DNA from: Oscillospiraceae bacterium
GTDB taxonomy: Bacteria; Bacillota; Clostridia; Monoglobales; WRAG01
NCBI GenBank assembly: GCA_009780345.1
Contig: WRAG01000012.1
Location: forward strand, 1 to 53,495
Direction: 5' to 3'
DNA length: 53,495 bases
Below the pieces are notes generated by a model, which searched no databases, had not been told where the DNA came from, and saw only the letters and a list, made by a program, of their open reading frames with translations. Shown piece after piece: positions 1-53,495 of the stretch (positions within the stretch are counted from its first letter, which is position 1; each line of letters begins with the position of its first letter). The translations under genes were made by a program, and so were the position numbers.

Positions 1-107
1 AGCCCGTATTTTAGGATTGCGGTTTTGACCGCGGCGCGGATTACGGCGTTTAGTCCGGGGCAGTCGCCGCCGCCTGTCATTATTGCTATTTTCTTGATTT
101 CACTCAT
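1..107 (-). CDS. pfkA: 6-phosphofructokinase, N-terminal fragment
   Basis: The first 35 or so codons of a phosphofructokinase; the rest lies beyond the window edge. The protein opens [20 protein letters not shown] and continues AVIRAAV, the nucleotide-binding start of the PFK family. The GGDCPG form (rather than GGDAPG) is usual in the mixed-substrate or PPi-type PFK subgroup, so the phosphoryl donor is open. The enzyme phosphorylates fructose 6-phosphate in glycolysis. The start is supported by GAGGAG 7 nt upstream and a consensus promoter at 151-179. The gene is divergent from the transaldolase. Confidence 0.88.
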
Positions 108-150
108 CTTTTTTCTCCTCTTTTGTTTGGTTTTTCCTAAATTAATGTAT

Positions 151-179
151 ATTATATAATTTCATGCGAAAAATGTCAA
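151..179 (-). promoter_or_regulatory. sigma-A-type promoter of pfkA
   Basis: On the minus strand TTGACA (174-179) and TATAAT (151-156) are separated by 17 bp, a perfect consensus match, about 45 nt upstream of the pfkA start. Confidence 0.85.
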
Positions 180-197
180 GTCTATTCGAGAAATTCA

Positions 198-226
198 TTG
201 ACAATGCTTGATTAATCATGTACAAT
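198..226 (+). promoter_or_regulatory. sigma-A-type promoter of the transaldolase gene
   Basis: TTGACA (198-203), a 17-bp spacer, then TACAAT (221-226), 36 nt upstream of the ATG at 263. It diverges from the pfkA promoter, so both glycolytic and pentose genes fire from one short intergenic region. Confidence 0.82.
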
Positions 227-262
227 ATAGAAAATTGCAAAATTAAAGGAGATGTATTTAAA

Positions 263-907
263 ATGAAAATATTTATTGACACGGCGGAGGTCGCGCATAT
301 AAAACACGCCAACCAAATGGGTATTATTTGCGGAGTTACCACAAATCCGTCGTTGATTGCGCGTTCGGGGCGCGATTTTGTTGAAGTTGTGACCGAAATA
401 ACTCAAATTGTTGACGGCCCTATTTCGGCGGAAGTTATATCGTTGGATGCCGAAAACATGGTTAAAGAGGCGCGTGAACTTGCGAAAATTCATAAAAATA
501 TCGTTATTAAAATTCCTATGACCGCCGATGGACTTGAGGCGACAAAGATTCTTACGGCCGAGGGCATTAAAACTAACGTGACGCTGATTTTTTCAGCGGC
601 ACAAGCACTTTTGGCGGCACGAGCCGGCGCGACATACGTAAGTCCGTTTATTAACAGAATTGACGTTCTGAGCGGAAGCGGAATTGGCTTAATAGAGGAA
701 ATCGCACATATTTTCGGGGTTCATGGAATTGAATCCGAAATTATCGCGGCGAGTATTAAAAACGCGAAGCAGGTTGTTGACGCGGCGAGCGCAGGCAGCG
801 ATATCGCGACAATTCCGTATGATGTGCTTTTGCAAATGGTTGAACATCCTTTGACCGATAAGGGAATTGAGATATTTTTGAAGGATTGGGAAAGTGTTCC
901 GAAGTAG
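263..907 (+). CDS. Transaldolase / fructose-6-phosphate aldolase-like (FSA/TalC family)
   Basis: A 214-residue member of the short transaldolase family that moves dihydroxyacetone units or cleaves fructose 6-phosphate. The start MKIFIDTAE and GVTTNPSL (residues 24-31) are family signatures. The Schiff-base lysine is K83 in VIKIP, matching K85 of E. coli FSA. The length is typical (214-220). I chose the ATG at 263 because AAAGGAG lies 11 nt upstream and homologues begin here; an in-frame ATG at 218 would add 15 unrelated residues upstream of the ribosome binding site. Whether it is transaldolase or FSA cannot be read from these motifs alone. Confidence 0.92.
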
Positions 908-922
908 CAGTTAATCAATATT

Positions 923-949
923 AAAAAACCGCCGAAAGGGCGGTTTTTT
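923..949 (+). terminator. Bidirectional intrinsic terminator
   Basis: AAAAAACCGCC, a GAAA loop, and GGCGGTTTTTT make a strong hairpin with a U tract on either strand. It ends the transaldolase gene on plus and the small 970-1227 gene on minus. Confidence 0.88.
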
Positions 950-969
950 AGTATATTATATCATCAAAT

Positions 970-1227
970 TTACTCATCATCAACTTCATACCACGGGCAG
1001 TCTTGCCCTCTTAGCCGGCGGCATTCCGCCCTAACCCTTTCGCAGGGCAGCCCTTGTTCGATAGAACAATATTCAGTACCATAAAACTCGCAATGCAATA
1101 TTCTATGCCCTGCTCTTTCGCGTCTTTGGCGACCGAATCCATTGCCGCTTATTGCGAAAATCATTAGTCCGATTGCGGCAAGCACCAAAACAACCGAGAT
1201 AATTACCGTTGCTTTTCTCGCTCCCAT
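970..1227 (-). CDS. Small membrane-anchored cysteine-rich protein
   Basis: An 85-residue protein I do not recognise. Residues 6-27 form one hydrophobic segment after a short basic start (MGARKA), so it is probably anchored with the rest outside. The C-terminal part (45-82) carries five cysteines (HC, YC, PC, EC, DC) spaced 7-10 residues apart in an arginine- and glutamate-rich stretch, suggesting a disulfide-bonded or metal-binding tail. A strong AAGGAGGGGG site precedes the ATG and a terminator follows directly, so it is probably a real single-gene unit. Confidence 0.65.
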   Translation of the reverse strand: MGARKATVIISVVLVLAAIGLMIFAISGNGFGRQRRERAGHRILHCEFYGTEYCSIEQGLPCERVRAECRRLRGQDCPWYEVDDE

Positions 1228-1341
1228 AAAATGCCCCCTCCTTACACCAATATATCACATTATATTACATTGTTTTCGTAATATTATCATATAATTATGT
1301 TAAGGTTATGTTAAATTTGACAATCAAGAGCGCAACAAAAT

Positions 1342-2070
1342 CTATTTTACAAACGTCAGAGGCATTTTTCGCTTATGTTCGCTTGAGTTGTGATACCTGT
1401 CAATGATCGCTTTGTCCGATTCACTCACTTCGCCGGTAAGTAGATAATTATCAATCGCGCGATAGGTAACACCCATATCAAGCTCATCGGTCTGACCTTC
1501 GAACAGCCCGGCAGACGGCACTTTGTCGATAATAACGTTCGGGGCGTTAAGATAGCGCAGAAACTCATACGTTTCGGTAACGGTAAGGTCGGCAATCGGG
1601 TTAAAGTCGCAAGCGCCGTCACCCCACTTCGTGAAGTACCCCATGTGCCGCTCGCTTCGGTTGCTCGTTCCCGCGACAAGTAGGTTTTCGCTCGCGGCAA
1701 CGGCGTAAAGCGCGGTCATTCGAAGCCGAGGCGCGATGTTGGACAACGCGGAATCAGTTAGTTTGGTATTTCCGCCGACCGTCGCAACGAGTTCGTCTCT
1801 CGTAGACGTTAAATCAACAATTCGCGTGTCGATATTGAATTGTTCCGCCAAAATTTCGGCGTCGGTTTTGTCCGAGCCGTAGTTTTGCGATGTTCCGCAC
1901 GGCATAATGATTCCGACGGTGTTGTCGCACGCCATTTTGCAAAGGATTCCTACAAGCGCGCTGTCTTTTCCGCCGCTGTTGCCGAACACAATGCCGTTTA
2001 CGCCGGCGGCCTTAACGATTCCGTGGATAAATTCGAGCCGCAACTCGGTTTCAAGCTTCCAATTTTTCAT
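1342..2070 (-). CDS. nadE: NH3-dependent NAD+ synthetase
   Basis: A 242-residue enzyme that amidates nicotinic acid adenine dinucleotide to NAD+ using ATP. The N-type ATP pyrophosphatase P-loop SGGKDSA is at residues 32-38. VAGTSNRSE and the acidic GYFTKWGDGACDFNPIADL stretch bind substrate and Mg2+. There is no N-terminal glutaminase domain, so it uses free ammonia. The length is slightly short for the family (about 245-275). The start has a modest AAAGGCGGG site. It stands alone between the small membrane protein and carB, all on the minus strand. Confidence 0.93.
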   Translation of the reverse strand: MKNWKLETELRLEFIHGIVKAAGVNGIVFGNSGGKDSALVGILCKMACDNTVGIIMPCGTSQNYGSDKTDAEILAEQFNIDTRIVDLTSTRDELVATVGGNTKLTDSALSNIAPRLRMTALYAVAASENLLVAGTSNRSERHMGYFTKWGDGACDFNPIADLTVTETYEFLRYLNAPNVIIDKVPSAGLFEGQTDELDMGVTYRAIDNYLLTGEVSESDKAIIDRYHNSSEHKRKMPLTFVK

Positions 2071-2091
2071 AACGAGCCCGCCTTTGTTTTA

Positions 2092-2281
2092 AAAATAGGC
2101 TCCTTTGGCAAAGGAGCTGTCACGAAGTGACTGAGGATTGTATTTTGACAATCCCCCGCCCTTATGGGCACCCCTTTTGCCTAAGGGGGCTTTTTTTTAA
2201 TTGGGGCGACCGTTTTCTGCCGCCTGTTATATTAAAAACACAGAAATCAAATAATGGCGGGCGGCAAAATGCCGCCCCTAC
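2092..2281. repeat. Two dispersed short repeats between carB and nadE
   Basis: No gene is visible here. 2092-2205 is a chain of small hairpins: GGCTCCTTT/AAAGGAGC, GTCAC/GTGAC, and CCCCTT/AAGGGG followed by T8. It resembles a repeat I recall from many gut Clostridia. 2252-2281 contains the palindromic unit GGCGGCAAAATGCCGCC followed by CCTAC, which recurs at 38729-38748. The T8 run at 2194-2201 could also terminate plus-strand transcripts. Confidence 0.6.
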
Positions 2282-2286
2282 ATATT

Positions 2287-5200
2287 TTATCTCTTATGAT
2301 ACTCCTGTAATGAGTATACCACTTCTGTCGGGTTTTTAATCTTGTCCGCGATACCTTTCGTGCTTGCCGCCGCGGCGGTTAGCGTCGTCAAGTACGGAAT
2401 ATTGTATCGAATCGCCGATTTTCTGATATAAGAATCGTCAACACTGCTGATTCTACTTGCGTTCGGCGTGTTGATAATCATATCCAAACTGTGATTCTTA
2501 ATCGCGTCCTCGATGTTCGGGCGACCTTCGTGGATTTTGTTAATCATGGAGGCGCTTATGCCTTTTGACGCGAGATATGCGTGCGTTCCTTTAGTCGCAA
2601 CAATCTTGAATCCGAGACTTTCAAGCTCTCGTGCAACTTCCGCCGCAGGCTCTCTATCCTTTTCTGCCACCGAAATTAACACAGTTCCGCTAAGCGGAAG
2701 TATGGTTTTGGTCGCCTCTAACGCTTTGTAGAACGCAAGTCCGAACGAGTCGGACAATCCCATAACTTCGCCGGTCGCTCTCATCTCAGGCCCCAAAAGC
2801 GGATCAACTTCGGGGAACATATTAAACGGGAACACCGCTTCTTTTACGCCGTAATACGACACTTTCGGCGGTTTCATAGCGGATACGTCAATATCTTCAT
2901 TCGTATACTTCGCCATAATCATTTTTGTCGCGATATTCGCCATGTTAAGGTTACACACTTTCGAAACAATCGGCACGGTTCGTGACGCGCGGGGGTTGGC
3001 TTCCAAAACATAAACCTTGCCTTGGTGAATCGCGTATTGAACGTTCATAAGTCCGACAACGCCAAGCTCGCCGGCGATTTTGCAGGTGTAATCACGAATG
3101 GTCGCAAGCTGCTCGTCGGTAATATTCACCGTCGGGATTACGCAAGCCGAGTCGCCCGAGTGAATTCCCGCGTATTCGATATGCTCCATAACCGCCGGCG
3201 TAAACGCAACGCCAAGGTTCGCAAGCGCGTCCGCCTCACATTCAAGCGCGTTATCCAAGAATCGATCAATCAAAATTGGCGCGTCGTTGCTTATATACTG
3301 CGCGTTGGTTACGATATAATTTCTAAGCTGCTCGCCGTCGAACACAACTTCCATTGCTCGTCCGCCAAGCACGAAAGATGGTCGAACCATAACCGGATAA
3401 CCGATTTTTTCAGCAACAGCCGCGGCTTCTTCAAAGTTGCACGCCATTCCTGATTCAGGCATAGGAATATTCATTTGCTCCATTTTTTGCTTGAACAAAT
3501 CGCGATCTTCAGCCATGGCGATCACTTCGGGAGAAGTTCCCAAAATCGGCACGCCTGCTTGCTTAAGTTCCATTGCGATGTTAAGCGGCGTTTGTCCGCC
3601 GAACTGCACAATCGCGCCGAGCGGCTTCTCTGCTTCGCAAATGGATAGAACGTCTTCCACCGTCAAAGGCTCGAAATACAATCGGTCCGACGTATCATAA
3701 TCGGTCGAAACCGTCTCGGGGTTACAGTTTATCATGATAGTTTCGAATCCTAACTCCCGCAATGCGAAAGCGGTATGTACGCAGCAGTAGTCGAACTCGA
3801 TTCCCTGCCCGATTCGGTTCGGGCCGCCGCCGAGGATGATGACTTTCTTGCTATTGCCGTTGTCAATGGGAGCAATCGGCGTAACGCCGCGCTTCTCGCG
3901 TGACGCGTTCACTTCGCCGCTTAAAATTCCTAAACCGTTGTAAGTTGAGTAGTAATACTCCGCGTCCGCGCCGCTCACCGGCACGATATCCCACTCTTTT
4001 TTGATTCCAAGCACTTTTCGGTGCAATCTGATATATTCCTCCGGAACATTGAGCAACTGCGAGAGATATTTGTCCGCGAAACCGTCTTTCTTCGCCTTGA
4101 GGAGCAGCTCGTCCGGCAAAACTCTGCCTTTATACGATAGAATTTCGGTTTCCATGTCCACAAGCTCTTTCATTTGGTTCAAGAAGTGGAGCTTCACTTT
4201 GCAGATGTCGTAAAGCTCATCAACCGTCACGCCGCGGCGCAACGCTTCGTATATCGCGAAGAATCGCTCGCTGTTCGGAGTAGAAATTAGCCGCAAAAGT
4301 TCTTCTTTGCTTATTTCGCAAAAGTTCTTCGCGAACCCAAGTCCCGCGCGTCCGATTTCAAGCGAACGAATCGCTTTTTGAAACGCTTCTTTAAACGTTC
4401 GCCCGATGCTCATTACTTCACCGACGGCGCGCATTTGCGTTCCAAGCTTGTCTTCGATTCCGGGGAACTTCTCAAACGCCCACCGCGCGAATTTCAGCAC
4501 GATATAATCGCCGTATGGCACATATTTATCCATGGTTCCGCCGCGCCAATATGGAATTTCGTCAAGCGTATGCCCCGCCGCCAAAAGCGCGGAAACATAA
4601 GCGATCGGGAAGCCCGTCGCCTTACTCGCGAGCGCCGACGAGCGAGAGGTTCGTGGATTAATTTCGATAATAACGATTCTGTCCGTTGTGCGGTCGTATG
4701 CCATTTGAACGTTACAGCCGCCGATAACGCCGCACTCGGAAACGACATCAAACGCGATTTTGCGCAGGCGTTCCTGCACCGATTCGGGAACGTCAAGCAT
4801 AGGCGCGGAGCAGAAGCTGTCGCCTGTGTGCGTGCCCATCGGATCGATATTTTCAATCATACAAATCGCAATAAGCTGATTTTTCGCGTCACGGATAACT
4901 TCGACTTCAAGCTCTTCCCAGCCTAAAATGCTTTCCTCGATCAAAACTTGGTTAATTCGGCTTGCAAGTATGCCGCGCGCCGAAATTGCCTGCAATTCTT
5001 CCTTATTATACGCGATTCCGCCGCCGGTTCCGCCCATTGTGTAAGCCGGACGAACAACAACGGGGTATCCCAAGTCCTCGGCGATGGCAACGCAATCCTC
5101 AACGGTGTACGCCTCGGCGCTTCGCGCCATTTCAACGCCGATTTTGTCCATCATTTCTTTAAATATGATACGGTCCTCGCCGCGTTTGATCGCGTCAAGG

Positions 5201-5556
5201 TTAACTCCGATAACTTCAACTTTATATTCGTCCAAAATGCCCGCTTCTTGAAGCGCGAGGCTTAGGTTAAGCGCGGTTTGCCCGCCCAAATTCGGCAAAA
5301 GCGCGTCCGGTCTTTCTTTCGCAATGATAGAAGTCAATCGCTCAACGTTGAGCGGCTCGATATAAGTTACGTCAGCAACGGTAGGGTCGGTCATAATGGT
5401 TGCGGGATTGGAATTTGCGAGAATAATTTTATAGCCCAGGTTTCTAAGTGCTTTACAAGCCTGCGTTCCTGAATAGTCAAATTCGCAAGCTTGTCCGATA
5501 ACGATCGGCCCTGATCCGATAATCATGATGGTTTTTATGTCATCTCTTTTTGGCAA
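2287..5556 (-). CDS. carB: Carbamoyl-phosphate synthase large subunit
   Basis: A 1089-residue large subunit that makes carbamoyl phosphate from bicarbonate, ammonia and ATP for pyrimidine and arginine synthesis. Two ATP-grasp halves are plain: the first opens IMIIGSGPIVIGQACEFDYSG, the second VIILGGGPNRIGQGIEFDYC near residue 550. A C-terminal MGS-like regulatory domain covers the last 150 residues or so. I place the start at TTG 5556, giving MPKRDDIKT as in homologues, 10 nt after AAGGAG. An upstream GTG at 5565 sits only 1 nt from that site. carA is not in the window. Repeat block R1 lies immediately upstream. Confidence 0.97.
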   Translation of the reverse strand: MPKRDDIKTIMIIGSGPIVIGQACEFDYSGTQACKALRNLGYKIILANSNPATIMTDPTVADVTYIEPLNVERLTSIIAKERPDALLPNLGGQTALNLSLALQEAGILDEYKVEVIGVNLDAIKRGEDRIIFKEMMDKIGVEMARSAEAYTVEDCVAIAEDLGYPVVVRPAYTMGGTGGGIAYNKEELQAISARGILASRINQVLIEESILGWEELEVEVIRDAKNQLIAICMIENIDPMGTHTGDSFCSAPMLDVPESVQERLRKIAFDVVSECGVIGGCNVQMAYDRTTDRIVIIEINPRTSRSSALASKATGFPIAYVSALLAAGHTLDEIPYWRGGTMDKYVPYGDYIVLKFARWAFEKFPGIEDKLGTQMRAVGEVMSIGRTFKEAFQKAIRSLEIGRAGLGFAKNFCEISKEELLRLISTPNSERFFAIYEALRRGVTVDELYDICKVKLHFLNQMKELVDMETEILSYKGRVLPDELLLKAKKDGFADKYLSQLLNVPEEYIRLHRKVLGIKKEWDIVPVSGADAEYYYSTYNGLGILSGEVNASREKRGVTPIAPIDNGNSKKVIILGGGPNRIGQGIEFDYCCVHTAFALRELGFETIMINCNPETVSTDYDTSDRLYFEPLTVEDVLSICEAEKPLGAIVQFGGQTPLNIAMELKQAGVPILGTSPEVIAMAEDRDLFKQKMEQMNIPMPESGMACNFEEAAAVAEKIGYPVMVRPSFVLGGRAMEVVFDGEQLRNYIVTNAQYISNDAPILIDRFLDNALECEADALANLGVAFTPAVMEHIEYAGIHSGDSACVIPTVNITDEQLATIRDYTCKIAGELGVVGLMNVQYAIHQGKVYVLEANPRASRTVPIVSKVCNLNMANIATKMIMAKYTNEDIDVSAMKPPKVSYYGVKEAVFPFNMFPEVDPLLGPEMRATGEVMGLSDSFGLAFYKALEATKTILPLSGTVLISVAEKDREPAAEVARELESLGFKIVATKGTHAYLASKGISASMINKIHEGRPNIEDAIKNHSLDMIINTPNASRISSVDDSYIRKSAIRYNIPYLTTLTAAAASTKGIADKIKNPTEVVYSLQEYHKR

Positions 5557-5608
5557 TTTTAACACTCTCCTTTTTATATTTTTAAGTATTTCTATAGTTT
5601 ACGTATTC

Positions 5609-6346
5609 TTTTGCACCTGCGGTGCGGGCTTAAAACCTTTTCAGCGAAGTCGCTGTAGCAATTGCGCTTGTCAGCGCAGGACGACAAGGGTTTATTGAAA
5701 CCCTTGTCAAGCCCCAAAAATTTTTTTCAAAAAAATTTAGTAAAACTTGCGGCGCAAACGCGCTTTCGCGCTATTAAAACCGCGCCGCTATTTGGGTTAG
5801 CGAACCGCATTCGCGGTAAATGAGACTTAGCTTGCGTATTATGCAAGCTGTAGTCGAATTATCCAGTGAGCGTAAGCGAGTCGGGAAAGACTAGCGAGTA
5901 CGCACGCCGCGCTCGTTCGAGAGCGACCCGCGCCTAAAAGCGCGAGATGTTTTTGGGGGAGGAGCGAGTTGTTTGCAGTAACTTTCGCCCGTGGTTCCGC
6001 CAGCGGGGCACCCGCGCGTCTTTTGCGTGGGTCGCGGCGGGGAGGGCGACGGTTTTAGTCAAGTTTTTGGCGCGCAAAAACTTGCTGGATTGGCAAGGAC
6101 TGGTCCTTGCCGCGCCGCGCGCGCCCGCGCAACGCCCGCCGCCTCAGCGGCAAAAAGGTTTTTAGGGCAAAGCCCTAAAAACTATGCGGCGTTCGCCGCA
6201 AGGTCTAAGGCGCAACGCGCCTTAACCCCGCGCCCGTTGGGCGCACATATGCGCTTGTCAGCGCAAGACACCCTGCGCCTGTCGGCGCAAAAACGGGTTT
6301 ATAGGGCATTCGCCCTATAATAAAGGGGAGCAAACGCTCCCCCCCA
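5609..6346. repeat. Hairpin-mosaic repeat block R1
   Basis: This 740-bp gap between gdhA and carB has no convincing gene. It is a string of short hairpins shared with blocks R2-R10. Examples are GACAAGGGTTT/AAACCCTTGTC (5683-5708), AGCTTGC/GCAAGCT, CAAGTTTTT-GGCGCGC-AAAAACTTG, GGCAAGGAC/GTCCTTGCC and TTTTTAGGGC/GCCCTAAAAA. Its first 170 bp match the start of block R9 module by module. Open frames across it (for example 5947-6165) are arginine/alanine-rich artefacts. Relative to the flanking minus-strand genes it is inverted compared with R2. Confidence 0.85.
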
Positions 6347-6357
6347 TAATATAAATA

Positions 6358-7704
<1,347 letters not shown>

Positions 7705-7727
7705 TCATCTCTCCTTTTTAATATAAT

Positions 7728-7756
7728 ATTATACACTTAATAGCTCGGCTTGTCTA
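7728..7756 (-). promoter_or_regulatory. Promoter of gdhA
   Basis: On the minus strand TAGACA (7751-7756), a 17-bp spacer and TATAAT (7728-7733), 27 nt upstream of the gdhA start. Confidence 0.8.
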
Positions 7757-7809
7757 CACTTTTTTTGCGAATTTTGTAAATTTTTTTTGAGCGTTTTAAA
7801 ATTGTCCAC

Positions 7810-7840
7810 AAAAAAAGGATACATATTAAAATATATCCTT
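7810..7840 (-). terminator. Intrinsic terminator of the DEAD-box helicase gene
   Basis: On the minus strand AAGGATA...TATCCTT forms an A/T-rich hairpin followed by a run of T. It lies about 75 nt past the helicase stop and before the gdhA promoter. An alternative GTATCCTT partner at 7845-7852 overlaps it. Confidence 0.6.
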
Positions 7841-7913
7841 AAAAGTATCCTTAAAAATTGGGGTGACGTTACCGAATTAGGTGTCATCCTAACATTTTGC
7901 ATAAAAACTTTAT

Positions 7914-9227
7914 TTATTCAGAACTTTTAGTCGGCTTTCCTTTTCTTTTCCAATTCGATGATTTACTATGATTCGCTTTCCGATTACTTTGGCTGTTTTT
8001 CGGTTTTTTCTGATTCTCTTGACTCCGCTGCCCGCGCGGAGGTCTTGGCGGGCGTTGTTGTTTCGGAGTTTTTACTAAAATTTTCATGGGATACGGATGT
8101 TCCTTAACTACAGGAATTTCTTTGCCTATCAACTTTTGAATATCTTTCAAATACTCCTTTTCATCAAAGTTGCAAAACGAAATCGCGATGCCGCTAAGTC
8201 CTGCTCTGCCTGTTCTTCCGATTCGGTGAACATATGTTTCCGGCTCGTTCGGCAAATCATAATTTATCACGTGAGATAATTCGTCAATATCGATTCCGCG
8301 CGCCGCAATGTCGGTTGCAACCAAAATTCGTGTTCTGAGCGCTTTGAAATCAGACAGAGCTTTTTGCCGAACGCCTTGCGTTTTGTCGCCGTGAATAACG
8401 CCGGTTTCGATTCCGGCTTGGGTTAATGCTTTCTTGATTCTATCCGCGCCGTGCTTGGTTCGTGAAAATACCAACGCCGAGAAAATTTTATTATCCTCTA
8501 ATAAATTGATAAGCAACTTAATTTTGTTCGATTTATCCACGAAATATATGTATTGTTCGATTGAGTCAACGGTTGAAGAAACAGGCGTAACCATTACCGT
8601 CTCAGGATTATCGAGAATAGAATTCGCTAACGCTTCGATTTCCTCCGGCATAGTTGCGGAAAACAGTAAAGTTTGCCGTTTTTGCGGCAATCGAGCGATT
8701 ACCTTTTTCACATCAGGAAAAAATCCCATATCCAACATTCTGTCCGCTTCGTCTAGCACAAACATCGAAACATCGCTCAAATCGCACAATTTTTGCCCGA
8801 TTAAGTCGTTAAGTCTGCCCGGCGTCGCAACCAAAATATCAACGCCTGCGCGCAATGCGGCGGTTTGTGGATTTTGACTTACTCCGCCGAAGATTGCAAT
8901 GGTTTTCAAGCCTGTATATCGTCCGTATGTAACAAAGCTTTGCGCAACTTGTGTCGCAAGTTCTCGCGTCGGTGTTAGAACGAGTACTTTCGGCGAATTT
9001 GGTTTCGGTTTCGGCGCGCCGTTTTCGCGTTGTTGATATAGCATTTGCAAAATAGGAATGGCAAACGCGGCGGTTTTTCCCGTTCCCGTTTGCGCGCAAC
9101 CGAGTAAATCTCTGCCTTGCAACAATATCGGAATGGATTCCTCTTGAATTGGCGACGGAATTTCGTATCGTTCGTCGTTTAAAGCTTTTAATATTGGTTC
9201 AATTAGGTTTAGTTCGTTAAATTTCAT
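7914..9227 (-). CDS. DEAD-box ATP-dependent RNA helicase
   Basis: A 437-residue RNA helicase of the RhlE/CshA type, acting in ribosome assembly or RNA turnover. The Q motif (SPIQEESIP), motif I AQTGTGKT (45-52), motif Ia PTRELA, motif II DEAD near 156, motif III SAT, motif V ARGIDI and motif VI HRIGRTGRAG are all present in order. The tail after about residue 375 is basic and rich in Pro, Arg, Gln, Ser and Lys, a typical RNA-binding extension. GGAG precedes the ATG. The tRNA-Arg gene and its terminator lie just upstream on the same strand. Confidence 0.96.
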   Translation of the reverse strand: MKFNELNLIEPILKALNDERYEIPSPIQEESIPILLQGRDLLGCAQTGTGKTAAFAIPILQMLYQQRENGAPKPKPNSPKVLVLTPTRELATQVAQSFVTYGRYTGLKTIAIFGGVSQNPQTAALRAGVDILVATPGRLNDLIGQKLCDLSDVSMFVLDEADRMLDMGFFPDVKKVIARLPQKRQTLLFSATMPEEIEALANSILDNPETVMVTPVSSTVDSIEQYIYFVDKSNKIKLLINLLEDNKIFSALVFSRTKHGADRIKKALTQAGIETGVIHGDKTQGVRQKALSDFKALRTRILVATDIAARGIDIDELSHVINYDLPNEPETYVHRIGRTGRAGLSGIAISFCNFDEKEYLKDIQKLIGKEIPVVKEHPYPMKILVKTPKQQRPPRPPRGQRSQENQKKPKNSQSNRKANHSKSSNWKRKGKPTKSSE

Positions 9228-9266
9228 TTGCTCTCCTTTGTGGTTTGAGTTTTCTGCTTTTGCATG

Positions 9267-9312
9267 AAAAAAGCTACATCCGGACAGGGATTACCCCTTC
9301 CCATAATGTAGC
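9267..9312 (-). terminator. Intrinsic terminator after tRNA-Arg
   Basis: On the minus strand GCTACAT/ATGTAGC closes a hairpin followed by six T, starting 9 nt past the tRNA CCA end. A GC-rich inner stem (GGGA.../...TCCC) strengthens it. Confidence 0.85.
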
Positions 9313-9320
9313 TTATAACT

Positions 9321-9397
9321 TGGCACGCCCGGAGAGATTCGAACTCCCGACATTCAGATTCGAAGTCTGACGCTCTATCCAGCTGAACTACGGGCGC
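9321..9397 (-). tRNA. tRNA-Arg (anticodon TCG)
   Basis: A 77-nt cloverleaf with encoded CCA. The acceptor GCGCCCG pairs with CGGGCGT (one G-U), the anticodon stem TCAGA/TCTGA encloses CTTCGAA (anticodon TCG), and the T arm carries GTTCGAATC. The D loop AGCTGGATA is normal. It reads CGN arginine codons. A promoter lies at 9417-9445 and a terminator at 9267-9312. Confidence 0.97.
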
Positions 9398-9416
9398 GTA
9401 TTTGATCAACTTTAAT

Positions 9417-9445
9417 ATGATAATATATTTTTCAAACTTTGTCAA
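9417..9445 (-). promoter_or_regulatory. Promoter of tRNA-Arg
   Basis: On the minus strand TTGACA (9440-9445), a 17-bp spacer and TATCAT (9417-9422), about 20 nt before the mature tRNA 5' end. Confidence 0.8.
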
Positions 9446-9494
9446 CCGTTTTTTGCGAATAAAAAATTATTATTTTGCGGACAATGTTTATAAA

Positions 9495-9578
9495 GATCAT
9501 TGCATGTAGAAATGCAATCATTTCTACCGCAAAATTCTTGATTTTGCATATTGAATTTAAAAAATTCAAGCAATGATC
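9495..9578. other. Cloverleaf-like four-way hairpin element, not a tRNA
   Basis: An outer 9-bp stem GATCATTGC (9495-9503) / GCAATGATC (9570-9578) encloses three perfect hairpins. They are TAGAAATG-caat-CATTTCTA (9507-9526), GCAAAAT-tcttg-ATTTTGC (9529-9547) and TTGAATT-taaaa-AATTCAA (9551-9569). Linkers are only 0-3 nt. It has no tRNA landmarks (no GTTCGA, CCA or anticodon loop). It lies in a 250-bp gap with no gene, between the divergent tRNA-Arg and a small protein gene. Confidence 0.75.
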
Positions 9579-9595
9579 ATTGCAATGAGGTGTTT

Positions 9596-9659
9596 AAAAA
9601 TTTTCGATGAAAATTTTTGGCGGCGCTATGCGCCGCGGCGAAATAGCTTCGCTATTTCG
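9596..9659. repeat. Run of three perfect hairpins
   Basis: Directly after the cloverleaf come AAAAATTTT-cgatg-AAAATTTTT (9596-9618), GCGGCGC-tat-GCGCCGC (9620-9636) and CGAAATAGC-ttc-GCTATTTCG (9639-9659), nearly abutting. They end about 20 nt before the ribosome binding site of the 63-residue gene, so they may form its leader. Confidence 0.7.
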
Positions 9660-9696
9660 GCAGTACACTCTCATTATAAAGGAGATGATATACCAT

Positions 9697-9888
9697 ATGT
9701 GCCATCGAAAAGATAAAACAAAAGATAATTTGCCCGCGCCAAATTACCCGGACGATGAAATGGTCGTATCAACAAACGACCTTACCGGACTTGTGCAAAA
9801 ACCGCCGTCTGACGAGGGAGAAATGGAATCCTACGCCGAACTTCATCATGTTCCTGTGGCGGACGATATTCCCGAACGACGAAAATAA
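9697..9888 (+). CDS. Small acidic hypothetical protein
   Basis: A 63-residue soluble protein that I do not recognise. It begins MCHRKDKTKDNLPAPN, is rich in Asp, Glu and Pro, and has no hydrophobic segment. The start at 9697 is chosen because AAAGGAG ends 12 nt upstream; the longer frame from 9607 runs through the hairpin array and is unlikely. The M-box promoter begins just past its stop, so it is a separate unit from mgtE. Confidence 0.5.
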   Translation: MCHRKDKTKDNLPAPNYPDDEMVVSTNDLTGLVQKPPSDEGEMESYAELHHVPVADDIPERRK

Positions 9889-9896
9889 AAAAGTTG

Positions 9897-9925
9897 TTGA
9901 CAAGCTTTGCGATATTGTGTACAAT
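9897..9925 (+). promoter_or_regulatory. Promoter of the M-box/mgtE transcript
   Basis: TTGACA (9897-9902), a 17-bp spacer and TACAAT (9920-9925), placing the transcript start about 10 nt before the conserved riboswitch core. Confidence 0.85.
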
Positions 9926-9940
9926 AAGTATAAGTAATAT

Positions 9941-10110
9941 AACTTGTTAGGTGAGGCTCCTAAAAGAACACAGGCTGCTGCCCTTAAATGTCGAGAGACG
10001 CCATTAGGGTATAACAGGCATAGTCGGATTAAGGCGTGCTTAATGTAGCTGGTTTGCTTTCTAAATCTACGTCTTTTAGTGCTAAAACTCATACGAGGGG
10101 TTGAATAGCT
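9941..10110 (+). ncRNA. M-box (ykoK leader) Mg2+ riboswitch
   Basis: The conserved M-box pieces occur in order: GTTAGGTGAGGCTCCT (9946-9961), GCTGCTGCCC, AAATGTCGAGAGACGCCA, then AATGTAGCTGG and GTGCTAAAACTC. This RNA folds around several Mg2+ ions when the metal is plentiful. It sits between a strong promoter and an intrinsic terminator ahead of mgtE, the classic arrangement for shutting off Mg2+ uptake by early termination. Confidence 0.95.
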
Positions 10111-10184
10111 ACATCCGCATCTTTGCGCAAACTTTGCAGTGTTTTGCTGTACTTGTTTTTGCGTATGGATAGATATGTTAAACT

Positions 10185-10210
10185 AACGCCCCTTTTAGGG
10201 GGCGTTTTTT
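10185..10210 (+). terminator. Riboswitch-controlled terminator before mgtE
   Basis: AACGCCCC, a TTTTA loop, and GGGGCGTT followed by a T run, 31 nt before the first mgtE start. Its position between the M-box and mgtE marks it as the expression platform. Confidence 0.88.
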
Positions 10211-10240
10211 AGTTTCACTCGCAAATTAGGAGGTGAGTTT

Positions 10241-11668
10241 ATGGATTCGGACGGTAGTAAGGGGAATAATACTAATCATTTAATATCGGAGGTAACACAA
10301 ATGACACTACACGAAAAAATCCTGTCTCACATCAAAGGCAAGGATATGGCGGGGCTGAAAAACTTGATTGCGAGCACGGAAGAGCTGGAATTTCTTGACG
10401 CGTTCTACGATTTGTCACCTGAAGAGCAGGTAATCGCGTTTCGATTGCTCGCGAAGGATAAGGCATTATTAATATTTGAAGAGTTAGACACAGACGAGCA
10501 GCAGAATTTGTTGCATTCGTTTACCGATCAAAGGGCAATAGAGCTTGTGAACGAAATGGCGCCGGACGATAGGGTGAAATTGTTGGAAGAAATGCCCGCC
10601 GTTGTCGCGAAAAAGCTTATCGGTTCGCTTTCTTCCGAAGAACGGCAAGTCACCAACGCCTTGATGGGGTATCAGCCTGAAACGGCGGGCCGTATAATGA
10701 CGCCCGAGTATATCTCGCTTCGGCGCGAAATGACGGCGGACGAAGCGTTGGCAAAAGTAAGAACACAGGCGAAAGATAAGGAAACAATCTATACATTGTT
10801 CGTAACCGACAATTCAAAGAAGCTCGAAGGCGTGCTTACGCTGAAAGAATTGCTTACCGCTGACGGTGACACAAAAATAGACGATATTATGTCGAAAAAG
10901 GCGGTAAAGGTGTCTACCGACACCGACCAAGAGGCAGTTGCGCGAACGTTGCAGGAGCTTGACCTTTTGGCGATTCCCGTTGTAGATAAGGAAGAGCGTT
11001 TGGTGGGTATCGTAACCATCGACGACGCGATTGACGTTTTGGAAGAAGAATATACCGAGGACATCTTCGACCAAGCCGGTCTTGCGGATATTACGGGCAA
11101 CGAATCCGACCGAAGCGAGATTCTTATAAATGGAAGCATGTGGAAAATTTGGAAAGTGCGATTACCTTTCTTGATAATCACGTTAGCCGGAGGACTCATC
11201 GCGGCAAGTATTATGGGCGGCTTTGAAGAAGCGTTGGAAACTATTACAGCAGTAGCCTTTTTTATACCATTGATTATGGACATGGGCGGTAGTGTCGGCA
11301 CGCAATCTTCCACTCTTTTTGCGCGCGCCGTCGTGTTGGGACATATTCAACCGAAAAAGTTTGCAAAACATTTCCTAAAAGAAATTGGTATCGGACTTAG
11401 CATGGGAATTTTGATAGGAGCCGCCGCCGGGATTATTGCCGCTTTTTGGCGAGGAGCGCCTGCCGTATTGGGGGTTGCTGTTGGACTTGCGGTGATTGTA
11501 ACTACGACATTAGCCTCGTTATTGGGATTCTTGATTCCATATGTGTTGATAAAGTTCAACGTAGACCAAACGGCAGGCTCTGCACCGATCATTACATCTA
11601 TTAAGGATATTGCGGGACTTTTAATCTATTTTTTATTTGTAAGCATATTCTTGGGAAATTTGATGTAG
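10241..11668 (+). CDS. mgtE: Magnesium transporter MgtE
   Basis: A 475-residue Mg2+ channel. In order it has an N-terminal alpha-helical domain (about 30-150), a CBS pair that senses cytosolic Mg2+ (about 150-280, with LTLKELLTADGD and VGIVTIDDAIDVL), and a membrane part with about five helices from residue 310. The selectivity region MDMGGSVGTQSS is present. Two start sites are plausible: ATG 10241 after AGGAGGTGAG, and in-frame ATG 10301 (MTLHEKIL) after CGGAGGT. The second matches homologue starts better. It is controlled by the upstream M-box. Confidence 0.96.
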   Translation: MDSDGSKGNNTNHLISEVTQMTLHEKILSHIKGKDMAGLKNLIASTEELEFLDAFYDLSPEEQVIAFRLLAKDKALLIFEELDTDEQQNLLHSFTDQRAIELVNEMAPDDRVKLLEEMPAVVAKKLIGSLSSEERQVTNALMGYQPETAGRIMTPEYISLRREMTADEALAKVRTQAKDKETIYTLFVTDNSKKLEGVLTLKELLTADGDTKIDDIMSKKAVKVSTDTDQEAVARTLQELDLLAIPVVDKEERLVGIVTIDDAIDVLEEEYTEDIFDQAGLADITGNESDRSEILINGSMWKIWKVRLPFLIITLAGGLIAASIMGGFEEALETITAVAFFIPLIMDMGGSVGTQSSTLFARAVVLGHIQPKKFAKHFLKEIGIGLSMGILIGAAAGIIAAFWRGAPAVLGVAVGLAVIVTTTLASLLGFLIPYVLIKFNVDQTAGSAPIITSIKDIAGLLIYFLFVSIFLGNLM

Positions 11669-11775
11669 ATTTTGCGTGAAATTACGCACACTTCCGCCGA
11701 AAACCCGAAATCGGGTATCATTTATACACGCTCTTTCAGGTTTTCGACGAAATTGCACGCAATTTGACACAAAAT
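11669..11775 (-). other. Structured repeat element, copy A
   Basis: A 107-nt element sharing two conserved boxes with copies B (51870-51973) and C (51402-51529). On this strand it opens CAAATTGCGT...TTTCGTCGAA and closes TTCGGCGGAAG...TGCGTAATTTC. The outer arms are ATTTTG/CAAAAT, the middle stem GAAAACC/GGTTTTC, and the central mini-hairpin GTAT/ATAC. It lies between mgtE and the HAD gene, on the strand opposite both. Confidence 0.72.
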
Positions 11776-11810
11776 TTTGTAGATTTAATATATTTTAGGA
11801 GGAAATAACT

Positions 11811-12791
11811 ATGATAAACATACCAAACCTTGGGCAATTCGATGAAAACAGCGGGTTGAAGCCGCTTACCGCCACTTCTGACGGAAAATTCACCGTCGGG
11901 CAGAGCGGCGTTGCTGAAATCGCTGTTACCGGCGACGGAAAAGTTGAATTCGTCTCGTTCGGCACGCATTCGATGGCGTGCGTCAAGTCGGCAATCTCGT
12001 ATCCTACATACTATCCGATTGAGCCTGTCGAGTTGCAACGCCCGACAAAGGCGGTTTTGATGGACTTGGACGGAACTTCGGTTCGGTCGGAAGAATTTTG
12101 GATTTGGATTATCCAAATGACCACGGCGAGCCTGCTCGGCAATCCGAAATTCGAGTTGGAAGATGCGGATTTACCTTTCGTGTCAGGGCATAGCGTGTCG
12201 GAACATTTAAGCTATTGCATCGACAAATATTGCCCGGGCGCGTCGCTTGAGAGGGCACGTGAATTTTATTTCGAGCATACGCACCGTGAAATGAAGGAAA
12301 TTATGGAAGGGCGCGGGCGGGACGGCGCGTTTACGCCGGTTGAGGGAATTAAGGAATTTTTATACGAGCTGAAAGGCATGGGTATCAAAATCGGACTTGT
12401 AACATCGGGCCTTTACGAAAAAGCGTGGCCGGAAATTGTGTCGGCGTTCAAAACGCTCGGAATGGGCGACCCTAACGACTTCTACGACGCGACAATCACC
12501 GCCGGATTCCCGCTTCGCAAGGGAAGTTCGGGCACGCTTGGCGAGCTTTCGCCAAAGCCGCACCCATGGTTGTACTCAGAAACGGCGATTGTCGGCTTGG
12601 GAATTCCATTCGCCGAGCGAAACTCGGTGATCGGAATCGAGGACAGCGGCGCGGGCGTGTGTTCGGTGCGGCTTGCGGGATACAACACTATCGGCATAAC
12701 CGGCGGAAACATTGAGGAAAGCGGAACCGGTGCGCTGTGCGGACATTATTGCGACAGTTTTGAGCAGATTTTGAAGATAATTAAGGGGTAA
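11811..12791 (+). CDS. HAD-superfamily hydrolase with an extra N-terminal region
   Basis: A 326-residue protein. Residues 80-325 are a beta-phosphoglucomutase-like HAD domain with motif I DLDGT (D85, D87), motif II VTSG, motif III lysine in SPKPHP and motif IV IEDSGAG, so it is probably a phosphatase or phosphomutase for a small phosphorylated substrate. The first 80 residues, before motif I, match nothing I know. The start follows AGGAGG. It is followed by a terminator and probably transcribed alone. The substrate cannot be told from sequence. Confidence 0.85.
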   Translation: MINIPNLGQFDENSGLKPLTATSDGKFTVGQSGVAEIAVTGDGKVEFVSFGTHSMACVKSAISYPTYYPIEPVELQRPTKAVLMDLDGTSVRSEEFWIWIIQMTTASLLGNPKFELEDADLPFVSGHSVSEHLSYCIDKYCPGASLERAREFYFEHTHREMKEIMEGRGRDGAFTPVEGIKEFLYELKGMGIKIGLVTSGLYEKAWPEIVSAFKTLGMGDPNDFYDATITAGFPLRKGSSGTLGELSPKPHPWLYSETAIVGLGIPFAERNSVIGIEDSGAGVCSVRLAGYNTIGITGGNIEESGTGALCGHYCDSFEQILKIIKG

Positions 12792-12798
12792 ATAATTA

Positions 12799-12833
12799 AA
12801 ACCGCAAAAAGTGGAAACTTTTTGCGGTTTTTT
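12799..12833 (+). terminator. Intrinsic terminator after the HAD gene
   Basis: AACCGCAAAAAGT, a short loop, and ACTTTTTGCGGTT followed by T6: a near-perfect hairpin just past the HAD stop. Confidence 0.9.
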
Positions 12834-12877
12834 GTTGCCTAGAAGTACATTTGACAATTTTTTATTTAGCATCCAAA

Positions 12878-13054
12878 TTATGTCGAAGAATCGGGAATTT
12901 CGCCATGCTGTTTTTCAAACTCCGCAACACGTCTTTTCATAAATTGCTCAATTTCCTTATTCGCGGACCGTCCGTTGTATTCGGCAATATAACGAAATTT
13001 ACCGAAAAGTTTACGGTTTACACGAAGCGTGTACCTCAATATAATATCACTCAT
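12878..13054 (-). CDS. Small Arc/ribbon-helix-helix-like protein
   Basis: A 58-residue basic protein: MSDIILRYTLRVNRKLFGKF, then RYIAEYNGRSANKEIEQFMK and RRVAEFEKQHGEI. A beta-strand with alternating residues followed by two helices fits an Arc-type ribbon-helix-helix DNA-binding fold, which pairs as dimers on operators. GAGGTG precedes the ATG. No toxin-like partner gene is adjacent. It lies convergent to the HAD gene. The fold is inferred from pattern and length only. Confidence 0.65.
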   Translation of the reverse strand: MSDIILRYTLRVNRKLFGKFRYIAEYNGRSANKEIEQFMKRRVAEFEKQHGEIPDSST

Positions 13055-13136
13055 CACCTTTCACCTCTTGTATACTATATTAATACCATTTGTGCGTCAT
13101 TTAATAATATGGTGAAATAATGGTGGCAAAAAGGTG

Positions 13137-13165
13137 TTGACAAACTCGAAAACACATGGTAAAAT
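13137..13165 (+). promoter_or_regulatory. Strong promoter for a short transcript
   Basis: TTGACA (13137-13142), a 17-bp spacer and TAAAAT (13160-13165). No gene longer than 17 codons follows before the terminator at 13285-13311. Confidence 0.75.
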
Positions 13166-13171
13166 ATAACA

Positions 13172-13311
13172 AGCATATTAATTCAGACAATAAAAATTCA
13201 CAAATGGCGGACAGGGGGAAGCGAATGCGAAAAATTAAAGGGATAGTAAGAATGTAAGAAATTTACTTATTTATCGTAAAAAATAAAAAAGAGCCTTACG
13301 GCTCTTTTTTT
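13172..13311 (+). ncRNA. Candidate small RNA or micro-peptide transcript
   Basis: A promoter and a strong terminator bracket about 140 nt. The only frame is ATG 13204 to stop 13257 (17 codons), or ATG 13225 (10 codons, MRKIKGIVRM) after a GGGGGAA site. It may be a small RNA, or a basic micro-peptide gene. The similarity ends there; no known RNA family was recognised. Confidence 0.4.
13285..13311. terminator. Bidirectional intrinsic terminator
   Basis: AAAAAAGAGCC, TTAC loop, GGCTCTTTTTT. It ends the short plus-strand transcript, and lies 6 nt past the stop of the minus-strand cupin gene with a U tract on that strand too. Confidence 0.88.
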
Positions 13312-13316
13312 ACGCT

Positions 13317-14504
13317 TTATGGTTGTGATTTATGATTCGGGCCAAAGTGCTTCAATATCACCAACGGCTCGTAGTCCGAATGGTTACAAATTTCGACTCC
13401 CGCCGTTGCCGCAACGTCGGATACGAAGAATTCGTCCGAGCTTAGCTGTCCGAATCTCAACATTCCTGCCGATTCGCACTTGTGCGGACCGAAAGTTCCG
13501 TTCCCTTGCACGACAACGCAGCCATACGCGCCCTCGTTTTTGATAACTGCTTTTTGACGAGGAAGTATCGTCAATTCCTGCGCGCCGATATACGGATTTC
13601 CGTATGTAATCCAATTTTGAACGTAAACGCCGTCCTGTTTCGACTCAAGCACCGGCGGACGGAAGTAATTCTTACGATAATCGGGATCAACATTTTTCTC
13701 CCAATCCATCAGGCCCATAATGTAATCGACGTTGTTTTGCTGGTCGGGCGGACAGTTCTCGTTCAAGAAACTGTGCGGATAAACCTCGCCGCTTGCAATG
13801 TTTTCGTAAACCGAGTTCACGTCGGCATTCCACTGCGGCTCGTATGTTAAATACGAGCCCGGCGCGTGAAGAACGCCCGGCGCAGTATACCAACCCGTGC
13901 CCAATTTAATGCGAAACGCGCGTGACAGTTCGGTTACGCGGTTGTCGCCGTCCATATATTGCTCCAAACATTCGCGCACTTCTTCTTTGGTAACCTCCGG
14001 CGAAAATCCGAAGTAGGTTGACGGGTTCGTGCCTGCGTAGTTGTTAAGTTGCGGCGGATAGAAGTACGCTTCCGGCTTGCCCAGTCGTCCAACTCGCTCG
14101 GCGTCTTCAAATTTCAAGTGAAGATGATGGAAAAGCGGCACTTCGTAGTCGAAAAACTTCGAATACATCGGCCAAGTGCCGTATTTGTCGTGAAACTCCT
14201 GCCCGATAAGCTCTGCGCCAAGTTCCGCAACCGCTTCTTTAAGCTGGAAACGCTCGGATTTATCGTCGCCATAGTAAACATAGCTCAAACCTTCGTCCGG
14301 CGCGGCTTTATCGCCGTTCATCGCGGGAATTACGCTTGAAAACCATCGCTCTTTAATCGCGCCCCGCTCGGTTCCGAACGCGTAGTAATCGTCCGGATGA
14401 AGGCGCAAACGCCTGCCCGGGCGAGAAAATCGCCGCGGAATAAATATCGGAACCATCTTAAAAATTCCGTCGTGCTTCTCGAAAATTTCTCTGATTTTGC
14501 TCAT
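13317..14504 (-). CDS. Phosphomannose-isomerase-like cupin protein
   Basis: A 395-residue cupin resembling class I mannose-6-phosphate isomerases. Metal-ligand candidates occur in HHLHLKFEDA, GKPEAYF (the KPE of PMI) and GVLHAPGSYLTYEPQWNADV near residue 230, where PMI has its third histidine. The order H-x-H, KPE, H matches type I PMI, but the flanks differ from ManA, so the substrate could be another free or phosphorylated aldose. The start follows AGGAGG. It shares strand with two glycosidase-like genes upstream, so it probably belongs to sugar breakdown. Confidence 0.72.
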   Translation of the reverse strand: MSKIREIFEKHDGIFKMVPIFIPRRFSRPGRRLRLHPDDYYAFGTERGAIKERWFSSVIPAMNGDKAAPDEGLSYVYYGDDKSERFQLKEAVAELGAELIGQEFHDKYGTWPMYSKFFDYEVPLFHHLHLKFEDAERVGRLGKPEAYFYPPQLNNYAGTNPSTYFGFSPEVTKEEVRECLEQYMDGDNRVTELSRAFRIKLGTGWYTAPGVLHAPGSYLTYEPQWNADVNSVYENIASGEVYPHSFLNENCPPDQQNNVDYIMGLMDWEKNVDPDYRKNYFRPPVLESKQDGVYVQNWITYGNPYIGAQELTILPRQKAVIKNEGAYGCVVVQGNGTFGPHKCESAGMLRFGQLSSDEFFVSDVAATAGVEICNHSDYEPLVILKHFGPNHKSQP

Positions 14505-14564
14505 AATAACAACCTCCTAATATTTTTCAAACTATCGTGCCTCGCGGCGCAATGTTTGCATGTG

Positions 14565-15950
14565 CTAAAGCGCGGGAGAAAGCGGCTCCGCCGCCCTCCA
14601 ATTTTGTATTGTTACTTTATTTATGCTTGCAATTTTAATCGGTTCGGATTTTGCGTTTATATGCGCCAGTCCCGCCAACTGCCGCGCGATTTTCAGCGGT
14701 TCCGAAACGTTGATTAAGTTCAGCGCGCCGCACCCCTCACAAATCGTCTGCCGCTCTGCAGGAAGCTCGAAATAATCGGGGGAGAGGAAGCGTTCGTAGA
14801 ACCAATACGGATTTTCCCGCGTCAATTTATATTGCGGCGGCGGGTTATAGGTTGCGTTTACTAAGTAGTCGAACAACCTATCGGCGGTGTCAAGCTCGCC
14901 TAAAGTCAACGCAAGTTGCAACGCGTACCCCTGCCCGTACGACGGACTGGTCAACAAACCTTCGCAGTATGCTTCGAACTGTAAATACATACCATATTTT
15001 TCGAATTGCGCCGCTCTGCCCGGAACGGAAAGCAAGCTGTAAAACGTTTTGCGCGCGGCGTCGAAGCCGACATCGTTCCAGTACGCGTTAAAAGTCGCGT
15101 CGCCGTCAATGTCGCACATCATCGCGCCGCAACCGTTTATCCCCGAAAATCCGACGTTTGTGTCGGCGTCGAGGGTTTTTGCGCTTGGCTTATAATCGTC
15201 GGGCGAAACGCACCAAATAAAGCCTTTATCGTCCACAAGATATTTCTTCAAATCGGCAAACAAAGTTTTCGCCGACTCGCTTGCTTTCGCGGCGATTTCG
15301 CCGGTCAAAGTCTGTCCGCCAATGCACAAAGCGTTTGCCGCCAAGTGGTTTTGAACAACGTTGCACCACTCGCCCTCAACAAACATTCCGCCGCCGAACT
15401 CGCCGCTTCCGGCGATAAGCTTGTTTTCATTCACTTCTTTGATAAGGTACAGAAGCGGCGATTGTGGACAGGTCAGGAAGTTTTCAATTTTTTCGCATGT
15501 CGCTTTGATTATTACGTTCTCCGACTTGCCGAGCCGTTGCAAGAACAGACATAGCGCGATTATAATCGCGCACGTGCCGTCAAGTTCGGTTCCTGCTTTT
15601 ACCTCGCCTAAGTTTTGATATTCCGGAAACGCGTGGAACCCCGCGTCGTTTATGCCGCAATGGTCGATTGCGTATTCCGCCGTCATGCAAGCGTGCCCGT
15701 AATAGCCATAGTGAACCAGCTCGCGCAGGAAGTTCCCGACGTCGCGGGACCACATTGTGTCGGTCCAAAACCTGCCGTCCACCGACGCGCTTACGAATCC
15801 ACGATTTTCACCTTCGGATACGAAATTTTTAGCCAATGCCCCCGAAAGCGACTCCTCAATTAGTTTTGTAAATATATCGGCAGTCTCGCTGCCCTCGAAG
15901 ATCAACTTCCCCGGGCGGTTTAACGCAAGATATTCTTCAGTTTTAATCAT
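14565..15950 (-). CDS. Putative (alpha/alpha)6-barrel glycosidase-like protein
   Basis: A 461-residue cytoplasmic protein (no signal peptide). It has the look of six-hairpin glycosidases: repeated helical pairs, WTDTMWSRDVGNFLRELVHYG near residue 62-82, ELDGTCAIIIAL near 120, and an aromatic-rich FEAYCEGLLTSPSYGQGYA near 350. Acid pairs suited to catalysis are present (D69, E121, D123), but I cannot name the family or sugar. The start follows AGAGGATA. It lies between the PMI-like cupin and GH88, all on the minus strand, with gaps of 60-80 bp. Confidence 0.6.
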   Translation of the reverse strand: MIKTEEYLALNRPGKLIFEGSETADIFTKLIEESLSGALAKNFVSEGENRGFVSASVDGRFWTDTMWSRDVGNFLRELVHYGYYGHACMTAEYAIDHCGINDAGFHAFPEYQNLGEVKAGTELDGTCAIIIALCLFLQRLGKSENVIIKATCEKIENFLTCPQSPLLYLIKEVNENKLIAGSGEFGGGMFVEGEWCNVVQNHLAANALCIGGQTLTGEIAAKASESAKTLFADLKKYLVDDKGFIWCVSPDDYKPSAKTLDADTNVGFSGINGCGAMMCDIDGDATFNAYWNDVGFDAARKTFYSLLSVPGRAAQFEKYGMYLQFEAYCEGLLTSPSYGQGYALQLALTLGELDTADRLFDYLVNATYNPPPQYKLTRENPYWFYERFLSPDYFELPAERQTICEGCGALNLINVSEPLKIARQLAGLAHINAKSEPIKIASINKVTIQNWRAAEPLSPAL

Positions 15951-16032
15951 ATTTTATCCTCTATTCGTTAAAATAGGATTTTCGCTTTGCGAAAATCTCA
16001 CCAAAATTGTCAATTGTACATTGTCAATTGCC

Positions 16033-17211
16033 TTATAAATCCCACATATTTACATTAAGTCCGCTGCGTTTTACAAGCGCTTCCATATAATAATAGTCGC
16101 CGAAAATTGCCGCCCATTGGTGAACAATTCTGCCGCCGTTTTCATCGGTTCCGCCGCAATACGCGCTGTCAAGCAACGCTTCCGAATCATTATCAAACAC
16201 ATGCGAATGATTTTTTATAAGCCCAAGCAATATTTTATCCGCCGCGGCTCTGTAAGTCTCTGCTTTTGCTTTGTCTGTCTCTTCGACGCACAAAGCTAAG
16301 TCATACAAGCCGCTTGCCGCGATTGCGCCGGCGGAAGTGTCAACTTTTTCGGGAGATAAAGGATTATCGCCCAATCGGAAGTCCCACTTCGGAACGCCGC
16401 TATCGTCAAGTTGCGCGATAAAGAAGTCGGAAACTTTTATCGCCGCGTCAAGGAATTTTTTATCCATTGTGTGCATATACGCTAAGGTAAAGCCGTAAAC
16501 GCCCCAGCTTTGCCCGCGTGACCAGCATGAATCGTCTGTGTATCCGCCTTCATTTTCGCCTTTAAGCGGCTTTCCGGTTATATAATCGAAATCGAAAGTG
16601 TGGCAAGTCGAGCCGTCGGGACGAATGTTATTCATTGTCGCTTCCGCGTGGCGAATCGCCGCTTCCTTCATATATTTATTGCCTGTGGTTCGAGCCATGC
16701 AGAACAATAGCGGAAGATTCATCAAACAGTCGATAATAAGCTTCTCGCGCCGCTCGGGACGAATCAAAAGGTTCCATGCGCGGATAAATCCGCCCTTGTC
16801 GTTATAGCGGCACATTAGCGCGTTCGCCGCTTCGATTGACAAGTCCATATATTTGCTATCCCCGGTTAAACGATACGCGTTTACCGAATACAACGTATAC
16901 AAAAACCCGATATCATGGTCTTTCCAGCCTTTTCGGATTCTGTCTGTGTAAAAATCGTAAAGACTGTCCAAATAATCTACATATTTCTTTTCGGTTTCAT
17001 AGGTTTTGCCGTTCACAACGCCGGCAAGAATAACCATTCCCGTCCAAAACGAGCAAGTCCAGTCGCCGTCAAACGAATAACGGTCGCTGTACTTCGCGGT
17101 ATGACTTACGCCCGGCAATTTGTTTGCACCCGGTTTCGCGGTGTGAATTTTCATGCCTTTGTCTATCTTTTCGATGATTCCTTGCAGTTCTTTGTTAACA
17201 GTATCAAGCAT
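16033..17211 (-). CDS. GH88 unsaturated glucuronyl hydrolase
   Basis: A 392-residue cytoplasmic enzyme that hydrates and splits 4,5-unsaturated uronic acids from lyase-generated di- and oligosaccharides, yielding a 5-keto-uronate. The two family aspartates are visible: D100 in WKDHDIGF and D161 in IIDCLMNLPLL. QSWGVYGF and DTSAGAIAASGLYDLA are further signatures. The length is usual for the family. The start follows AAGGAG and a perfect promoter. The product feeds KduI and KduD, both encoded 20 kb downstream. Whether the parent polymer is a pectin, ulvan or glycosaminoglycan cannot be read here. Confidence 0.92.
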   Translation of the reverse strand: MLDTVNKELQGIIEKIDKGMKIHTAKPGANKLPGVSHTAKYSDRYSFDGDWTCSFWTGMVILAGVVNGKTYETEKKYVDYLDSLYDFYTDRIRKGWKDHDIGFLYTLYSVNAYRLTGDSKYMDLSIEAANALMCRYNDKGGFIRAWNLLIRPERREKLIIDCLMNLPLLFCMARTTGNKYMKEAAIRHAEATMNNIRPDGSTCHTFDFDYITGKPLKGENEGGYTDDSCWSRGQSWGVYGFTLAYMHTMDKKFLDAAIKVSDFFIAQLDDSGVPKWDFRLGDNPLSPEKVDTSAGAIAASGLYDLALCVEETDKAKAETYRAAADKILLGLIKNHSHVFDNDSEALLDSAYCGGTDENGGRIVHQWAAIFGDYYYMEALVKRSGLNVNMWDL

Positions 17212-17253
17212 TGTGACGACTCTCCTTAAATATGTGAATTTTCATACAGAATG

Positions 17254-17282
17254 ATTATATAATTTCTGCGGATTTTTGTCAA
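17254..17282 (-). promoter_or_regulatory. Promoter of the GH88 operon
   Basis: On the minus strand TTGACA (17277-17282), a 17-bp spacer and TATAAT (17254-17259): a perfect consensus. It is divergent from the araD promoter 18 bp away. Confidence 0.85.
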
Positions 17283-17300
17283 TGATTTTTCGAAAAATTA

Positions 17301-17329
17301 TTGACATTATTACACGGATATGGTAAGTT
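17301..17329 (+). promoter_or_regulatory. Promoter of araD
   Basis: TTGACA (17301-17306), a 17-bp spacer and TAAGTT (17324-17329), 30 nt before the araD start. Back-to-back with the GH88 promoter, so one regulator could govern both. Confidence 0.7.
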
Positions 17330-17358
17330 TAACAAAGTGTAAAATTGGAGGGGAAATT

Positions 17359-18048
17359 ATGCTTGAAAAGTTGAAACAGGAAGTATATTTGGCGAATATG
17401 GAACTGCCGAAATACGGGCTTGTAACCTTTACATGGGGCAACGTCAGCGGAATCGACCGTGAGGCGGGATTGTTCGCGATAAAACCGAGCGGCGTGCCGT
17501 ATGAAGAACTTTCCGCCGATAAAATGGTTCTTGTCGATATGTACGGCAACGTAGTCGAAGGCGATTATAACCCGTCGTCGGACACGCCGACGCATTTGGC
17601 GCTTTACAAGGCGTTTGCCGACATCGGCGGAATCGTACATACCCACTCGACGTGGGCGACGGGCGTCGCGCAATCGGGTAAGCCGATTCCGGCGTTTGGA
17701 ACGACGCACGCAGACTATTTTTACGGCGCGATTCCTTGCACACGTGATATGACCGAGTCGGAAGTCGCGGGAGAGTATGAATGGGAAACCGGAACGGTGA
17801 TTATCGAGGCGCTTAAAGGTGTTGAGCCGCTGAGTATGCCCGGAATTTTGGTGAAAAATCACGGTCCGTTTTCGTGGGGCAAAAATGCCGCAGACGCCGT
17901 ACACAACGCGGTTGTGCTTGAGGAAGTTGCGAAAATGGCGGTTATCACGCGAATGAATAATTCTGATGCGACTCCCGTAAATCAATATTTACTAGATAAG
18001 CATTATTTAAGGAAGCATGGCGCGGATGCGTATTATGGGCAGAAGTAA
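17359..18048 (+). CDS. araD: L-ribulose-5-phosphate 4-epimerase
   Basis: A 229-residue class II aldolase-fold enzyme turning L-ribulose 5-phosphate into D-xylulose 5-phosphate, Zn-dependent. H94 and H96 in HTHSTWA correspond to the zinc ligands H95/H97 of E. coli AraD. TWGNVSG, KPSG and SSDTPTH bind the phosphate and substrate. The length equals AraD (231). The start at 17359 follows GGAGGGG; the longer frame from 17320 begins inside the promoter. No araA or araB is nearby. With UlaE and LyxK it completes an L-xylulose route. Confidence 0.95.
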
Positions 18049-18052
18049 AACT

Positions 18053-18603
18053 TTTGAAAAAAGTTTTGCAAAAATTGCGCCCAACGGGCGCGGGCTTTTA
18101 GGGCTTTGCCCTAAAAATCCATTACTCGGGTCCGTCCCGAGGGCGTGTGTCCTGCCGGACGGGCGGTAAGGGCTCTGCCCTTACCAATCCCGGTCGCCTG
18201 GCGATCACAAACGCACAAACCGCGATTTGTGCCGCGAGCGGCGACAAAAAAACTGGGCGAGCGAGCCGCATTCGCGGAAAGACTAGTGTGATATAGCACT
18301 GCGCTCCTTTTAAGAGCGATCCGCGCCTAAAAGCGCGAGATATTGCTTGGTTAGGGTGCTATGTTTGTAGTGACTTTCGCCCGCGGTTCCGCCAGCGGGG
18401 TACCCGCGTGTTTTTTGCGTGGGTCGCGGCGGGGAGGGCGACGGTTTTAGTCAAGTTTTTCCCGCGCAAAAACTTGCTGGATTGGCAAGGACTGGTCCTT
18501 GCCGCGCTGCGCGCGCCCGCGCACCCGGTCTAAGGCGCAACGCGCCTTTGACTCGCGCCCGCAGGCGCAAACCCTAACAAAATTTGATATTTAAAGAAAT
18601 AAG
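18053..18603 (+). repeat. Hairpin-mosaic repeat block R2
   Basis: This 550-bp gap has no credible gene. Modules in order are GCGCCCAACGGGCGC, TTTTAGGGC/GCCCTAAAA, GGTAAGGGC/GCCCTTACC, the conserved AATCCCGGTCGCCTGGCGAT flank, AAGTTTTT/AAAAACTT, GGCAAGGAC/GTCCTTGCC, and a final CCCTAACAAAATTTGATATT leader with AAGGAGG. The leader reads straight into the 18618 gene. Blocks R3, R6 and R7 share the same ending. Confidence 0.85.
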
Positions 18604-18617
18604 GAGGCAAACACCAC

Positions 18618-20690
18618 ATGATAACTTGCAAAAACGACGGCAAAATAATTAGTTTCGAAAACGCGAACACAGGTTACAGCTTTGAACTCTCAAGCGGCAG
18701 GCTTTTAAACGTTTATTCAAAAACGACAGGCTGGAACATGATAAAACGCCCCGAATTCGCGCAATCATTCGTAATGATGATTCCGCTTGACGGGCGGCGC
18801 AATAATTTGGTCGAGGGCGGAACGCCGACAAGTGTCAACATCACCGATACTTCGGTTGAGTTTGTTTATGACACGGTTACCTCGAAATTCGGCGGCGAGC
18901 ATCCGATAAAAGTTGTGACAAAGTTCGAAATTGATGAGGAAATCGGAACGTTCGGCTTTGAAGCCGACAACCAATCCGACTTAATCATCGAAGATGTTCG
19001 TTATCCGATTATCGACGATTTCACAAAGCCGGAGGACGAAAAAGAGATAAACCAACTTTGGTTGGGATATTCGAATTTAGAAAAACAAACGATTTATCCG
19101 CGGATTAAAAACCTTGGATATTGGGGAACCGACAGCCCGACGCAATTTAGTGAACCGGCTCCTTACAGCATGTTTCACATGCTAGCGGGCGAGAAGCAAG
19201 GCGTATACATCGGCGCGGGCGAGAAAAGCACCGACGTAATCGCGTGGAAAATTCAACTTTTCCCCGGATACGACAGCTCGATAACGCAAAATGTACCTGA
19301 AGCGGACGAAATTTCAGGACATCCGCGGCATCTTTGCATAACCGCGGCGCAGTTGCCGTACATCATGCCGAAGACAAGCCGCCGACTTGTGCCGATTGTT
19401 ATAAGAACATTCGAAGGAACATGGCACAAGGGCGCGGATGTTTACAAATATTTGGTGAAAAAGTGGGGGCTAACGCCTGTTAAGCCTCCCGTGTGGGTTG
19501 CCGAGCCTCATTCGTGGCTGCAAATCCACATCAATTCGCCGGAAGACGAACTTCGCTATAAATACACCGAACTTGTCGATATCGGACGCGAATGCGCGAA
19601 GCACGGAATCGCCGCAATCCAACTGGTGGGCTGGAACGACGGCGGGCAGGATAGAGGAAATCCGTCACATAGTCACGATCCGAGATTGGGCACGTTCGAG
19701 GAGCTTAAACAAGCAATCGCCGAAATACAAGCGATGGGCGTAAAAGTTATCCTGTTTTCGAAATTCACATGGGCGGACCAATCTACCGAGTGGTTCCGTG
19801 ACGAGCTTATCAAGCTTGCCGCGAAAGACCCGTACGGCGATTACTATATGCACCCCGGTTATCAATATCAAACAATATCGCAGCATATGGATATAAGCAC
19901 GCGCAAGTTGATTGCGATGTGTATGAACAGCGAAAAATACCGCGCGATAGCGGATAAAGAGCTTAAAAAAATCGTTGATTTGGGCGCCGAGGGTACGTTG
20001 TACGACGAAAGTCAACATCATGGTTACGCGCGCTTATGTTTTGACGAATCGCACGGACATCGTTACGGCGAGAGCGTTTACAAAGGAGACAACCCGCTGA
20101 TTGAAGGGTTCCGCAAAGTTTCGGCGTCGAATCCCGACTTTTTATACGCCGGCGAAGCTTGCTATGACATCGAGTTTGAGCAATATCATTTGACATACAT
20201 GCGTTCTCACGTTGAAAACTTTGTGCCCGGGAAAAGATACGTTTTCCCGCATGTTCCGTACATGACCGCGATTGTAGGGTTTAACGACCGCAATATGGTG
20301 AACCAATGTTTGATGAACAAATTTATCATAAGCTATGAGCCATACAACTTCAAAGGGCGCCCGGGCGATTATCCGTTGACGTTAGAATACGGCAAGAAAA
20401 TGGACGCGCTTCGAACCGAGTTGCGCGAATATTTCTGGGACGGCGACTTTTTGGATACGACGGTTGGAAGCGTTACCGTTGCCGGCAAGCCGCACGAACT
20501 TTGGACGGGCTACCGAACCGCAGACGGCAAATTCGGCGCGGTAATTTCGAATTACTCGAACGAGCCGTTGAAAGTTAAAATGAAGTTTGACGAAAACCTT
20601 ACGAAATATCGCTTCGTTGACGGTGATGATTTTGTGCCGTACACCGAAGAGATTGAGATTCCGCCGCAGTCGGCGGTGGTGGTGATATAA
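18618..20690 (+). CDS. Large putative glycoside hydrolase (TIM-barrel, DUF6259-like)
   Basis: A 690-residue cytoplasmic protein. The N-terminal 270 residues are beta-rich, a TIM-barrel-like core follows (about 290-560), with WAEPHSWLQIHI near 295, IQLVGWNDGGQDRGNPSHSHDPRLG near 335-360, VKVILFSKFTWADQS and a likely catalytic area GTLYDESQHHGYARLC near 465. A C-terminal beta-sandwich ends in PPQSAVVVI, as in many retaining glycosidases. It resembles proteins carrying DUF6259, whose substrates I cannot state. It lies with araD, rhaM, ulaE and lyxK. The start follows AAGGAGG from repeat R2. Confidence 0.62.
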   Translation: MITCKNDGKIISFENANTGYSFELSSGRLLNVYSKTTGWNMIKRPEFAQSFVMMIPLDGRRNNLVEGGTPTSVNITDTSVEFVYDTVTSKFGGEHPIKVVTKFEIDEEIGTFGFEADNQSDLIIEDVRYPIIDDFTKPEDEKEINQLWLGYSNLEKQTIYPRIKNLGYWGTDSPTQFSEPAPYSMFHMLAGEKQGVYIGAGEKSTDVIAWKIQLFPGYDSSITQNVPEADEISGHPRHLCITAAQLPYIMPKTSRRLVPIVIRTFEGTWHKGADVYKYLVKKWGLTPVKPPVWVAEPHSWLQIHINSPEDELRYKYTELVDIGRECAKHGIAAIQLVGWNDGGQDRGNPSHSHDPRLGTFEELKQAIAEIQAMGVKVILFSKFTWADQSTEWFRDELIKLAAKDPYGDYYMHPGYQYQTISQHMDISTRKLIAMCMNSEKYRAIADKELKKIVDLGAEGTLYDESQHHGYARLCFDESHGHRYGESVYKGDNPLIEGFRKVSASNPDFLYAGEACYDIEFEQYHLTYMRSHVENFVPGKRYVFPHVPYMTAIVGFNDRNMVNQCLMNKFIISYEPYNFKGRPGDYPLTLEYGKKMDALRTELREYFWDGDFLDTTVGSVTVAGKPHELWTGYRTADGKFGAVISNYSNEPLKVKMKFDENLTKYRFVDGDDFVPYTEEIEIPPQSAVVVI

Positions 20691-20705
20691 GAGGAGCCGT
20701 TTCAC

Positions 20706-21246
20706 GGCAACGATTTTGCGCCAACGGGCGCGGGTTGTTAGGGCTTTGCCCTAACAACCCATTACTCGGGTCCGTCCCGAAAGCTTATGACCTGCCGGTC
20801 GGGCATTAAGGGCTCTGCCCTTAATAATCCCGGTCGCCTGGCGATCACAAACGCCAAAAGGCGGCGATTTGTGACGCAAGCGGCGACGAAAAACCGCAGA
20901 TAGCCGCATACGCGGAAAGAATAGCGAGATGTGGCACTGCGCTCGTTCGAGCATGCGGCTTTTGCCGCCGTAGTCATTGAACTGAGAGGCGAGTTGGATG
21001 CACTATTTTAGCGGCGCGTTTATGATAGCGCGAAAGCGCGTGTGCGCCGCAAGTTTTACTAAATTTTTTGTTAAAAAATTTTCGGGGCTTGACAAGGGCT
21101 TCGATAAGCCCTTGTCGCTATGCGGCAGCCGCCGCAAACGCCCACAGAGCTTCGCTCTGAAAAAAGGTTTTTAGGGCAGAGCCCTAAAAGCCCGCGCCAC
21201 GGGCGCAAACCCTAACAAAATTTGATATTTAAAGAAAATAAGGAGG
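20706..21246 (+). repeat. Hairpin-mosaic repeat block R3
   Basis: No gene is visible in this 540-bp gap. It shares its first 200 bp with R2. The stems are changed on both arms: TTGTTAGGGC/GCCCTAACAA where R2 has TTTTAGGGC, and ATTAAGGGC/GCCCTTAAT where R2 has GGTAAGGGC. GACAAGGGCTT/AAGCCCTTGTC is at 21091-21116. It ends in the shared CCCTAACAAAATTTGATATT leader directly before rhaM. Confidence 0.85.
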
Positions 21247-21253
21247 AAAAAAC

Positions 21254-21568
21254 ATGAAACATTGCTGGGTATGGAACATCAAAGAGGAACACTTAGACGA
21301 GTACGTAAAAATGCACAGAGAGCCGTGGCAGGACGTGCTGGACGCGCACTCTGAGGCGGGAATACACAATTATTCCATCTTCCAAAACGGAAATCAGTTT
21401 ATCTATGTATTCGAGTGCGACGACGTAAAAGCGGCGTTTGATTTTATCGACAAAAGCGAAGCTTGCAATCGTTGGAACGCTATAACGTCGAAAATGGTAG
21501 AGGGTTCGTTTGATTTCAGCAAGCCGAATCCGATCGTATTTTTGGACGAAGTGTTCTATTTGAAATAA
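21254..21568 (+). CDS. rhaM: L-rhamnose mutarotase
   Basis: A 104-residue dimeric alpha+beta-barrel protein of the RhaM family, which interconverts the anomers of L-rhamnose; related sugars such as L-lyxose have the same ring stereochemistry at the relevant carbons. The catalytic histidine of E. coli RhaM (H22, in RRHNPIWPEL) is matched by H21 in KMHREPWQDVL. HNYSIF and the C-terminal EVFYLK are also conserved. The stop overlaps the ulaE start (TAATG). No rhamnose isomerase, kinase or aldolase is visible in the window. Confidence 0.9.
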   Translation: MKHCWVWNIKEEHLDEYVKMHREPWQDVLDAHSEAGIHNYSIFQNGNQFIYVFECDDVKAAFDFIDKSEACNRWNAITSKMVEGSFDFSKPNPIVFLDEVFYLK

Positions 21569-22407
21569 TGATGAATAACAAACTATATAATTTAGGCTTG
21601 TATGAAAAAGCAATGCCGAACGATTTGACAATAGCTGAAAAGCTCGCTGAAACATCCGCGGCGTGCTTTGATTTTATGGAAATAAGCATAGACGAGACCG
21701 ACGAAAAGCTTGCCCGCCTGAAATGGAGCAAAGCCGAACGACTGGAGATAGTGAAGCAATCCTACGAGATCGGCGTTGGCATAAAAACCATGTGCCTCTC
21801 AGGGCATAGAAAATTTCCGCTCGGAAGCTTGGACGCAACCGTCCGTAAACGAAGTTTGGAAATCATGTCGGACGCGATTGAGCTTGCGTCTGATTTGGGC
21901 GTGCGGATTATACAGCTCGCCGGCTATGACGAGTATTATAATCCGTCGAACGAGGAGACGAAAACACTGTTTCGCGAGAATTTGCGAAAATGCGTTGAAA
22001 TGGCGGCGCGAAGTTCGGTGATTCTTGCGTTCGAGACGATGGAAACGCCGTTTATGGACACCATTGAAAAGTCGATGGAATATGTAAGTGAGATAAACTC
22101 GCCATACTTAAAAATCTATCCCGACTTGGGGAATCTGACAAACGCGGCGAAGTTATATGAGCATGACGTGATTGATGATATCAAACTTGGATGCGGAAAT
22201 ATCGCCGCTATGCACTTGAAAGAAACTGTGCCCGGCGTTTATCGCGATATGACATTCGGAGCGGGACATGTAGATTTTCCCGCGGCAATCAAGACTGCGT
22301 GGGAACTGGGCGTTCGTATGTTTACCGCCGAGTTTTGGTATCTCGGCAGCGACAACTGGCGTGAGGATTTGCGCAGCGCGCGGGAGTTTATTGAGGGGAA
22401 GATGTAG
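21568..22407 (+). CDS. ulaE: L-ribulose-5-phosphate 3-epimerase (L-xylulose-5-phosphate 3-epimerase)
   Basis: A 279-residue TIM-barrel enzyme of the UlaE/SgbU family converting L-xylulose 5-phosphate to L-ribulose 5-phosphate. SGHRKFPLGS (near residue 79) is the family signature. E in AFETMETPFM, KIYPDLGN, HLKET and TAEFWYLG hold the metal and substrate residues in the usual order. Two adjacent ATG codons (21568, 21571) overlap the rhaM stop, so translation is probably coupled. Its product is the substrate of AraD at 17359-18048. Confidence 0.92.
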   Translation: MMNNKLYNLGLYEKAMPNDLTIAEKLAETSAACFDFMEISIDETDEKLARLKWSKAERLEIVKQSYEIGVGIKTMCLSGHRKFPLGSLDATVRKRSLEIMSDAIELASDLGVRIIQLAGYDEYYNPSNEETKTLFRENLRKCVEMAARSSVILAFETMETPFMDTIEKSMEYVSEINSPYLKIYPDLGNLTNAAKLYEHDVIDDIKLGCGNIAAMHLKETVPGVYRDMTFGAGHVDFPAAIKTAWELGVRMFTAEFWYLGSDNWREDLRSAREFIEGKM

Positions 22408-23115
22408 GGGCGTTGCCCCTGTGACCCCTCCGCGGGAGCGGTTGCGCCCTGCGGGCGCGGGTTTTTAGGGCTTTGCCCTAAAAACCCATTATTCAGAGCG
22501 AGGCTCTGGGGGCTGTTGCGCGGGCGCGCGCGGCGCGGCAAGGACCAGTCCTTGCCAATCCAGCATTTGAGACTTCGCTTGTGTGATTTTTCACAAACGG
22601 TAGTCGAAAAGTGCAGGGGCGTAAGATTTTGCTTTCAAAATCCACAGCCATCTGCCAAACTTTTGCGCGCCAAAAGTTTGACCAAAAGCGTCGCCCTCCC
22701 CGTCGCGACCCTTCCCGACAAAAGGCGTCGGGTGGGTGCCCCGCTGACGGAACCGCGGGCGAAAGTTAGTGCAATCAACGCACTTTAACCAAAGAAAATC
22801 TCGCGCTTTTAGGCGCAGTTCGTTCTCGAACGGGCGCGGCATTATATCTCACTAGTCTTTCCCGACTCCCGTTGGTCGCTGGATAATTCGACTACAGCTT
22901 ACAAAATACGTAAGCTAAGTCTCATTTACCGCGTATGCGGTTCGCTAACCCAGTTTTTCTGTCGCCGGCTTTGGCGCGAATCGCGTTTTTTGCGTTCGAC
23001 GCCATAGGCGACCGGGATTGATAAGGGCAGAGTCCTTATCGCCCGTCCGGCAGGACATACGCTCGCCGCCGCAGCGGCAAAACCCTGCGCCCTTCGGGCG
23101 CAAAAAAAGGAGCTA
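22407..23115. repeat. Hairpin-mosaic repeat block R4
   Basis: A 700-bp gap with no credible gene, inverted relative to R2. It includes GGTTTTTAGGGC/GCCCTAAAAACC, GGCAAGGAC/GTCCTTGCC, CAAACTTTT-gcgcgcc-AAAAGTTTG, AGCTTAC/GTAAGCT and GATAAGGGC paired with GTCCTTATC. The stretch 22564-22656 is the module that reappears, inverted, as the kduI leader (36346-36445). It ends just before the lyxK ribosome binding site. Confidence 0.82.
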
Positions 23116-23120
23116 TAAAA

Positions 23121-24620
23121 ATGAACTACTTTTTAGGACTCGACAACGGCGGCACGCTTACAAAAGCGGTGCTGTTCAACCAAAACGGTGAGGAAATCAC
23201 CTCTTCCGCGCGCGAGTTGAAGATGATTACGCCGCAAGAAGGCTTTACCGAGCGTGATATGGACGAGTTGTGGGCGGAGAATATCGCAGTAATTTCCGAC
23301 GTTGTAAAATCCGCTTCGGCACAAGGGATAAACCCCGACGATATCAAAGCCGTCGCCTGTTCGGGGCACGGCAAAGGGCTTTACCTTTGGGGAAAAGCCG
23401 GCAAACCATGCTACAACGGCATAGTTTCCACCGACGCCCGCGCGTGGGAATATCCGCTGAAATGGCAAAACGACGGTACCGCCGATAAGGTTTTCGAAAA
23501 AACGTATCAGCGGATTTTGGCGTCCCAACCGCCGTCGATTTTGAACTGGTTCAAGGACAATAAGCCCGAGATTATCGGCAATATCGAGTGGATTTTCGAA
23601 GTGAAAGACTACATACGTTTTCGCCTGACGGGCGAGGCGTTTGCCGAGGTGACCGATTATTCCGGCTCGGGATTGATGAATATTCGAGATAAATGTTTCG
23701 ACGTCGATCTGCTGGAACTGTATGGCTTAGCTGACTTATACGACGCGTTGCCGCCGCTTAGGCGCTCGACTGATTTGTGTGGACGTATAACAAAATCGGT
23801 AAGCGAGCAGACGGGACTTGCCGAGGGAACGGCAGTCGCCGGCGGAATGTTCGACATCGACGCTTGCGCAATCGCGATGGATATCACGAACGGCGACAAT
23901 ATAGCAGTAATCGCCGGAACGTGGGGAATTCACGAATACATCTCGAAAACGCCGGTGCTTGACGGAACGGTTATGGCGAATACGCTGTATTGCATGGACG
24001 ATTACTACCTAATCGAGGAAAGCTCCCCGACGTCGGCGGGAAATCTTTCGTGGTTCGCCGATATGTTTTTGGAGCATGAAAAATCAGAAGCAAAGGCGCG
24101 CGGAATCAGCGTTTACGAATACGTTACCGAATTAGCGGGCTCAGTTGCGCCAAACGAGCAGGATATCATATTCCTACCCTACATTTTCGGCTCGAATTAT
24201 AACCCGAAAGCGAAAGCGTGCCTTATCGGCATGGATTCTCACCACGAGCGTAAACATATTATGCGCGCGGTGTTAGAAGGCGTCGCATTCTGCCACCGAG
24301 TTCACTTAGAGAAGCTGCTCGCCCATAGAACTTCGACAAACGCCATACGATTAGCGGGCGGCGCGGCGAAATCAGATTTGTGGGTGCAAATTTTCGCGGA
24401 CATTTTCAAACTTCCGATAGAAATCATTGAAACGAACGAGCTTGGCGCGCTTGGCTGCGCAATGGTGGGCGCTGTCGCTTGCGGAGTTTACGCCGACATC
24501 GAGTCAGCGGCGAAAAACATGGTGAAAATAAAGAAAAAAGTTGAGCCGAACGCGGCAAACTTCGAAATGTATGATAAAAAGTTCGAGCTGTACGAAAAAG
24601 TGTCGAAAGCACTATACTAA
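23121..24620 (+). CDS. lyxK: L-xylulokinase (FGGY family)
   Basis: A 499-residue FGGY sugar kinase. The start FLGLDNGGTLTKAVLFN and GFTERDMDELWAENIAVI closely follow E. coli LyxK (YWLGLDCGGS..., GWAERDMAELW). Further matches are SGHGKGLYLW, FLPYIFGSN and RLAGGAAKSDLWVQIFADI. It phosphorylates L-xylulose (or a related ketopentose) with ATP, handing L-xylulose 5-phosphate to UlaE and AraD. The length equals LyxK. GGAG lies 9 nt before the ATG. FGGY substrate calls from sequence are moderately safe only; the neighbouring epimerases support this one. Confidence 0.85.
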   Translation: MNYFLGLDNGGTLTKAVLFNQNGEEITSSARELKMITPQEGFTERDMDELWAENIAVISDVVKSASAQGINPDDIKAVACSGHGKGLYLWGKAGKPCYNGIVSTDARAWEYPLKWQNDGTADKVFEKTYQRILASQPPSILNWFKDNKPEIIGNIEWIFEVKDYIRFRLTGEAFAEVTDYSGSGLMNIRDKCFDVDLLELYGLADLYDALPPLRRSTDLCGRITKSVSEQTGLAEGTAVAGGMFDIDACAIAMDITNGDNIAVIAGTWGIHEYISKTPVLDGTVMANTLYCMDDYYLIEESSPTSAGNLSWFADMFLEHEKSEAKARGISVYEYVTELAGSVAPNEQDIIFLPYIFGSNYNPKAKACLIGMDSHHERKHIMRAVLEGVAFCHRVHLEKLLAHRTSTNAIRLAGGAAKSDLWVQIFADIFKLPIEIIETNELGALGCAMVGAVACGVYADIESAAKNMVKIKKKVEPNAANFEMYDKKFELYEKVSKALY

Positions 24621-24631
24621 ACGCGGCGCAT

Positions 24632-25567
24632 ATGAATCACTTCGAAAACAATAAGCGGTATCACACGCTAAATAATTTCTACAAACAAACCTTCGGCTGC
24701 AAGGTTTTTAAAGTTAGCCTAAACGGCGGATTCACCTGCCCGAACATCGACGGAACCGTCGGCGTCGGCGGCTGTTTGTACTGTTCAAGCAAAGGGAGCG
24801 GCGACTTCGCGGGCGACAAAAACGACGACTTGACGACGCAGTTTAACAAAACAAAAATTTTATTAAACAAAAAATGGCCGAACGGCAAATATATCGCCTA
24901 TTTCCAGGCGAACACAAACACATACGCAACCGTTGAGCGGCTCGAAAAGCTGTATTCCGAAGCATTAGCAATCGACAACGTCATAGGACTTTCAATCTCA
25001 ACAAGACCGGACGCAATATCGGACGATGTGCTTGATCTTTTAGCCGATCTAAACAAGCAAACCTTCCTAACGGTTGAATTAGGCTTGCAAAGCGTTCATA
25101 ACGAAACTTTGAAGCGAATCAACCGCGGGCACGATTTCGAGTGCTTTCACGCTACGTACGCAAAGCTTCGCGCGGGGGGGATTAACGTTGTCGTCCATAT
25201 TATCAACGGCTTGCCGCATGAGAGTAAAGAGATGATGCTTGAAACCGCGCGGTATCTGAGCGAAATCGAGCCGCAGGGCGTGAAGATACATATGCTTCAC
25301 GTGCTGAAAGATTCGCCGCTGGCGGATTTCTACGAGAAAAACAAATTTCATATTCTGACGAGAAACGAATATGTGGATATCGTTTGCGACCAGCTTGAAA
25401 TACTGCGTGATAACATAGTGATTCACCGCATAACCGGCGACGCTGATTTTAGTCAACTTATCGAACCGCAGTGGATAAAGAAAAAGTTTTGCGTTATGAA
25501 CGAAATCGACAAGGAACTCAAAAGGAGGAACACATATCAAGGTTTTAATGCTTGCGATAAACGCTAA
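24632..25567 (+). CDS. TIGR01212-family radical SAM protein (YtqA/YhcC-like)
   Basis: A 311-residue radical SAM enzyme of unassigned reaction. The family's cluster motif is CPNIDGTVGVGGCLYC (near residues 31-46). ISTRPDAISDDVLDLLADLN and ELGLQSVHNETLKRINRGH follow in the usual order. There is no strong ribosome binding site, and it begins 11 nt after lyxK, so it may be read through from there. It overlaps the next radical SAM gene by 32 bp if that gene begins at 25536. Confidence 0.85.
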   Translation: MNHFENNKRYHTLNNFYKQTFGCKVFKVSLNGGFTCPNIDGTVGVGGCLYCSSKGSGDFAGDKNDDLTTQFNKTKILLNKKWPNGKYIAYFQANTNTYATVERLEKLYSEALAIDNVIGLSISTRPDAISDDVLDLLADLNKQTFLTVELGLQSVHNETLKRINRGHDFECFHATYAKLRAGGINVVVHIINGLPHESKEMMLETARYLSEIEPQGVKIHMLHVLKDSPLADFYEKNKFHILTRNEYVDIVCDQLEILRDNIVIHRITGDADFSQLIEPQWIKKKFCVMNEIDKELKRRNTYQGFNACDKR

Positions 25568-26978
25568 ATATGTTCACTCCTCGCTGTCCGCGTGGATTTT
25601 AGCCGAATCGATTCCCCGATTTGCCCGCGTTAAGCATGATGTTGAGGTCGTCGAGGCGACAATTAATCAGTCGGACGAGGAAATCGTGTCGTTGGTTGCA
25701 GCGCAATCGCCTGACGTGGTGGGAATCTCAACCTACATTTGGAACGCAGGAAAGCTGCCGAAATTGCTGGAATTATTACGAAAACTATTGCCCGAAACGG
25801 TGTTCGTCCTCGGCGGTCCAGAGGCGACGCACAACACGGAGTATTGGTTGGCGAACGGCGCGGATTTTGTAGCGCGCGGCGAGGGTGAACGTAGTTTTCC
25901 CGCGTTGTTGGACGAGCTTGTCGACGGCGAAACGCCGAATCCAATCGTGGAAAGCATTCCAATCGACGAATTTTCCAATCCTTGTAGCGAAGCATATTTC
26001 GCCTCGCTCAAAAACAAAATAGCCTACCTCGAAACGTCGCGCGGCTGTCCGTTTAGTTGCGCGTTCTGCCTCTCCGCCGGAACGAACGTAAGATTTATGC
26101 CCATCGACAAAGCGTTTGCGCAAATTGACAAACTATCCAAATCCGGCGTTCGAACCATAAAATTTGTAGATCGAACGTTCAACTGCGACAAGGCGCGCGC
26201 GTATGAAATTTTCGAATATGTGATCGACTTAGACACCGACTGTTGTTTCCACTTTGAAGTCGCGGCGGATTTGTTTGACGAACGAACGATTACGCTTTTA
26301 TCCACCGCGCCGCATGGTCGAATACAGTTCGAGGCGGGACTTCAAAGCTTTTTCCCGCCTGCGCTGGAAGCGTCAAGCAGAAAAACCGATTTAGAGCTGG
26401 CGAAGCAAAACCTCCGCGCGCTTCTTCGAGGCGACAATATCCACATTCACGTTGATTTAATCGCGGGATTGCCGTATGAGACGCTACCCGATTTGGCAAA
26501 CAGCTTCGACCGCGCATACAAAATCGGCGCGCATCATTTGCAACTCGGATTCCTAAAGTTGCTTCACGGCAGCAAGTTGCGCGAACAATACGAAAATATA
26601 ATCATCCACGCCGAAACTCCGCCGTATGAGGTTATTTGTAGCCCATGGTTAAGTGCGGACGACCTGAAAATTATCAAACATACCGAAAATGCTCTGCAAC
26701 GCACCTACAATCAAGGGCGATTCCTCTCAACGCTGAAATATGTGTTAGAAACGTCAAACCTGCGACCGTTTTCGCTTTACCGCGGCTTAGGCGAATTTGC
26801 GCCGAACCATGGAATGCACTTGGACAAGTACGCTGAACTGATATACGAACATTTCGCGACGCTTCCGAACGTAAATCCCGACGAATTGCGGGATTGCATG
26901 ACTGTCGATTGGCTTGAAAGGCACAATCGTAAAAATATGCCGAATTTTTTGAAAAATAGGAGGCGAGATGATGGATAA
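25536..26978 (+). CDS. B12-binding-domain radical SAM protein (DUF4080 type)
   Basis: A 480-residue protein with an N-terminal cobalamin-binding-like domain (about 1-130, with VVGISTYIW and GGPEATHN), a radical SAM core with CPFSCAFC near 170, and a C-terminal DUF4080-like region. The product reaction is unknown. Homologues start MKVLL.xxLNAKYIHSSLA; here the matching residues are IKVLMLAINAKYVHSSLS, and the first codon is ATC, 7 nt after AGGAGG (25523-25528). The first standard start is ATG 25548, 19 nt from that site. I therefore give ATC 25536 as the likely start, with reserve. Confidence 0.82.
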   Translation: MKVLMLAINAKYVHSSLSAWILAESIPRFARVKHDVEVVEATINQSDEEIVSLVAAQSPDVVGISTYIWNAGKLPKLLELLRKLLPETVFVLGGPEATHNTEYWLANGADFVARGEGERSFPALLDELVDGETPNPIVESIPIDEFSNPCSEAYFASLKNKIAYLETSRGCPFSCAFCLSAGTNVRFMPIDKAFAQIDKLSKSGVRTIKFVDRTFNCDKARAYEIFEYVIDLDTDCCFHFEVAADLFDERTITLLSTAPHGRIQFEAGLQSFFPPALEASSRKTDLELAKQNLRALLRGDNIHIHVDLIAGLPYETLPDLANSFDRAYKIGAHHLQLGFLKLLHGSKLREQYENIIIHAETPPYEVICSPWLSADDLKIIKHTENALQRTYNQGRFLSTLKYVLETSNLRPFSLYRGLGEFAPNHGMHLDKYAELIYEHFATLPNVNPDELRDCMTVDWLERHNRKNMPNFLKNRRRDDG

Positions 26979-27672
26979 AATATTATGCTTTGACGATTTT
27001 GTGAACGTACTTTTAAAATCCGGATTTTCCATGGGCGGCGGCAATTCCGACGGAATATATGTGATAGTTCCGTGGGGGTGGAAGGAAACGCCGCCATACG
27101 AAACGCCGGTCAGTTGGCATACCGAAATTCTCGAAACCGATCCGTGGGAATGGCGTATGCGCGTGCTAAACGAGCGCAGCGACATCGCCTATTCCAAGCT
27201 GTTTTTCAACAAAAGCGGCTATATAACGCAAGAATGGTATCCATATTTTCTGTCGGCGCGCCGAAAGGGGCAAAGCTTCAAAGAAGCCTATTTCGACGGC
27301 AAAATCAGCCATACCGCAAAGCGGATTTACGAACTTATCGAACAGCACGACGCGTTGCCTGCGCACTTTATCAAGCAGGAGTGCGGCTTTGCGAAAGAGG
27401 ACAAGTCCAAATTTGACCGCGCGATGGTCGAGCTTCAAATGAAATTGTATATCACCATGTGCGGCAACGCGCGCAAGCTGTCATTGAAGGGCGAGGAGCA
27501 TGGTTGGGCGTCCAACGTTTTTTGCACGGTTGAGCGATTCTGGGACAAAAGCGTGATTGAGAAAGCAAGCGAAATCTCGCCGGAAAAAGCAATAGAGACG
27601 ATTACCGAGCAAATATACACGCTGAACCCCGCCGCCGAAGAGAAGAAGATTCGAAAATTTATCAACGGTTGA
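26971..27672 (+). CDS. AlkZ-related winged-helix-like protein
   Basis: A 233-residue protein resembling annotated 'AlkZ-related' proteins, distant kin of HTH_42 DNA glycosylases such as AlkZ/YcaQ. FFNKSGYITQEWYPYFLSARR (near 75-95) and KFDRAMVELQMKLYITMCG (near 143-160) are its most distinctive stretches. The QxQ or QxD catalytic motif of AlkZ enzymes is not evident, so activity is uncertain. AGGAGG lies 7 nt before ATG 26971; another ATG at 26968 is equally in frame. It overlaps the previous stop by 8 bp, in one operon with the radical SAM genes. Confidence 0.55.
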   Translation: MDKILCFDDFVNVLLKSGFSMGGGNSDGIYVIVPWGWKETPPYETPVSWHTEILETDPWEWRMRVLNERSDIAYSKLFFNKSGYITQEWYPYFLSARRKGQSFKEAYFDGKISHTAKRIYELIEQHDALPAHFIKQECGFAKEDKSKFDRAMVELQMKLYITMCGNARKLSLKGEEHGWASNVFCTVERFWDKSVIEKASEISPEKAIETITEQIYTLNPAAEEKKIRKFING

Positions 27673-27686
27673 GCGGAGGTGCGACA

Positions 27687-27998
27687 ATGGAATATTCGAT
27701 GTTTATCACCACTTGCGCTGACAAAGAATCGGCGAAAATGATTGCCGAATTACTGGTCAAAAATCGGCTTGCGGCATGTGTACAGTTGTTTCCGATAGAA
27801 AGCGTATATTTTTGGCATGGAAAGACTTGCGAAGATAACGAAGTTGCGCTGTTTATCAAGTCGAAAACTAAGCTATTCGACAAAATCGCCGTGGCAATAA
27901 AGGAAAATCACCCATACGAAGTGCCGGAGATTGCACAAATTTCGATTACCGACGGTTTACCCGAATATTTGAAATGGATTGATGATTACACATTATGA
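27687..27998 (+). CDS. cutA: CutA1-like divalent cation tolerance protein
   Basis: A 103-residue trimeric ferredoxin-fold protein of the CutA1 family. The order of motifs is typical: TTCADKESAKMIAELLVKNRLAACVQL at 8-34, VYFWHGK near 40, VALFIKSK, then HPYEVPEI and a C-terminal YLKWIDDYT. Its real role in bacteria is unsettled beyond metal tolerance and signalling-protein likeness to PII. ATG 27687 follows GGAGGTG; upstream in-frame sequence is not conserved. The stop overlaps the next start (ATGA). Confidence 0.92.
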   Translation: MEYSMFITTCADKESAKMIAELLVKNRLAACVQLFPIESVYFWHGKTCEDNEVALFIKSKTKLFDKIAVAIKENHPYEVPEIAQISITDGLPEYLKWIDDYTL

Positions 27999-28507
27999 CA
28001 AACTACAAATTAACCCGAAAGAAAATGAAAAACGTCGTTATCCGCGTCAAAGACGGCGTTGTTTGCGTATCCGCCCCAATGCGCGCGCCTGTCGGCGAAA
28101 TCAATAGGATTGTGGAATCCAAGGCGGATTGGATAGAAAAACAGCTCGCCAAACCGCCCGCACCGAAGTTTGCGCTGAAACATTACGACCCTACCGCCTG
28201 CCTCGAAAAATTCGGCAAAATCGCCGAAAGAGTGTATCCGCTTATTAGGGATAGGTTGCCGAATCAGCCCGCGATGTACGTGAAAGCGTACAAAAGCCGC
28301 TGGGGTTGCGCCTATCCGAGCAGAAATTATATAATCCTAAGCACACAGCTGTTCGACAAGCCCGATTCGGCGATTGAATATGTAATTTTGCACGAATACG
28401 CACACTTCCTCGCCCCGAATCATGGCGAGAAGTTCCACAAAATCATGCGTGAACTGATGCCGGATTACAAAGAGCGCAGACAGTTGTTGAAGATTCAAAA
28501 AACTTAA
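27995..28507 (+). CDS. YgjP-like zinc metallopeptidase domain protein
   Basis: A 170-residue M48-type protein of the YgjP/WLM-like group (DUF45). The zinc site is HEYAHFLAPNHGEKFH near 140-155: HExxH plus a distal histidine. SRWGCAYPSRNYIILSTQL is the usual stretch ahead of it. It lacks about 50 N-terminal residues of larger homologues (about 230), yet starts cleanly at an ATGA overlap with cutA. It is last in the operon starting at 24632. The physiological substrate is unknown. Confidence 0.85.
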   Translation: MTNYKLTRKKMKNVVIRVKDGVVCVSAPMRAPVGEINRIVESKADWIEKQLAKPPAPKFALKHYDPTACLEKFGKIAERVYPLIRDRLPNQPAMYVKAYKSRWGCAYPSRNYIILSTQLFDKPDSAIEYVILHEYAHFLAPNHGEKFHKIMRELMPDYKERRQLLKIQKT

Positions 28508-28522
28508 ATCCGCATTTCCAAG

Positions 28523-29206
28523 TTACACAAAATACTTTTTCAGTTTCTTAATCGCGCGTTTTTCGATTCGTGAAACGTATGACCGCGAAATTCCGAGTTC
28601 TTGCGCGATTTCACGTTGGGTTTTCGGCTCGATTCCGAATAAGCCGTATCGATAGCGTATTACGCTATGCTCCCGCTCGTCAAGTTCGTCTTTAATGCTT
28701 TCGTACAGCGTGCCGATTTGCATTTTAAGGTTTATTGAATCAAAAATTTCGTCGTCCTCGTTGCTGACAATGTCGATAAGGGAAATTTCGTTCCCCTCTT
28801 TATCGGTGCCAATCGAACCGTTAAGCGAAACATCGCTTAGCGTTTTTTTGTTCGCCCGAATCACCATTAGTATTTCGTTCTCAATACACCTCGCAACATA
28901 CGTCGCAAGCCGCGTACCCTTCTTCGCCGAAAATGTCGAAATCCCTTTCATAAGCCCGATTGTTCCTATGGAAATCAAATCCTCGCTGCACCGAACGCTG
29001 GACGCGTATTTTTTCGCGATATGCGCGACCAATCGGAGATTGTGCTCTATCAACTTATCTCGTGCAGCCATGTCGCCATTTTGATGTCTTTCCAAATATT
29101 CAGCCTCTTCGGCGGGCGACAAAGGCTTCGGGAACGAAGTTCCGTTCGATATGTATGAAATCAAATGCAAAATATGCTCGAAAATATTTGAAAAAAATGA
29201 CATCAT
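28523..29206 (-). CDS. sigK: Pro-sigma-K sporulation sigma factor
   Basis: A 227-residue sigma-70 family factor for late mother-cell sporulation genes. It opens with a hydrophobic 20-residue pro-sequence (FFSNIFEHILHLISYIS) before SFPKPLSPAEE, as in pro-sigma-K, which is cut by SpoIVFB. Region 2 has IEHNLRLVAHIAKKY and DLISIGTIGLMKGI; region 4 has QREIAQELGISRSYVSRIEKRAIKKLKKY. The gene is continuous, with no skin-type insertion. The start follows GGGGG. It is convergent with the metallopeptidase gene, 15 bp apart. Confidence 0.93.
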   Translation of the reverse strand: MMSFFSNIFEHILHLISYISNGTSFPKPLSPAEEAEYLERHQNGDMAARDKLIEHNLRLVAHIAKKYASSVRCSEDLISIGTIGLMKGISTFSAKKGTRLATYVARCIENEILMVIRANKKTLSDVSLNGSIGTDKEGNEISLIDIVSNEDDEIFDSINLKMQIGTLYESIKDELDEREHSVIRYRYGLFGIEPKTQREIAQELGISRSYVSRIEKRAIKKLKKYFV

Positions 29207-29218
29207 GAAATTACCCCC

Positions 29219-29265
29219 AAAAAAATATTAGGATGTGTTTGTTAAACACATCCCCTAAATATTTT
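29219..29265 (-). terminator. Terminator-like hairpin ahead of sigK
   Basis: GGATGTGTTT-gtt-AAACACATCC with flanking A/T arms; on the minus strand it ends in TAATATTTTTTT. It sits just upstream of the sigK ribosome binding site and after the terminator of the 47-residue gene, so it would stop or attenuate readthrough into sigK. Confidence 0.55.
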
Positions 29266-29292
29266 ATGCGTTCAACCCCATAAATGTGCAAC

Positions 29293-29326
29293 AAAAAAAC
29301 TGCCGATTATAAAACCGACAGTTTTT
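29293..29326 (-). terminator. Intrinsic terminator of the 47-residue gene
   Basis: On the minus strand AAAAACTGTCG, loop, CGGCAGTTTTTTT, with one T-G wobble that only works on this strand. It starts 7 nt after the small gene's stop. Confidence 0.8.
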
Positions 29327-29332
29327 GTATCA

Positions 29333-29476
29333 CTATTTCTTATCGTCATTCGCCTTTTGGCGGCTTCCCGATTGCTTTTTCGAATTCCTGTTGCCGTTAT
29401 CCGCTTTATCCGATGCAAAATGCACATTTTTCTCCTTGCGAGCCTTCTTCGAATCAACTTGACTATCCTTTGGCAT
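29333..29476 (-). CDS. Small highly charged protein, 47 residues
   Basis: A small lysine-rich hydrophilic protein: MPKDSQVDSKKARKEKNVHF, then ASDKADNGNRNSKKQSGSRQ and KANDDKK. It has no hydrophobic core and is probably disordered. AAAGGAG lies 9 nt upstream of the ATG and a terminator follows, so it looks like a real single gene. Its closeness to sigK and composition hint at a spore or nucleic-acid-binding role, but I cannot assign a family. Confidence 0.6.
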   Translation of the reverse strand: MPKDSQVDSKKARKEKNVHFASDKADNGNRNSKKQSGSRQKANDDKK

Positions 29477-29570
29477 AATAGATCACTCCTTTAGAAGTTA
29501 GTATTCCCGCTTGCCAAACTTATATCCATATGTTAAAATTAAGGCATAAAAAAATTTCGGAGGTAATTTC

Positions 29571-31058
29571 ATGAAAAAAATAATCATAGTCGGCGGAGGG
29601 ATAGCGGGCTTATCGGCAGGAGTCTACGCCGCGCAAAGCGGTTTTGACGTAACAATTTTGGAACAGCACAGCATCCCCGGCGGATTTTGCACAAGTTGGA
29701 AACGAAACGGCTATCTGTTCGAAGGCGGCTTGCATTGGCTGACCGGCTCGTCTGCGCAACAGCCGCTTAACAAGGTTTGGCGCGAACTTGGCGCGATAGA
29801 TGATAATACGAAAATTTTCACCCGCGACCCATTTTTGATCTACGATCATCACGGTCAGCAGGCGAAGCTTTACCGCGACGTCGAAAAATTGCGCGCGCAC
29901 CTTTGCGAAATTTCGCCGGAAGATAAAAAGGAAATCAACAAATTCTGCAACGATATCAAGAAATTTTCGAAAGTTACCATGCCGCTGACCGACATCAAAG
30001 GCGTCAAAGTCAAAGAAAAATCCCGCCCGAAACTATCGTCATTGCTCTCCATGCTTCCCGTTCTTGCGAAATTCTCGAAATATAGTAAAATCACCGCCGC
30101 CGAATATGCCGCGCGCTTCAAGAACCCGGTCATTCGCGGGTTGGTAGGCGATATGCTGGACGAGTATTATCCCGCGCTGTTTATGTTTATGTCTTTCGGC
30201 GTTTTCACGTCCGGCGACGGCGGATTTTTAGAAGGCGGCTCGCTGAAAATGACGCAAAATATCGCCAATCGCTTCAAATCCCTCGGTGGAAAAATTCAGC
30301 ACAACATTAAAGTCGAGCAAGTACTCATCGAAAACGGAAAAACCGTCGGCGTGCTTGTGGGCGGCGAAAAAATGCAAGCCGACAGCGTAATCGTCACAAC
30401 CGACACCGCCGTCGCGATTGACAGGCTGTTCGCCGCGCCGCTAAACGAATCTTGGACCGACAAAATGCGCGCGCTAAAGCCTAAATCAATGGTGAGCACC
30501 TTTGTTTGTCTCGGCGTCGAAGCGGATTTGTCTGACATGCCTGAGGTTACTAATTATTTTCTCGACAAACCGCTCACCTACGCCGGCAAGGAGCATAACG
30601 TGTTCGGCTACGAGCATTACGCAACCTACGAAAGCTTCGCTCCGAAAGGTTGCACGGCGGTAACGGTCACATTCATGGGCGACACTTACGATTTTTGGAA
30701 AACGCATAAGGAAAATGGCACATACGAGGACGAGAAAAAGAAACTCGCCGACACCGTAATCGAAATTCTTACCGAAAAACTCCCGCAAATAAAGGACAAA
30801 GTCGCGGTTGTTGACGTCGCGACGCCGCTGACCTACGAGCGATACTGCGGAAGCTATCACGGCGGCTGGATGACAAAGGTCGGCAAAGGCGAAAAAATGG
30901 AATCCTACCCGTCGAAAAGCGAAACCGTGAAAGGTTTATATTTTGCCGGATATCGCCTTACGCCTCCGGGCGGATTGCCCGTCGCCGCCGAAACCGGACG
31001 TAAAGCGGCACAGCATCTGTGCAAGGATACCAACACGGTATTTCAAGGCAAAATTTAG
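29571..31058 (+). CDS. Phytoene-desaturase-like FAD-dependent oxidoreductase
   Basis: A 495-residue flavoprotein of the CrtI/retinol-saturase-like group. The dinucleotide-binding motif GGGIAGLSAGVYAA is at residues 7-20, followed by TILEQHSIPGGFCTSWKR, and a C-terminal GLYFAGYRLTPPGGLPVAAETGR that closes the FAD site. These enzymes act on polyenes or similar lipids, but no carotenoid genes are nearby, so the substrate is unknown. The start follows CGGAGG. A GNAT gene follows after 12 bp and is probably co-transcribed. Confidence 0.85.
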   Translation: MKKIIIVGGGIAGLSAGVYAAQSGFDVTILEQHSIPGGFCTSWKRNGYLFEGGLHWLTGSSAQQPLNKVWRELGAIDDNTKIFTRDPFLIYDHHGQQAKLYRDVEKLRAHLCEISPEDKKEINKFCNDIKKFSKVTMPLTDIKGVKVKEKSRPKLSSLLSMLPVLAKFSKYSKITAAEYAARFKNPVIRGLVGDMLDEYYPALFMFMSFGVFTSGDGGFLEGGSLKMTQNIANRFKSLGGKIQHNIKVEQVLIENGKTVGVLVGGEKMQADSVIVTTDTAVAIDRLFAAPLNESWTDKMRALKPKSMVSTFVCLGVEADLSDMPEVTNYFLDKPLTYAGKEHNVFGYEHYATYESFAPKGCTAVTVTFMGDTYDFWKTHKENGTYEDEKKKLADTVIEILTEKLPQIKDKVAVVDVATPLTYERYCGSYHGGWMTKVGKGEKMESYPSKSETVKGLYFAGYRLTPPGGLPVAAETGRKAAQHLCKDTNTVFQGKI

Positions 31059-31070
31059 GAGTGAAAGCTT

Positions 31071-31556
31071 ATGAACCTAATCATTCGTGAGATTCGGGAA
31101 TCCGAATATCCGATTTTAGAAGATTTTCTCTACCACGCAATCTACATCCCGCCCGGCGAAGAATACCCGCCGCGCAAGATTATTTTCGACCCGGAAATAT
31201 ATATCTACGTTAAAGATTTCGGCAAAGCCGACGACTGCGGCATAATCGCCGAGCTTGACGGCGAAATTGTGGGCGCGGCATGGACGCGCATTATTCCCGC
31301 ATACGGAAATATCGACGAAAACACGCCCGAGCTGGCAATCTCAATCCTGCCCGAACATCGCGGACAAAATATCGGAACGATGCTGATGGAACATTTGTTT
31401 GAAACGTTGCGATTGCGTGGCTACAAGCGGACCTCGCTTTCGGTGCAACAGAACAATCCGGCGGTAAGATTCTACAAACGATTAGGATACGAAATCACCG
31501 ACGAAAAGCTCGACCACGCAGGTCACGAAGACTATATTATGGTAAAAAAATTGTAG
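31071..31556 (+). CDS. GNAT-family N-acetyltransferase
   Basis: A 161-residue GNAT enzyme. The acetyl-CoA-binding core is ELAISILPEHRGQNIGTMLMEHLFE (near 97-121, with the R/Q-x-x-G-x-G/A pattern RGQNIG), then TSLSVQQNNPAVRFYKRLGYE. The acceptor is not predictable. AGGAGTG precedes the ATG. It follows the FAD enzyme by 12 bp and ends in a shared hairpin with the convergent alkyltransferase-like gene. Confidence 0.88.
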   Translation: MNLIIREIRESEYPILEDFLYHAIYIPPGEEYPPRKIIFDPEIYIYVKDFGKADDCGIIAELDGEIVGAAWTRIIPAYGNIDENTPELAISILPEHRGQNIGTMLMEHLFETLRLRGYKRTSLSVQQNNPAVRFYKRLGYEITDEKLDHAGHEDYIMVKKL

Positions 31557-31580
31557 GGTGTGTCTAAAAAGACACACCCT
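31555..31580. terminator. Hairpin between convergent GNAT and ATL genes
   Basis: AGGGTGTGTCT-aaaa-AGACACACCCT, an 11-bp perfect stem across the GNAT stop and just past the ATL stop. The T run is weak on both strands, so it may need help to terminate. Confidence 0.55.
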
Positions 31581-31884
31581 ATTCTAATCCATCCCATCGG
31601 CACAATTCCATATCAACCCGCCCATCCGGCAGGAACGTTACATCTTCGGTTTCCAAAAACTGCCTGCGCAAATCGGCATAAACGCCGCCGGTAATGGATC
31701 CGTCGTTCATCACGACTCGTTGCCACGGCAAATGTTCAGGACAGCGGCGCATAGCCCAACCAACCATCCTCGCCCCGCGCGGACTGCCTAACATTCGGGA
31801 AATTTGACCATAGGAAACAACTTTCCCATATGGTATTTGTTCAACGATTGAGTAAACTTGTTCGAAGAATGAGTTCGAGTTCAT
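31579..31884 (-). CDS. Alkyltransferase-like protein (ATL, MGMT family)
   Basis: A 101-residue protein with the DNA-binding half of O6-alkylguanine-DNA alkyltransferases: VSYGQISRMLGSPRGARMVGWAMRRCP. The acceptor motif PCHRV is PWQRV here (W54 in place of cysteine), the hallmark of ATL proteins, which flag O6-alkylguanine for nucleotide excision repair instead of removing it. The length is normal for ATLs. It starts after AAGGAA with repeat block R5 directly upstream. Confidence 0.9.
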   Translation of the reverse strand: MNSNSFFEQVYSIVEQIPYGKVVSYGQISRMLGSPRGARMVGWAMRRCPEHLPWQRVVMNDGSITGGVYADLRRQFLETEDVTFLPDGRVDMELCRWDGLE

Positions 31885-31904
31885 GTGGTTATATTCCTTT
31901 TTGC

Positions 31905-32490
31905 GCTGTCAAGCGCATATTTGCGCCTGCGGGCGCGGGCATTTTTGCCGCCACGGCGGCGGGGTTTTTGCGGGCTTCGAAGCCCATCTTTGTTTGTCAA
32001 GGACCAGCCCTTGACAATCCCGCAAGTTTTTGCGCGCCAAAAACTTGACTAAAAGCGCCGCGCTCACGCACGTGCTTACAAACCAAGCACACGTGGCGCG
32101 GAAGCGAGTACAATCAACTCGCCCCTACCCCAAAATATCTCGCGCTTTTAGGCGCGGGTCGGTCTCGAACGAAAGCAGTAATATATCTCGCTAATCTTTC
32201 CCGACTCCCGTTGGTCGCTGGATAATTCGACTACAGCTTGTAAAATACACAAGCTAAGTCTCATTTACCGCGAATGCGGTTCGCTAACCCAGCTTTTCTG
32301 TCGCCGGCTTTGGCGCAAATCGCTGCTTTTTGGCGTTTGCGACCATAGGCGACCGGGATTGGCAAGGGCAGAGCCCTTGTCGCCCGCCCGGCAGGGCATT
32401 GGCTTCGGAGCCCCGCTCTGAATAATGGGTTTTAGGGCAAAGCCCTAAAAATTATGCGGCAATTGCCGCAAATATGCGCTTGTCAGCGCA
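31905..32490 (-). repeat. Hairpin-mosaic repeat block R5
   Basis: A 590-bp gap without a gene. On the minus strand it has the R2 module order: GGGC/GCCC hairpin, AAGGGC/GCCCTT with the AATCCCGGTCGCC flank, then CAAGTTTTT/AAAAACTTG and GTCAAGG/CCTTGAC. Changed stems include AGCTTGT/ACAAGCT and GTGCTT/AAGCAC. It is co-oriented with the downstream ATL gene. Confidence 0.83.
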
Positions 32491-32493
32491 AAA

Positions 32494-33048
32494 CTATTTA
32501 TTCTTCCACCGCTCAACAATCTTCTCAATATGATCAATCATAAACTGTTGCGCCGCTGTATTATACAAAATCGCCTTATATGTGCCGTAATGTGACGTCC
32601 GTTCTTCGGCGATAATTCCCAACGCCGCGCCGCTTGACGACGGCTCTTTCCGCCGCTTATCGTTAATCACATTCTCAACAAGATAGCCTTGCTCAACAAG
32701 CCATTCGGTAAACGCGGTCGTCGGAATTTTCCTCATCCCCATGGAAATCGCGAGCTCGGCAATCGGCTTGGTAAACTCGCTGATTTGCAGGTTGCTCGCT
32801 GCCGCCGAAAGGTTCGCGCGAAACTCGTCGGTTAATATAAACTCGCTGCCTCTCGGCGGTTTGCCGACATTTCCGTTGTTGTCAATTACTTGCCTCAAAA
32901 TATCGGCAACGTAGAAAAAACACCGCGACAAACGAACGTTATTCAAACAAGTATCGTTCGGCAATTCCTCGCCGGTGGAAGGGTCAACCCCATTGGCTAA
33001 CCCTAAAATATAATTATGCGCAAGCCGCATTTTTTCCAATTCGGTCAT
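32494..33048 (-). CDS. Hypothetical protein, 184 residues
   Basis: I cannot name this protein. It begins MTELEKMRLAHNYILGLANG, followed by VDPSTGEELPNDTCLNNVRLSR. The phrase ANGxDPxTGExLPxD, with a following helix, is one I associate with a small helical domain in various Firmicutes proteins, not with a firm function. The rest is mostly helical with no membrane segment and a charged KRRKEPSS linker near 130. GGGGGAG precedes the ATG. The stop abuts repeat block R5. Confidence 0.6.
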   Translation of the reverse strand: MTELEKMRLAHNYILGLANGVDPSTGEELPNDTCLNNVRLSRCFFYVADILRQVIDNNGNVGKPPRGSEFILTDEFRANLSAAASNLQISEFTKPIAELAISMGMRKIPTTAFTEWLVEQGYLVENVINDKRRKEPSSSGAALGIIAEERTSHYGTYKAILYNTAAQQFMIDHIEKIVERWKNK

Positions 33049-33062
33049 GTTGTTCTCTCCCC

Positions 33063-33464
33063 CTAATCGCCTCTCACCGTCTCGAACGGCCAGTCTATAA
33101 TCCCGCCGAAATTGTATACGTTTCTATATCCCATATTAGCCAAAGTCTGCGCCGCAATCGCGCTTCTACGACCGGATTGGCAGTAAACTAAAATCACCGC
33201 GTTTTTATCCGGTAATTTGTCCTCAACCGGACCTCTGATCTCGCTGTACGGAATCAAAATTGCGCCGGCAATATGCTCCTCCTGAAACTCCTGCTCCGTC
33301 CGCACGTCAAGAATAACAAAATCGGTCAACGTACGCATCATAACATGCGCTTCTACTGCTGAAATGTTTTGATATGCAGCCGGTTCGTCCGCTTCTCCGC
33401 ACCCGGTAAGCAAAAATACGCAAATGATGAGTACACTTAAGATAATAAATATTTTTTTCAACAT
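33063..33464 (-). CDS. Rhodanese-domain lipoprotein
   Basis: A 133-residue exported lipoprotein. A signal peptide (MLKKIFIILSVLIICVFLL) ends in the lipobox LTGC, placing it on the outer face of the membrane. A single rhodanese domain follows: VILDVRTEQEFQEEHIAGA and the active loop CQSGRRS, whose cysteine is positioned to carry a persulfide. The sulfur donor and acceptor are unknown. I start at 33464 after AAAGGAG; a longer frame from 33524 adds residues before the signal and overlaps the divergent MFS promoter. Confidence 0.88.
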   Translation of the reverse strand: MLKKIFIILSVLIICVFLLTGCGEADEPAAYQNISAVEAHVMMRTLTDFVILDVRTEQEFQEEHIAGAILIPYSEIRGPVEDKLPDKNAVILVYCQSGRRSAIAAQTLANMGYRNVYNFGGIIDWPFETVRGD

Positions 33465-33490
33465 TTCCACTCCTTTTTTTAGTTTTAAGA

Positions 33491-33519
33491 TTGACGTAAT
33501 CGCATATATAATGTATACT
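33491..33519 (+). promoter_or_regulatory. Promoter of the MFS transporter gene
   Basis: TTGACG (33491-33496), a 17-bp spacer and TATACT (33514-33519), 43 nt before the GTG start at 33562. Confidence 0.7.
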
Positions 33520-33561
33520 ATCACAGAAAGCGAAATTTTTCAACATAAGAGGAAGATATTT

Positions 33562-34806
33562 GTGAAAATTTTTAAACTTATAGGCTCGGTAATTGTCAAT
33601 TTTATCGGAATCAAGGTTTTTAACGAAAAACAGAAAAAATTCTATCGAAGCGAATTTTTTGTCTTTTTCGCGATGAATCTTACCAATATATTTGTTAACA
33701 CATTTATAATGGCAAGCGGCGGCGGAATCGCCGACGTCGCGATGTATAACCTTTTTATCGTTATATCGGTCGGAATCACAAGCATCATACAAGCGCATCT
33801 GGCGAAGAAAATCGGACTAATCAAGGCATATAGATTAGGGCTTGTGATGTTTATATTGTTTAACTTAACCATTTTGGTGCTTCGGGAAAATATCAACGAT
33901 TTTCTATGGCTCGCCGGCGCCCTGGCGGGGATAAGCACAACGCTGTTCTTCGTGTCTCGGAATATGATCATCTTGGTTTGCGCCGACTATGACCAAGACG
34001 CGGAAAGCGTCTACTGGGGCGCGGCGGGAATATTGAACTCGGTTCTTGTAATCACTTTGCCGGTATTGGCGGGGCTTGTTATACAATTCGGACGGATTCA
34101 ATTATCACATATTTTTGACGGAATGCTCGGATACTACATAACATTCTCACTCGGAATTTTGGCGTTTTTGGTGGCTTTGGCGTTTAGTTTCCGCGTGCCC
34201 GTTTTGCCGGCTAAACATAGCGACACCAACATTTGGCAAGACGTGAAAGTTTTGCTTAGGAAAAAAAGTGTTATCTACAGCGGACTTGGCGAGTTTTTCA
34301 GAGGAATGAAAGACACCGCCTCGGGCTTTATTTTGGTTACTTTGCTGTTCAGCAGTACGGGAAGCGAAGCGTGGGTCGGAACTTTTACCATGGTTATGGC
34401 AACATGCCAACTGATCGGATTTTGTATAACCGCGCGATACCTTAACCTGAAAAGAACGAAAAATTTTCTCCTTGCCTTCGCTCTAACGGTATCCATCACG
34501 CCGCTTTTACTGCTGCTCGGCGTTGAACTTTGGACACTCTTCGTGGTCGGCGGCGCGGGATTCCTTGTAATAAGCTTCCAAAACGCGGCAAACGTTATCT
34601 GCTCTAACGCAATCAGAGGCTACGTCGAAAGCGGCTTTATGATTCGAGAACTGTTTTTGAACGTCGGACGCGTTTTCGGTCTAACGTTCCTGCTATTCAT
34701 GTCGCAAAGCGAATCCTTCGTAACAATCGCGATTATAACGCTGGGCTCTACGCAATTATTTATGTGGCTCGCCCACTCACAAGTGAAGTTCAAGCAAGTA
34801 ACCTAA
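33562..34806 (+). CDS. MFS-type transporter
   Basis: A 414-residue membrane protein with about 12 hydrophobic segments and a central loop near 215-235 (RVPVLPAKHSDTNIWQDVK), the usual MFS plan. The cargo is unknown; it resembles exporters and uptake carriers without a clear signature. I take the GTG at 33562, 6 nt after GAGGAAG, over the longer frame from 33424, which would run antisense through the rhodanese gene start. It is convergent with the aldolase gene, overlapping it by 4 bp. Confidence 0.82.
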   Translation: MKIFKLIGSVIVNFIGIKVFNEKQKKFYRSEFFVFFAMNLTNIFVNTFIMASGGGIADVAMYNLFIVISVGITSIIQAHLAKKIGLIKAYRLGLVMFILFNLTILVLRENINDFLWLAGALAGISTTLFFVSRNMIILVCADYDQDAESVYWGAAGILNSVLVITLPVLAGLVIQFGRIQLSHIFDGMLGYYITFSLGILAFLVALAFSFRVPVLPAKHSDTNIWQDVKVLLRKKSVIYSGLGEFFRGMKDTASGFILVTLLFSSTGSEAWVGTFTMVMATCQLIGFCITARYLNLKRTKNFLLAFALTVSITPLLLLLGVELWTLFVVGGAGFLVISFQNAANVICSNAIRGYVESGFMIRELFLNVGRVFGLTFLLFMSQSESFVTIAIITLGSTQLFMWLAHSQVKFKQVT

Positions 34807-35645
34807 TTTGCTTTACCGGAAGAACCGAAAATCCGCATTTTCTCTTGAACGACCGCCTTAACCGCGTCTTTCGCCGACACCGTCGAACTTTCGAAACTTT
34901 TGCCGTCTTGAAAATCAAGCGCGTAAGCCTTATGCGCCGCGTTGAAAATCTCGGTTCCGATATTCACCTTACGGATTCCGTTTGCGACAGTATTCTTGAA
35001 ATCATCGGGTGAAAGTCCGCTTCCACCGTGCAAAACCAGCGGTTTCGAACTGATTTTATTAATTTCCGCCAGCCTGTTTATATCAAGGCTCGGCGGTTTT
35101 TTATATTTCCCATGAACCGTGCCGATTGCAACCGCAAGCGCGTCAATGCCGGTCTTTTCGATAAAGTCGGCAACCTGAACCGGGTTCGTATGCTCTTCGT
35201 CAAAGCCGCAATCGTCCCCCGTTTCATTTCCGCCGACACGTCCAAGCTCCGCTTCAACGCTGATATTCAACGGCCTCGCCATTTCGACAATCAAGCGAGT
35301 GTTCGCGATGTTTTCGTCATACGGTAAAGCGCTCCCGTCGTACATAACCGAAGTAAATCCAAGACTGATCGCCTCTTGAATGTTCGAAAACTCCACTCCG
35401 TGGTCGTAATGCAGGCATATCGGAACGCTAACCTCGCGCGCCAACTGACGCATGATTGAAGCGACGTAACGAAGCGGCACAAACGGCAAATGCACTTCCG
35501 CAAAGCCTAAAATAAGCGGTGATCGCTCGGCTTCCGCCGCTTCAACAATCCCCCGCGCCATTTCCAAATTTACCATGTTAAAAAGCCCAACCGCATACCC
35601 ACGCCGCTCGGCGTCTGCTAAAATTTCTTTTAAATTCACTAACAT
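34803..35645 (-). CDS. Class II fructose-bisphosphate-type aldolase
   Basis: A 280-residue class II ketose-bisphosphate aldolase. Zinc ligands are visible: H in LHYDHGVEFSN (near 79-84), E in SVEAELGRVGG, H in GTVHGKYK and H in LVLHGGSGL. MYDGSALPYDENIANT is the substrate loop. The family includes FbaA, GatY and KbaY; which bisphosphate is used is undecided, but it fits glycolysis or tagatose breakdown. The GGGGGGATT site precedes ATG 35645, which overlaps the maf stop by 1 bp. Confidence 0.9.
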   Translation of the reverse strand: MLVNLKEILADAERRGYAVGLFNMVNLEMARGIVEAAEAERSPLILGFAEVHLPFVPLRYVASIMRQLAREVSVPICLHYDHGVEFSNIQEAISLGFTSVMYDGSALPYDENIANTRLIVEMARPLNISVEAELGRVGGNETGDDCGFDEEHTNPVQVADFIEKTGIDALAVAIGTVHGKYKKPPSLDINRLAEINKISSKPLVLHGGSGLSPDDFKNTVANGIRKVNIGTEIFNAAHKAYALDFQDGKSFESSTVSAKDAVKAVVQEKMRIFGSSGKAN

Positions 35646-36214
35646 TACTGAATCCCCCCCAATATATTCATCAACATTTCGGTCGGAAGCCCGACAACGT
35701 TGTTATAACTTCCGTCATAGCTTGCCACAAACTCTTTCGCCGCGCCTTGAATCCCATATCCGCCCGCCTTGTCGAACGGCTCGCCTGTTTTGATATAATC
35801 GCGAATCTCATCATCGGTCAAATCCCTAAATTGCACCAACGTTTCGCAAACGTCGGTTACGATTTTACCGTCAAGTGAAACGCTTAAACCGGTAAACACG
35901 CTGTGTTGCCTACCTGACAGTGCTTGAAGCATAAGATGCGCGTCATTTTCATCTGTCGGCTTACCGAGAATCCGATTATCGATAGAAACGACAGTATCGG
36001 CGGCGATAATTACAGCGCTATCGGCTTGCGTGTCTGCCATATCCAAAATAGCATTTAATTTCCGCCGCGAAAGCGTTGCCGCAAACTCGGCAGGAGACAA
36101 ACCGTCGATAATATCTTCGCAAACGTCGGGCGCGATTACGTCGAACGTAAATCCTAACTTAGACAGCAATTCCCGCCGTCTCGGCGACTGCGACGCCAGT
36201 ATGATTTTGTGCAT
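35645..36214 (-). CDS. maf: Maf-family nucleotide pyrophosphatase
   Basis: A 189-residue Maf protein hydrolysing non-standard or UTP/dTTP-type nucleotides to monophosphates. The start IILASQSPRRRELLSKLG and the middle AADTVVSIDNRILGKP are diagnostic, as is GYGIQGAAKEFVASYDGSYNNVVGLP near 150-175. The length is typical. GAGGTG precedes the ATG, and the promoter is at 36245-36273. It is co-transcribed with the overlapping aldolase gene. Confidence 0.94.
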   Translation of the reverse strand: MHKIILASQSPRRRELLSKLGFTFDVIAPDVCEDIIDGLSPAEFAATLSRRKLNAILDMADTQADSAVIIAADTVVSIDNRILGKPTDENDAHLMLQALSGRQHSVFTGLSVSLDGKIVTDVCETLVQFRDLTDDEIRDYIKTGEPFDKAGGYGIQGAAKEFVASYDGSYNNVVGLPTEMLMNILGGIQ

Positions 36215-36244
36215 AATTTTTCACCTCATTCTAATCTCATTCTA

Positions 36245-36273
36245 ATTATGAACGGAATTTTAATTTTTGTCAA
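36245..36273 (-). promoter_or_regulatory. Promoter of maf and the aldolase gene
   Basis: On the minus strand TTGACA (36268-36273), a 17-bp spacer and CATAAT (36245-36250), about 30 nt before the maf start. Confidence 0.75.
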
Positions 36274-36290
36274 TATTTTCCCGAAAACTA

Positions 36291-36319
36291 TTTACAATTT
36301 CGGCGAAGAATGATATTAT
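36291..36319 (+). promoter_or_regulatory. Promoter of kduI
   Basis: TTTACA (36291-36296), a 17-bp spacer and TATTAT (36314-36319). It gives a 5' leader of about 130 nt made of repeat-derived hairpins. Confidence 0.7.
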
Positions 36320-36345
36320 AAACATTAGAAATTATTAAAATTTAA

Positions 36346-36445
36346 GGCAGATGGCTGTGCATTCTTGCAAAGCGCGCAAGAATGTTACGCCCCTGCACTT
36401 TTCGGCTATGACTTTGCAAAAATCAGCAAAGCCAAGTCTCAAATG
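36346..36445 (+). repeat. Repeat-derived leader of kduI
   Basis: This 100-nt stretch matches R4 positions 22564-22656 (inverted): GGCAGATGGCTGTG, hairpin, TTACGCCCCTGCACTTTTCG, hairpin, AAGTCTCAAATG. The first hairpin is CATTCTTGC/GCAAGAATG here and GATTTTG/CAAAATC in R4. The second is CTTTGC/GCAAAG here and TTTGTG/CACAAG in R4, with the same AAAAATCA loop. The kduI ribosome binding site begins at its end. Confidence 0.8.
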
Positions 36446-36458
36446 GAGGAATTTTACT

Positions 36459-37289
36459 ATGGAAATCAGGTACAATTGGCATCCGGACGATGTAATGCAC
36501 TACACAACAGAGGAATTAAGAGAACACTTTTTGGTACAGCAATTATTTGTGCCGGGCAAAATAAATTTGGTATACTCGCACGCGGACAGAATCATCGCCG
36601 GTGGAATCACGCCGAGCGGAAGCGCGCTAAAACTTGAAGCGGGCAAAGAACTTGCGGCTGATTACTTCCTGCAACGCCGCGAACTTGGTATTATCAACAT
36701 AGGCGGAGCGGGAGCGGTTATCGCTGACGGCGTTAAATATGACCTTAATCCGCGCGACGGGCTGTACATAGGAATGGGAACGAAAGACATCACTTTCGAA
36801 AGCGCGGACGCTTCAGCTCCGGCGAAGTTTTACATTGCTTCTTGTCCGGCGCACCGCACCTGCCCGACAAAGCATGTAGATATTTCGAAAGCGAAAAAAG
36901 TTCCGATGGGAACGGTTGAAGACGCGAACAAACGCGTGATCAACCAATATATCCATCCCGAAGTTATCGAAAGCTGCCAACTTGCGATGGGGCTTACCGA
37001 GCTTGAAACCGGAAGTGTTTGGAACACCATGCCGACGCATACGCACGAACGTCGTATGGAAGTTTATCTATATTTGGATATGGCGGAAGACGATTTGGTA
37101 TTCCACATGATGGGACAGCCCCACGAAACGCGCCATATCGTTATGCGCAACGAAGAAGCGGTAATTTCACCGTCATGGTCAATCCACAGCGGCGTCGGAA
37201 CGAAGAATTACTCGTTTATCTGGGCAATGTGCGGAGAAAACCAAGAATTCACCGACATGGACGCGGTAGATAAGAAGGATATAATGTAG
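36459..37289 (+). CDS. kduI: 5-dehydro-4-deoxy-D-glucuronate isomerase
   Basis: A 276-residue bicupin isomerase converting 4-deoxy-L-threo-5-hexosulose uronate to 2,5-diketo-3-deoxygluconate. MPTHTHERRMEVYLYLD (near 190-206) carries zinc ligands H-x-H and E, and ISPSWSIHSGVGTKNYSFIWAMCGEN holds the last histidine. The length matches E. coli KduI (278). The start MEIRYNWHPDDV follows GGAGG; the longer frame from 36351 runs through the leader repeat. It receives the product of GH88 and feeds KduD, 540 bp downstream. Confidence 0.96.
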   Translation: MEIRYNWHPDDVMHYTTEELREHFLVQQLFVPGKINLVYSHADRIIAGGITPSGSALKLEAGKELAADYFLQRRELGIINIGGAGAVIADGVKYDLNPRDGLYIGMGTKDITFESADASAPAKFYIASCPAHRTCPTKHVDISKAKKVPMGTVEDANKRVINQYIHPEVIESCQLAMGLTELETGSVWNTMPTHTHERRMEVYLYLDMAEDDLVFHMMGQPHETRHIVMRNEEAVISPSWSIHSGVGTKNYSFIWAMCGENQEFTDMDAVDKKDIM

Positions 37290-37822
37290 GGACGAAGTCC
37301 CTGCATTCCTTTTGCCGCGGGAGCGGTTGCGCCCAACGGGCGCAGGTTTTTAGGGCTTTGCCCTAAAAACCCATTGCTCGGGTCCGTCCCGAGGGCGTGT
37401 GTCCTGCCGGACGGGCGATAAGGGCTCTGCCCTTACCAATCCCGGTCGCCTGGCGGTCACAAACGCACAAACCGCGATTTGTGCCGCAAGCGGCGACAAA
37501 GAAACTGGGTCAGCGAACCGCGTTCGCGGAAAGAATAGCGAGATATAGCACTATGCCCGTTCGAGAGCGACATATATACGCACCCTCGTTTCCGCCAAGC
37601 GGGGCACCCGCGCGTAGTTTGCGTGGGTCGCAGGCGGCGGGAGGAGTTTTTGTTAAAACTTTTTCTGAAAAAGTTTTTCGGGGTTCGTTAAGGGTATTCG
37701 ATAATACCCTTGACAAACAAAGACGGGCTTCGAAGCCCAAACAAAAGCCCGCGCCCGCAGGCGCAAACGCTACAGAGACACGACCCTAACAAAATTTGAT
37801 ATAAAAGACAAAGACAGGAGGA
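37290..37822 (+). repeat. Hairpin-mosaic repeat block R6
   Basis: This 530-bp gap between kduI and kduD has no gene. It begins like R2 (GCGCCC/GGGCGC, TTTTTAGGGC/GCCCTAAAAA, GATAAGGGC paired with GCCCTTACC) with the AATCCCGGTCGCCTGGCG flank. Later it carries GTTAAGGGTATT/AATACCCTTGAC (37687-37714). It ends in CCCTAACAAAATTTGATAT (from 37784) and AGGAGG, directly leading kduD. Confidence 0.84.
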
Positions 37823-37829
37823 AAAATTC

Positions 37830-38591
37830 ATGATACTAGACAATTTCAAACTCGACGGCAAAGTTGCCATCATAACCGGCTCAAGCACAGGCTTGGGACA
37901 AGGAATGTGTATCGCAATGGCGGAAGCCGGCGCGGCGGTGGTCGGCGTTGACTATGTTGACAGCCCGGAAACCAAAGAAATCATCGAAAAAGCAGGCGGA
38001 AAATTCACATCGGTGGTTGCGAACCTCATGTCAATCGAACCGATTGACGGGATTGTAAAAACCGCCGTTGACACATACGGAAAGCTTGATATTCTTGTAA
38101 ACAACGCGGGAATCATTCGCCGCGAAGACGCGGTGAACTTTAGCGAAAAAGATTGGGACGATGTAATCAACATCAACCAAAAAACGGTATTTTTCTTCGC
38201 GCAAGCGGCGGCGAAACAGTTTATCGCCCAAGGAAACGGCGGAAAAATTATCAACATCGCGTCAATGCTATCGTTCCAAGGCGGAATTCGCGTTCCGTCC
38301 TACACCGCGTCAAAGTCGGCGGTGAAAGGACTTACCATGGCAATGGCGAACGAGTGGGCAAAACACAATATCAACGTAAACGCAATCGCTCCCGGCTATA
38401 TGGCGACAAACAACACGACGCAGTTGCGTGAAGACGCGGAACGAAACGCGGCAATTCTTGCGCGGATTCCAGCGGAGCGTTGGGGTTTGCCCGCCGACAT
38501 GATGGGGCCGGCTATTTTCTTGGCGTCAAGCGCGTCAGACTACGTAAACGGCTACACACTTGCGGTTGACGGCGGCTGGCTTGCGCGGTAA
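37830..38591 (+). CDS. kduD: 2-deoxy-D-gluconate 3-dehydrogenase (KduD)
   Basis: A 253-residue short-chain dehydrogenase reducing 2,5-diketo-3-deoxygluconate to KDG with NAD(P)H. The cofactor motif TGSSTGLGQG is near 16-25, NNAGI near 91, the catalytic serine in NIASMLS and YTASK near 155. NFKLDGKVAIITGSSTGLG and the ending VDGGWLAR are KduD-like. It follows kduI, after block R6, which supplies its AGGAGG. KDG kinase and aldolase are not in the window. A stray copy of its last eight codons lies 90 bp downstream. Confidence 0.94.
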   Translation: MILDNFKLDGKVAIITGSSTGLGQGMCIAMAEAGAAVVGVDYVDSPETKEIIEKAGGKFTSVVANLMSIEPIDGIVKTAVDTYGKLDILVNNAGIIRREDAVNFSEKDWDDVININQKTVFFFAQAAAKQFIAQGNGGKIINIASMLSFQGGIRVPSYTASKSAVKGLTMAMANEWAKHNINVNAIAPGYMATNNTTQLREDAERNAAILARIPAERWGLPADMMGPAIFLASSASDYVNGYTLAVDGGWLAR

Positions 38592-38660
38592 AAGATTCGC
38601 GTACTATTCGGATAGAGAGCGGAGGAAACGGAAGTTGTTTCCGAAGCAAGATTTATAAAA

Positions 38661-38684
38661 GACGGCGGCTGGCTTGCAAGATAG
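38661..38684 (+). pseudogene. Remnant of a kduD-like 3' end
   Basis: Codons here read DGGWLAR then a stop, repeating the end of kduD (38568-38591) with synonymous changes in the last codons (GCAAGATAG against GCGCGGTAA). An in-frame stop a short way upstream and the lack of a start show it is not a gene. It may be what is left of a tandem duplicate. The match is only 7 residues. Confidence 0.4.
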
Positions 38685-38748
38685 TAGGGGCGGCATTCTG
38701 CCGCCCGCAAGAAAAAAGCATCAACGGGCGGCAAAATGCCGCCCCTAC
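38684..38748. repeat. Paired inverted GGGGCGGCATT units
   Basis: GTAGGGGCGGCATTCTGCCG and, 25 nt on, CGGCAAAATGCCGCCCCTAC form a large inverted repeat, and each arm is itself palindromic. The second arm recurs at 2255-2279. No gene overlaps it; it lies between kduD and the oxidoreductase. Confidence 0.7.
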
Positions 38749-38783
38749 ACCAATTACAGTGCGTAAAGGGATAATTAATAATT

Positions 38784-41725
<2,942 letters not shown>

Positions 41726-41767
41726 TTTTTGTGCAATAAAATCATGTGATATTATGTATACTTTTTA

Positions 41768-42122
41768 TTCAGAGACCGTCTCTGAGGGCGTGTGCCCGTC
41801 TGGCATGAGGGCGACAAAAGTTAGCGAGCCGCGTTCGCGGAAAAATTAGTGCATGCGAACGCCGTTCCAGTCGAGCATGCGGCTTTTGCCGCCGTAGGTA
41901 CTAAACTGAAAGGATATTGTTCGCAGTTCTCAATGAGCGGCGCGTTTTTGATAGCGCGCGAGCGCGTTTGCGCCGCAAGGTTTGATAAAACTTTTTAAAG
42001 TTTTTCGGGGTTCGTTAAGGGTGTTCGATAACACCCTTGACAAACAAAGCCCGCGCCCGCAGGCGCAAAACGCTACAGAGGCACACCCTAACAAAATTCG
42101 ATATTTAAAGAAAGTAAAGAAA
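41768..42122 (+). repeat. Hairpin-mosaic repeat block R7
   Basis: A 355-bp shortened member of the family, no gene. It includes TCAGAGAC/GTCTCTGA, GGCGGC-type arms, GTTAAGGGTGTT/AACACCCTTGAC (42014-42041) and GCGCCCGCAGGCGC. It ends in CCCTAACAAAATTCGATATT (from 42086), leading into pgi. The missing ligA BRCT domain lies on its 5' side. Confidence 0.8.
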
Positions 42123-42135
42123 GGAATGATATAAA

Positions 42136-43461
42136 ATGCTTAATTTCAGCTACAAATCAGCACTTGCGTTCATGTCGGAGGAGGAAATCGCACAAATCAC
42201 GCCGCAGATCGAGACGGCGCACAATACGCTGCACAACAAGAGCGGCGCGGGATCGGACTATTTGGGGTGGGTTGATTTGCCCGCGAACTATGACAAGGAG
42301 GAGTTCGCGCGGATTAAGGCGGCGGCGAAGCGGATTCGGGAGAACTCGGACGTTTTGATCGTTATCGGAATCGGCGGCTCGTACCTTGGATCGAAGGCGG
42401 CGCTTGACTTTCTGGGCGAGAGTTTTGGAAGTTACTACGACAAGCCGCAGATTTTCTTCGCGGGGAATAATATCAGCCCGAATTATATGAACAGCCTGCT
42501 CAAAGCCATTGAGGGCAAGGATGTTTCGGTGAATGTTATCTCGAAATCGGGGACGACGACCGAGCCTGCGGTTGCGTTTCGGATTTTTAAGGAATATATG
42601 GAGAAAAAGTACGGCAAACTTGGCGCGCGAGAGCGGATTTACGCGACAACCGACGCTGAAAAGGGTGCGCTTAAAGGACTTGCCGATTCAGAGGGGTACG
42701 AGACGTTTGTTGTGCCCGACGATGTTGGCGGGCGGTTCTCGGTGCTTACAGCCGTGGGGATTTTGCCGATTGCGGCGAGCGGAGCGGACATTGATAAACT
42801 GATGGAGGGCGCGGAAGTTGCGCGGAAGGCTTACGCTTCGCCTAATTTGGCGCAAAACCAGTGTTATCAATACGTTGCGGCGCGGAACATTCTGCACCGT
42901 AAGGGAAAAAATATCGAAATCATGGTAAATTATGAGCCGGAGTTGCAATATTTCACCGAGTGGTGGAAGCAGTTGTTCGGCGAGAGTGAGGGGAAAGACC
43001 AAAAGGGGATTTTCCCCGCCGGCGTTAACTTTTCGGCGGATTTGCATTCGATGGGACAGTATATTCAGGACGGGCTGCGCAATATATTTGAGACGGTGCT
43101 TTGCGTGAAAAGTCCGAAGTCGGATATCAAGATTTTGAAGGATGCGGACAACGTTGACGGTCTGAATTTCCTTGCGGGGAAAGGGATGGATGAGGTTAAC
43201 AAGAAGGCGTTTTTGGGGACGTTGCTCGCGCATACTGATGGCGGGGTTCCGAACTTGATTTTGGAGATTGACGCGCTTGACGAGTATAATTTGGGGCAGT
43301 TGGTTTACTTTTTCGAGAAGGCGTGCGGCGTTTCGGGGTATTTGCTCGGCGTGAATCCGTTTGATCAACCGGGGGTTGAGGGCTATAAGAAAAACATGTT
43401 CGCGCTCCTTGGGAAGCCGGGGTTTGAGGCGAAAAAGGAAATTTTAGAAAAACGGTTGTAA
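42136..43461 (+). CDS. pgi: Glucose-6-phosphate isomerase
   Basis: A 441-residue phosphoglucose isomerase of the short bacterial type, interconverting glucose and fructose 6-phosphates. [18 protein letters not shown] is near 75-92, the phosphate loop [10 protein letters not shown] near 137, [11 protein letters not shown] near 200, and the catalytic-lysine region [15 protein letters not shown] near 410. The length fits Firmicutes Pgi (about 450). The ribosome binding site AAAGGAATG and leader come from repeat R7. Confidence 0.97.
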
Positions 43462-43499
43462 TTTTGAAATCAGTATGGTAGAATAGGGGTAGCAAGGGA

Positions 43500-43790
43500 T
43501 TGCAAAAGCGACGTTCGTACTTGGTAATTTTTCCCGACTCGCTTACGCTTACTGGATAATTCGACTACAGCTTGCAAAATGCGCAAGCTAAGTCTCATTT
43601 ACCGCGAATGCGGCTTGCTAACCAATGTTTTTATCGTCGCCGGCTTTGGCGCAAATCGCCGTTTTTTGGCGTTTGTGACCATAGGCGACCGGGATTATTA
43701 AGGGCAGAGCCCTTAATGCCCGCCCGGCAGGGCAATGCTCTCGGAGCCTCGCTCTGGAAAAAGTCTGCGCTCGTAGGCGCGAAATATAAG
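43500..43790. repeat. Hairpin-mosaic repeat block R8
   Basis: About 290 bp in inverted orientation relative to the flanking genes. It includes AGCTTGC-aaaatgc-GCAAGCT, ACCGC-gaat-GCGG, the GGCGACCGGGATT flank, and ATTAAGGGC/GCCCTTAAT. No gene is visible. The lipoprotein's AAGGAGG lies just after it. Confidence 0.8.
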
Positions 43791-43809
43791 TTGCAAGGAG
43801 GAAAAAATT

Positions 43810-44211
43810 ATGAACAGAAGCAAAATCTTGGTAGTGATTATGATAGCGGCGATGTTCGCGGTTCTGTTGACCGGGTGCGGCGGCGGCAACGATGTTAACC
43901 AATCTGACTTGGTCGGTGATTGGGAAATGATAGGAATCGAGTTTATGGGCGAGTTTGAATCTGTTGAAAACATGTTTGAAGGTGTTGGCGACGAGCCGTT
44001 TTCAATTCTTTATAATTTCCGGACTGACGGAACGGGAGAAATATCAGGGTTGGGAGAAACTTTTGATTTCATATGGACGGTTAGCGCGGGAGCGGTGACC
44101 TTGGTTCATGATGGCGAGTCTGTGGAAATGCAATATCGTATAGCGGGAAATCGACTTTATCTTACCGACGCTGTTTTTGACGATGAAACAATGGTTTTCG
44201 AAAGACGCTAG
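43810..44211 (+). CDS. Putative lipoprotein, lipocalin-like
   Basis: A 133-residue exported lipoprotein: signal MNRSKILVVIMIAAMFAVL, lipobox LTGC, then a glycine linker. The mature part LVGDWEMIGIEF...FRTDGTGEISG...WTVSAGAVTL...YRIAGNRLYL looks like the short beta-barrel (lipocalin-like) proteins in many Firmicutes. No ligand is predictable. AAGGAGG precedes the ATG. A sister gene follows after 45 bp, so they probably arose by tandem duplication. Confidence 0.8.
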   Translation: MNRSKILVVIMIAAMFAVLLTGCGGGNDVNQSDLVGDWEMIGIEFMGEFESVENMFEGVGDEPFSILYNFRTDGTGEISGLGETFDFIWTVSAGAVTLVHDGESVEMQYRIAGNRLYLTDAVFDDETMVFERR

Positions 44212-44256
44212 AATAGGGTGATCGCATAATATTTAAGTAAATAAGGAGTGACTATA

Positions 44257-44622
44257 ATGACGAAGAAAATGATTGCTATTATTGCCGTTGCGGCGATGGC
44301 TGTGGTTTTGTTGACCGGATGTGGCGGCGGTGGTAGTAATGGAAATAACGCTGAAACTTTGGTCGGCGAGTGGACGTTGATAGGAATTGAGCGGGACGGC
44401 GTGATGTCGTCGGTCGCGCCGATTCAGATTGCATTTGACGAGAGCGGCGGACATTCGTTTGAGCATGGCGAAAACTTTACATGGTCTGCAAGTTCGGGAG
44501 TTTTGACTTGGGATTATCCGGAAGCGCCGGAAAGATTGGATTATCGAATCAATGAAGATGGCTTGTTGTATCTTTATTGGTGGAACGATGATAACGCGAA
44601 GGTATTTAGAAGAGATATCTAA
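44257..44622 (+). CDS. Putative lipoprotein, paralogue of the preceding gene
   Basis: A 121-residue lipoprotein with signal MTKKMIAIIAVAAMAVVL and lipobox LTGC. The mature part repeats the sister's pattern: LVGEWTLIGIERDG, FTWSASSGVLTW, LDYRINEDGLLYLYW. The shared VGxWxxIGIE, F.W..S.G and YRI blocks show the two are paralogues, with the second about 12 residues shorter. ATG 44257 follows AAGGAG; an in-frame GTG at 44248 lies inside the binding site. Confidence 0.8.
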   Translation: MTKKMIAIIAVAAMAVVLLTGCGGGGSNGNNAETLVGEWTLIGIERDGVMSSVAPIQIAFDESGGHSFEHGENFTWSASSGVLTWDYPEAPERLDYRINEDGLLYLYWWNDDNAKVFRRDI

Positions 44623-44663
44623 TAGTGAACTAATTTAAACATATATTAAAAGGAGGAAATGTT

Positions 44664-45080
44664 ATGATTAAATTTGAAGTTGGTCCTAAAGGTTGCGGGA
44701 AAACGAAAAAGATTATTAACGATGTAAATGCGGCGGTGAATAACGAGAAGGGGAATGTTGTTTGTGTTTCAGCGAGCGATCGTTTGACGCATGATGTTTC
44801 TCGCGACGTGCGTCTTGTCAACACTGAAATGTTTGATATAAAAGGGTTTGACATGTTTGCCGGATTTTTAAGCGGGATTATCGCGCGGGATTTTGATACG
44901 ACTCACATTTTTGTGGATAGTATTTTCAAAAGTGTCGGCGACGCTGAAATGGCTGATTTGGATAAGTTTGTGCCGGTTCTTGAGAAGTTGAATAAAGATT
45001 TCGGCGTATCGTTTACCATTATGGTTACGGCTGAGGCGGCGAGCGCGACGCCGAATGTGAAGAAATATACTGTTGATTAA
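44664..45080 (+). CDS. Small P-loop NTPase-like protein
   Basis: A 138-residue protein with a Walker A motif GPKGCGKTKKI at residues 7-17 and a possible Walker B aspartate in THIFVDSIFK near 87. No further helicase or kinase motifs are present. I have seen this kind annotated as PilT-like or hypothetical in Clostridia, but the PilT likeness is probably only the P-loop. AGGAGG precedes the ATG. It is followed 12 bp later by thrC and may be co-transcribed. Confidence 0.68.
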   Translation: MIKFEVGPKGCGKTKKIINDVNAAVNNEKGNVVCVSASDRLTHDVSRDVRLVNTEMFDIKGFDMFAGFLSGIIARDFDTTHIFVDSIFKSVGDAEMADLDKFVPVLEKLNKDFGVSFTIMVTAEAASATPNVKKYTVD

Positions 45081-45092
45081 AGGAAGATTACG

Positions 45093-46673
45093 ATGAATTA
45101 TACAAGTACGAGGGATTCGCAAAAATCGGCGGTATTAAGCGCCGAGGCGATTCTGACGGGATTAAGTCCGGACGGCGGGCTTTATGTGCCATGCTCTATA
45201 CCTCAAATTACGCTATCGGATATTGAGAAACTGAAAGATATGAGTTATATCGAGCGGGCGAAATGGGTTTTGGAAAAATACTTAACTGATTTTAGCGCGG
45301 ACGAGCTTGATCAATGCGTTGTCGGCGCGTATGGCGGCGGGAACTTCGGGCATGGTGATGTTGCGCCGGTTGTGAAGTTGTCGGATAGCGCGTATGTTTT
45401 GGAACTTTGGCATGGGCCGACGTGCGCGTTTAAGGATATGGCTTTGCAGATTTTGCCGCGGTTTTTGACCTGCTCGATGAAGAAAATGGGAGAGACGCGG
45501 ACAACGGCGATTCTGGTCGCGACGTCGGGAGATACCGGGAAAGCCGCGCTTGAAGGGTTCAAGGACGTCGATGGCACGAAAATTTTGGTGTTTTATCCGA
45601 GCGACGGAGTTTCGGATATCCAAAAGTTGCAAATGATTACGCAGGACGGCGGAAACGTTATGGTTTCGGCGATTCGCGGCAACTTTGATGATGCGCAGAA
45701 CGGGGTTAAGGAAATCTTTACCGATAATGCGGCGATTGAGAAGTTGGACGAGCGAGGATACGTTTTATCGTCGGCGAACTCTATCAATTGGGGGCGGCTT
45801 GTGCCGCAGATTGTGTATTATGTTTCGGCGTATTGCGATATGGTGAAGAGCGGCGAGATTGCCTTGGGCGACAAGATTAATGTGTGCGTTCCTACAGGGA
45901 ATTTTGGGAATATTCTTGCGGCGTATTACGCGAAGATGATGGGAGTTCCGATTGGCAAGCTGATTTGCGCGTCGAACGAGAACGACGTTTTGACCGAGTT
46001 TATAAACACCGGCAAGTACGATAAAAACAGGAAATTTCACACTACGATGTCGCCGTCGATGGATATTTTGATTTCCAGTAATTTGGAGCGGTTGCTGTAC
46101 GCTTTGAGCGAGAGTGGCGCGGCGGATGTTAACGCGCTTATGAAAAGCTTGAGCGACAACGGAAGTTATCAGCTTGACGAGGCAATGAAATCTAAGGTTT
46201 CGGAGCTTTTGTGGGCGGGTTCTGCGGATGATAAAGAAACGCTTCGGCAGATTGCTAAAACTTTCGGTGCGCATAAATATTTGGCGGATACGCATACGGC
46301 GGTGGCGATTAATGTTTACGAGCAGTATGTCGCGGCGACGGGAGATAAGACGAAGACTATTATCGCGTCAACCGCGAGCCCGTATAAGTTTGGCGATAGT
46401 GTGCTTGCCGCGTTAGATGTTGCGATTGACGGTAAGGATGATTTCGAGCAGGCAAGCCTGCACCAATCCCGCGACGAGACGAATGCGAACATTGTGCCGC
46501 GAGGCATGAACATTGCCGATATGGACGATTTTCAAAAATTGGATTTGCTATGCAAAATCAGCGGGATGGCGATTCCGCCGAGTTTGTCGGAGTTGAAGGG
46601 AAAAGAGAAAAAGTACACGCAAGTGGTGGATAAAGGTGAGATGGATAAGGTAGTTTATGAGTTTTTGACTTAA
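45093..46673 (+). CDS. thrC: Threonine synthase
   Basis: A 526-residue PLP enzyme making threonine from O-phosphohomoserine. The PLP lysine lies in HGPTCAFKDMALQ near 110-122, the phosphate-binding SGDTGKAALEGF near 150, and the N-terminal NYTSTRDSQK...GLSPDGGLYVP is the class typical start. The length fits the longer bacterial class (about 490-530). AAGGAAG precedes ATG 45093. No other threonine genes are adjacent. A palindrome at 46679-46704 follows the stop. Confidence 0.95.
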   Translation: MNYTSTRDSQKSAVLSAEAILTGLSPDGGLYVPCSIPQITLSDIEKLKDMSYIERAKWVLEKYLTDFSADELDQCVVGAYGGGNFGHGDVAPVVKLSDSAYVLELWHGPTCAFKDMALQILPRFLTCSMKKMGETRTTAILVATSGDTGKAALEGFKDVDGTKILVFYPSDGVSDIQKLQMITQDGGNVMVSAIRGNFDDAQNGVKEIFTDNAAIEKLDERGYVLSSANSINWGRLVPQIVYYVSAYCDMVKSGEIALGDKINVCVPTGNFGNILAAYYAKMMGVPIGKLICASNENDVLTEFINTGKYDKNRKFHTTMSPSMDILISSNLERLLYALSESGAADVNALMKSLSDNGSYQLDEAMKSKVSELLWAGSADDKETLRQIAKTFGAHKYLADTHTAVAINVYEQYVAATGDKTKTIIASTASPYKFGDSVLAALDVAIDGKDDFEQASLHQSRDETNANIVPRGMNIADMDDFQKLDLLCKISGMAIPPSLSELKGKEKKYTQVVDKGEMDKVVYEFLT

Positions 46674-46678
46674 TATGT

Positions 46679-46704
46679 ATGGGCGGACGATTCTGTCCGC
46701 CCAT
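46679..46704. terminator. Palindrome after thrC
   Basis: ATGGGCGGAC-gattct-GTCCGCCCAT, a 10-bp perfect stem just past the thrC stop. The following ATTTTA is a weak U tract, so termination is plausible but not certain. A second small hairpin GGACGGC/GCCGTCC follows. Confidence 0.5.
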
Positions 46705-46747
46705 ATTTTATGCCGCTATGTAACGGACGGCAAAAGCCGTCCATGCG

Positions 46748-46909
46748 CTATCTCTCCCTGAAGGTGTCACATTCGGTTTCGGCGTTGGTGTGTGCGTTTA
46801 TGCCGCCGACCTTGATTGACGGCGCGGTGCAATGCCTGCCCTCCAAGTTATAGCCGCAATCGCTTACCTCGCAAGCCACGCCGCTTAGCGCGTTTTTGTT
46901 TTTGTCCAT
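46748..46909 (-). CDS. DUF1540 protein, 53 residues
   Basis: A short four-cysteine protein on the strand opposite to its neighbours: VACEVSDCGYNLEGRHCTAP, then SIKV, AHT and ETECDTF. The spacing C-x4-C, x8, C and a final C before x-x-F matches DUF1540, a small probably metal-binding family common in spore-forming Firmicutes, function unknown. ATG 46909 lies 12 nt after AAAGGAG; a closer ATG at 46918 is in another frame. Confidence 0.88.
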   Translation of the reverse strand: MDKNKNALSGVACEVSDCGYNLEGRHCTAPSIKVGGINAHTNAETECDTFRER

Positions 46910-46987
46910 TTTTTGGCATCTCTCCTTTCGAATTTGTATTGATATTTTTTACATGTTTTAGAAAAAATATACATTTAGGTGATAAAA

Positions 46988-47728
46988 ATGATATACGCAA
47001 TTGCGGATTTGCATTTGTCGATTGGAACCGAGAATAAGGAGATGGATATTTTCGGCGAAAATTGGCGCGATCATACGCGAAAAATTGAAGAAAATTGGAA
47101 TTCTATCGTTGGCGCTGATGATACTGTGGTTATTGCCGGTGATATTTGCTGGGCGACCGGAATGGAGAATGCGCGGCTGGATTTGGAGTTTATCCACAAC
47201 CTTGCCGGCGCACGGAAAATTATCCTAAAAGGCAATCACGATTATTGGTGGAATACGGTTACCAAGCTTGATAATTTCGCGCGGGAGTGTGGATTCCATA
47301 CGCTGCGGTTTTTGCATAATGACGCGATAGTTGTCGAGGATAAGGTCGTTTGCGGGACGCGGGGGTGGATGTTGGAGGAGAATCCGCAGAACGCCGACAA
47401 TTACAAAATTTTCGAGCGGGAGAAGATTCGGTTGGAGCTTTCGCTTGAAAAAGCGCGGAAATTGCAACAGGCGGAGCCTGATTTGTGTAGCGGAGCCTCC
47501 GAAGCTGAAATTGTAGCATTTATGCACTATCCGCCGGTGACGAGGGGCAGCGATAATACGGATTTTTTGGAGATTATGCGGAAGTTCGGCGTGAAACGTT
47601 GTTATTACGGGCATTTGCACGGTGCGTCGCATAAGTCGGCGGTGATTGGCGAAGTTGACGGGATAGATTTGCGGTTGGTGGCGTGCGATTATACGGACTT
47701 TGCGCCGGTGCCGGTGGATAATAAATAA
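46988..47728 (+). CDS. Metallophosphoesterase
   Basis: A 246-residue calcineurin-like phosphoesterase. Metal ligands appear in order: IADLHLS (near 7), VVIAGDICW (near 48), LKGNHDYWWN (near 80), MHYPPV (near 177) and YGHLHG (near 211). The second D-x-H motif is intact, so it should be active; its phosphoester substrate is unknown. An in-frame GTG at 46979 is possible, but ATG 46988 gives the usual MIYAIADLHLS opening. It ends in a good terminator. Confidence 0.88.
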   Translation: MIYAIADLHLSIGTENKEMDIFGENWRDHTRKIEENWNSIVGADDTVVIAGDICWATGMENARLDLEFIHNLAGARKIILKGNHDYWWNTVTKLDNFARECGFHTLRFLHNDAIVVEDKVVCGTRGWMLEENPQNADNYKIFEREKIRLELSLEKARKLQQAEPDLCSGASEAEIVAFMHYPPVTRGSDNTDFLEIMRKFGVKRCYYGHLHGASHKSAVIGEVDGIDLRLVACDYTDFAPVPVDNK

Positions 47729-47755
47729 ACGCGAACCTGTTGGTTCGCGTTTTTT
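47728..47755 (+). terminator. Intrinsic terminator after the phosphoesterase gene
   Basis: AACGCGAACC, TGTT loop, GGTTCGCGTTTTTT: strong stem with U tract on plus; only a weak one on minus for the deacetylase gene. Confidence 0.88.
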
Positions 47756-47762
47756 GTTGTGA

Positions 47763-48593
47763 TTACATCTCGCATAATGTTCGGAATTCGTAGCCGAGTT
47801 CTTTGAAGTGTTCGATTATCTTCGGCAATGCCTCCGCGCTTGTCATTCTGGTGTTGTTATCGTGCAGAAGCACGGTAAGTTGAGAATTTCCGCTTCGGTT
47901 CGCGCTTGTAACGATGTTTTGGAAGATTCGTTCCGCCGAAATTGGGTTTCGGGTGATCGAATCGTTGCCCACAGCGTTCCAATCGACGAATTGGAAGCCT
48001 AAATCGAAGACGGCTGTTTTTAGTTCGGCTCGTTTTTCGTGCGAGCCGCCGGGGAAGCGGAACAGCCGATTGTTGTACTCGAATCCGAGGGCGGCATTAA
48101 TTGCGTCTTCGGTTCGCTTGATTTCGGCAATCAGCGCTTGCGGCGAGGCGTAGATGTCCCTGTAAACATGGGTGAAGGAGTGGTTCGCGATTGTGTGACC
48201 TTCGTCGAACATCTGCCGCACGATTTCGGGGTGCTTTTCGACTTCGGAGCCCAGCACGAAAAACGTTGCGCGGACGTTGTGTTCACGCAGGATTCGCAGG
48301 ATTTCGGGGGTTACGTTGTAGGACGGGCCGTCGTCGAAGGTTAGGTAGACGATTCGCAAATCGTCGTCGCGCAGCGGGTAGAACGTTCCGCTTGTTCGGC
48401 GGGTGAGTTCGAATGTTCGCTGCGTCTGTGGTTGCGGCTCGTTTTGCGGAGCGGCAAGGTCGGAGGAGTTCGGCTCAACGCTCGGATTTTGCGAGTTGAG
48501 TATGCCGAACGCCAGCACAGCGGCGAATATCGCGCCTAAAGTTAAGCAAATCATTAGAATTTTTATCTTTCGTAGGTTTAAGCATTTTATCAT
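47763..48593 (-). CDS. Membrane-anchored polysaccharide deacetylase
   Basis: A 276-residue carbohydrate esterase 4 protein. A hydrophobic anchor (about 12-34) is followed by a Pro/Gln/Glu-rich linker and a NodB domain: TFDDGPS (metal Asp), ANHSFTH (two metal His), RFPGGS, and the C-terminal LLHDNN. It should remove acetyl groups from peptidoglycan or another cell-wall glycan outside the cell. I start at 48593 (MIKCLNLRK) after AAGGAGG; the longer frame from 48686 lies within repeat R9. Confidence 0.9.
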   Translation of the reverse strand: MIKCLNLRKIKILMICLTLGAIFAAVLAFGILNSQNPSVEPNSSDLAAPQNEPQPQTQRTFELTRRTSGTFYPLRDDDLRIVYLTFDDGPSYNVTPEILRILREHNVRATFFVLGSEVEKHPEIVRQMFDEGHTIANHSFTHVYRDIYASPQALIAEIKRTEDAINAALGFEYNNRLFRFPGGSHEKRAELKTAVFDLGFQFVDWNAVGNDSITRNPISAERIFQNIVTSANRSGNSQLTVLLHDNNTRMTSAEALPKIIEHFKELGYEFRTLCEM

Positions 48594-48612
48594 GATGCCT
48601 CCTTTTTTTGCA

Positions 48613-49070
48613 CTTGGCAAGCGCGGGCTTAAAACCTTTTCAGCGAAGTCGCTGTAGCATTTGCGCTTGTCAGCGCAGGACGACAAGGATTTATCGAAAT
48701 CCTTGTCAATCCACGAAAAACTTTAAAAAGTTTTATCAAACAGGCGGCGCAAACGCGCTATTGCGCTATTAAAAGCGCGCCGCTAAAGGTGTGTAAACAT
48801 CTACGTGTTAGTTAAGCACCTACGGCGGCAAAAGCCGCAAGCTTGACTGATACAGTGTTATATATCGTTAATCTTTCCGCGAATGCGGTTCGCTAACCAA
48901 TGCTTTTTTCGTCGCCGGCTTTGGCGCAAATCGCGTTCTTTGCGTTTGCGTCCATAGGCGACCGGGATTGGCAAGGGCAGAGCCCTTGTCGCCCGTCCGG
49001 CAGGACATAAGCTCGCCGCCTCAGCGGCAAAATGGGTTTTTAGGGCAAAGCCCTAAAAACCATTTTGCCG
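48613..49070 (-). repeat. Hairpin-mosaic repeat block R9
   Basis: A gap of about 440 bp upstream of the deacetylase with no gene. Its first 170 bp match R1 module by module, with the changed stem GACAAGGATTT/AAATCCTTGTC (48682-48707). It then carries GGCGACCGGGATT, GGCAAGGGC/GCCCTTGTC and TTTTTAGGGC/GCCCTAAAAA. The last arm supplies the leuS stop codon. On the minus strand it is co-oriented with the deacetylase gene. Confidence 0.83.
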
Positions 49071-51371
49071 AACCACGATATTGATAAGCTTCTTCGGCAC
49101 GGCGATAATCTTCACGATTTCGGCGCCGTTTATTAGGTTTTGGATATCTTCGCTCGTTTTGACGAAATCTTGCATATCCGCGGCGGTCATATCGGGGGAA
49201 AGCATAAGTTTGGTCTTGATTTTTCCGTTGATTTGGACGACGACTTCGACTTCGCTCACCACAAGCGCGGCGGGGTCGAATTTCGGCCAGGGTTGCTCGC
49301 CTGCGTTGCCTGATTTTCCGAGTTTTTTCCATAGAATTTCGGTGGTTTCGGGCGCGAAAGGCGAGAGCATAACAATCACCGCTTGCAAGTCGTCGGGCGA
49401 TATTTCGTCGGCTTTACTCATTACGTTTACGAGTTCCATGATCGCGCTGATTGCCGTGTTGAAGTGGAATCGGTCGATATCTTCGGTAACTTTTTTGATA
49501 CATTTGTGAACGTCGAATCGCAGTTTGGATTCGCCGAATTTCTTTTCGAATAAGCGTTCGACGCGCTTTAGGAAGCGGTATGAGCCTTCCACCGCGTCGT
49601 CGTTCCACTCTAAGTCGCGTTCGGGCGGGGCGGCGAACAGGATAAACAGCCGCGCCGTGTCTGCGCCGTATTTTTCGATGATTTCTTCGGGGCTTACAAC
49701 GTTGCCTACCGATTTGGACATCTTAGTTCCGTCTTTTAGCACCATTCCTTGGGTTAGCAGGTTTTCGAACGGTTCGTCAACCGACAAATATCCGAAATCG
49801 CTTAAAACTTTCGTGAAGAATCGCGCGTAAAGCAGGTGCAATATCGCGTGCTCGACGCCGCCGATGTATTGGTCGACGCCCATCCAGTAGTCGGCTTTTT
49901 CTTTACTGAACGGAAGTTCGGTGTTTTTCGGATCGCAATAGCGCAAGAAATACCACGACGAACAGACGAACGTGTCCATTGTGTCGGTTTCGCGCTTGGC
50001 GTCAATACCGCATAGCGGGCATTTGCAGTTTACGAATTCTTCGCATTCGCTGAGTGGTGATTTACCTTGCCCTGTGAATTTCACGTTTTCGGGGAGCAGA
50101 ACCGGCAAATCTTTCTCGGGAACGGGGACGATTCCGCATTTGTCGCAGTAAATGATCGGAATCGGCGCGCCCCAGTAGCGTTGCCGCGAAATCAGCCAGT
50201 CGCGCAGGCGGAAGTTGACTTTTTTCATGCCTAAGCCTTTGTTTTCGATATGTTCGGTGATTTTATCGTTTGCTATGTCGCTGTCAAGTCCGTCGAATTC
50301 GCCGGAGTTTATGATGGTTCCTACCTCTAAGAACGGTAGTTCTTTTTCCTCGCCATCATTTGGTTTAATTACCGGACGGATTGGGAGATTATACTTTGTC
50401 GCGAACTCGAAATCGCGGTCGTCGTGACCGGGAACCGCCATAACGACGCCTGTTCCGTAGTCGAGTAGGACGTAATTCGCCAAGTATAGCGGAATTTTCT
50501 CGCCGTTTAGCGGATTTATCATATGAACGCCGCTGAAAACGCCCTCTTTTGCGGCGTCGGTGGCGGTTCGGTCGATATCGGTTTGGTTTTGCACTTTTTT
50601 GATCAGCGCAAGACATTCTGCCTCTTGCGGAGTGCCCGCAATCAGCTCTTTTACGAGCGGATGTTCCGGCGCGATAACCATGTATGTTACGCCGAAGATT
50701 GTGTCGGGGCGGGTGGTGAAAACAGTCAGTTTTTTATCGCTTCCGTCGATTTGGAAGTCAACTTCCGCGCCCTCGGAGCGTCCGATCCAGTTTGCTTGCA
50801 TGGATTTTACCTTGTCGGGCCAGCCGGGAAGCTTGTCGAGGTCGTCGAGCAGACGCTGCGCGTAGTCGGTGATTTTGAAGAACCATTGTTCGAGGTCTTT
50901 TTTATCCACCGTCGCTTTGCAGCGTTCGCAGTTGCCGTTTACAACCTGTTCGTTCGCGAGAACCGTCGCGCAGTCGGGACACCAGTTGACGTAGGATTTA
51001 TTTTTGTACGCCAAGCCGTTGTTGAAGAACGTTAGGAACATCCACTGTGTGAATTTGTAGTAATCGGGGGAAGATGTCGCGAATTCGAGGTCCCAATTGT
51101 AGGAAAGATTCAGTTTTTGCAACTGCTCGCGCATGACGTCGATGTTTTTATACGTCCAAGCGGCGGGCGGGGTTCCATTTTTGATTGCCGCGTTTTCGGC
51201 GGGCAAGCCGAACGAGTCCCACCCCATCGGGTGAAGCACGTCGAAGCCTTGCATTGCCTTATACCGCGCGACAACGTCGCCGATTGAGTAGTTGCGCACA
51301 TGTCCCATATGTAGGTTTCCCGACGGATACGGGAACATTTCTAAAACGTAGTATTTTTTCATTTGTGACAA
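49053..51371 (-). CDS. leuS: Leucyl-tRNA synthetase with a short N-terminus
   Basis: A 772-residue class I synthetase. HMGH lies at 21-24, against 49-52 in E. coli LeuRS, so the usual first 28 or so residues (with the KWQ..W helix) are missing. The zinc region CPDCATV, editing domain [14 protein letters not shown] in [10 protein letters not shown] and the C-terminal [11 protein letters not shown] domain are intact. The start is TTG 51371 (or ATG 51362); a stop lies 7 codons upstream in frame, so no longer form exists here. Element C sits directly upstream and block R9 overlaps the stop. Confidence 0.95.
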
Positions 51372-51401
51372 GTTAATCGTCCGTCCTTTCTTTTATGAAT
51401 C

Positions 51402-51529
51402 CGATTGGATTCAAATTGCGTAAGATTTCGTCGAAGCAAGAGGTAAAAAACCGGAGGCGTACAAAAGGTACGTTGAGGATTTTTTGCCTCGTAGATTCGG
51501 CGGAAGATTGCGTGATTTCAATCCAATCG
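51402..51529 (+). other. Structured repeat element, copy C
   Basis: A 128-nt element filling the gap between rsfS and leuS. On plus it reads CAAATTGCGTAAGATTTCGT...GGCGGAAGATTGCGTGATTTC. The outer arms are CGATTGGATT/AATCCAATCG, the middle stem GAGGTAAAAAACC paired with GGATTTTTTGCCTC, and the mini-hairpin GTAC/GTAC. The right outer arm overlaps the last rsfS codons. It is inverted relative to copy B across rsfS. Confidence 0.72.
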
Positions 51530-51847
51530 AGGAGCTTTGGTCCACATATCTTCTATGGTATACTCGTTTCTGGTTTCATAGTAGAATATATGCACGACAA
51601 CGTCTAAATAATCCATCAATATCCATGTCGCGCCGTCACGGCCTTCGATATGTTTTGGTTTGATGTTGTCTTTTTCGAGTTCTTCTTCGATAATGTCGCA
51701 AAGCGCGCGCACTTGAAGATTCGAGTTTCCGCTCGCGATTACAAAGTAATCCGCGATGGTTGTAACGTCTTTGACGTCGATCATTTTAACGTCGGTTGCT
51801 TTTCTGTCCTCTAGTATTTTTACGATTTTCTCTGCTAAGTTGTTCAT
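51518..51847 (-). CDS. rsfS: Ribosomal silencing factor RsfS
   Basis: A 109-residue RsfS/Iojap protein that blocks joining of ribosomal subunits in starvation by binding uL14. KIVKILEDRKATDVKMIDVKDVTTIADYFVIASGNSN (near 8-45) and GRDGATWILMDYLDVVVHIFYYETRNEY are diagnostic. I start at 51847 after AAAGGAG; the frame from 51961 adds residues encoded by element B. Elements C and B flank the gene as inverted copies. The ending PRLD-stop overlaps the C arm, so its last residues may be insertion-derived. Confidence 0.93.
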   Translation of the reverse strand: MNNLAEKIVKILEDRKATDVKMIDVKDVTTIADYFVIASGNSNLQVRALCDIIEEELEKDNIKPKHIEGRDGATWILMDYLDVVVHIFYYETRNEYTIEDMWTKAPRLD

Positions 51848-51869
51848 AATATATTCTCCTTTGTTTAGG

Positions 51870-51973
51870 GTTTGCGTGAAATTACGCAATCTTCCGTCGA
51901 AAACACTCAGTCGGATATCTTTATATACGCTCCTGAGTGTTTTCAACGAAATCTCACGCAATTTGATGCAAAC
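51870..51973 (-). other. Structured repeat element, copy B
   Basis: A 104-nt element between the LCP gene and rsfS. On minus it reads CAAATTGCGTGAGATTTCGT, ... GACGGAAGATTGCGTAATTTC. The outer arms are GTTTGC/GCAAAC, the middle stem GAAAACACTCAG/CTGAGTGTTTTC is 12 perfect pairs, and the mini-hairpin is ATAT/ATAT. It shares conserved boxes with copies A and C but little of the stem sequence. Confidence 0.75.
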
Positions 51974-51992
51974 TTAAAATTTGTATAAATTA

Positions 51993-53216
51993 TTATTGCC
52001 AATAGTTGAAATCACTACCCAAAATGATGGTTACATCGTAAACTGAATCTCTGTCGTCATACTGTCGGACGTAGATTTCCGGCATGATTTTCAAAATTTC
52101 GGTCGAGCCGCGGCGGGCGTTGTGGTCGATGATCATTGTTTGCTCTGCCGCGTCGTCAGTTCGCACCGATTGGACGTTAAACGCGTTGTCGCGGAGCAGT
52201 TGCGCGACCATGTCGCCCAAATTTACATCGTCAAGTTCGACGCCTGTCGCGTCCACGACTTCCACCGCGATTGAGCGATTTTTGTTGCGGTTGATTCGGA
52301 CGTTGGGCTCGGTTCGCTCTGTGGTTTGCGTTGGTGTGAGATACTCGGCAACGATTCTACCGGTTTCCTCCGAATCGTGAATGAAATATGAAATTCCGCC
52401 AACAAAGCCTACGTCTCCGGGAAGTTTCATGATGTTGAAGCCGCTTAAGTCGGCGCGGAGGGCGATGCTAACAAACCGAACCATTTCGCTTCCCGAAATA
52501 TCGGTTCGCACGTTTTCTTGGACGATTCCAATTAGGTTTGGAAGTTGCAAAATCCCGCGGGCGCTGACAAGCCTGTCCATAACGGCGGCGTAAAACTGCT
52601 GCTGCGCCCTGATTCTGCCCAAATCACCGTCGGGATAGCCGCTACCGTCATTATTTTTGCGGAATCGGATAAAGCCTTCGGCTTGTCTGCCGTTTAGGGT
52701 TTGCGGGCCGGGGCGCAGGTCGATGGTCAAATTTTGGCAAGGATCGGTGTAAAACATTCTTATGGGAACGTCAATTTCGACGCCGCCGATTGCGTCAACT
52801 ATGTCGCGGAAGCCTCGAAGTCCAACGATTACGTATCTGTCGATTTCAAGCCCGGTAACTTGCGTAACGTCGCTTTTTAGTTCGTCGATTCCGCTAAGCG
52901 AGAATGCCGAGTTGATTTTATTATCCCATCTGGCGGTTTCAACCCTTGTGTCGCGGGGGATTTGTATGGCGTTTAGCTCGCCGGTTTCGAAGTTATACTG
53001 GGCGACCATGATTAAGTCGGCGAGGCTGAATGCGTCAACGCCGACAACGAGGAAGTTTATCGAACCACGCTGCGCGAACGTGTCGGCGCGCCCGAAGAAT
53101 CCGACTTGAACGCCGAATAATGTCGCTATATTATCAACCGCGAAGCCAACGCCGAGAACCACAATAAAAATGGCGAGCATAAACGCGATGAATCGGATTG
53201 GGTTTTTGATTTTGAT
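51993..53216 (-). CDS. LytR-CpsA-Psr (LCP) family cell-wall protein
   Basis: A 407-residue protein that attaches anionic polymers to peptidoglycan. It has a cytoplasmic IKIKNPIRFIAF stretch, one TM helix (about 13-30), the LCP domain (NFLVVGVDAF, IQIPRDTRVETA, AIGGVEIDVP, RFRKNNDGSGYPDGDLGRIRAQQQ) and a C-terminal LytR_C-like domain (about 300-385). The first ATG is 53180, but AAGGAG lies 9 nt before an ATC codon at 53216 that gives the usual IKxKN start; an in-frame stop lies just upstream. I give ATC as likely start, with reserve. Confidence 0.9.
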   Translation of the reverse strand: MKIKNPIRFIAFMLAIFIVVLGVGFAVDNIATLFGVQVGFFGRADTFAQRGSINFLVVGVDAFSLADLIMVAQYNFETGELNAIQIPRDTRVETARWDNKINSAFSLSGIDELKSDVTQVTGLEIDRYVIVGLRGFRDIVDAIGGVEIDVPIRMFYTDPCQNLTIDLRPGPQTLNGRQAEGFIRFRKNNDGSGYPDGDLGRIRAQQQFYAAVMDRLVSARGILQLPNLIGIVQENVRTDISGSEMVRFVSIALRADLSGFNIMKLPGDVGFVGGISYFIHDSEETGRIVAEYLTPTQTTERTEPNVRINRNKNRSIAVEVVDATGVELDDVNLGDMVAQLLRDNAFNVQSVRTDDAAEQTMIIDHNARRGSTEILKIMPEIYVRQYDDRDSVYDVTIILGSDFNYWQ

Positions 53217-53228
53217 AAAGTGTCACTC

Positions 53229-53495
53229 CTTTTTTGCGCCCTGCGGGCGCGGGCTAAAGGCGCGTTGCGCCTTAGACCAAAAAACTTTTGAAAAAAGTTT
53301 TACAAAATTTGCGCCTGTGGCGCAGGTTTTTAGGGCGAAGCCCTAAAAACCCTTTTTGCCGCTGAGGCGGCGAGGCGTTGCGCGGGCGCGCGCGGCGCGG
53401 CAAGGACCAGTCCTTGCCAATCCAGCAAACTTTTGCGCGCCAAAAGTTTGATCAAAAGCGCCGCGCTCACGCACGTGCTCAAAAACCGAGCACAC
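53229..53495 (-). repeat. Hairpin-mosaic repeat block R10 (runs off the window)
   Basis: The last 267 bp have no gene. Modules are GCGCCC/GGGCGC, AAACTTTT/AAAAGTTT, TTTTTAGGGC/GCCCTAAAAA, GGCAAGGAC/GTCCTTGCC, CAAACTTTT-gcgcgcc-AAAAGTTTG, and GTGCTC-aaaaacc-GAGCAC where R5 has GTGCTT/AAGCAC. It is upstream of, and co-oriented with, the LCP gene. Confidence 0.82.

What the first reader, a model, noticed from the sequence alone, without database searches (positions are those of the whole stretch)
9495..9578. Perfect four-way cloverleaf that is not a tRNA
A 9-bp closing stem and three hairpins of 8, 7 and 7 bp, with loops of 4-5 nt and joins of 0-3 nt, make an 84-nt cloverleaf with no mismatches. 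It lacks every tRNA consensus. The precision of all four stems is unlikely by chance in a non-coding gap. It may be a recombination or replication structure, a tRNA mimic, or a leader element for the next small gene.
Basis: seen in the sequence. Interest (0 to 1): 0.58.

Follow-up and report, generated by a model that had tools for sequence, protein, structure and literature searches.

The report
Mobile DNA repeat shaped like two cloverleaves
The cloverleaf is one half of a roughly 190-base DNA repeat that folds into two cloverleaves and is scattered through the spaces between genes of this bacterium; it looks like a small gene-less mobile element whose shape is kept while its letters change, not like a tRNA or a gene switch.

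Summary
The cloverleaf is real and far beyond chance, but it is only the left half of a 190-bp element (9489-9678). The right half is a second three-armed cloverleaf. The element reads TAT[AATG..CATT]G C[AATG..CATT]ATA, with palindromic ends and centre. The same genome holds 10 full copies, apparently intergenic, plus 8 truncated or contig-end pieces. A goat-rectum Clostridia genome holds more than ten diverged copies and a genome of another order holds one. All have 3 + 3 arms, mostly with different arm sequences. Stems covary strongly in both multi-copy sets. Loops occur inverted between copies, a mark of DNA template switching. Wobble pairs show no clear strand bias and orientation to genes is not shared, so a cis-acting RNA leader is unlikely. 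It is no tRNA and matches no Rfam family. Ends abut TATA, usually TTATAA, and other hairpin modules share single TTATAA junctions. Best reading: a MITE-like, structure-rich, non-autonomous mobile repeat. Its transposase and target-site duplication were not found. New variant of a known kind.

The parts
9489..9678 (+). Whole double-cloverleaf element (190 bp)
   Evidence: Boundaries from alignment of 14 copies, CM match 9489-9678, ssDNA fold z -11.3
9488..9493 (.). Left TTATAA junction; left end TATAAAG here is this copy's variant of the family end TATAATG
   Evidence: Alignment; end statistics over 48 ends
9674..9679 (.). Right TTATAA junction; right end CATTATA (9672-9678)
   Evidence: Alignment; end statistics
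9492..9581 (+). Cloverleaf 1: closing stem 9492-9503 / 9570-9581 (9 bp perfect at 9495-9503 / 9570-9578, 12 bp in the consensus), three arms
9506..9527 (+). Arm 1 (9 bp, loop 4; loop seen as CTTG or CAAG types between copies)
9529..9547 (+). Arm 2 (7-8 bp, loop 3-5; loop seen as AAA or TTT/CTT between copies)
9551..9569 (+). Arm 3 (8 bp, loop 3; invariant stem in 14 copies)
9578..9587 (.). Central palindrome CATTGCAATG between the two cloverleaves
   Evidence: Read from sequence; kept, as CATTGCAAYG in most copies, in all three genomes
9584..9675 (+). Cloverleaf 2: closing stem 9584-9593 / 9665-9675 with one bulged base, three arms
9596..9618 (+). Arm 4 (10 bp)
9620..9636 (+). Arm 5 (7 bp, G+C rich)
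9639..9659 (+). Arm 6 (9 bp); its sequence is also recognisable in the goat-rectum genome
9697..9888 (+). Neighbour, not part of the element: small ORF (63 aa, no Pfam or NCBIfam match) whose Shine-Dalgarno-like AGGAG (9680-9684) abuts the right end

Best explanation
A short non-coding dispersed repeat of the MITE kind. It ends in terminal inverted repeats (TATAAYG..CRTTATA) and sits at TATA/TTATAA sites between genes. Its body is two abutting three-armed cloverleaves joined at a CATTGCAATG palindrome. SHOWN: dispersed, apparently intergenic copies, shared ends and TATA boundaries, 3 + 3 arm architecture in three genomes, compensatory changes, inverted loops, single TTATAA junctions with other hairpin modules. 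INFERRED: it was spread by a transposase acting in trans on the ends; TTATAA is the preferred target; the hairpins form in DNA (exposed single strands or cruciforms); template switching within the arms keeps the stems perfect and flips the loops while the arm sequences turn over.
For: Own genome: 10 full and 8 partial places. G396, another order: 1 copy. No copy lies in the middle of a long gene. Ends: A at positions 2 and 4 in 48 of 48 analysed ends, T at position 1 in 46 of 48, T just outside in 35 of 48. Covariation: 10 pairs with double changes in the own-genome set (0 of 500 shuffles reach it; slid controls 1-2) and 17 in G050 (0 of 500; slid 1-3). Arm-2 loop AAA in 7 and TTT/CTT in 5 of 12 copies with no intermediates; arm-6 loop AAA once among mostly TTT-type loops. 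Fold strong on both DNA strands. Other hairpin modules join at one shared TTATAA.
Against: No transposase with matching ends was found: one Y1 (IS200-type) match with a stop in its frame in the own genome and none in G050; no IS630-type DDE_3 match in any of the three genomes. Only these two families were tested. No empty site was available, so a TATA duplication cannot be told from a TATA belonging to the ends. Mobility is inferred from copies, not seen. One own-genome copy (C3a) is overrun by the 5' part of a 423-aa open frame, and several ends overlap called ORFs by 4-45 bases. In G050 wobble pairs lean to one strand (26 GT against 9 AC cells; 12 against 9 after leaving out two pairs).
Confidence: 0.7

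Rival explanations
1. A structured RNA: a 5' leader or small RNA with two four-way junctions, spread as a repeat and used to regulate neighbouring genes.
For: Compensatory changes in six of eight helices of the own-genome set and eight of nine of the G050 set; 9 of 13 own-genome copies with a called downstream gene read the same way as that gene; the window copy abuts a Shine-Dalgarno-like site; three ends have an exact TTGACA 17 nt from a -10-like box at the element end.
Against: In G050 only 2 of 10 read with the downstream gene. Both strands fold alike and the model matches both strands of G050 copies with similar scores. GT and AC mismatch cells are 31 and 20 in the own genome, 23 and 20 without the loop-closing pair. 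No Rfam match to the element at E 0.1. Neighbour genes are diverse.
Confidence: 0.12
2. Passive hairpin-rich junk: a decaying repeat whose perfect stems come only from template-switch mutation, with the 3 + 3 architecture inherited from one ancestor and under no selection.
For: Loop inversions and multi-base stem changes fit template switching, which by itself makes compensatory changes (PMC8794818, passages). Halves keep weak sequence similarity across genomes (z 2-9). Truncated forms exist (C3b, C49, L077).
Against: Three arms per half are kept in all 12 halves refolded with corrected cuts, including a G050 copy whose left arms differ outright from its relatives (L075). Ends and centre are kept as well.
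Confidence: 0.13
3. REP/BIME- or REPIN-like element mobilised by a RAYT (Y1) enzyme or serving as a nucleoid or gyrase site.
For: Intergenic, palindromic, mosaic with other modules; one Y1_Tnp match in the own genome.
Against: The Y1 match has a stop in its frame, and its flanks as read show no element end; G050 has no Y1 match. Units are 190-210 bp, not 20-40 bp palindromes.
Confidence: 0.05

Closest known systems
Bacterial MITEs (miniature inverted-repeat transposable elements)
   Same: Short, no gene, A+T-rich, intergenic, terminal inverted repeats, highly base-paired (general features as in PMC3049150 and PMC10969869, passages read)
   Different: Internal body is two three-armed cloverleaves; no parent transposase and no proven target-site duplication here
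BOX elements of Streptococcus pneumoniae
   Same: Composite intergenic repeats made of modules that combine and form extensive secondary structure (PMC3049150, passages)
   Different: No sequence comparison was made; here arm sequences are replaced while the architecture is kept, and modules meet at TTATAA
REP / BIME / REPIN repeats
   Same: Palindromic, intergenic, mosaic arrays (abstracts)
   Different: Much larger unit, different ends, no matching Y1 system found
Template-switch-shaped hairpins
   Same: Inverted loops and multi-base compensatory changes (PMC8794818, passages)
   Different: There described for RNA genes; here for a dispersed repeat in DNA

Membership tests
MITE | Short non-coding unit in many dispersed, mostly intergenic copies | tested here: met
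   10 full and 8 partial places in the own genome; gene context
MITE | Terminal inverted repeats | tested here: met
   TATAAYG/CRTTATA; position counts over 48 ends
MITE | Target-site duplication | tested here: inconclusive
   TATA at both ends, but palindromic and no empty site available
MITE | Ends match those of an autonomous element that supplies the transposase | tested here: inconclusive
   Only PF01797 (2 genomes) and PF13358 (3 genomes) searched; no matching element
MITE | Transposition observed | not testable with these tools
   Needs strains and experiments
tRNA / tRNA-like | Recognised tRNA or Rfam tRNA-like fold | tested here: not met
Known structured RNA (Rfam 15) | Match to a covariance model | tested here: not met
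   gathering, whole window; E 0.1, four loci
cis-regulatory leader | Constant orientation upstream of a gene class | tested here: not met
   9 of 13 with the gene in the own genome, 2 of 10 in G050; neighbours diverse (heuristic ORF picking)
REP/REPIN-RAYT | Companion Y1 transposase linked to the repeat | tested here: not met
   G050 is 74% complete, so absence there is weak

The most novel reading that the evidence does not exclude
A mobile element recognised by shape: an unknown enzyme or host pathway moves, or a host factor reads, the folded double cloverleaf itself in single-stranded or cruciform DNA. Only ends, centre and arm number would then be selected, while arm sequences are free to turn over and halves to be swapped between elements.
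Probability: 0.17. Interest if true: 0.82.

Novelty: new variant of a known kind. Interest (0 to 1): 0.5.

Why it matters
Small hairpin repeats are common in bacteria, but a repeat with two three-armed cloverleaves, kept in number and layout across genomes while most arm sequences differ, is unusual. It gives a natural test bed for whether stem covariation in DNA repeats comes from selection on a folded DNA substrate or from template-switch mutation alone, and it warns that strong covariation can arise in elements that are probably not functional RNAs.

Tried and rejected
tRNA mimic: ARAGORN and Rfam give nothing at the element.

Leader of the next gene: rejected as a general function because copies sit in varied orientation next to unrelated genes.

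Phage or plasmid origin: no blastn match of the window copy in plasmids or phages, of the G396 copy in plasmids, or of a G050 copy in phages. The arm-6 pattern and the neighbouring-module pattern gave 0 matches in viral contigs. The 14 IMG/VR matches to the loose architecture pattern, and the 4 class genomes with one single-strand match, do not fold as double cloverleaves; the loose pattern read backwards gave 3 control matches in 391 genomes, so those few hits are at chance level.

IS630-type or Y1-type partner: none found that fits.

Promoter-targeted insertion: three exact TTGACA boxes lie 17 nt from a -10-like box at an element end (C10b, C4, L070), but with one mismatch allowed the spacings 16-18 hold only 3 ends against a background of about 0.5 per spacing, so this is left as a hint.

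Corrections on the way: I first read the G050 element in the opposite orientation; because the halves are pseudo-symmetric and the model matches both strands, orientation between genomes is only moderately certain. Two cuts between halves were misplaced (L069, G396) and were redone. A first Pfam scan of the small ORF used the wrong frame and was repeated. L070 was given a start one base earlier than.

Literature: eight searches did not show a double-cloverleaf bacterial repeat; only listings and the passages named were seen, and the library lacks most subscription papers.

Full report
THE OBSERVATION. The 84-nt cloverleaf at 9495-9578 exists as described and is far from chance: RNA -31.3 kcal/mol, z -5.0, and the reverse strand z -5.3. 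Reading on, 9584-9675 is a second cloverleaf with three arms and a 10-bp closing stem carrying one bulge. The pair forms one unit, 9489-9678. As single-stranded DNA the unit folds with z -11.3 on + and -9.7 on -. There is no tRNA or Rfam match on it (one search tested one sister copy, two G050 loci and the G396 locus).

IT IS A DISPERSED REPEAT. A search of the window's own genome (2.05 Mb, 59 contigs) gives 22 blastn matches. I sort them into 10 full copies (C12, C41, C53, three on C10, C3, C6, C9, C36) and 8 truncated or contig-end pieces (C3b, C49, C4, a second piece on C53, and the contig ends C42, C18, C47, C32); the 4 left over are 27-base reverse-strand matches of the palindromic arm 1 at places already counted. 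The nine other full copies are 85-87% identical to the window copy. Of 60 genomes searched by blastn only the own genome matched. With the covariance model R1, 3 of 51 genomes of the order matched: the own genome; G050 with 4 listed places; and G013 with one weak match (E 1e-4) that I looked at and do not count, since it shows one long hairpin and no double cloverleaf. A blastn search of G050 with its own copy gives 16 matches at about 13-14 element places. The exact pattern of arm 6 plus right end found two loci in the GTDB genome collection, both in the goat-rectum Clostridia MAG RGIG3044, with contig lengths (44552, 13574) equal to those of G050 contigs (list). A narrower pattern around the centre matched 1 of 391 class genomes, the own one. 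With model R2, 2 of 391 class genomes matched: the own genome and G396, of another order; in that run only 6 candidates per genome were scored, so misses are likely. In the family of G396, 1 of 16 matched.

ANATOMY. Aligned copies and folds give one plan in all three genomes: TAT[AATG .. three arms .. CATT]G C[AATG .. three arms .. CATT]ATA, with small variations such as AACG/CGTT at the right end of G050 copies. Ends and centre are palindromic; each closing stem begins with these bases and then differs between genomes while staying paired. In one search, all 12 halves of 6 copies fold into three simple arms. In one search, 32 of 34 halves of 17 copies showed a three-armed loop, 31 with the two halves cut correctly plus one half on the wrong side of a misplaced cut; the copies with misplaced cuts (L069, G396) were redone. 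Closing stems found range from 2 to 13 bp, the short ones partly in decayed copies. By comparison 81 of 6800 shuffled halves gave a three-armed loop with a closing stem of at least 6 bp. In G050 copy L075 the left half has arms of quite different sequence from its relatives, while its right half is 81-89% identical to theirs, so halves seem to be exchanged. G396 shares the arm-2 sequence with the own genome. Halves keep weak similarity between genomes (z 2.2 to 8.7), and left and reverse-complemented right halves of one element are weakly alike (z 3.1 to 7.7), which suggests a common origin for the two cloverleaves.

COVARIATION AND LOOPS. With the full 76-pair structure on 14 own-genome sequences, 95.3% of cells pair, 10 pairs show changes on both sides, no shuffle of 500 reaches this, and slid controls give 1-2. 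The RNAalifold consensus alone, which leaves out the closing stems, gives 4 such pairs and a slightly unfavourable covariation term (+0.97). In 9 G050 sequences, with 85 pairs, 96.1% pair, 17 pairs show double changes, 0 of 500 shuffles, slid controls 1-3. These counts treat related copies as separate, and some columns of L075 are poorly aligned. Loops differ as reverse complements: arm 2 AAA in 7 and TTT/CTT in 5 of 12 copies with nothing in between; arm 1 CTTG against CAAG types; arm 6 AAA once. Published work shows that template switching in replication makes both multi-base compensatory changes and inverted loops (PMC8794818; abstract listing and passages). So covariation here shows that pairing was kept in evolution but does not prove an RNA function.

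DNA OR RNA. If one strand were selected as RNA, G-T cells should outnumber A-C cells. They are 31 to 20 in the own genome (23 to 20 without one loop-closing pair) and 26 to 9 in G050 (12 to 9 without two pairs): a weak lean at most. Orientation to the next called gene is with the gene in 9 of 13 own-genome cases and 2 of 10 in G050. This rests on simple ORF picking, with C12 judged by its small ORF and mgtE because the script picked a spurious ORF there; 4 of 17 own-genome and 2 of 12 G050 places had no called downstream gene. Copies lie beside unrelated genes. Most lie clear of long ORFs; C3a is overrun by the 5' part of a 423-aa open frame and one G050 copy (L067) by a 157-aa one, which I take for over-long or spurious frames.

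ENDS AND NEIGHBOURS. Over 48 ends, positions 2 and 4 are A in all, position 1 is T in 46, position 3 T in 47, and the base just outside is T in 35. In the own genome four ends abut another hairpin module ending TTTGTGTTATAA by a strict motif; from the folds I also count C18 and C3b. Solo copies of those modules also have TATA at most of their ends. G050 copies likewise meet other repeated modules at TTATAA. This is what one expects if TTATAA is both the target and the end of the elements, but a site-specific recombination model would look the same. No empty site could be examined.

MECHANISM. I think it most likely that this is a MITE-like element spread by a transposase in trans, inserting at TTATAA, with hairpins formed in DNA and kept perfect by template switching. 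The spread and the DNA-level folding are inferred. The enzyme is missing: one Y1 match with a stop in frame in the own genome, none in G050, and no DDE_3 match in three genomes.

RELATION TO THE KNOWN. It meets the MITE criteria of size, copy number, ends and structure; duplication and parent element remain open. General MITE and BOX features were read in passages of PMC3049150 and PMC10969869; PMC2267715 describes stem-loop families, some of complex fold, predicted on both strands (passages). I found no report of a double-cloverleaf repeat in eight searches of the held library (listings). I therefore call it a new variant of a known kind.

Noticed in passing
5570-6360, 18063-18614, 20703-21252, 22430-23084, 31946-32471, 37315-37826, 41820-42128, 43508-43761, 48623-49079, 53234-53495: A second, much larger and G+C-rich family of hairpin-chain repeats (about 250-700 bp) fills many gaps of this window; one copy used as query gives 79 matches in the own genome. 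Its origin and function are unexplained.
   Followed up: partly
L014:2275-2430, L012:3820-3910, L010:1-283 and copies in L084, L087-L090: Other hairpin modules with TTATAA ends and a small AACACG..TGTGTT hairpin near one end abut the double cloverleaf through single TTATAA junctions.
   Followed up: partly
9936-10107: M-box magnesium riboswitch upstream of an mgtE gene (10241-11668), with a strong promoter-like site at 9897-9925.
   Followed up: no
L097:1400-1960: An IS200-like Y1 transposase gene with a stop in its reading frame; no double-cloverleaf end seen next to it.
   Followed up: partly
L066:1026-1099: Sub-threshold match to Gut-1 RNA (RF01706) near a G050 copy.
   Followed up: no
L012:3908-4046, L022:2009-2105, L077:1501-1616, L010:136-283: Shortened copies in which whole arms or one half are lost while the rest still folds; in L010 the arms of cloverleaf 2 are replaced by one long perfect hairpin.
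   Followed up: partly

Follow-up and report, generated by a model that had tools for sequence, protein, structure and literature searches.

Why should short hairpins scattered through one bacterial genome change their stems on both arms, while the loops within them and the bases around them stay the same? The question is raised by a hairpin at 37687..37714 of the window, the whole stretch of 53,495 nucleotides analysed here. The window makes up contig 12 of a draft genome from the class Clostridia, which totals 2.05 Mb in 59 contigs and is 96% complete. The source family has no further member among the genomes returned, and LigA is at most 51% identical to that of named relatives. In the window 40 perfect hairpins have arms no shorter than 9 bp, while three mononucleotide shuffles yielded 0, 0 and 0. 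Five hairpins cited in a preliminary description as variants of one module were all recovered, with stems that indeed differ on both arms:

37687..37714, - strand: module A terminal hairpin, the hairpin in question, stem GTCAAGGGTATT/AATACCCTTAAC, loop ATCG
5683..5708, + strand: module A terminal hairpin, GACAAGGGTTT-ATTG-AAACCCTTGTC
48682..48707, + strand: module A terminal hairpin, GACAAGGATTT-ATCG-AAATCCTTGTC
21091..21116, - strand: module A terminal hairpin, GACAAGGGCTT-ATCG-AAGCCCTTGTC
42014..42041, - strand: module A terminal hairpin, GTCAAGGGTGTT-ATCG-AACACCCTTAAC

Read on the - strand, the hairpin in question has AACGAACCCCGA as its inward flank; its third outer pair, like that of the hairpin at 42014, is G.T (A.C on the other strand). 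The further stems AGCTTGC, AGCTTAC, AGCTTGT, GGTAAGGGC, ATTAAGGGC, CAAGTTTTT, CAAACTTTT, GTGCTT and GTGCTC are likewise present with their complements; GGCAAGGGC, listed with them, has no exact complement in the window, and faces GCCCTTGTC, with a G.T pair, at 32361 and 48970.

These hairpins had been regarded as independent. They are in fact homologous copies of one repeat family, each lying within an intergenic composite repeat of 0.35-0.9 kb which comprises a dozen or more hairpin modules. The core consists of two interchangeable arms, exchanged between copies, which meet at TTAGCGAACCGCATTCGCGG-AAAGAYTAGCGAGATAT; each is capped by a terminal hairpin of the form NNYAAGG-stem-loop-CCTTRNN, followed inward by AATCC. 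Ends are of three types, A (loop ATCG, ATTG, GTCG or GTTG), B (loop TCT) and C (loop CTGG), and the pairings B-A, B-C and A-C were all seen in a module map covering 428 kb. Outside the core lie short hairpins, such as TTTTTAGGGC-TTT-GCCCTAAAAA, AAGGCGC-AAC-GCGCCTT, GCGCCC-loop-GGGCGC and others. The following features were annotated in the window:

5566..6357, + strand: composite repeat, core A'-C and outer hairpins
18047..18617, + strand: composite repeat, B-C core
20691..21253, + strand: composite repeat, B-A core
22408..23120, - strand: composite repeat, B-C core with D and D2 inserts
31881..32493, - strand: composite repeat, B-C core with D insert
37290..37829, + strand: composite repeat, B-A core, containing the hairpin at 37687..37714
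41726..42135, + strand: composite repeat ending in module A
43462..43809, - strand: composite repeat, L1 arm, centre and D
48600..49070, - strand: composite repeat, B-A core
53181..53495, - strand: composite repeat, R1 arm, truncated by the contig end
5797..5816, 18258-18277, 37510-37529, 41821-41840, + strand: core centre TTAGCGAACCGCATTCGCGG
22929-22948, 32268-32287, 43602-43621, 48877-48896, - strand: core centre TTAGCGAACCGCATTCGCGG
18165..18185, + strand: module B terminal hairpin (loop TCT), outer pairs GGT/ACC
20805..20825, + strand: module B terminal hairpin, outer pairs ATT/AAT
37417..37437, + strand: module B terminal hairpin, GAT/ACC, one A.C mismatch
23020..23040, - strand: module B terminal hairpin, outer pairs GAT/ATC, one A.C mismatch in the inner stem
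32361..32381, - strand: module B terminal hairpin, GAC/GCC, A.C mismatch, the GGCAAGGGC stem
43697..43717, - strand: module B terminal hairpin, outer pairs ATT/AAT
48970..48990, - strand: module B terminal hairpin, GAC/GCC, A.C mismatch
6092..6111, 18484-18503, + strand: module C terminal hairpin (loop CTGG)
22537-22556, 31996-32015, 53399-53418, - strand: module C terminal hairpin (loop CTGG)
6060..6084 (+), 18452-18476 (+), 32023-32047 (-): module E hairpin, CAAGTTTTT-GGCGCGC-AAAAACTTG
22656-22680, 53426-53450, - strand: module E hairpin, CAAACTTTT type
6202..6223 (+), 18527-18548 (+), 53257-53278 (-): outer module h4, whose loop is inverted in copies elsewhere
5817..5885, + strand: module D, hairpin unit of 68-70 bp at the core centre
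22861-22928, 32200-32267, 43533-43601, - strand: other copies of module D

The apical loop of the L1 arm also carries long structured inserts, each about 100 bp in size and belonging to two or more unrelated kinds (L009:3028-3280, L010:3902-4162 and L020:10672-10931), as well as a recurrent insert with GCTAAATCTCTAAGCAGTAAACTGCTAAG.

The analysed DNA amounts to 821 kb of genome stretches, the first 375 kb of which were picked around hits and are therefore biased in density. A second set of 393 kb was not picked for hits: here the family makes up 4.5% of bases, in 41 blocks of at least 150 bp, which scales to an estimated 210 or so blocks genome-wide. The family is absent from 79 other genomes in a pattern search, from 50 further genomes of its order in a BLAST search, and from GTDB r220, IMG/VR, PLSDB and INPHARED; a single IMG/VR match, falling within a phage gene, was dismissed as a chance one.

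The compensatory change of the stems is real, and withstands three controls: shuffling, displacement of the pairing partners by 1-3 columns, and replication on a set of stretches drawn from other contigs. In the L1 arm (alignment A1, 26 copies) 97.0% of stem cells hold standard pairs and both sides have changed in 46 cells, compared with 14.3 in shuffles (matched in 0 of 500), slid partners giving 0-4 double-changed cells. For the R1 arm (alignment A3, 20 copies) the figures are 99.8% paired and 36 double-changed cells, compared with 13.8 in shuffles (0 of 500). Over the 821 kb, R1 pair 267/285 is GC in 14 copies, TA in 15 and AT in 3, with two mismatches, and two adjacent pairs of module E read GT/AC or AC/GT with almost no intermediates. 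When stems were left free and only flank and loop were anchored, copies with more than 3 mismatches being set aside, modules B, C and E gave 489, 388 and 359 Watson-Crick cells with 33, 12 and 1 mismatches; for the same modules, 475 of the 494 cells of the replication set are Watson-Crick.

The constancy of loops and flanks, the other half of the pattern first described, is seen in modules A, B and C, and in the flanks of D. It is lost when averaged over whole arms: there stems have a mean heterozygosity of 0.10-0.18, loops one of 0.18-0.27 and linkers one of 0.28-0.29. Loops that vary no more slowly than stems had been proposed as evidence against selection on folding. On average they do vary so; this is not decisive, because covariation lies far above the shuffled background all the same.

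What keeps the arms in agreement can be approached through the frequency of stem alleles. Private alleles, found in a single copy, are paired in 17 of 58 cases and unpaired in 41 (71%). The paired share of minor stem alleles rises from 29% for single-copy alleles to 44% for those in two copies, 51% for those in 3-5 copies and 89% (222 of 249 cells) for those in more than five, a dependence on copy number with Fisher p = 1e-4 at the allele level. In both L1 and R1, stems gain private changes about 70% as fast as linkers do. Since private stem alleles are mostly broken and common ones paired, folding matters when copies spread and not for each resident copy: resident copies decay, and the fold is either filtered as copies spread or only slowly corrected. 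By itself the frequency test is also compatible with slow correction, as older variants have had longer to be compensated. With about 200 paralogous hairpin arrays in one genome, folding selection, template-switch correction and decay become separable by allele frequency; the test is simple, and could serve REP families and RNA genes, for which it is debated how compensatory change arises.

Relatedness among the copies might in principle account for the covariation, if a few old subfamilies had been copied often and each stem type had arisen once. Neighbouring states are indeed linked in A1, GACC occurring mostly with ATT, and related copies inflate the counts. Even so, a paired origin is required for every distinct stem, 89% pairing is seen among variants present in more than five copies, and on the flank tree parsimony demands 10-23 changes for each L1 pair shown, the branches of this tree being weak; the trees used are in general weakly supported, and independent-contrast tests on them had few supported pairs. 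The same pattern, with all four pair types, is moreover shown by a second family in other genomes (see below). Shared ancestry as the source of the covariation thus appears very improbable.

A somewhat unlikely account, to be weighed more seriously, is that arm-to-arm copying (template switching, or quasi-palindrome correction) is the main cause, with no selection on the fold. Template switching has been proposed for hairpins with concurrent multi-base stem changes and inverted loops, loop inversion being its strongest footprint (PMC8794818), and such inversions between unchanged arms do occur here. The h4 loop is inverted from AAC to GTT between L017:14000 and L061:14771, within identical flanks GGTCTAAGGCGC and GCGCCTTAAGCCCGCGCCCGCAGGGCGC, and the h1 loop from TTT to AAA between window position 37347 and L014:4258. 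Double transversions, the adjacent double pairs of module E lacking an intermediate, and length changes on both arms (A11, A12) point the same way. Prompt correction of one arm, on the other hand, is not seen: with 71% of private stem alleles still unpaired, arm-to-arm correction is not fast, and the private mutations of this repeat, contrary to what template-switch hairpins would lead one to expect, are mostly uncorrected. Inversions are confined to h4 and h1, none being found in modules A, B, C and h7. Template switching also leaves unexplained the fixed flanks of module D and its arrival at several sites, module insertion being a separate process.

Selection on an RNA fold, the repeats encoding or acting as structured RNA, would equally produce covarying helices, which are present in the repeat arms and include a longer-range helix (R1 columns 130-133 with 202-205, 20 of 20 paired). 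A structured RNA tolerates G.U pairs on its own strand only. When ends are read outward, common intermediates are G.T at 9 sites and A.C at 2, which is suggestive only; on the element strand, by contrast, there are 55 G.T and 75 A.C cells, with no consistent G.U excess, the cells not being independent. In GTAG repeats, frequent G.T pairs were taken by the authors as a hint of RNA function (PMC3733652). Genomic context speaks against such a role: core centres have no orientation preference, 13 lying in the same and 23 in the opposite sense to codirectional neighbour genes, and the four kinds of spacer are used in proportion, divergent ones not being avoided. Rfam searches at gathering and at relaxed thresholds gave no match to the repeat family, the lone match being non-significant (E = 9.9; 18 bits, where the cut-off is 60). 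As single copies also decay, RNA folding is not supported as the cause, and we consider it quite improbable.

Module D is the clearest case of stems that change between fixed flanks. The unit, TAAATGAGACT-hairpin-AGTCGAATTATCCAG...GAGTCGGG, is inserted precisely at GCGG^AAAGA, a site found empty in about 70 copies, at TGTGA^AAACC, empty in 13 copies, and at TTTTTG^CGTTT, for which exact empty sites occur in other copies. Its stem is wholly different from site to site (AGCTTGC-type, GCTTTTC or [AG]ATTTTGC), with AATGAGACT and AGTCGAATTATCCAG unchanged. A relative, D2, precedes AAACTTTTG in the R1 arm. The target-site duplication by which MITEs are recognized is absent at the three D sites with exact empty sites; duplication-free insertion fits single-strand transposition of the IS200/IS605 kind. 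Mobility of the repeat is seen between paralogues only, no related genome offering empty sites for comparison. Nested modules with exact empty sites point to an unrecognised route of spread for tiny hairpins. Very small hairpin units might even form a mobile class of their own, inserted without target duplication by an enzyme that reads folded single-stranded DNA, with the stem swapped as a block at each new site and flanks and foot kept; we regard this as doubtful.

The best explanation, to which we give about an even chance, is that the hairpins are parts of lineage-specific, non-autonomous mosaic mobile elements, which spread as folded single-stranded DNA. An element of this type would spread only if folded in single-stranded form, and would be recognized by loop, foot and flank, not by the sequence of its stems. 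In lineages where spread continues, stems would then be free to drift provided that the two arms keep matching, and resident copies would decay; some double changes would probably arise at a single stroke, by arm-to-arm template switching. Among the causes originally suggested, folding of single-stranded DNA during spread is thus the best fit, and one that the duplication-free insertion of module D favours; arm-to-arm copying has left its mark in the loop inversions, yet does not maintain the copies, and RNA folding finds no support. TnpA-REP cuts hairpins regardless of much of the stem sequence, and mismatches are harmful in perfect-stem REPs (PMC8266576).

The enzyme that we infer to move these elements may have been lost from this genome. 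Neither a RAYT nor an active single-strand transposase was found in the 96% complete genome, where Y1 is represented by a single match, an IS200-type TnpA gene interrupted by an in-frame stop (L049, G000:C31:6324-6680), the ends of which are unlike those of the repeat. One reverse transcriptase domain match runs off a contig end (L050, G000:C9:65610-66224), and none of eight tyrosine recombinases in the genome is shown to be linked to the repeats. A missing SbcD was considered as the reason for the survival of palindromes, and rejected because low SbcD is also found in 38 other genomes of the order. SbcD scores below the curated cut-off here and above it in 12 of 51 genomes of the order, and XseA is present and intact; low SbcD may be permissive at most.

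On the best-supported reading the repeat works like a BIME or an IS200-type derivative, but fits the full definition of neither. Like REP, BIME and REPIN sequences, it is extragenic, present in high copy and made of short palindromes arranged in mosaics. It differs from them in having no unpaired GTAG/CGTC tag at the hairpin foot (the feet of A, B and C are paired NNY/RNN followed by AATCC, and those of D are GACT/AGTC), in the lack of a RAYT (TnpA-REP) gene, and in assembling a dozen or more different palindromes into each 0.35-0.9 kb element, with divergent spacers not avoided. With non-autonomous IS200/IS605 derivatives it shares hairpin ends, the duplication-free insertion of module D and, probably, recognition of the fold rather than of the stem sequence; the sole TnpA of the genome, in contrast, is decayed and has ends of another type. 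Small, mobile-looking intergenic hairpins, sometimes joined or nested, are also known from mitochondria, as yeast GC clusters, double-hairpin elements and sponge RHE. In sponge RHE stems are conserved and loops vary (PMC2800124), whereas in the Clostridia repeat stems also turn over in pairs.

Complementary stem change has already been described in REP families, GTAG repeats including subfamilies that differ in this way (PMC3733652). It also characterizes a second Clostridia repeat, GGAGCTGTC-NNCGNAGNN-GACTGAGG, which is of other sequence and shorter than the mosaic repeat and turned up in 23 of the 60 genomes searched, or 22 of the 59 others. Here too all four kinds of stem pair occur between constant flanks, around a loop that varies at one base, and 287 of 290 stem cells are Watson-Crick among 145 listed copies of usual length. 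Since both this repeat and the GTAG repeats show it, paired stem change is general to dispersed hairpins rather than peculiar to the genome studied here. A chain-of-hairpins repeat at window 2096-2190 (GGCTCCTTTGGCAAAGGAGCTGTCACGAAGTGACTGAGG...) is a related copy of the GGAGCTGTC-NNCGNAGNN-GACTGAGG family, the stems of which covary almost perfectly.

Some other features were noticed. CTAACAAAATTTGATAT, tried as an element end, was rejected, since it proved to be a leader before start codons. The conserved leader CTAACAAAATTYGATA always stands just 5' of a start codon, at ten sites in 821 kb (window 18574, 21212, 37786 and 42088, and L013-L061), often at the edge of a composite repeat; it is possibly a promoter or leader signal. 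Inverted GGGCGGCAAAATGCCGCCC hairpins in spacers, at window 38684-38748 and 2250-2280, represent a further small repeat type. Finally, an M-box magnesium riboswitch (window 9936-10107, + strand, 144 bits) lies upstream of the MgtE transporter gene at 10241-11668.
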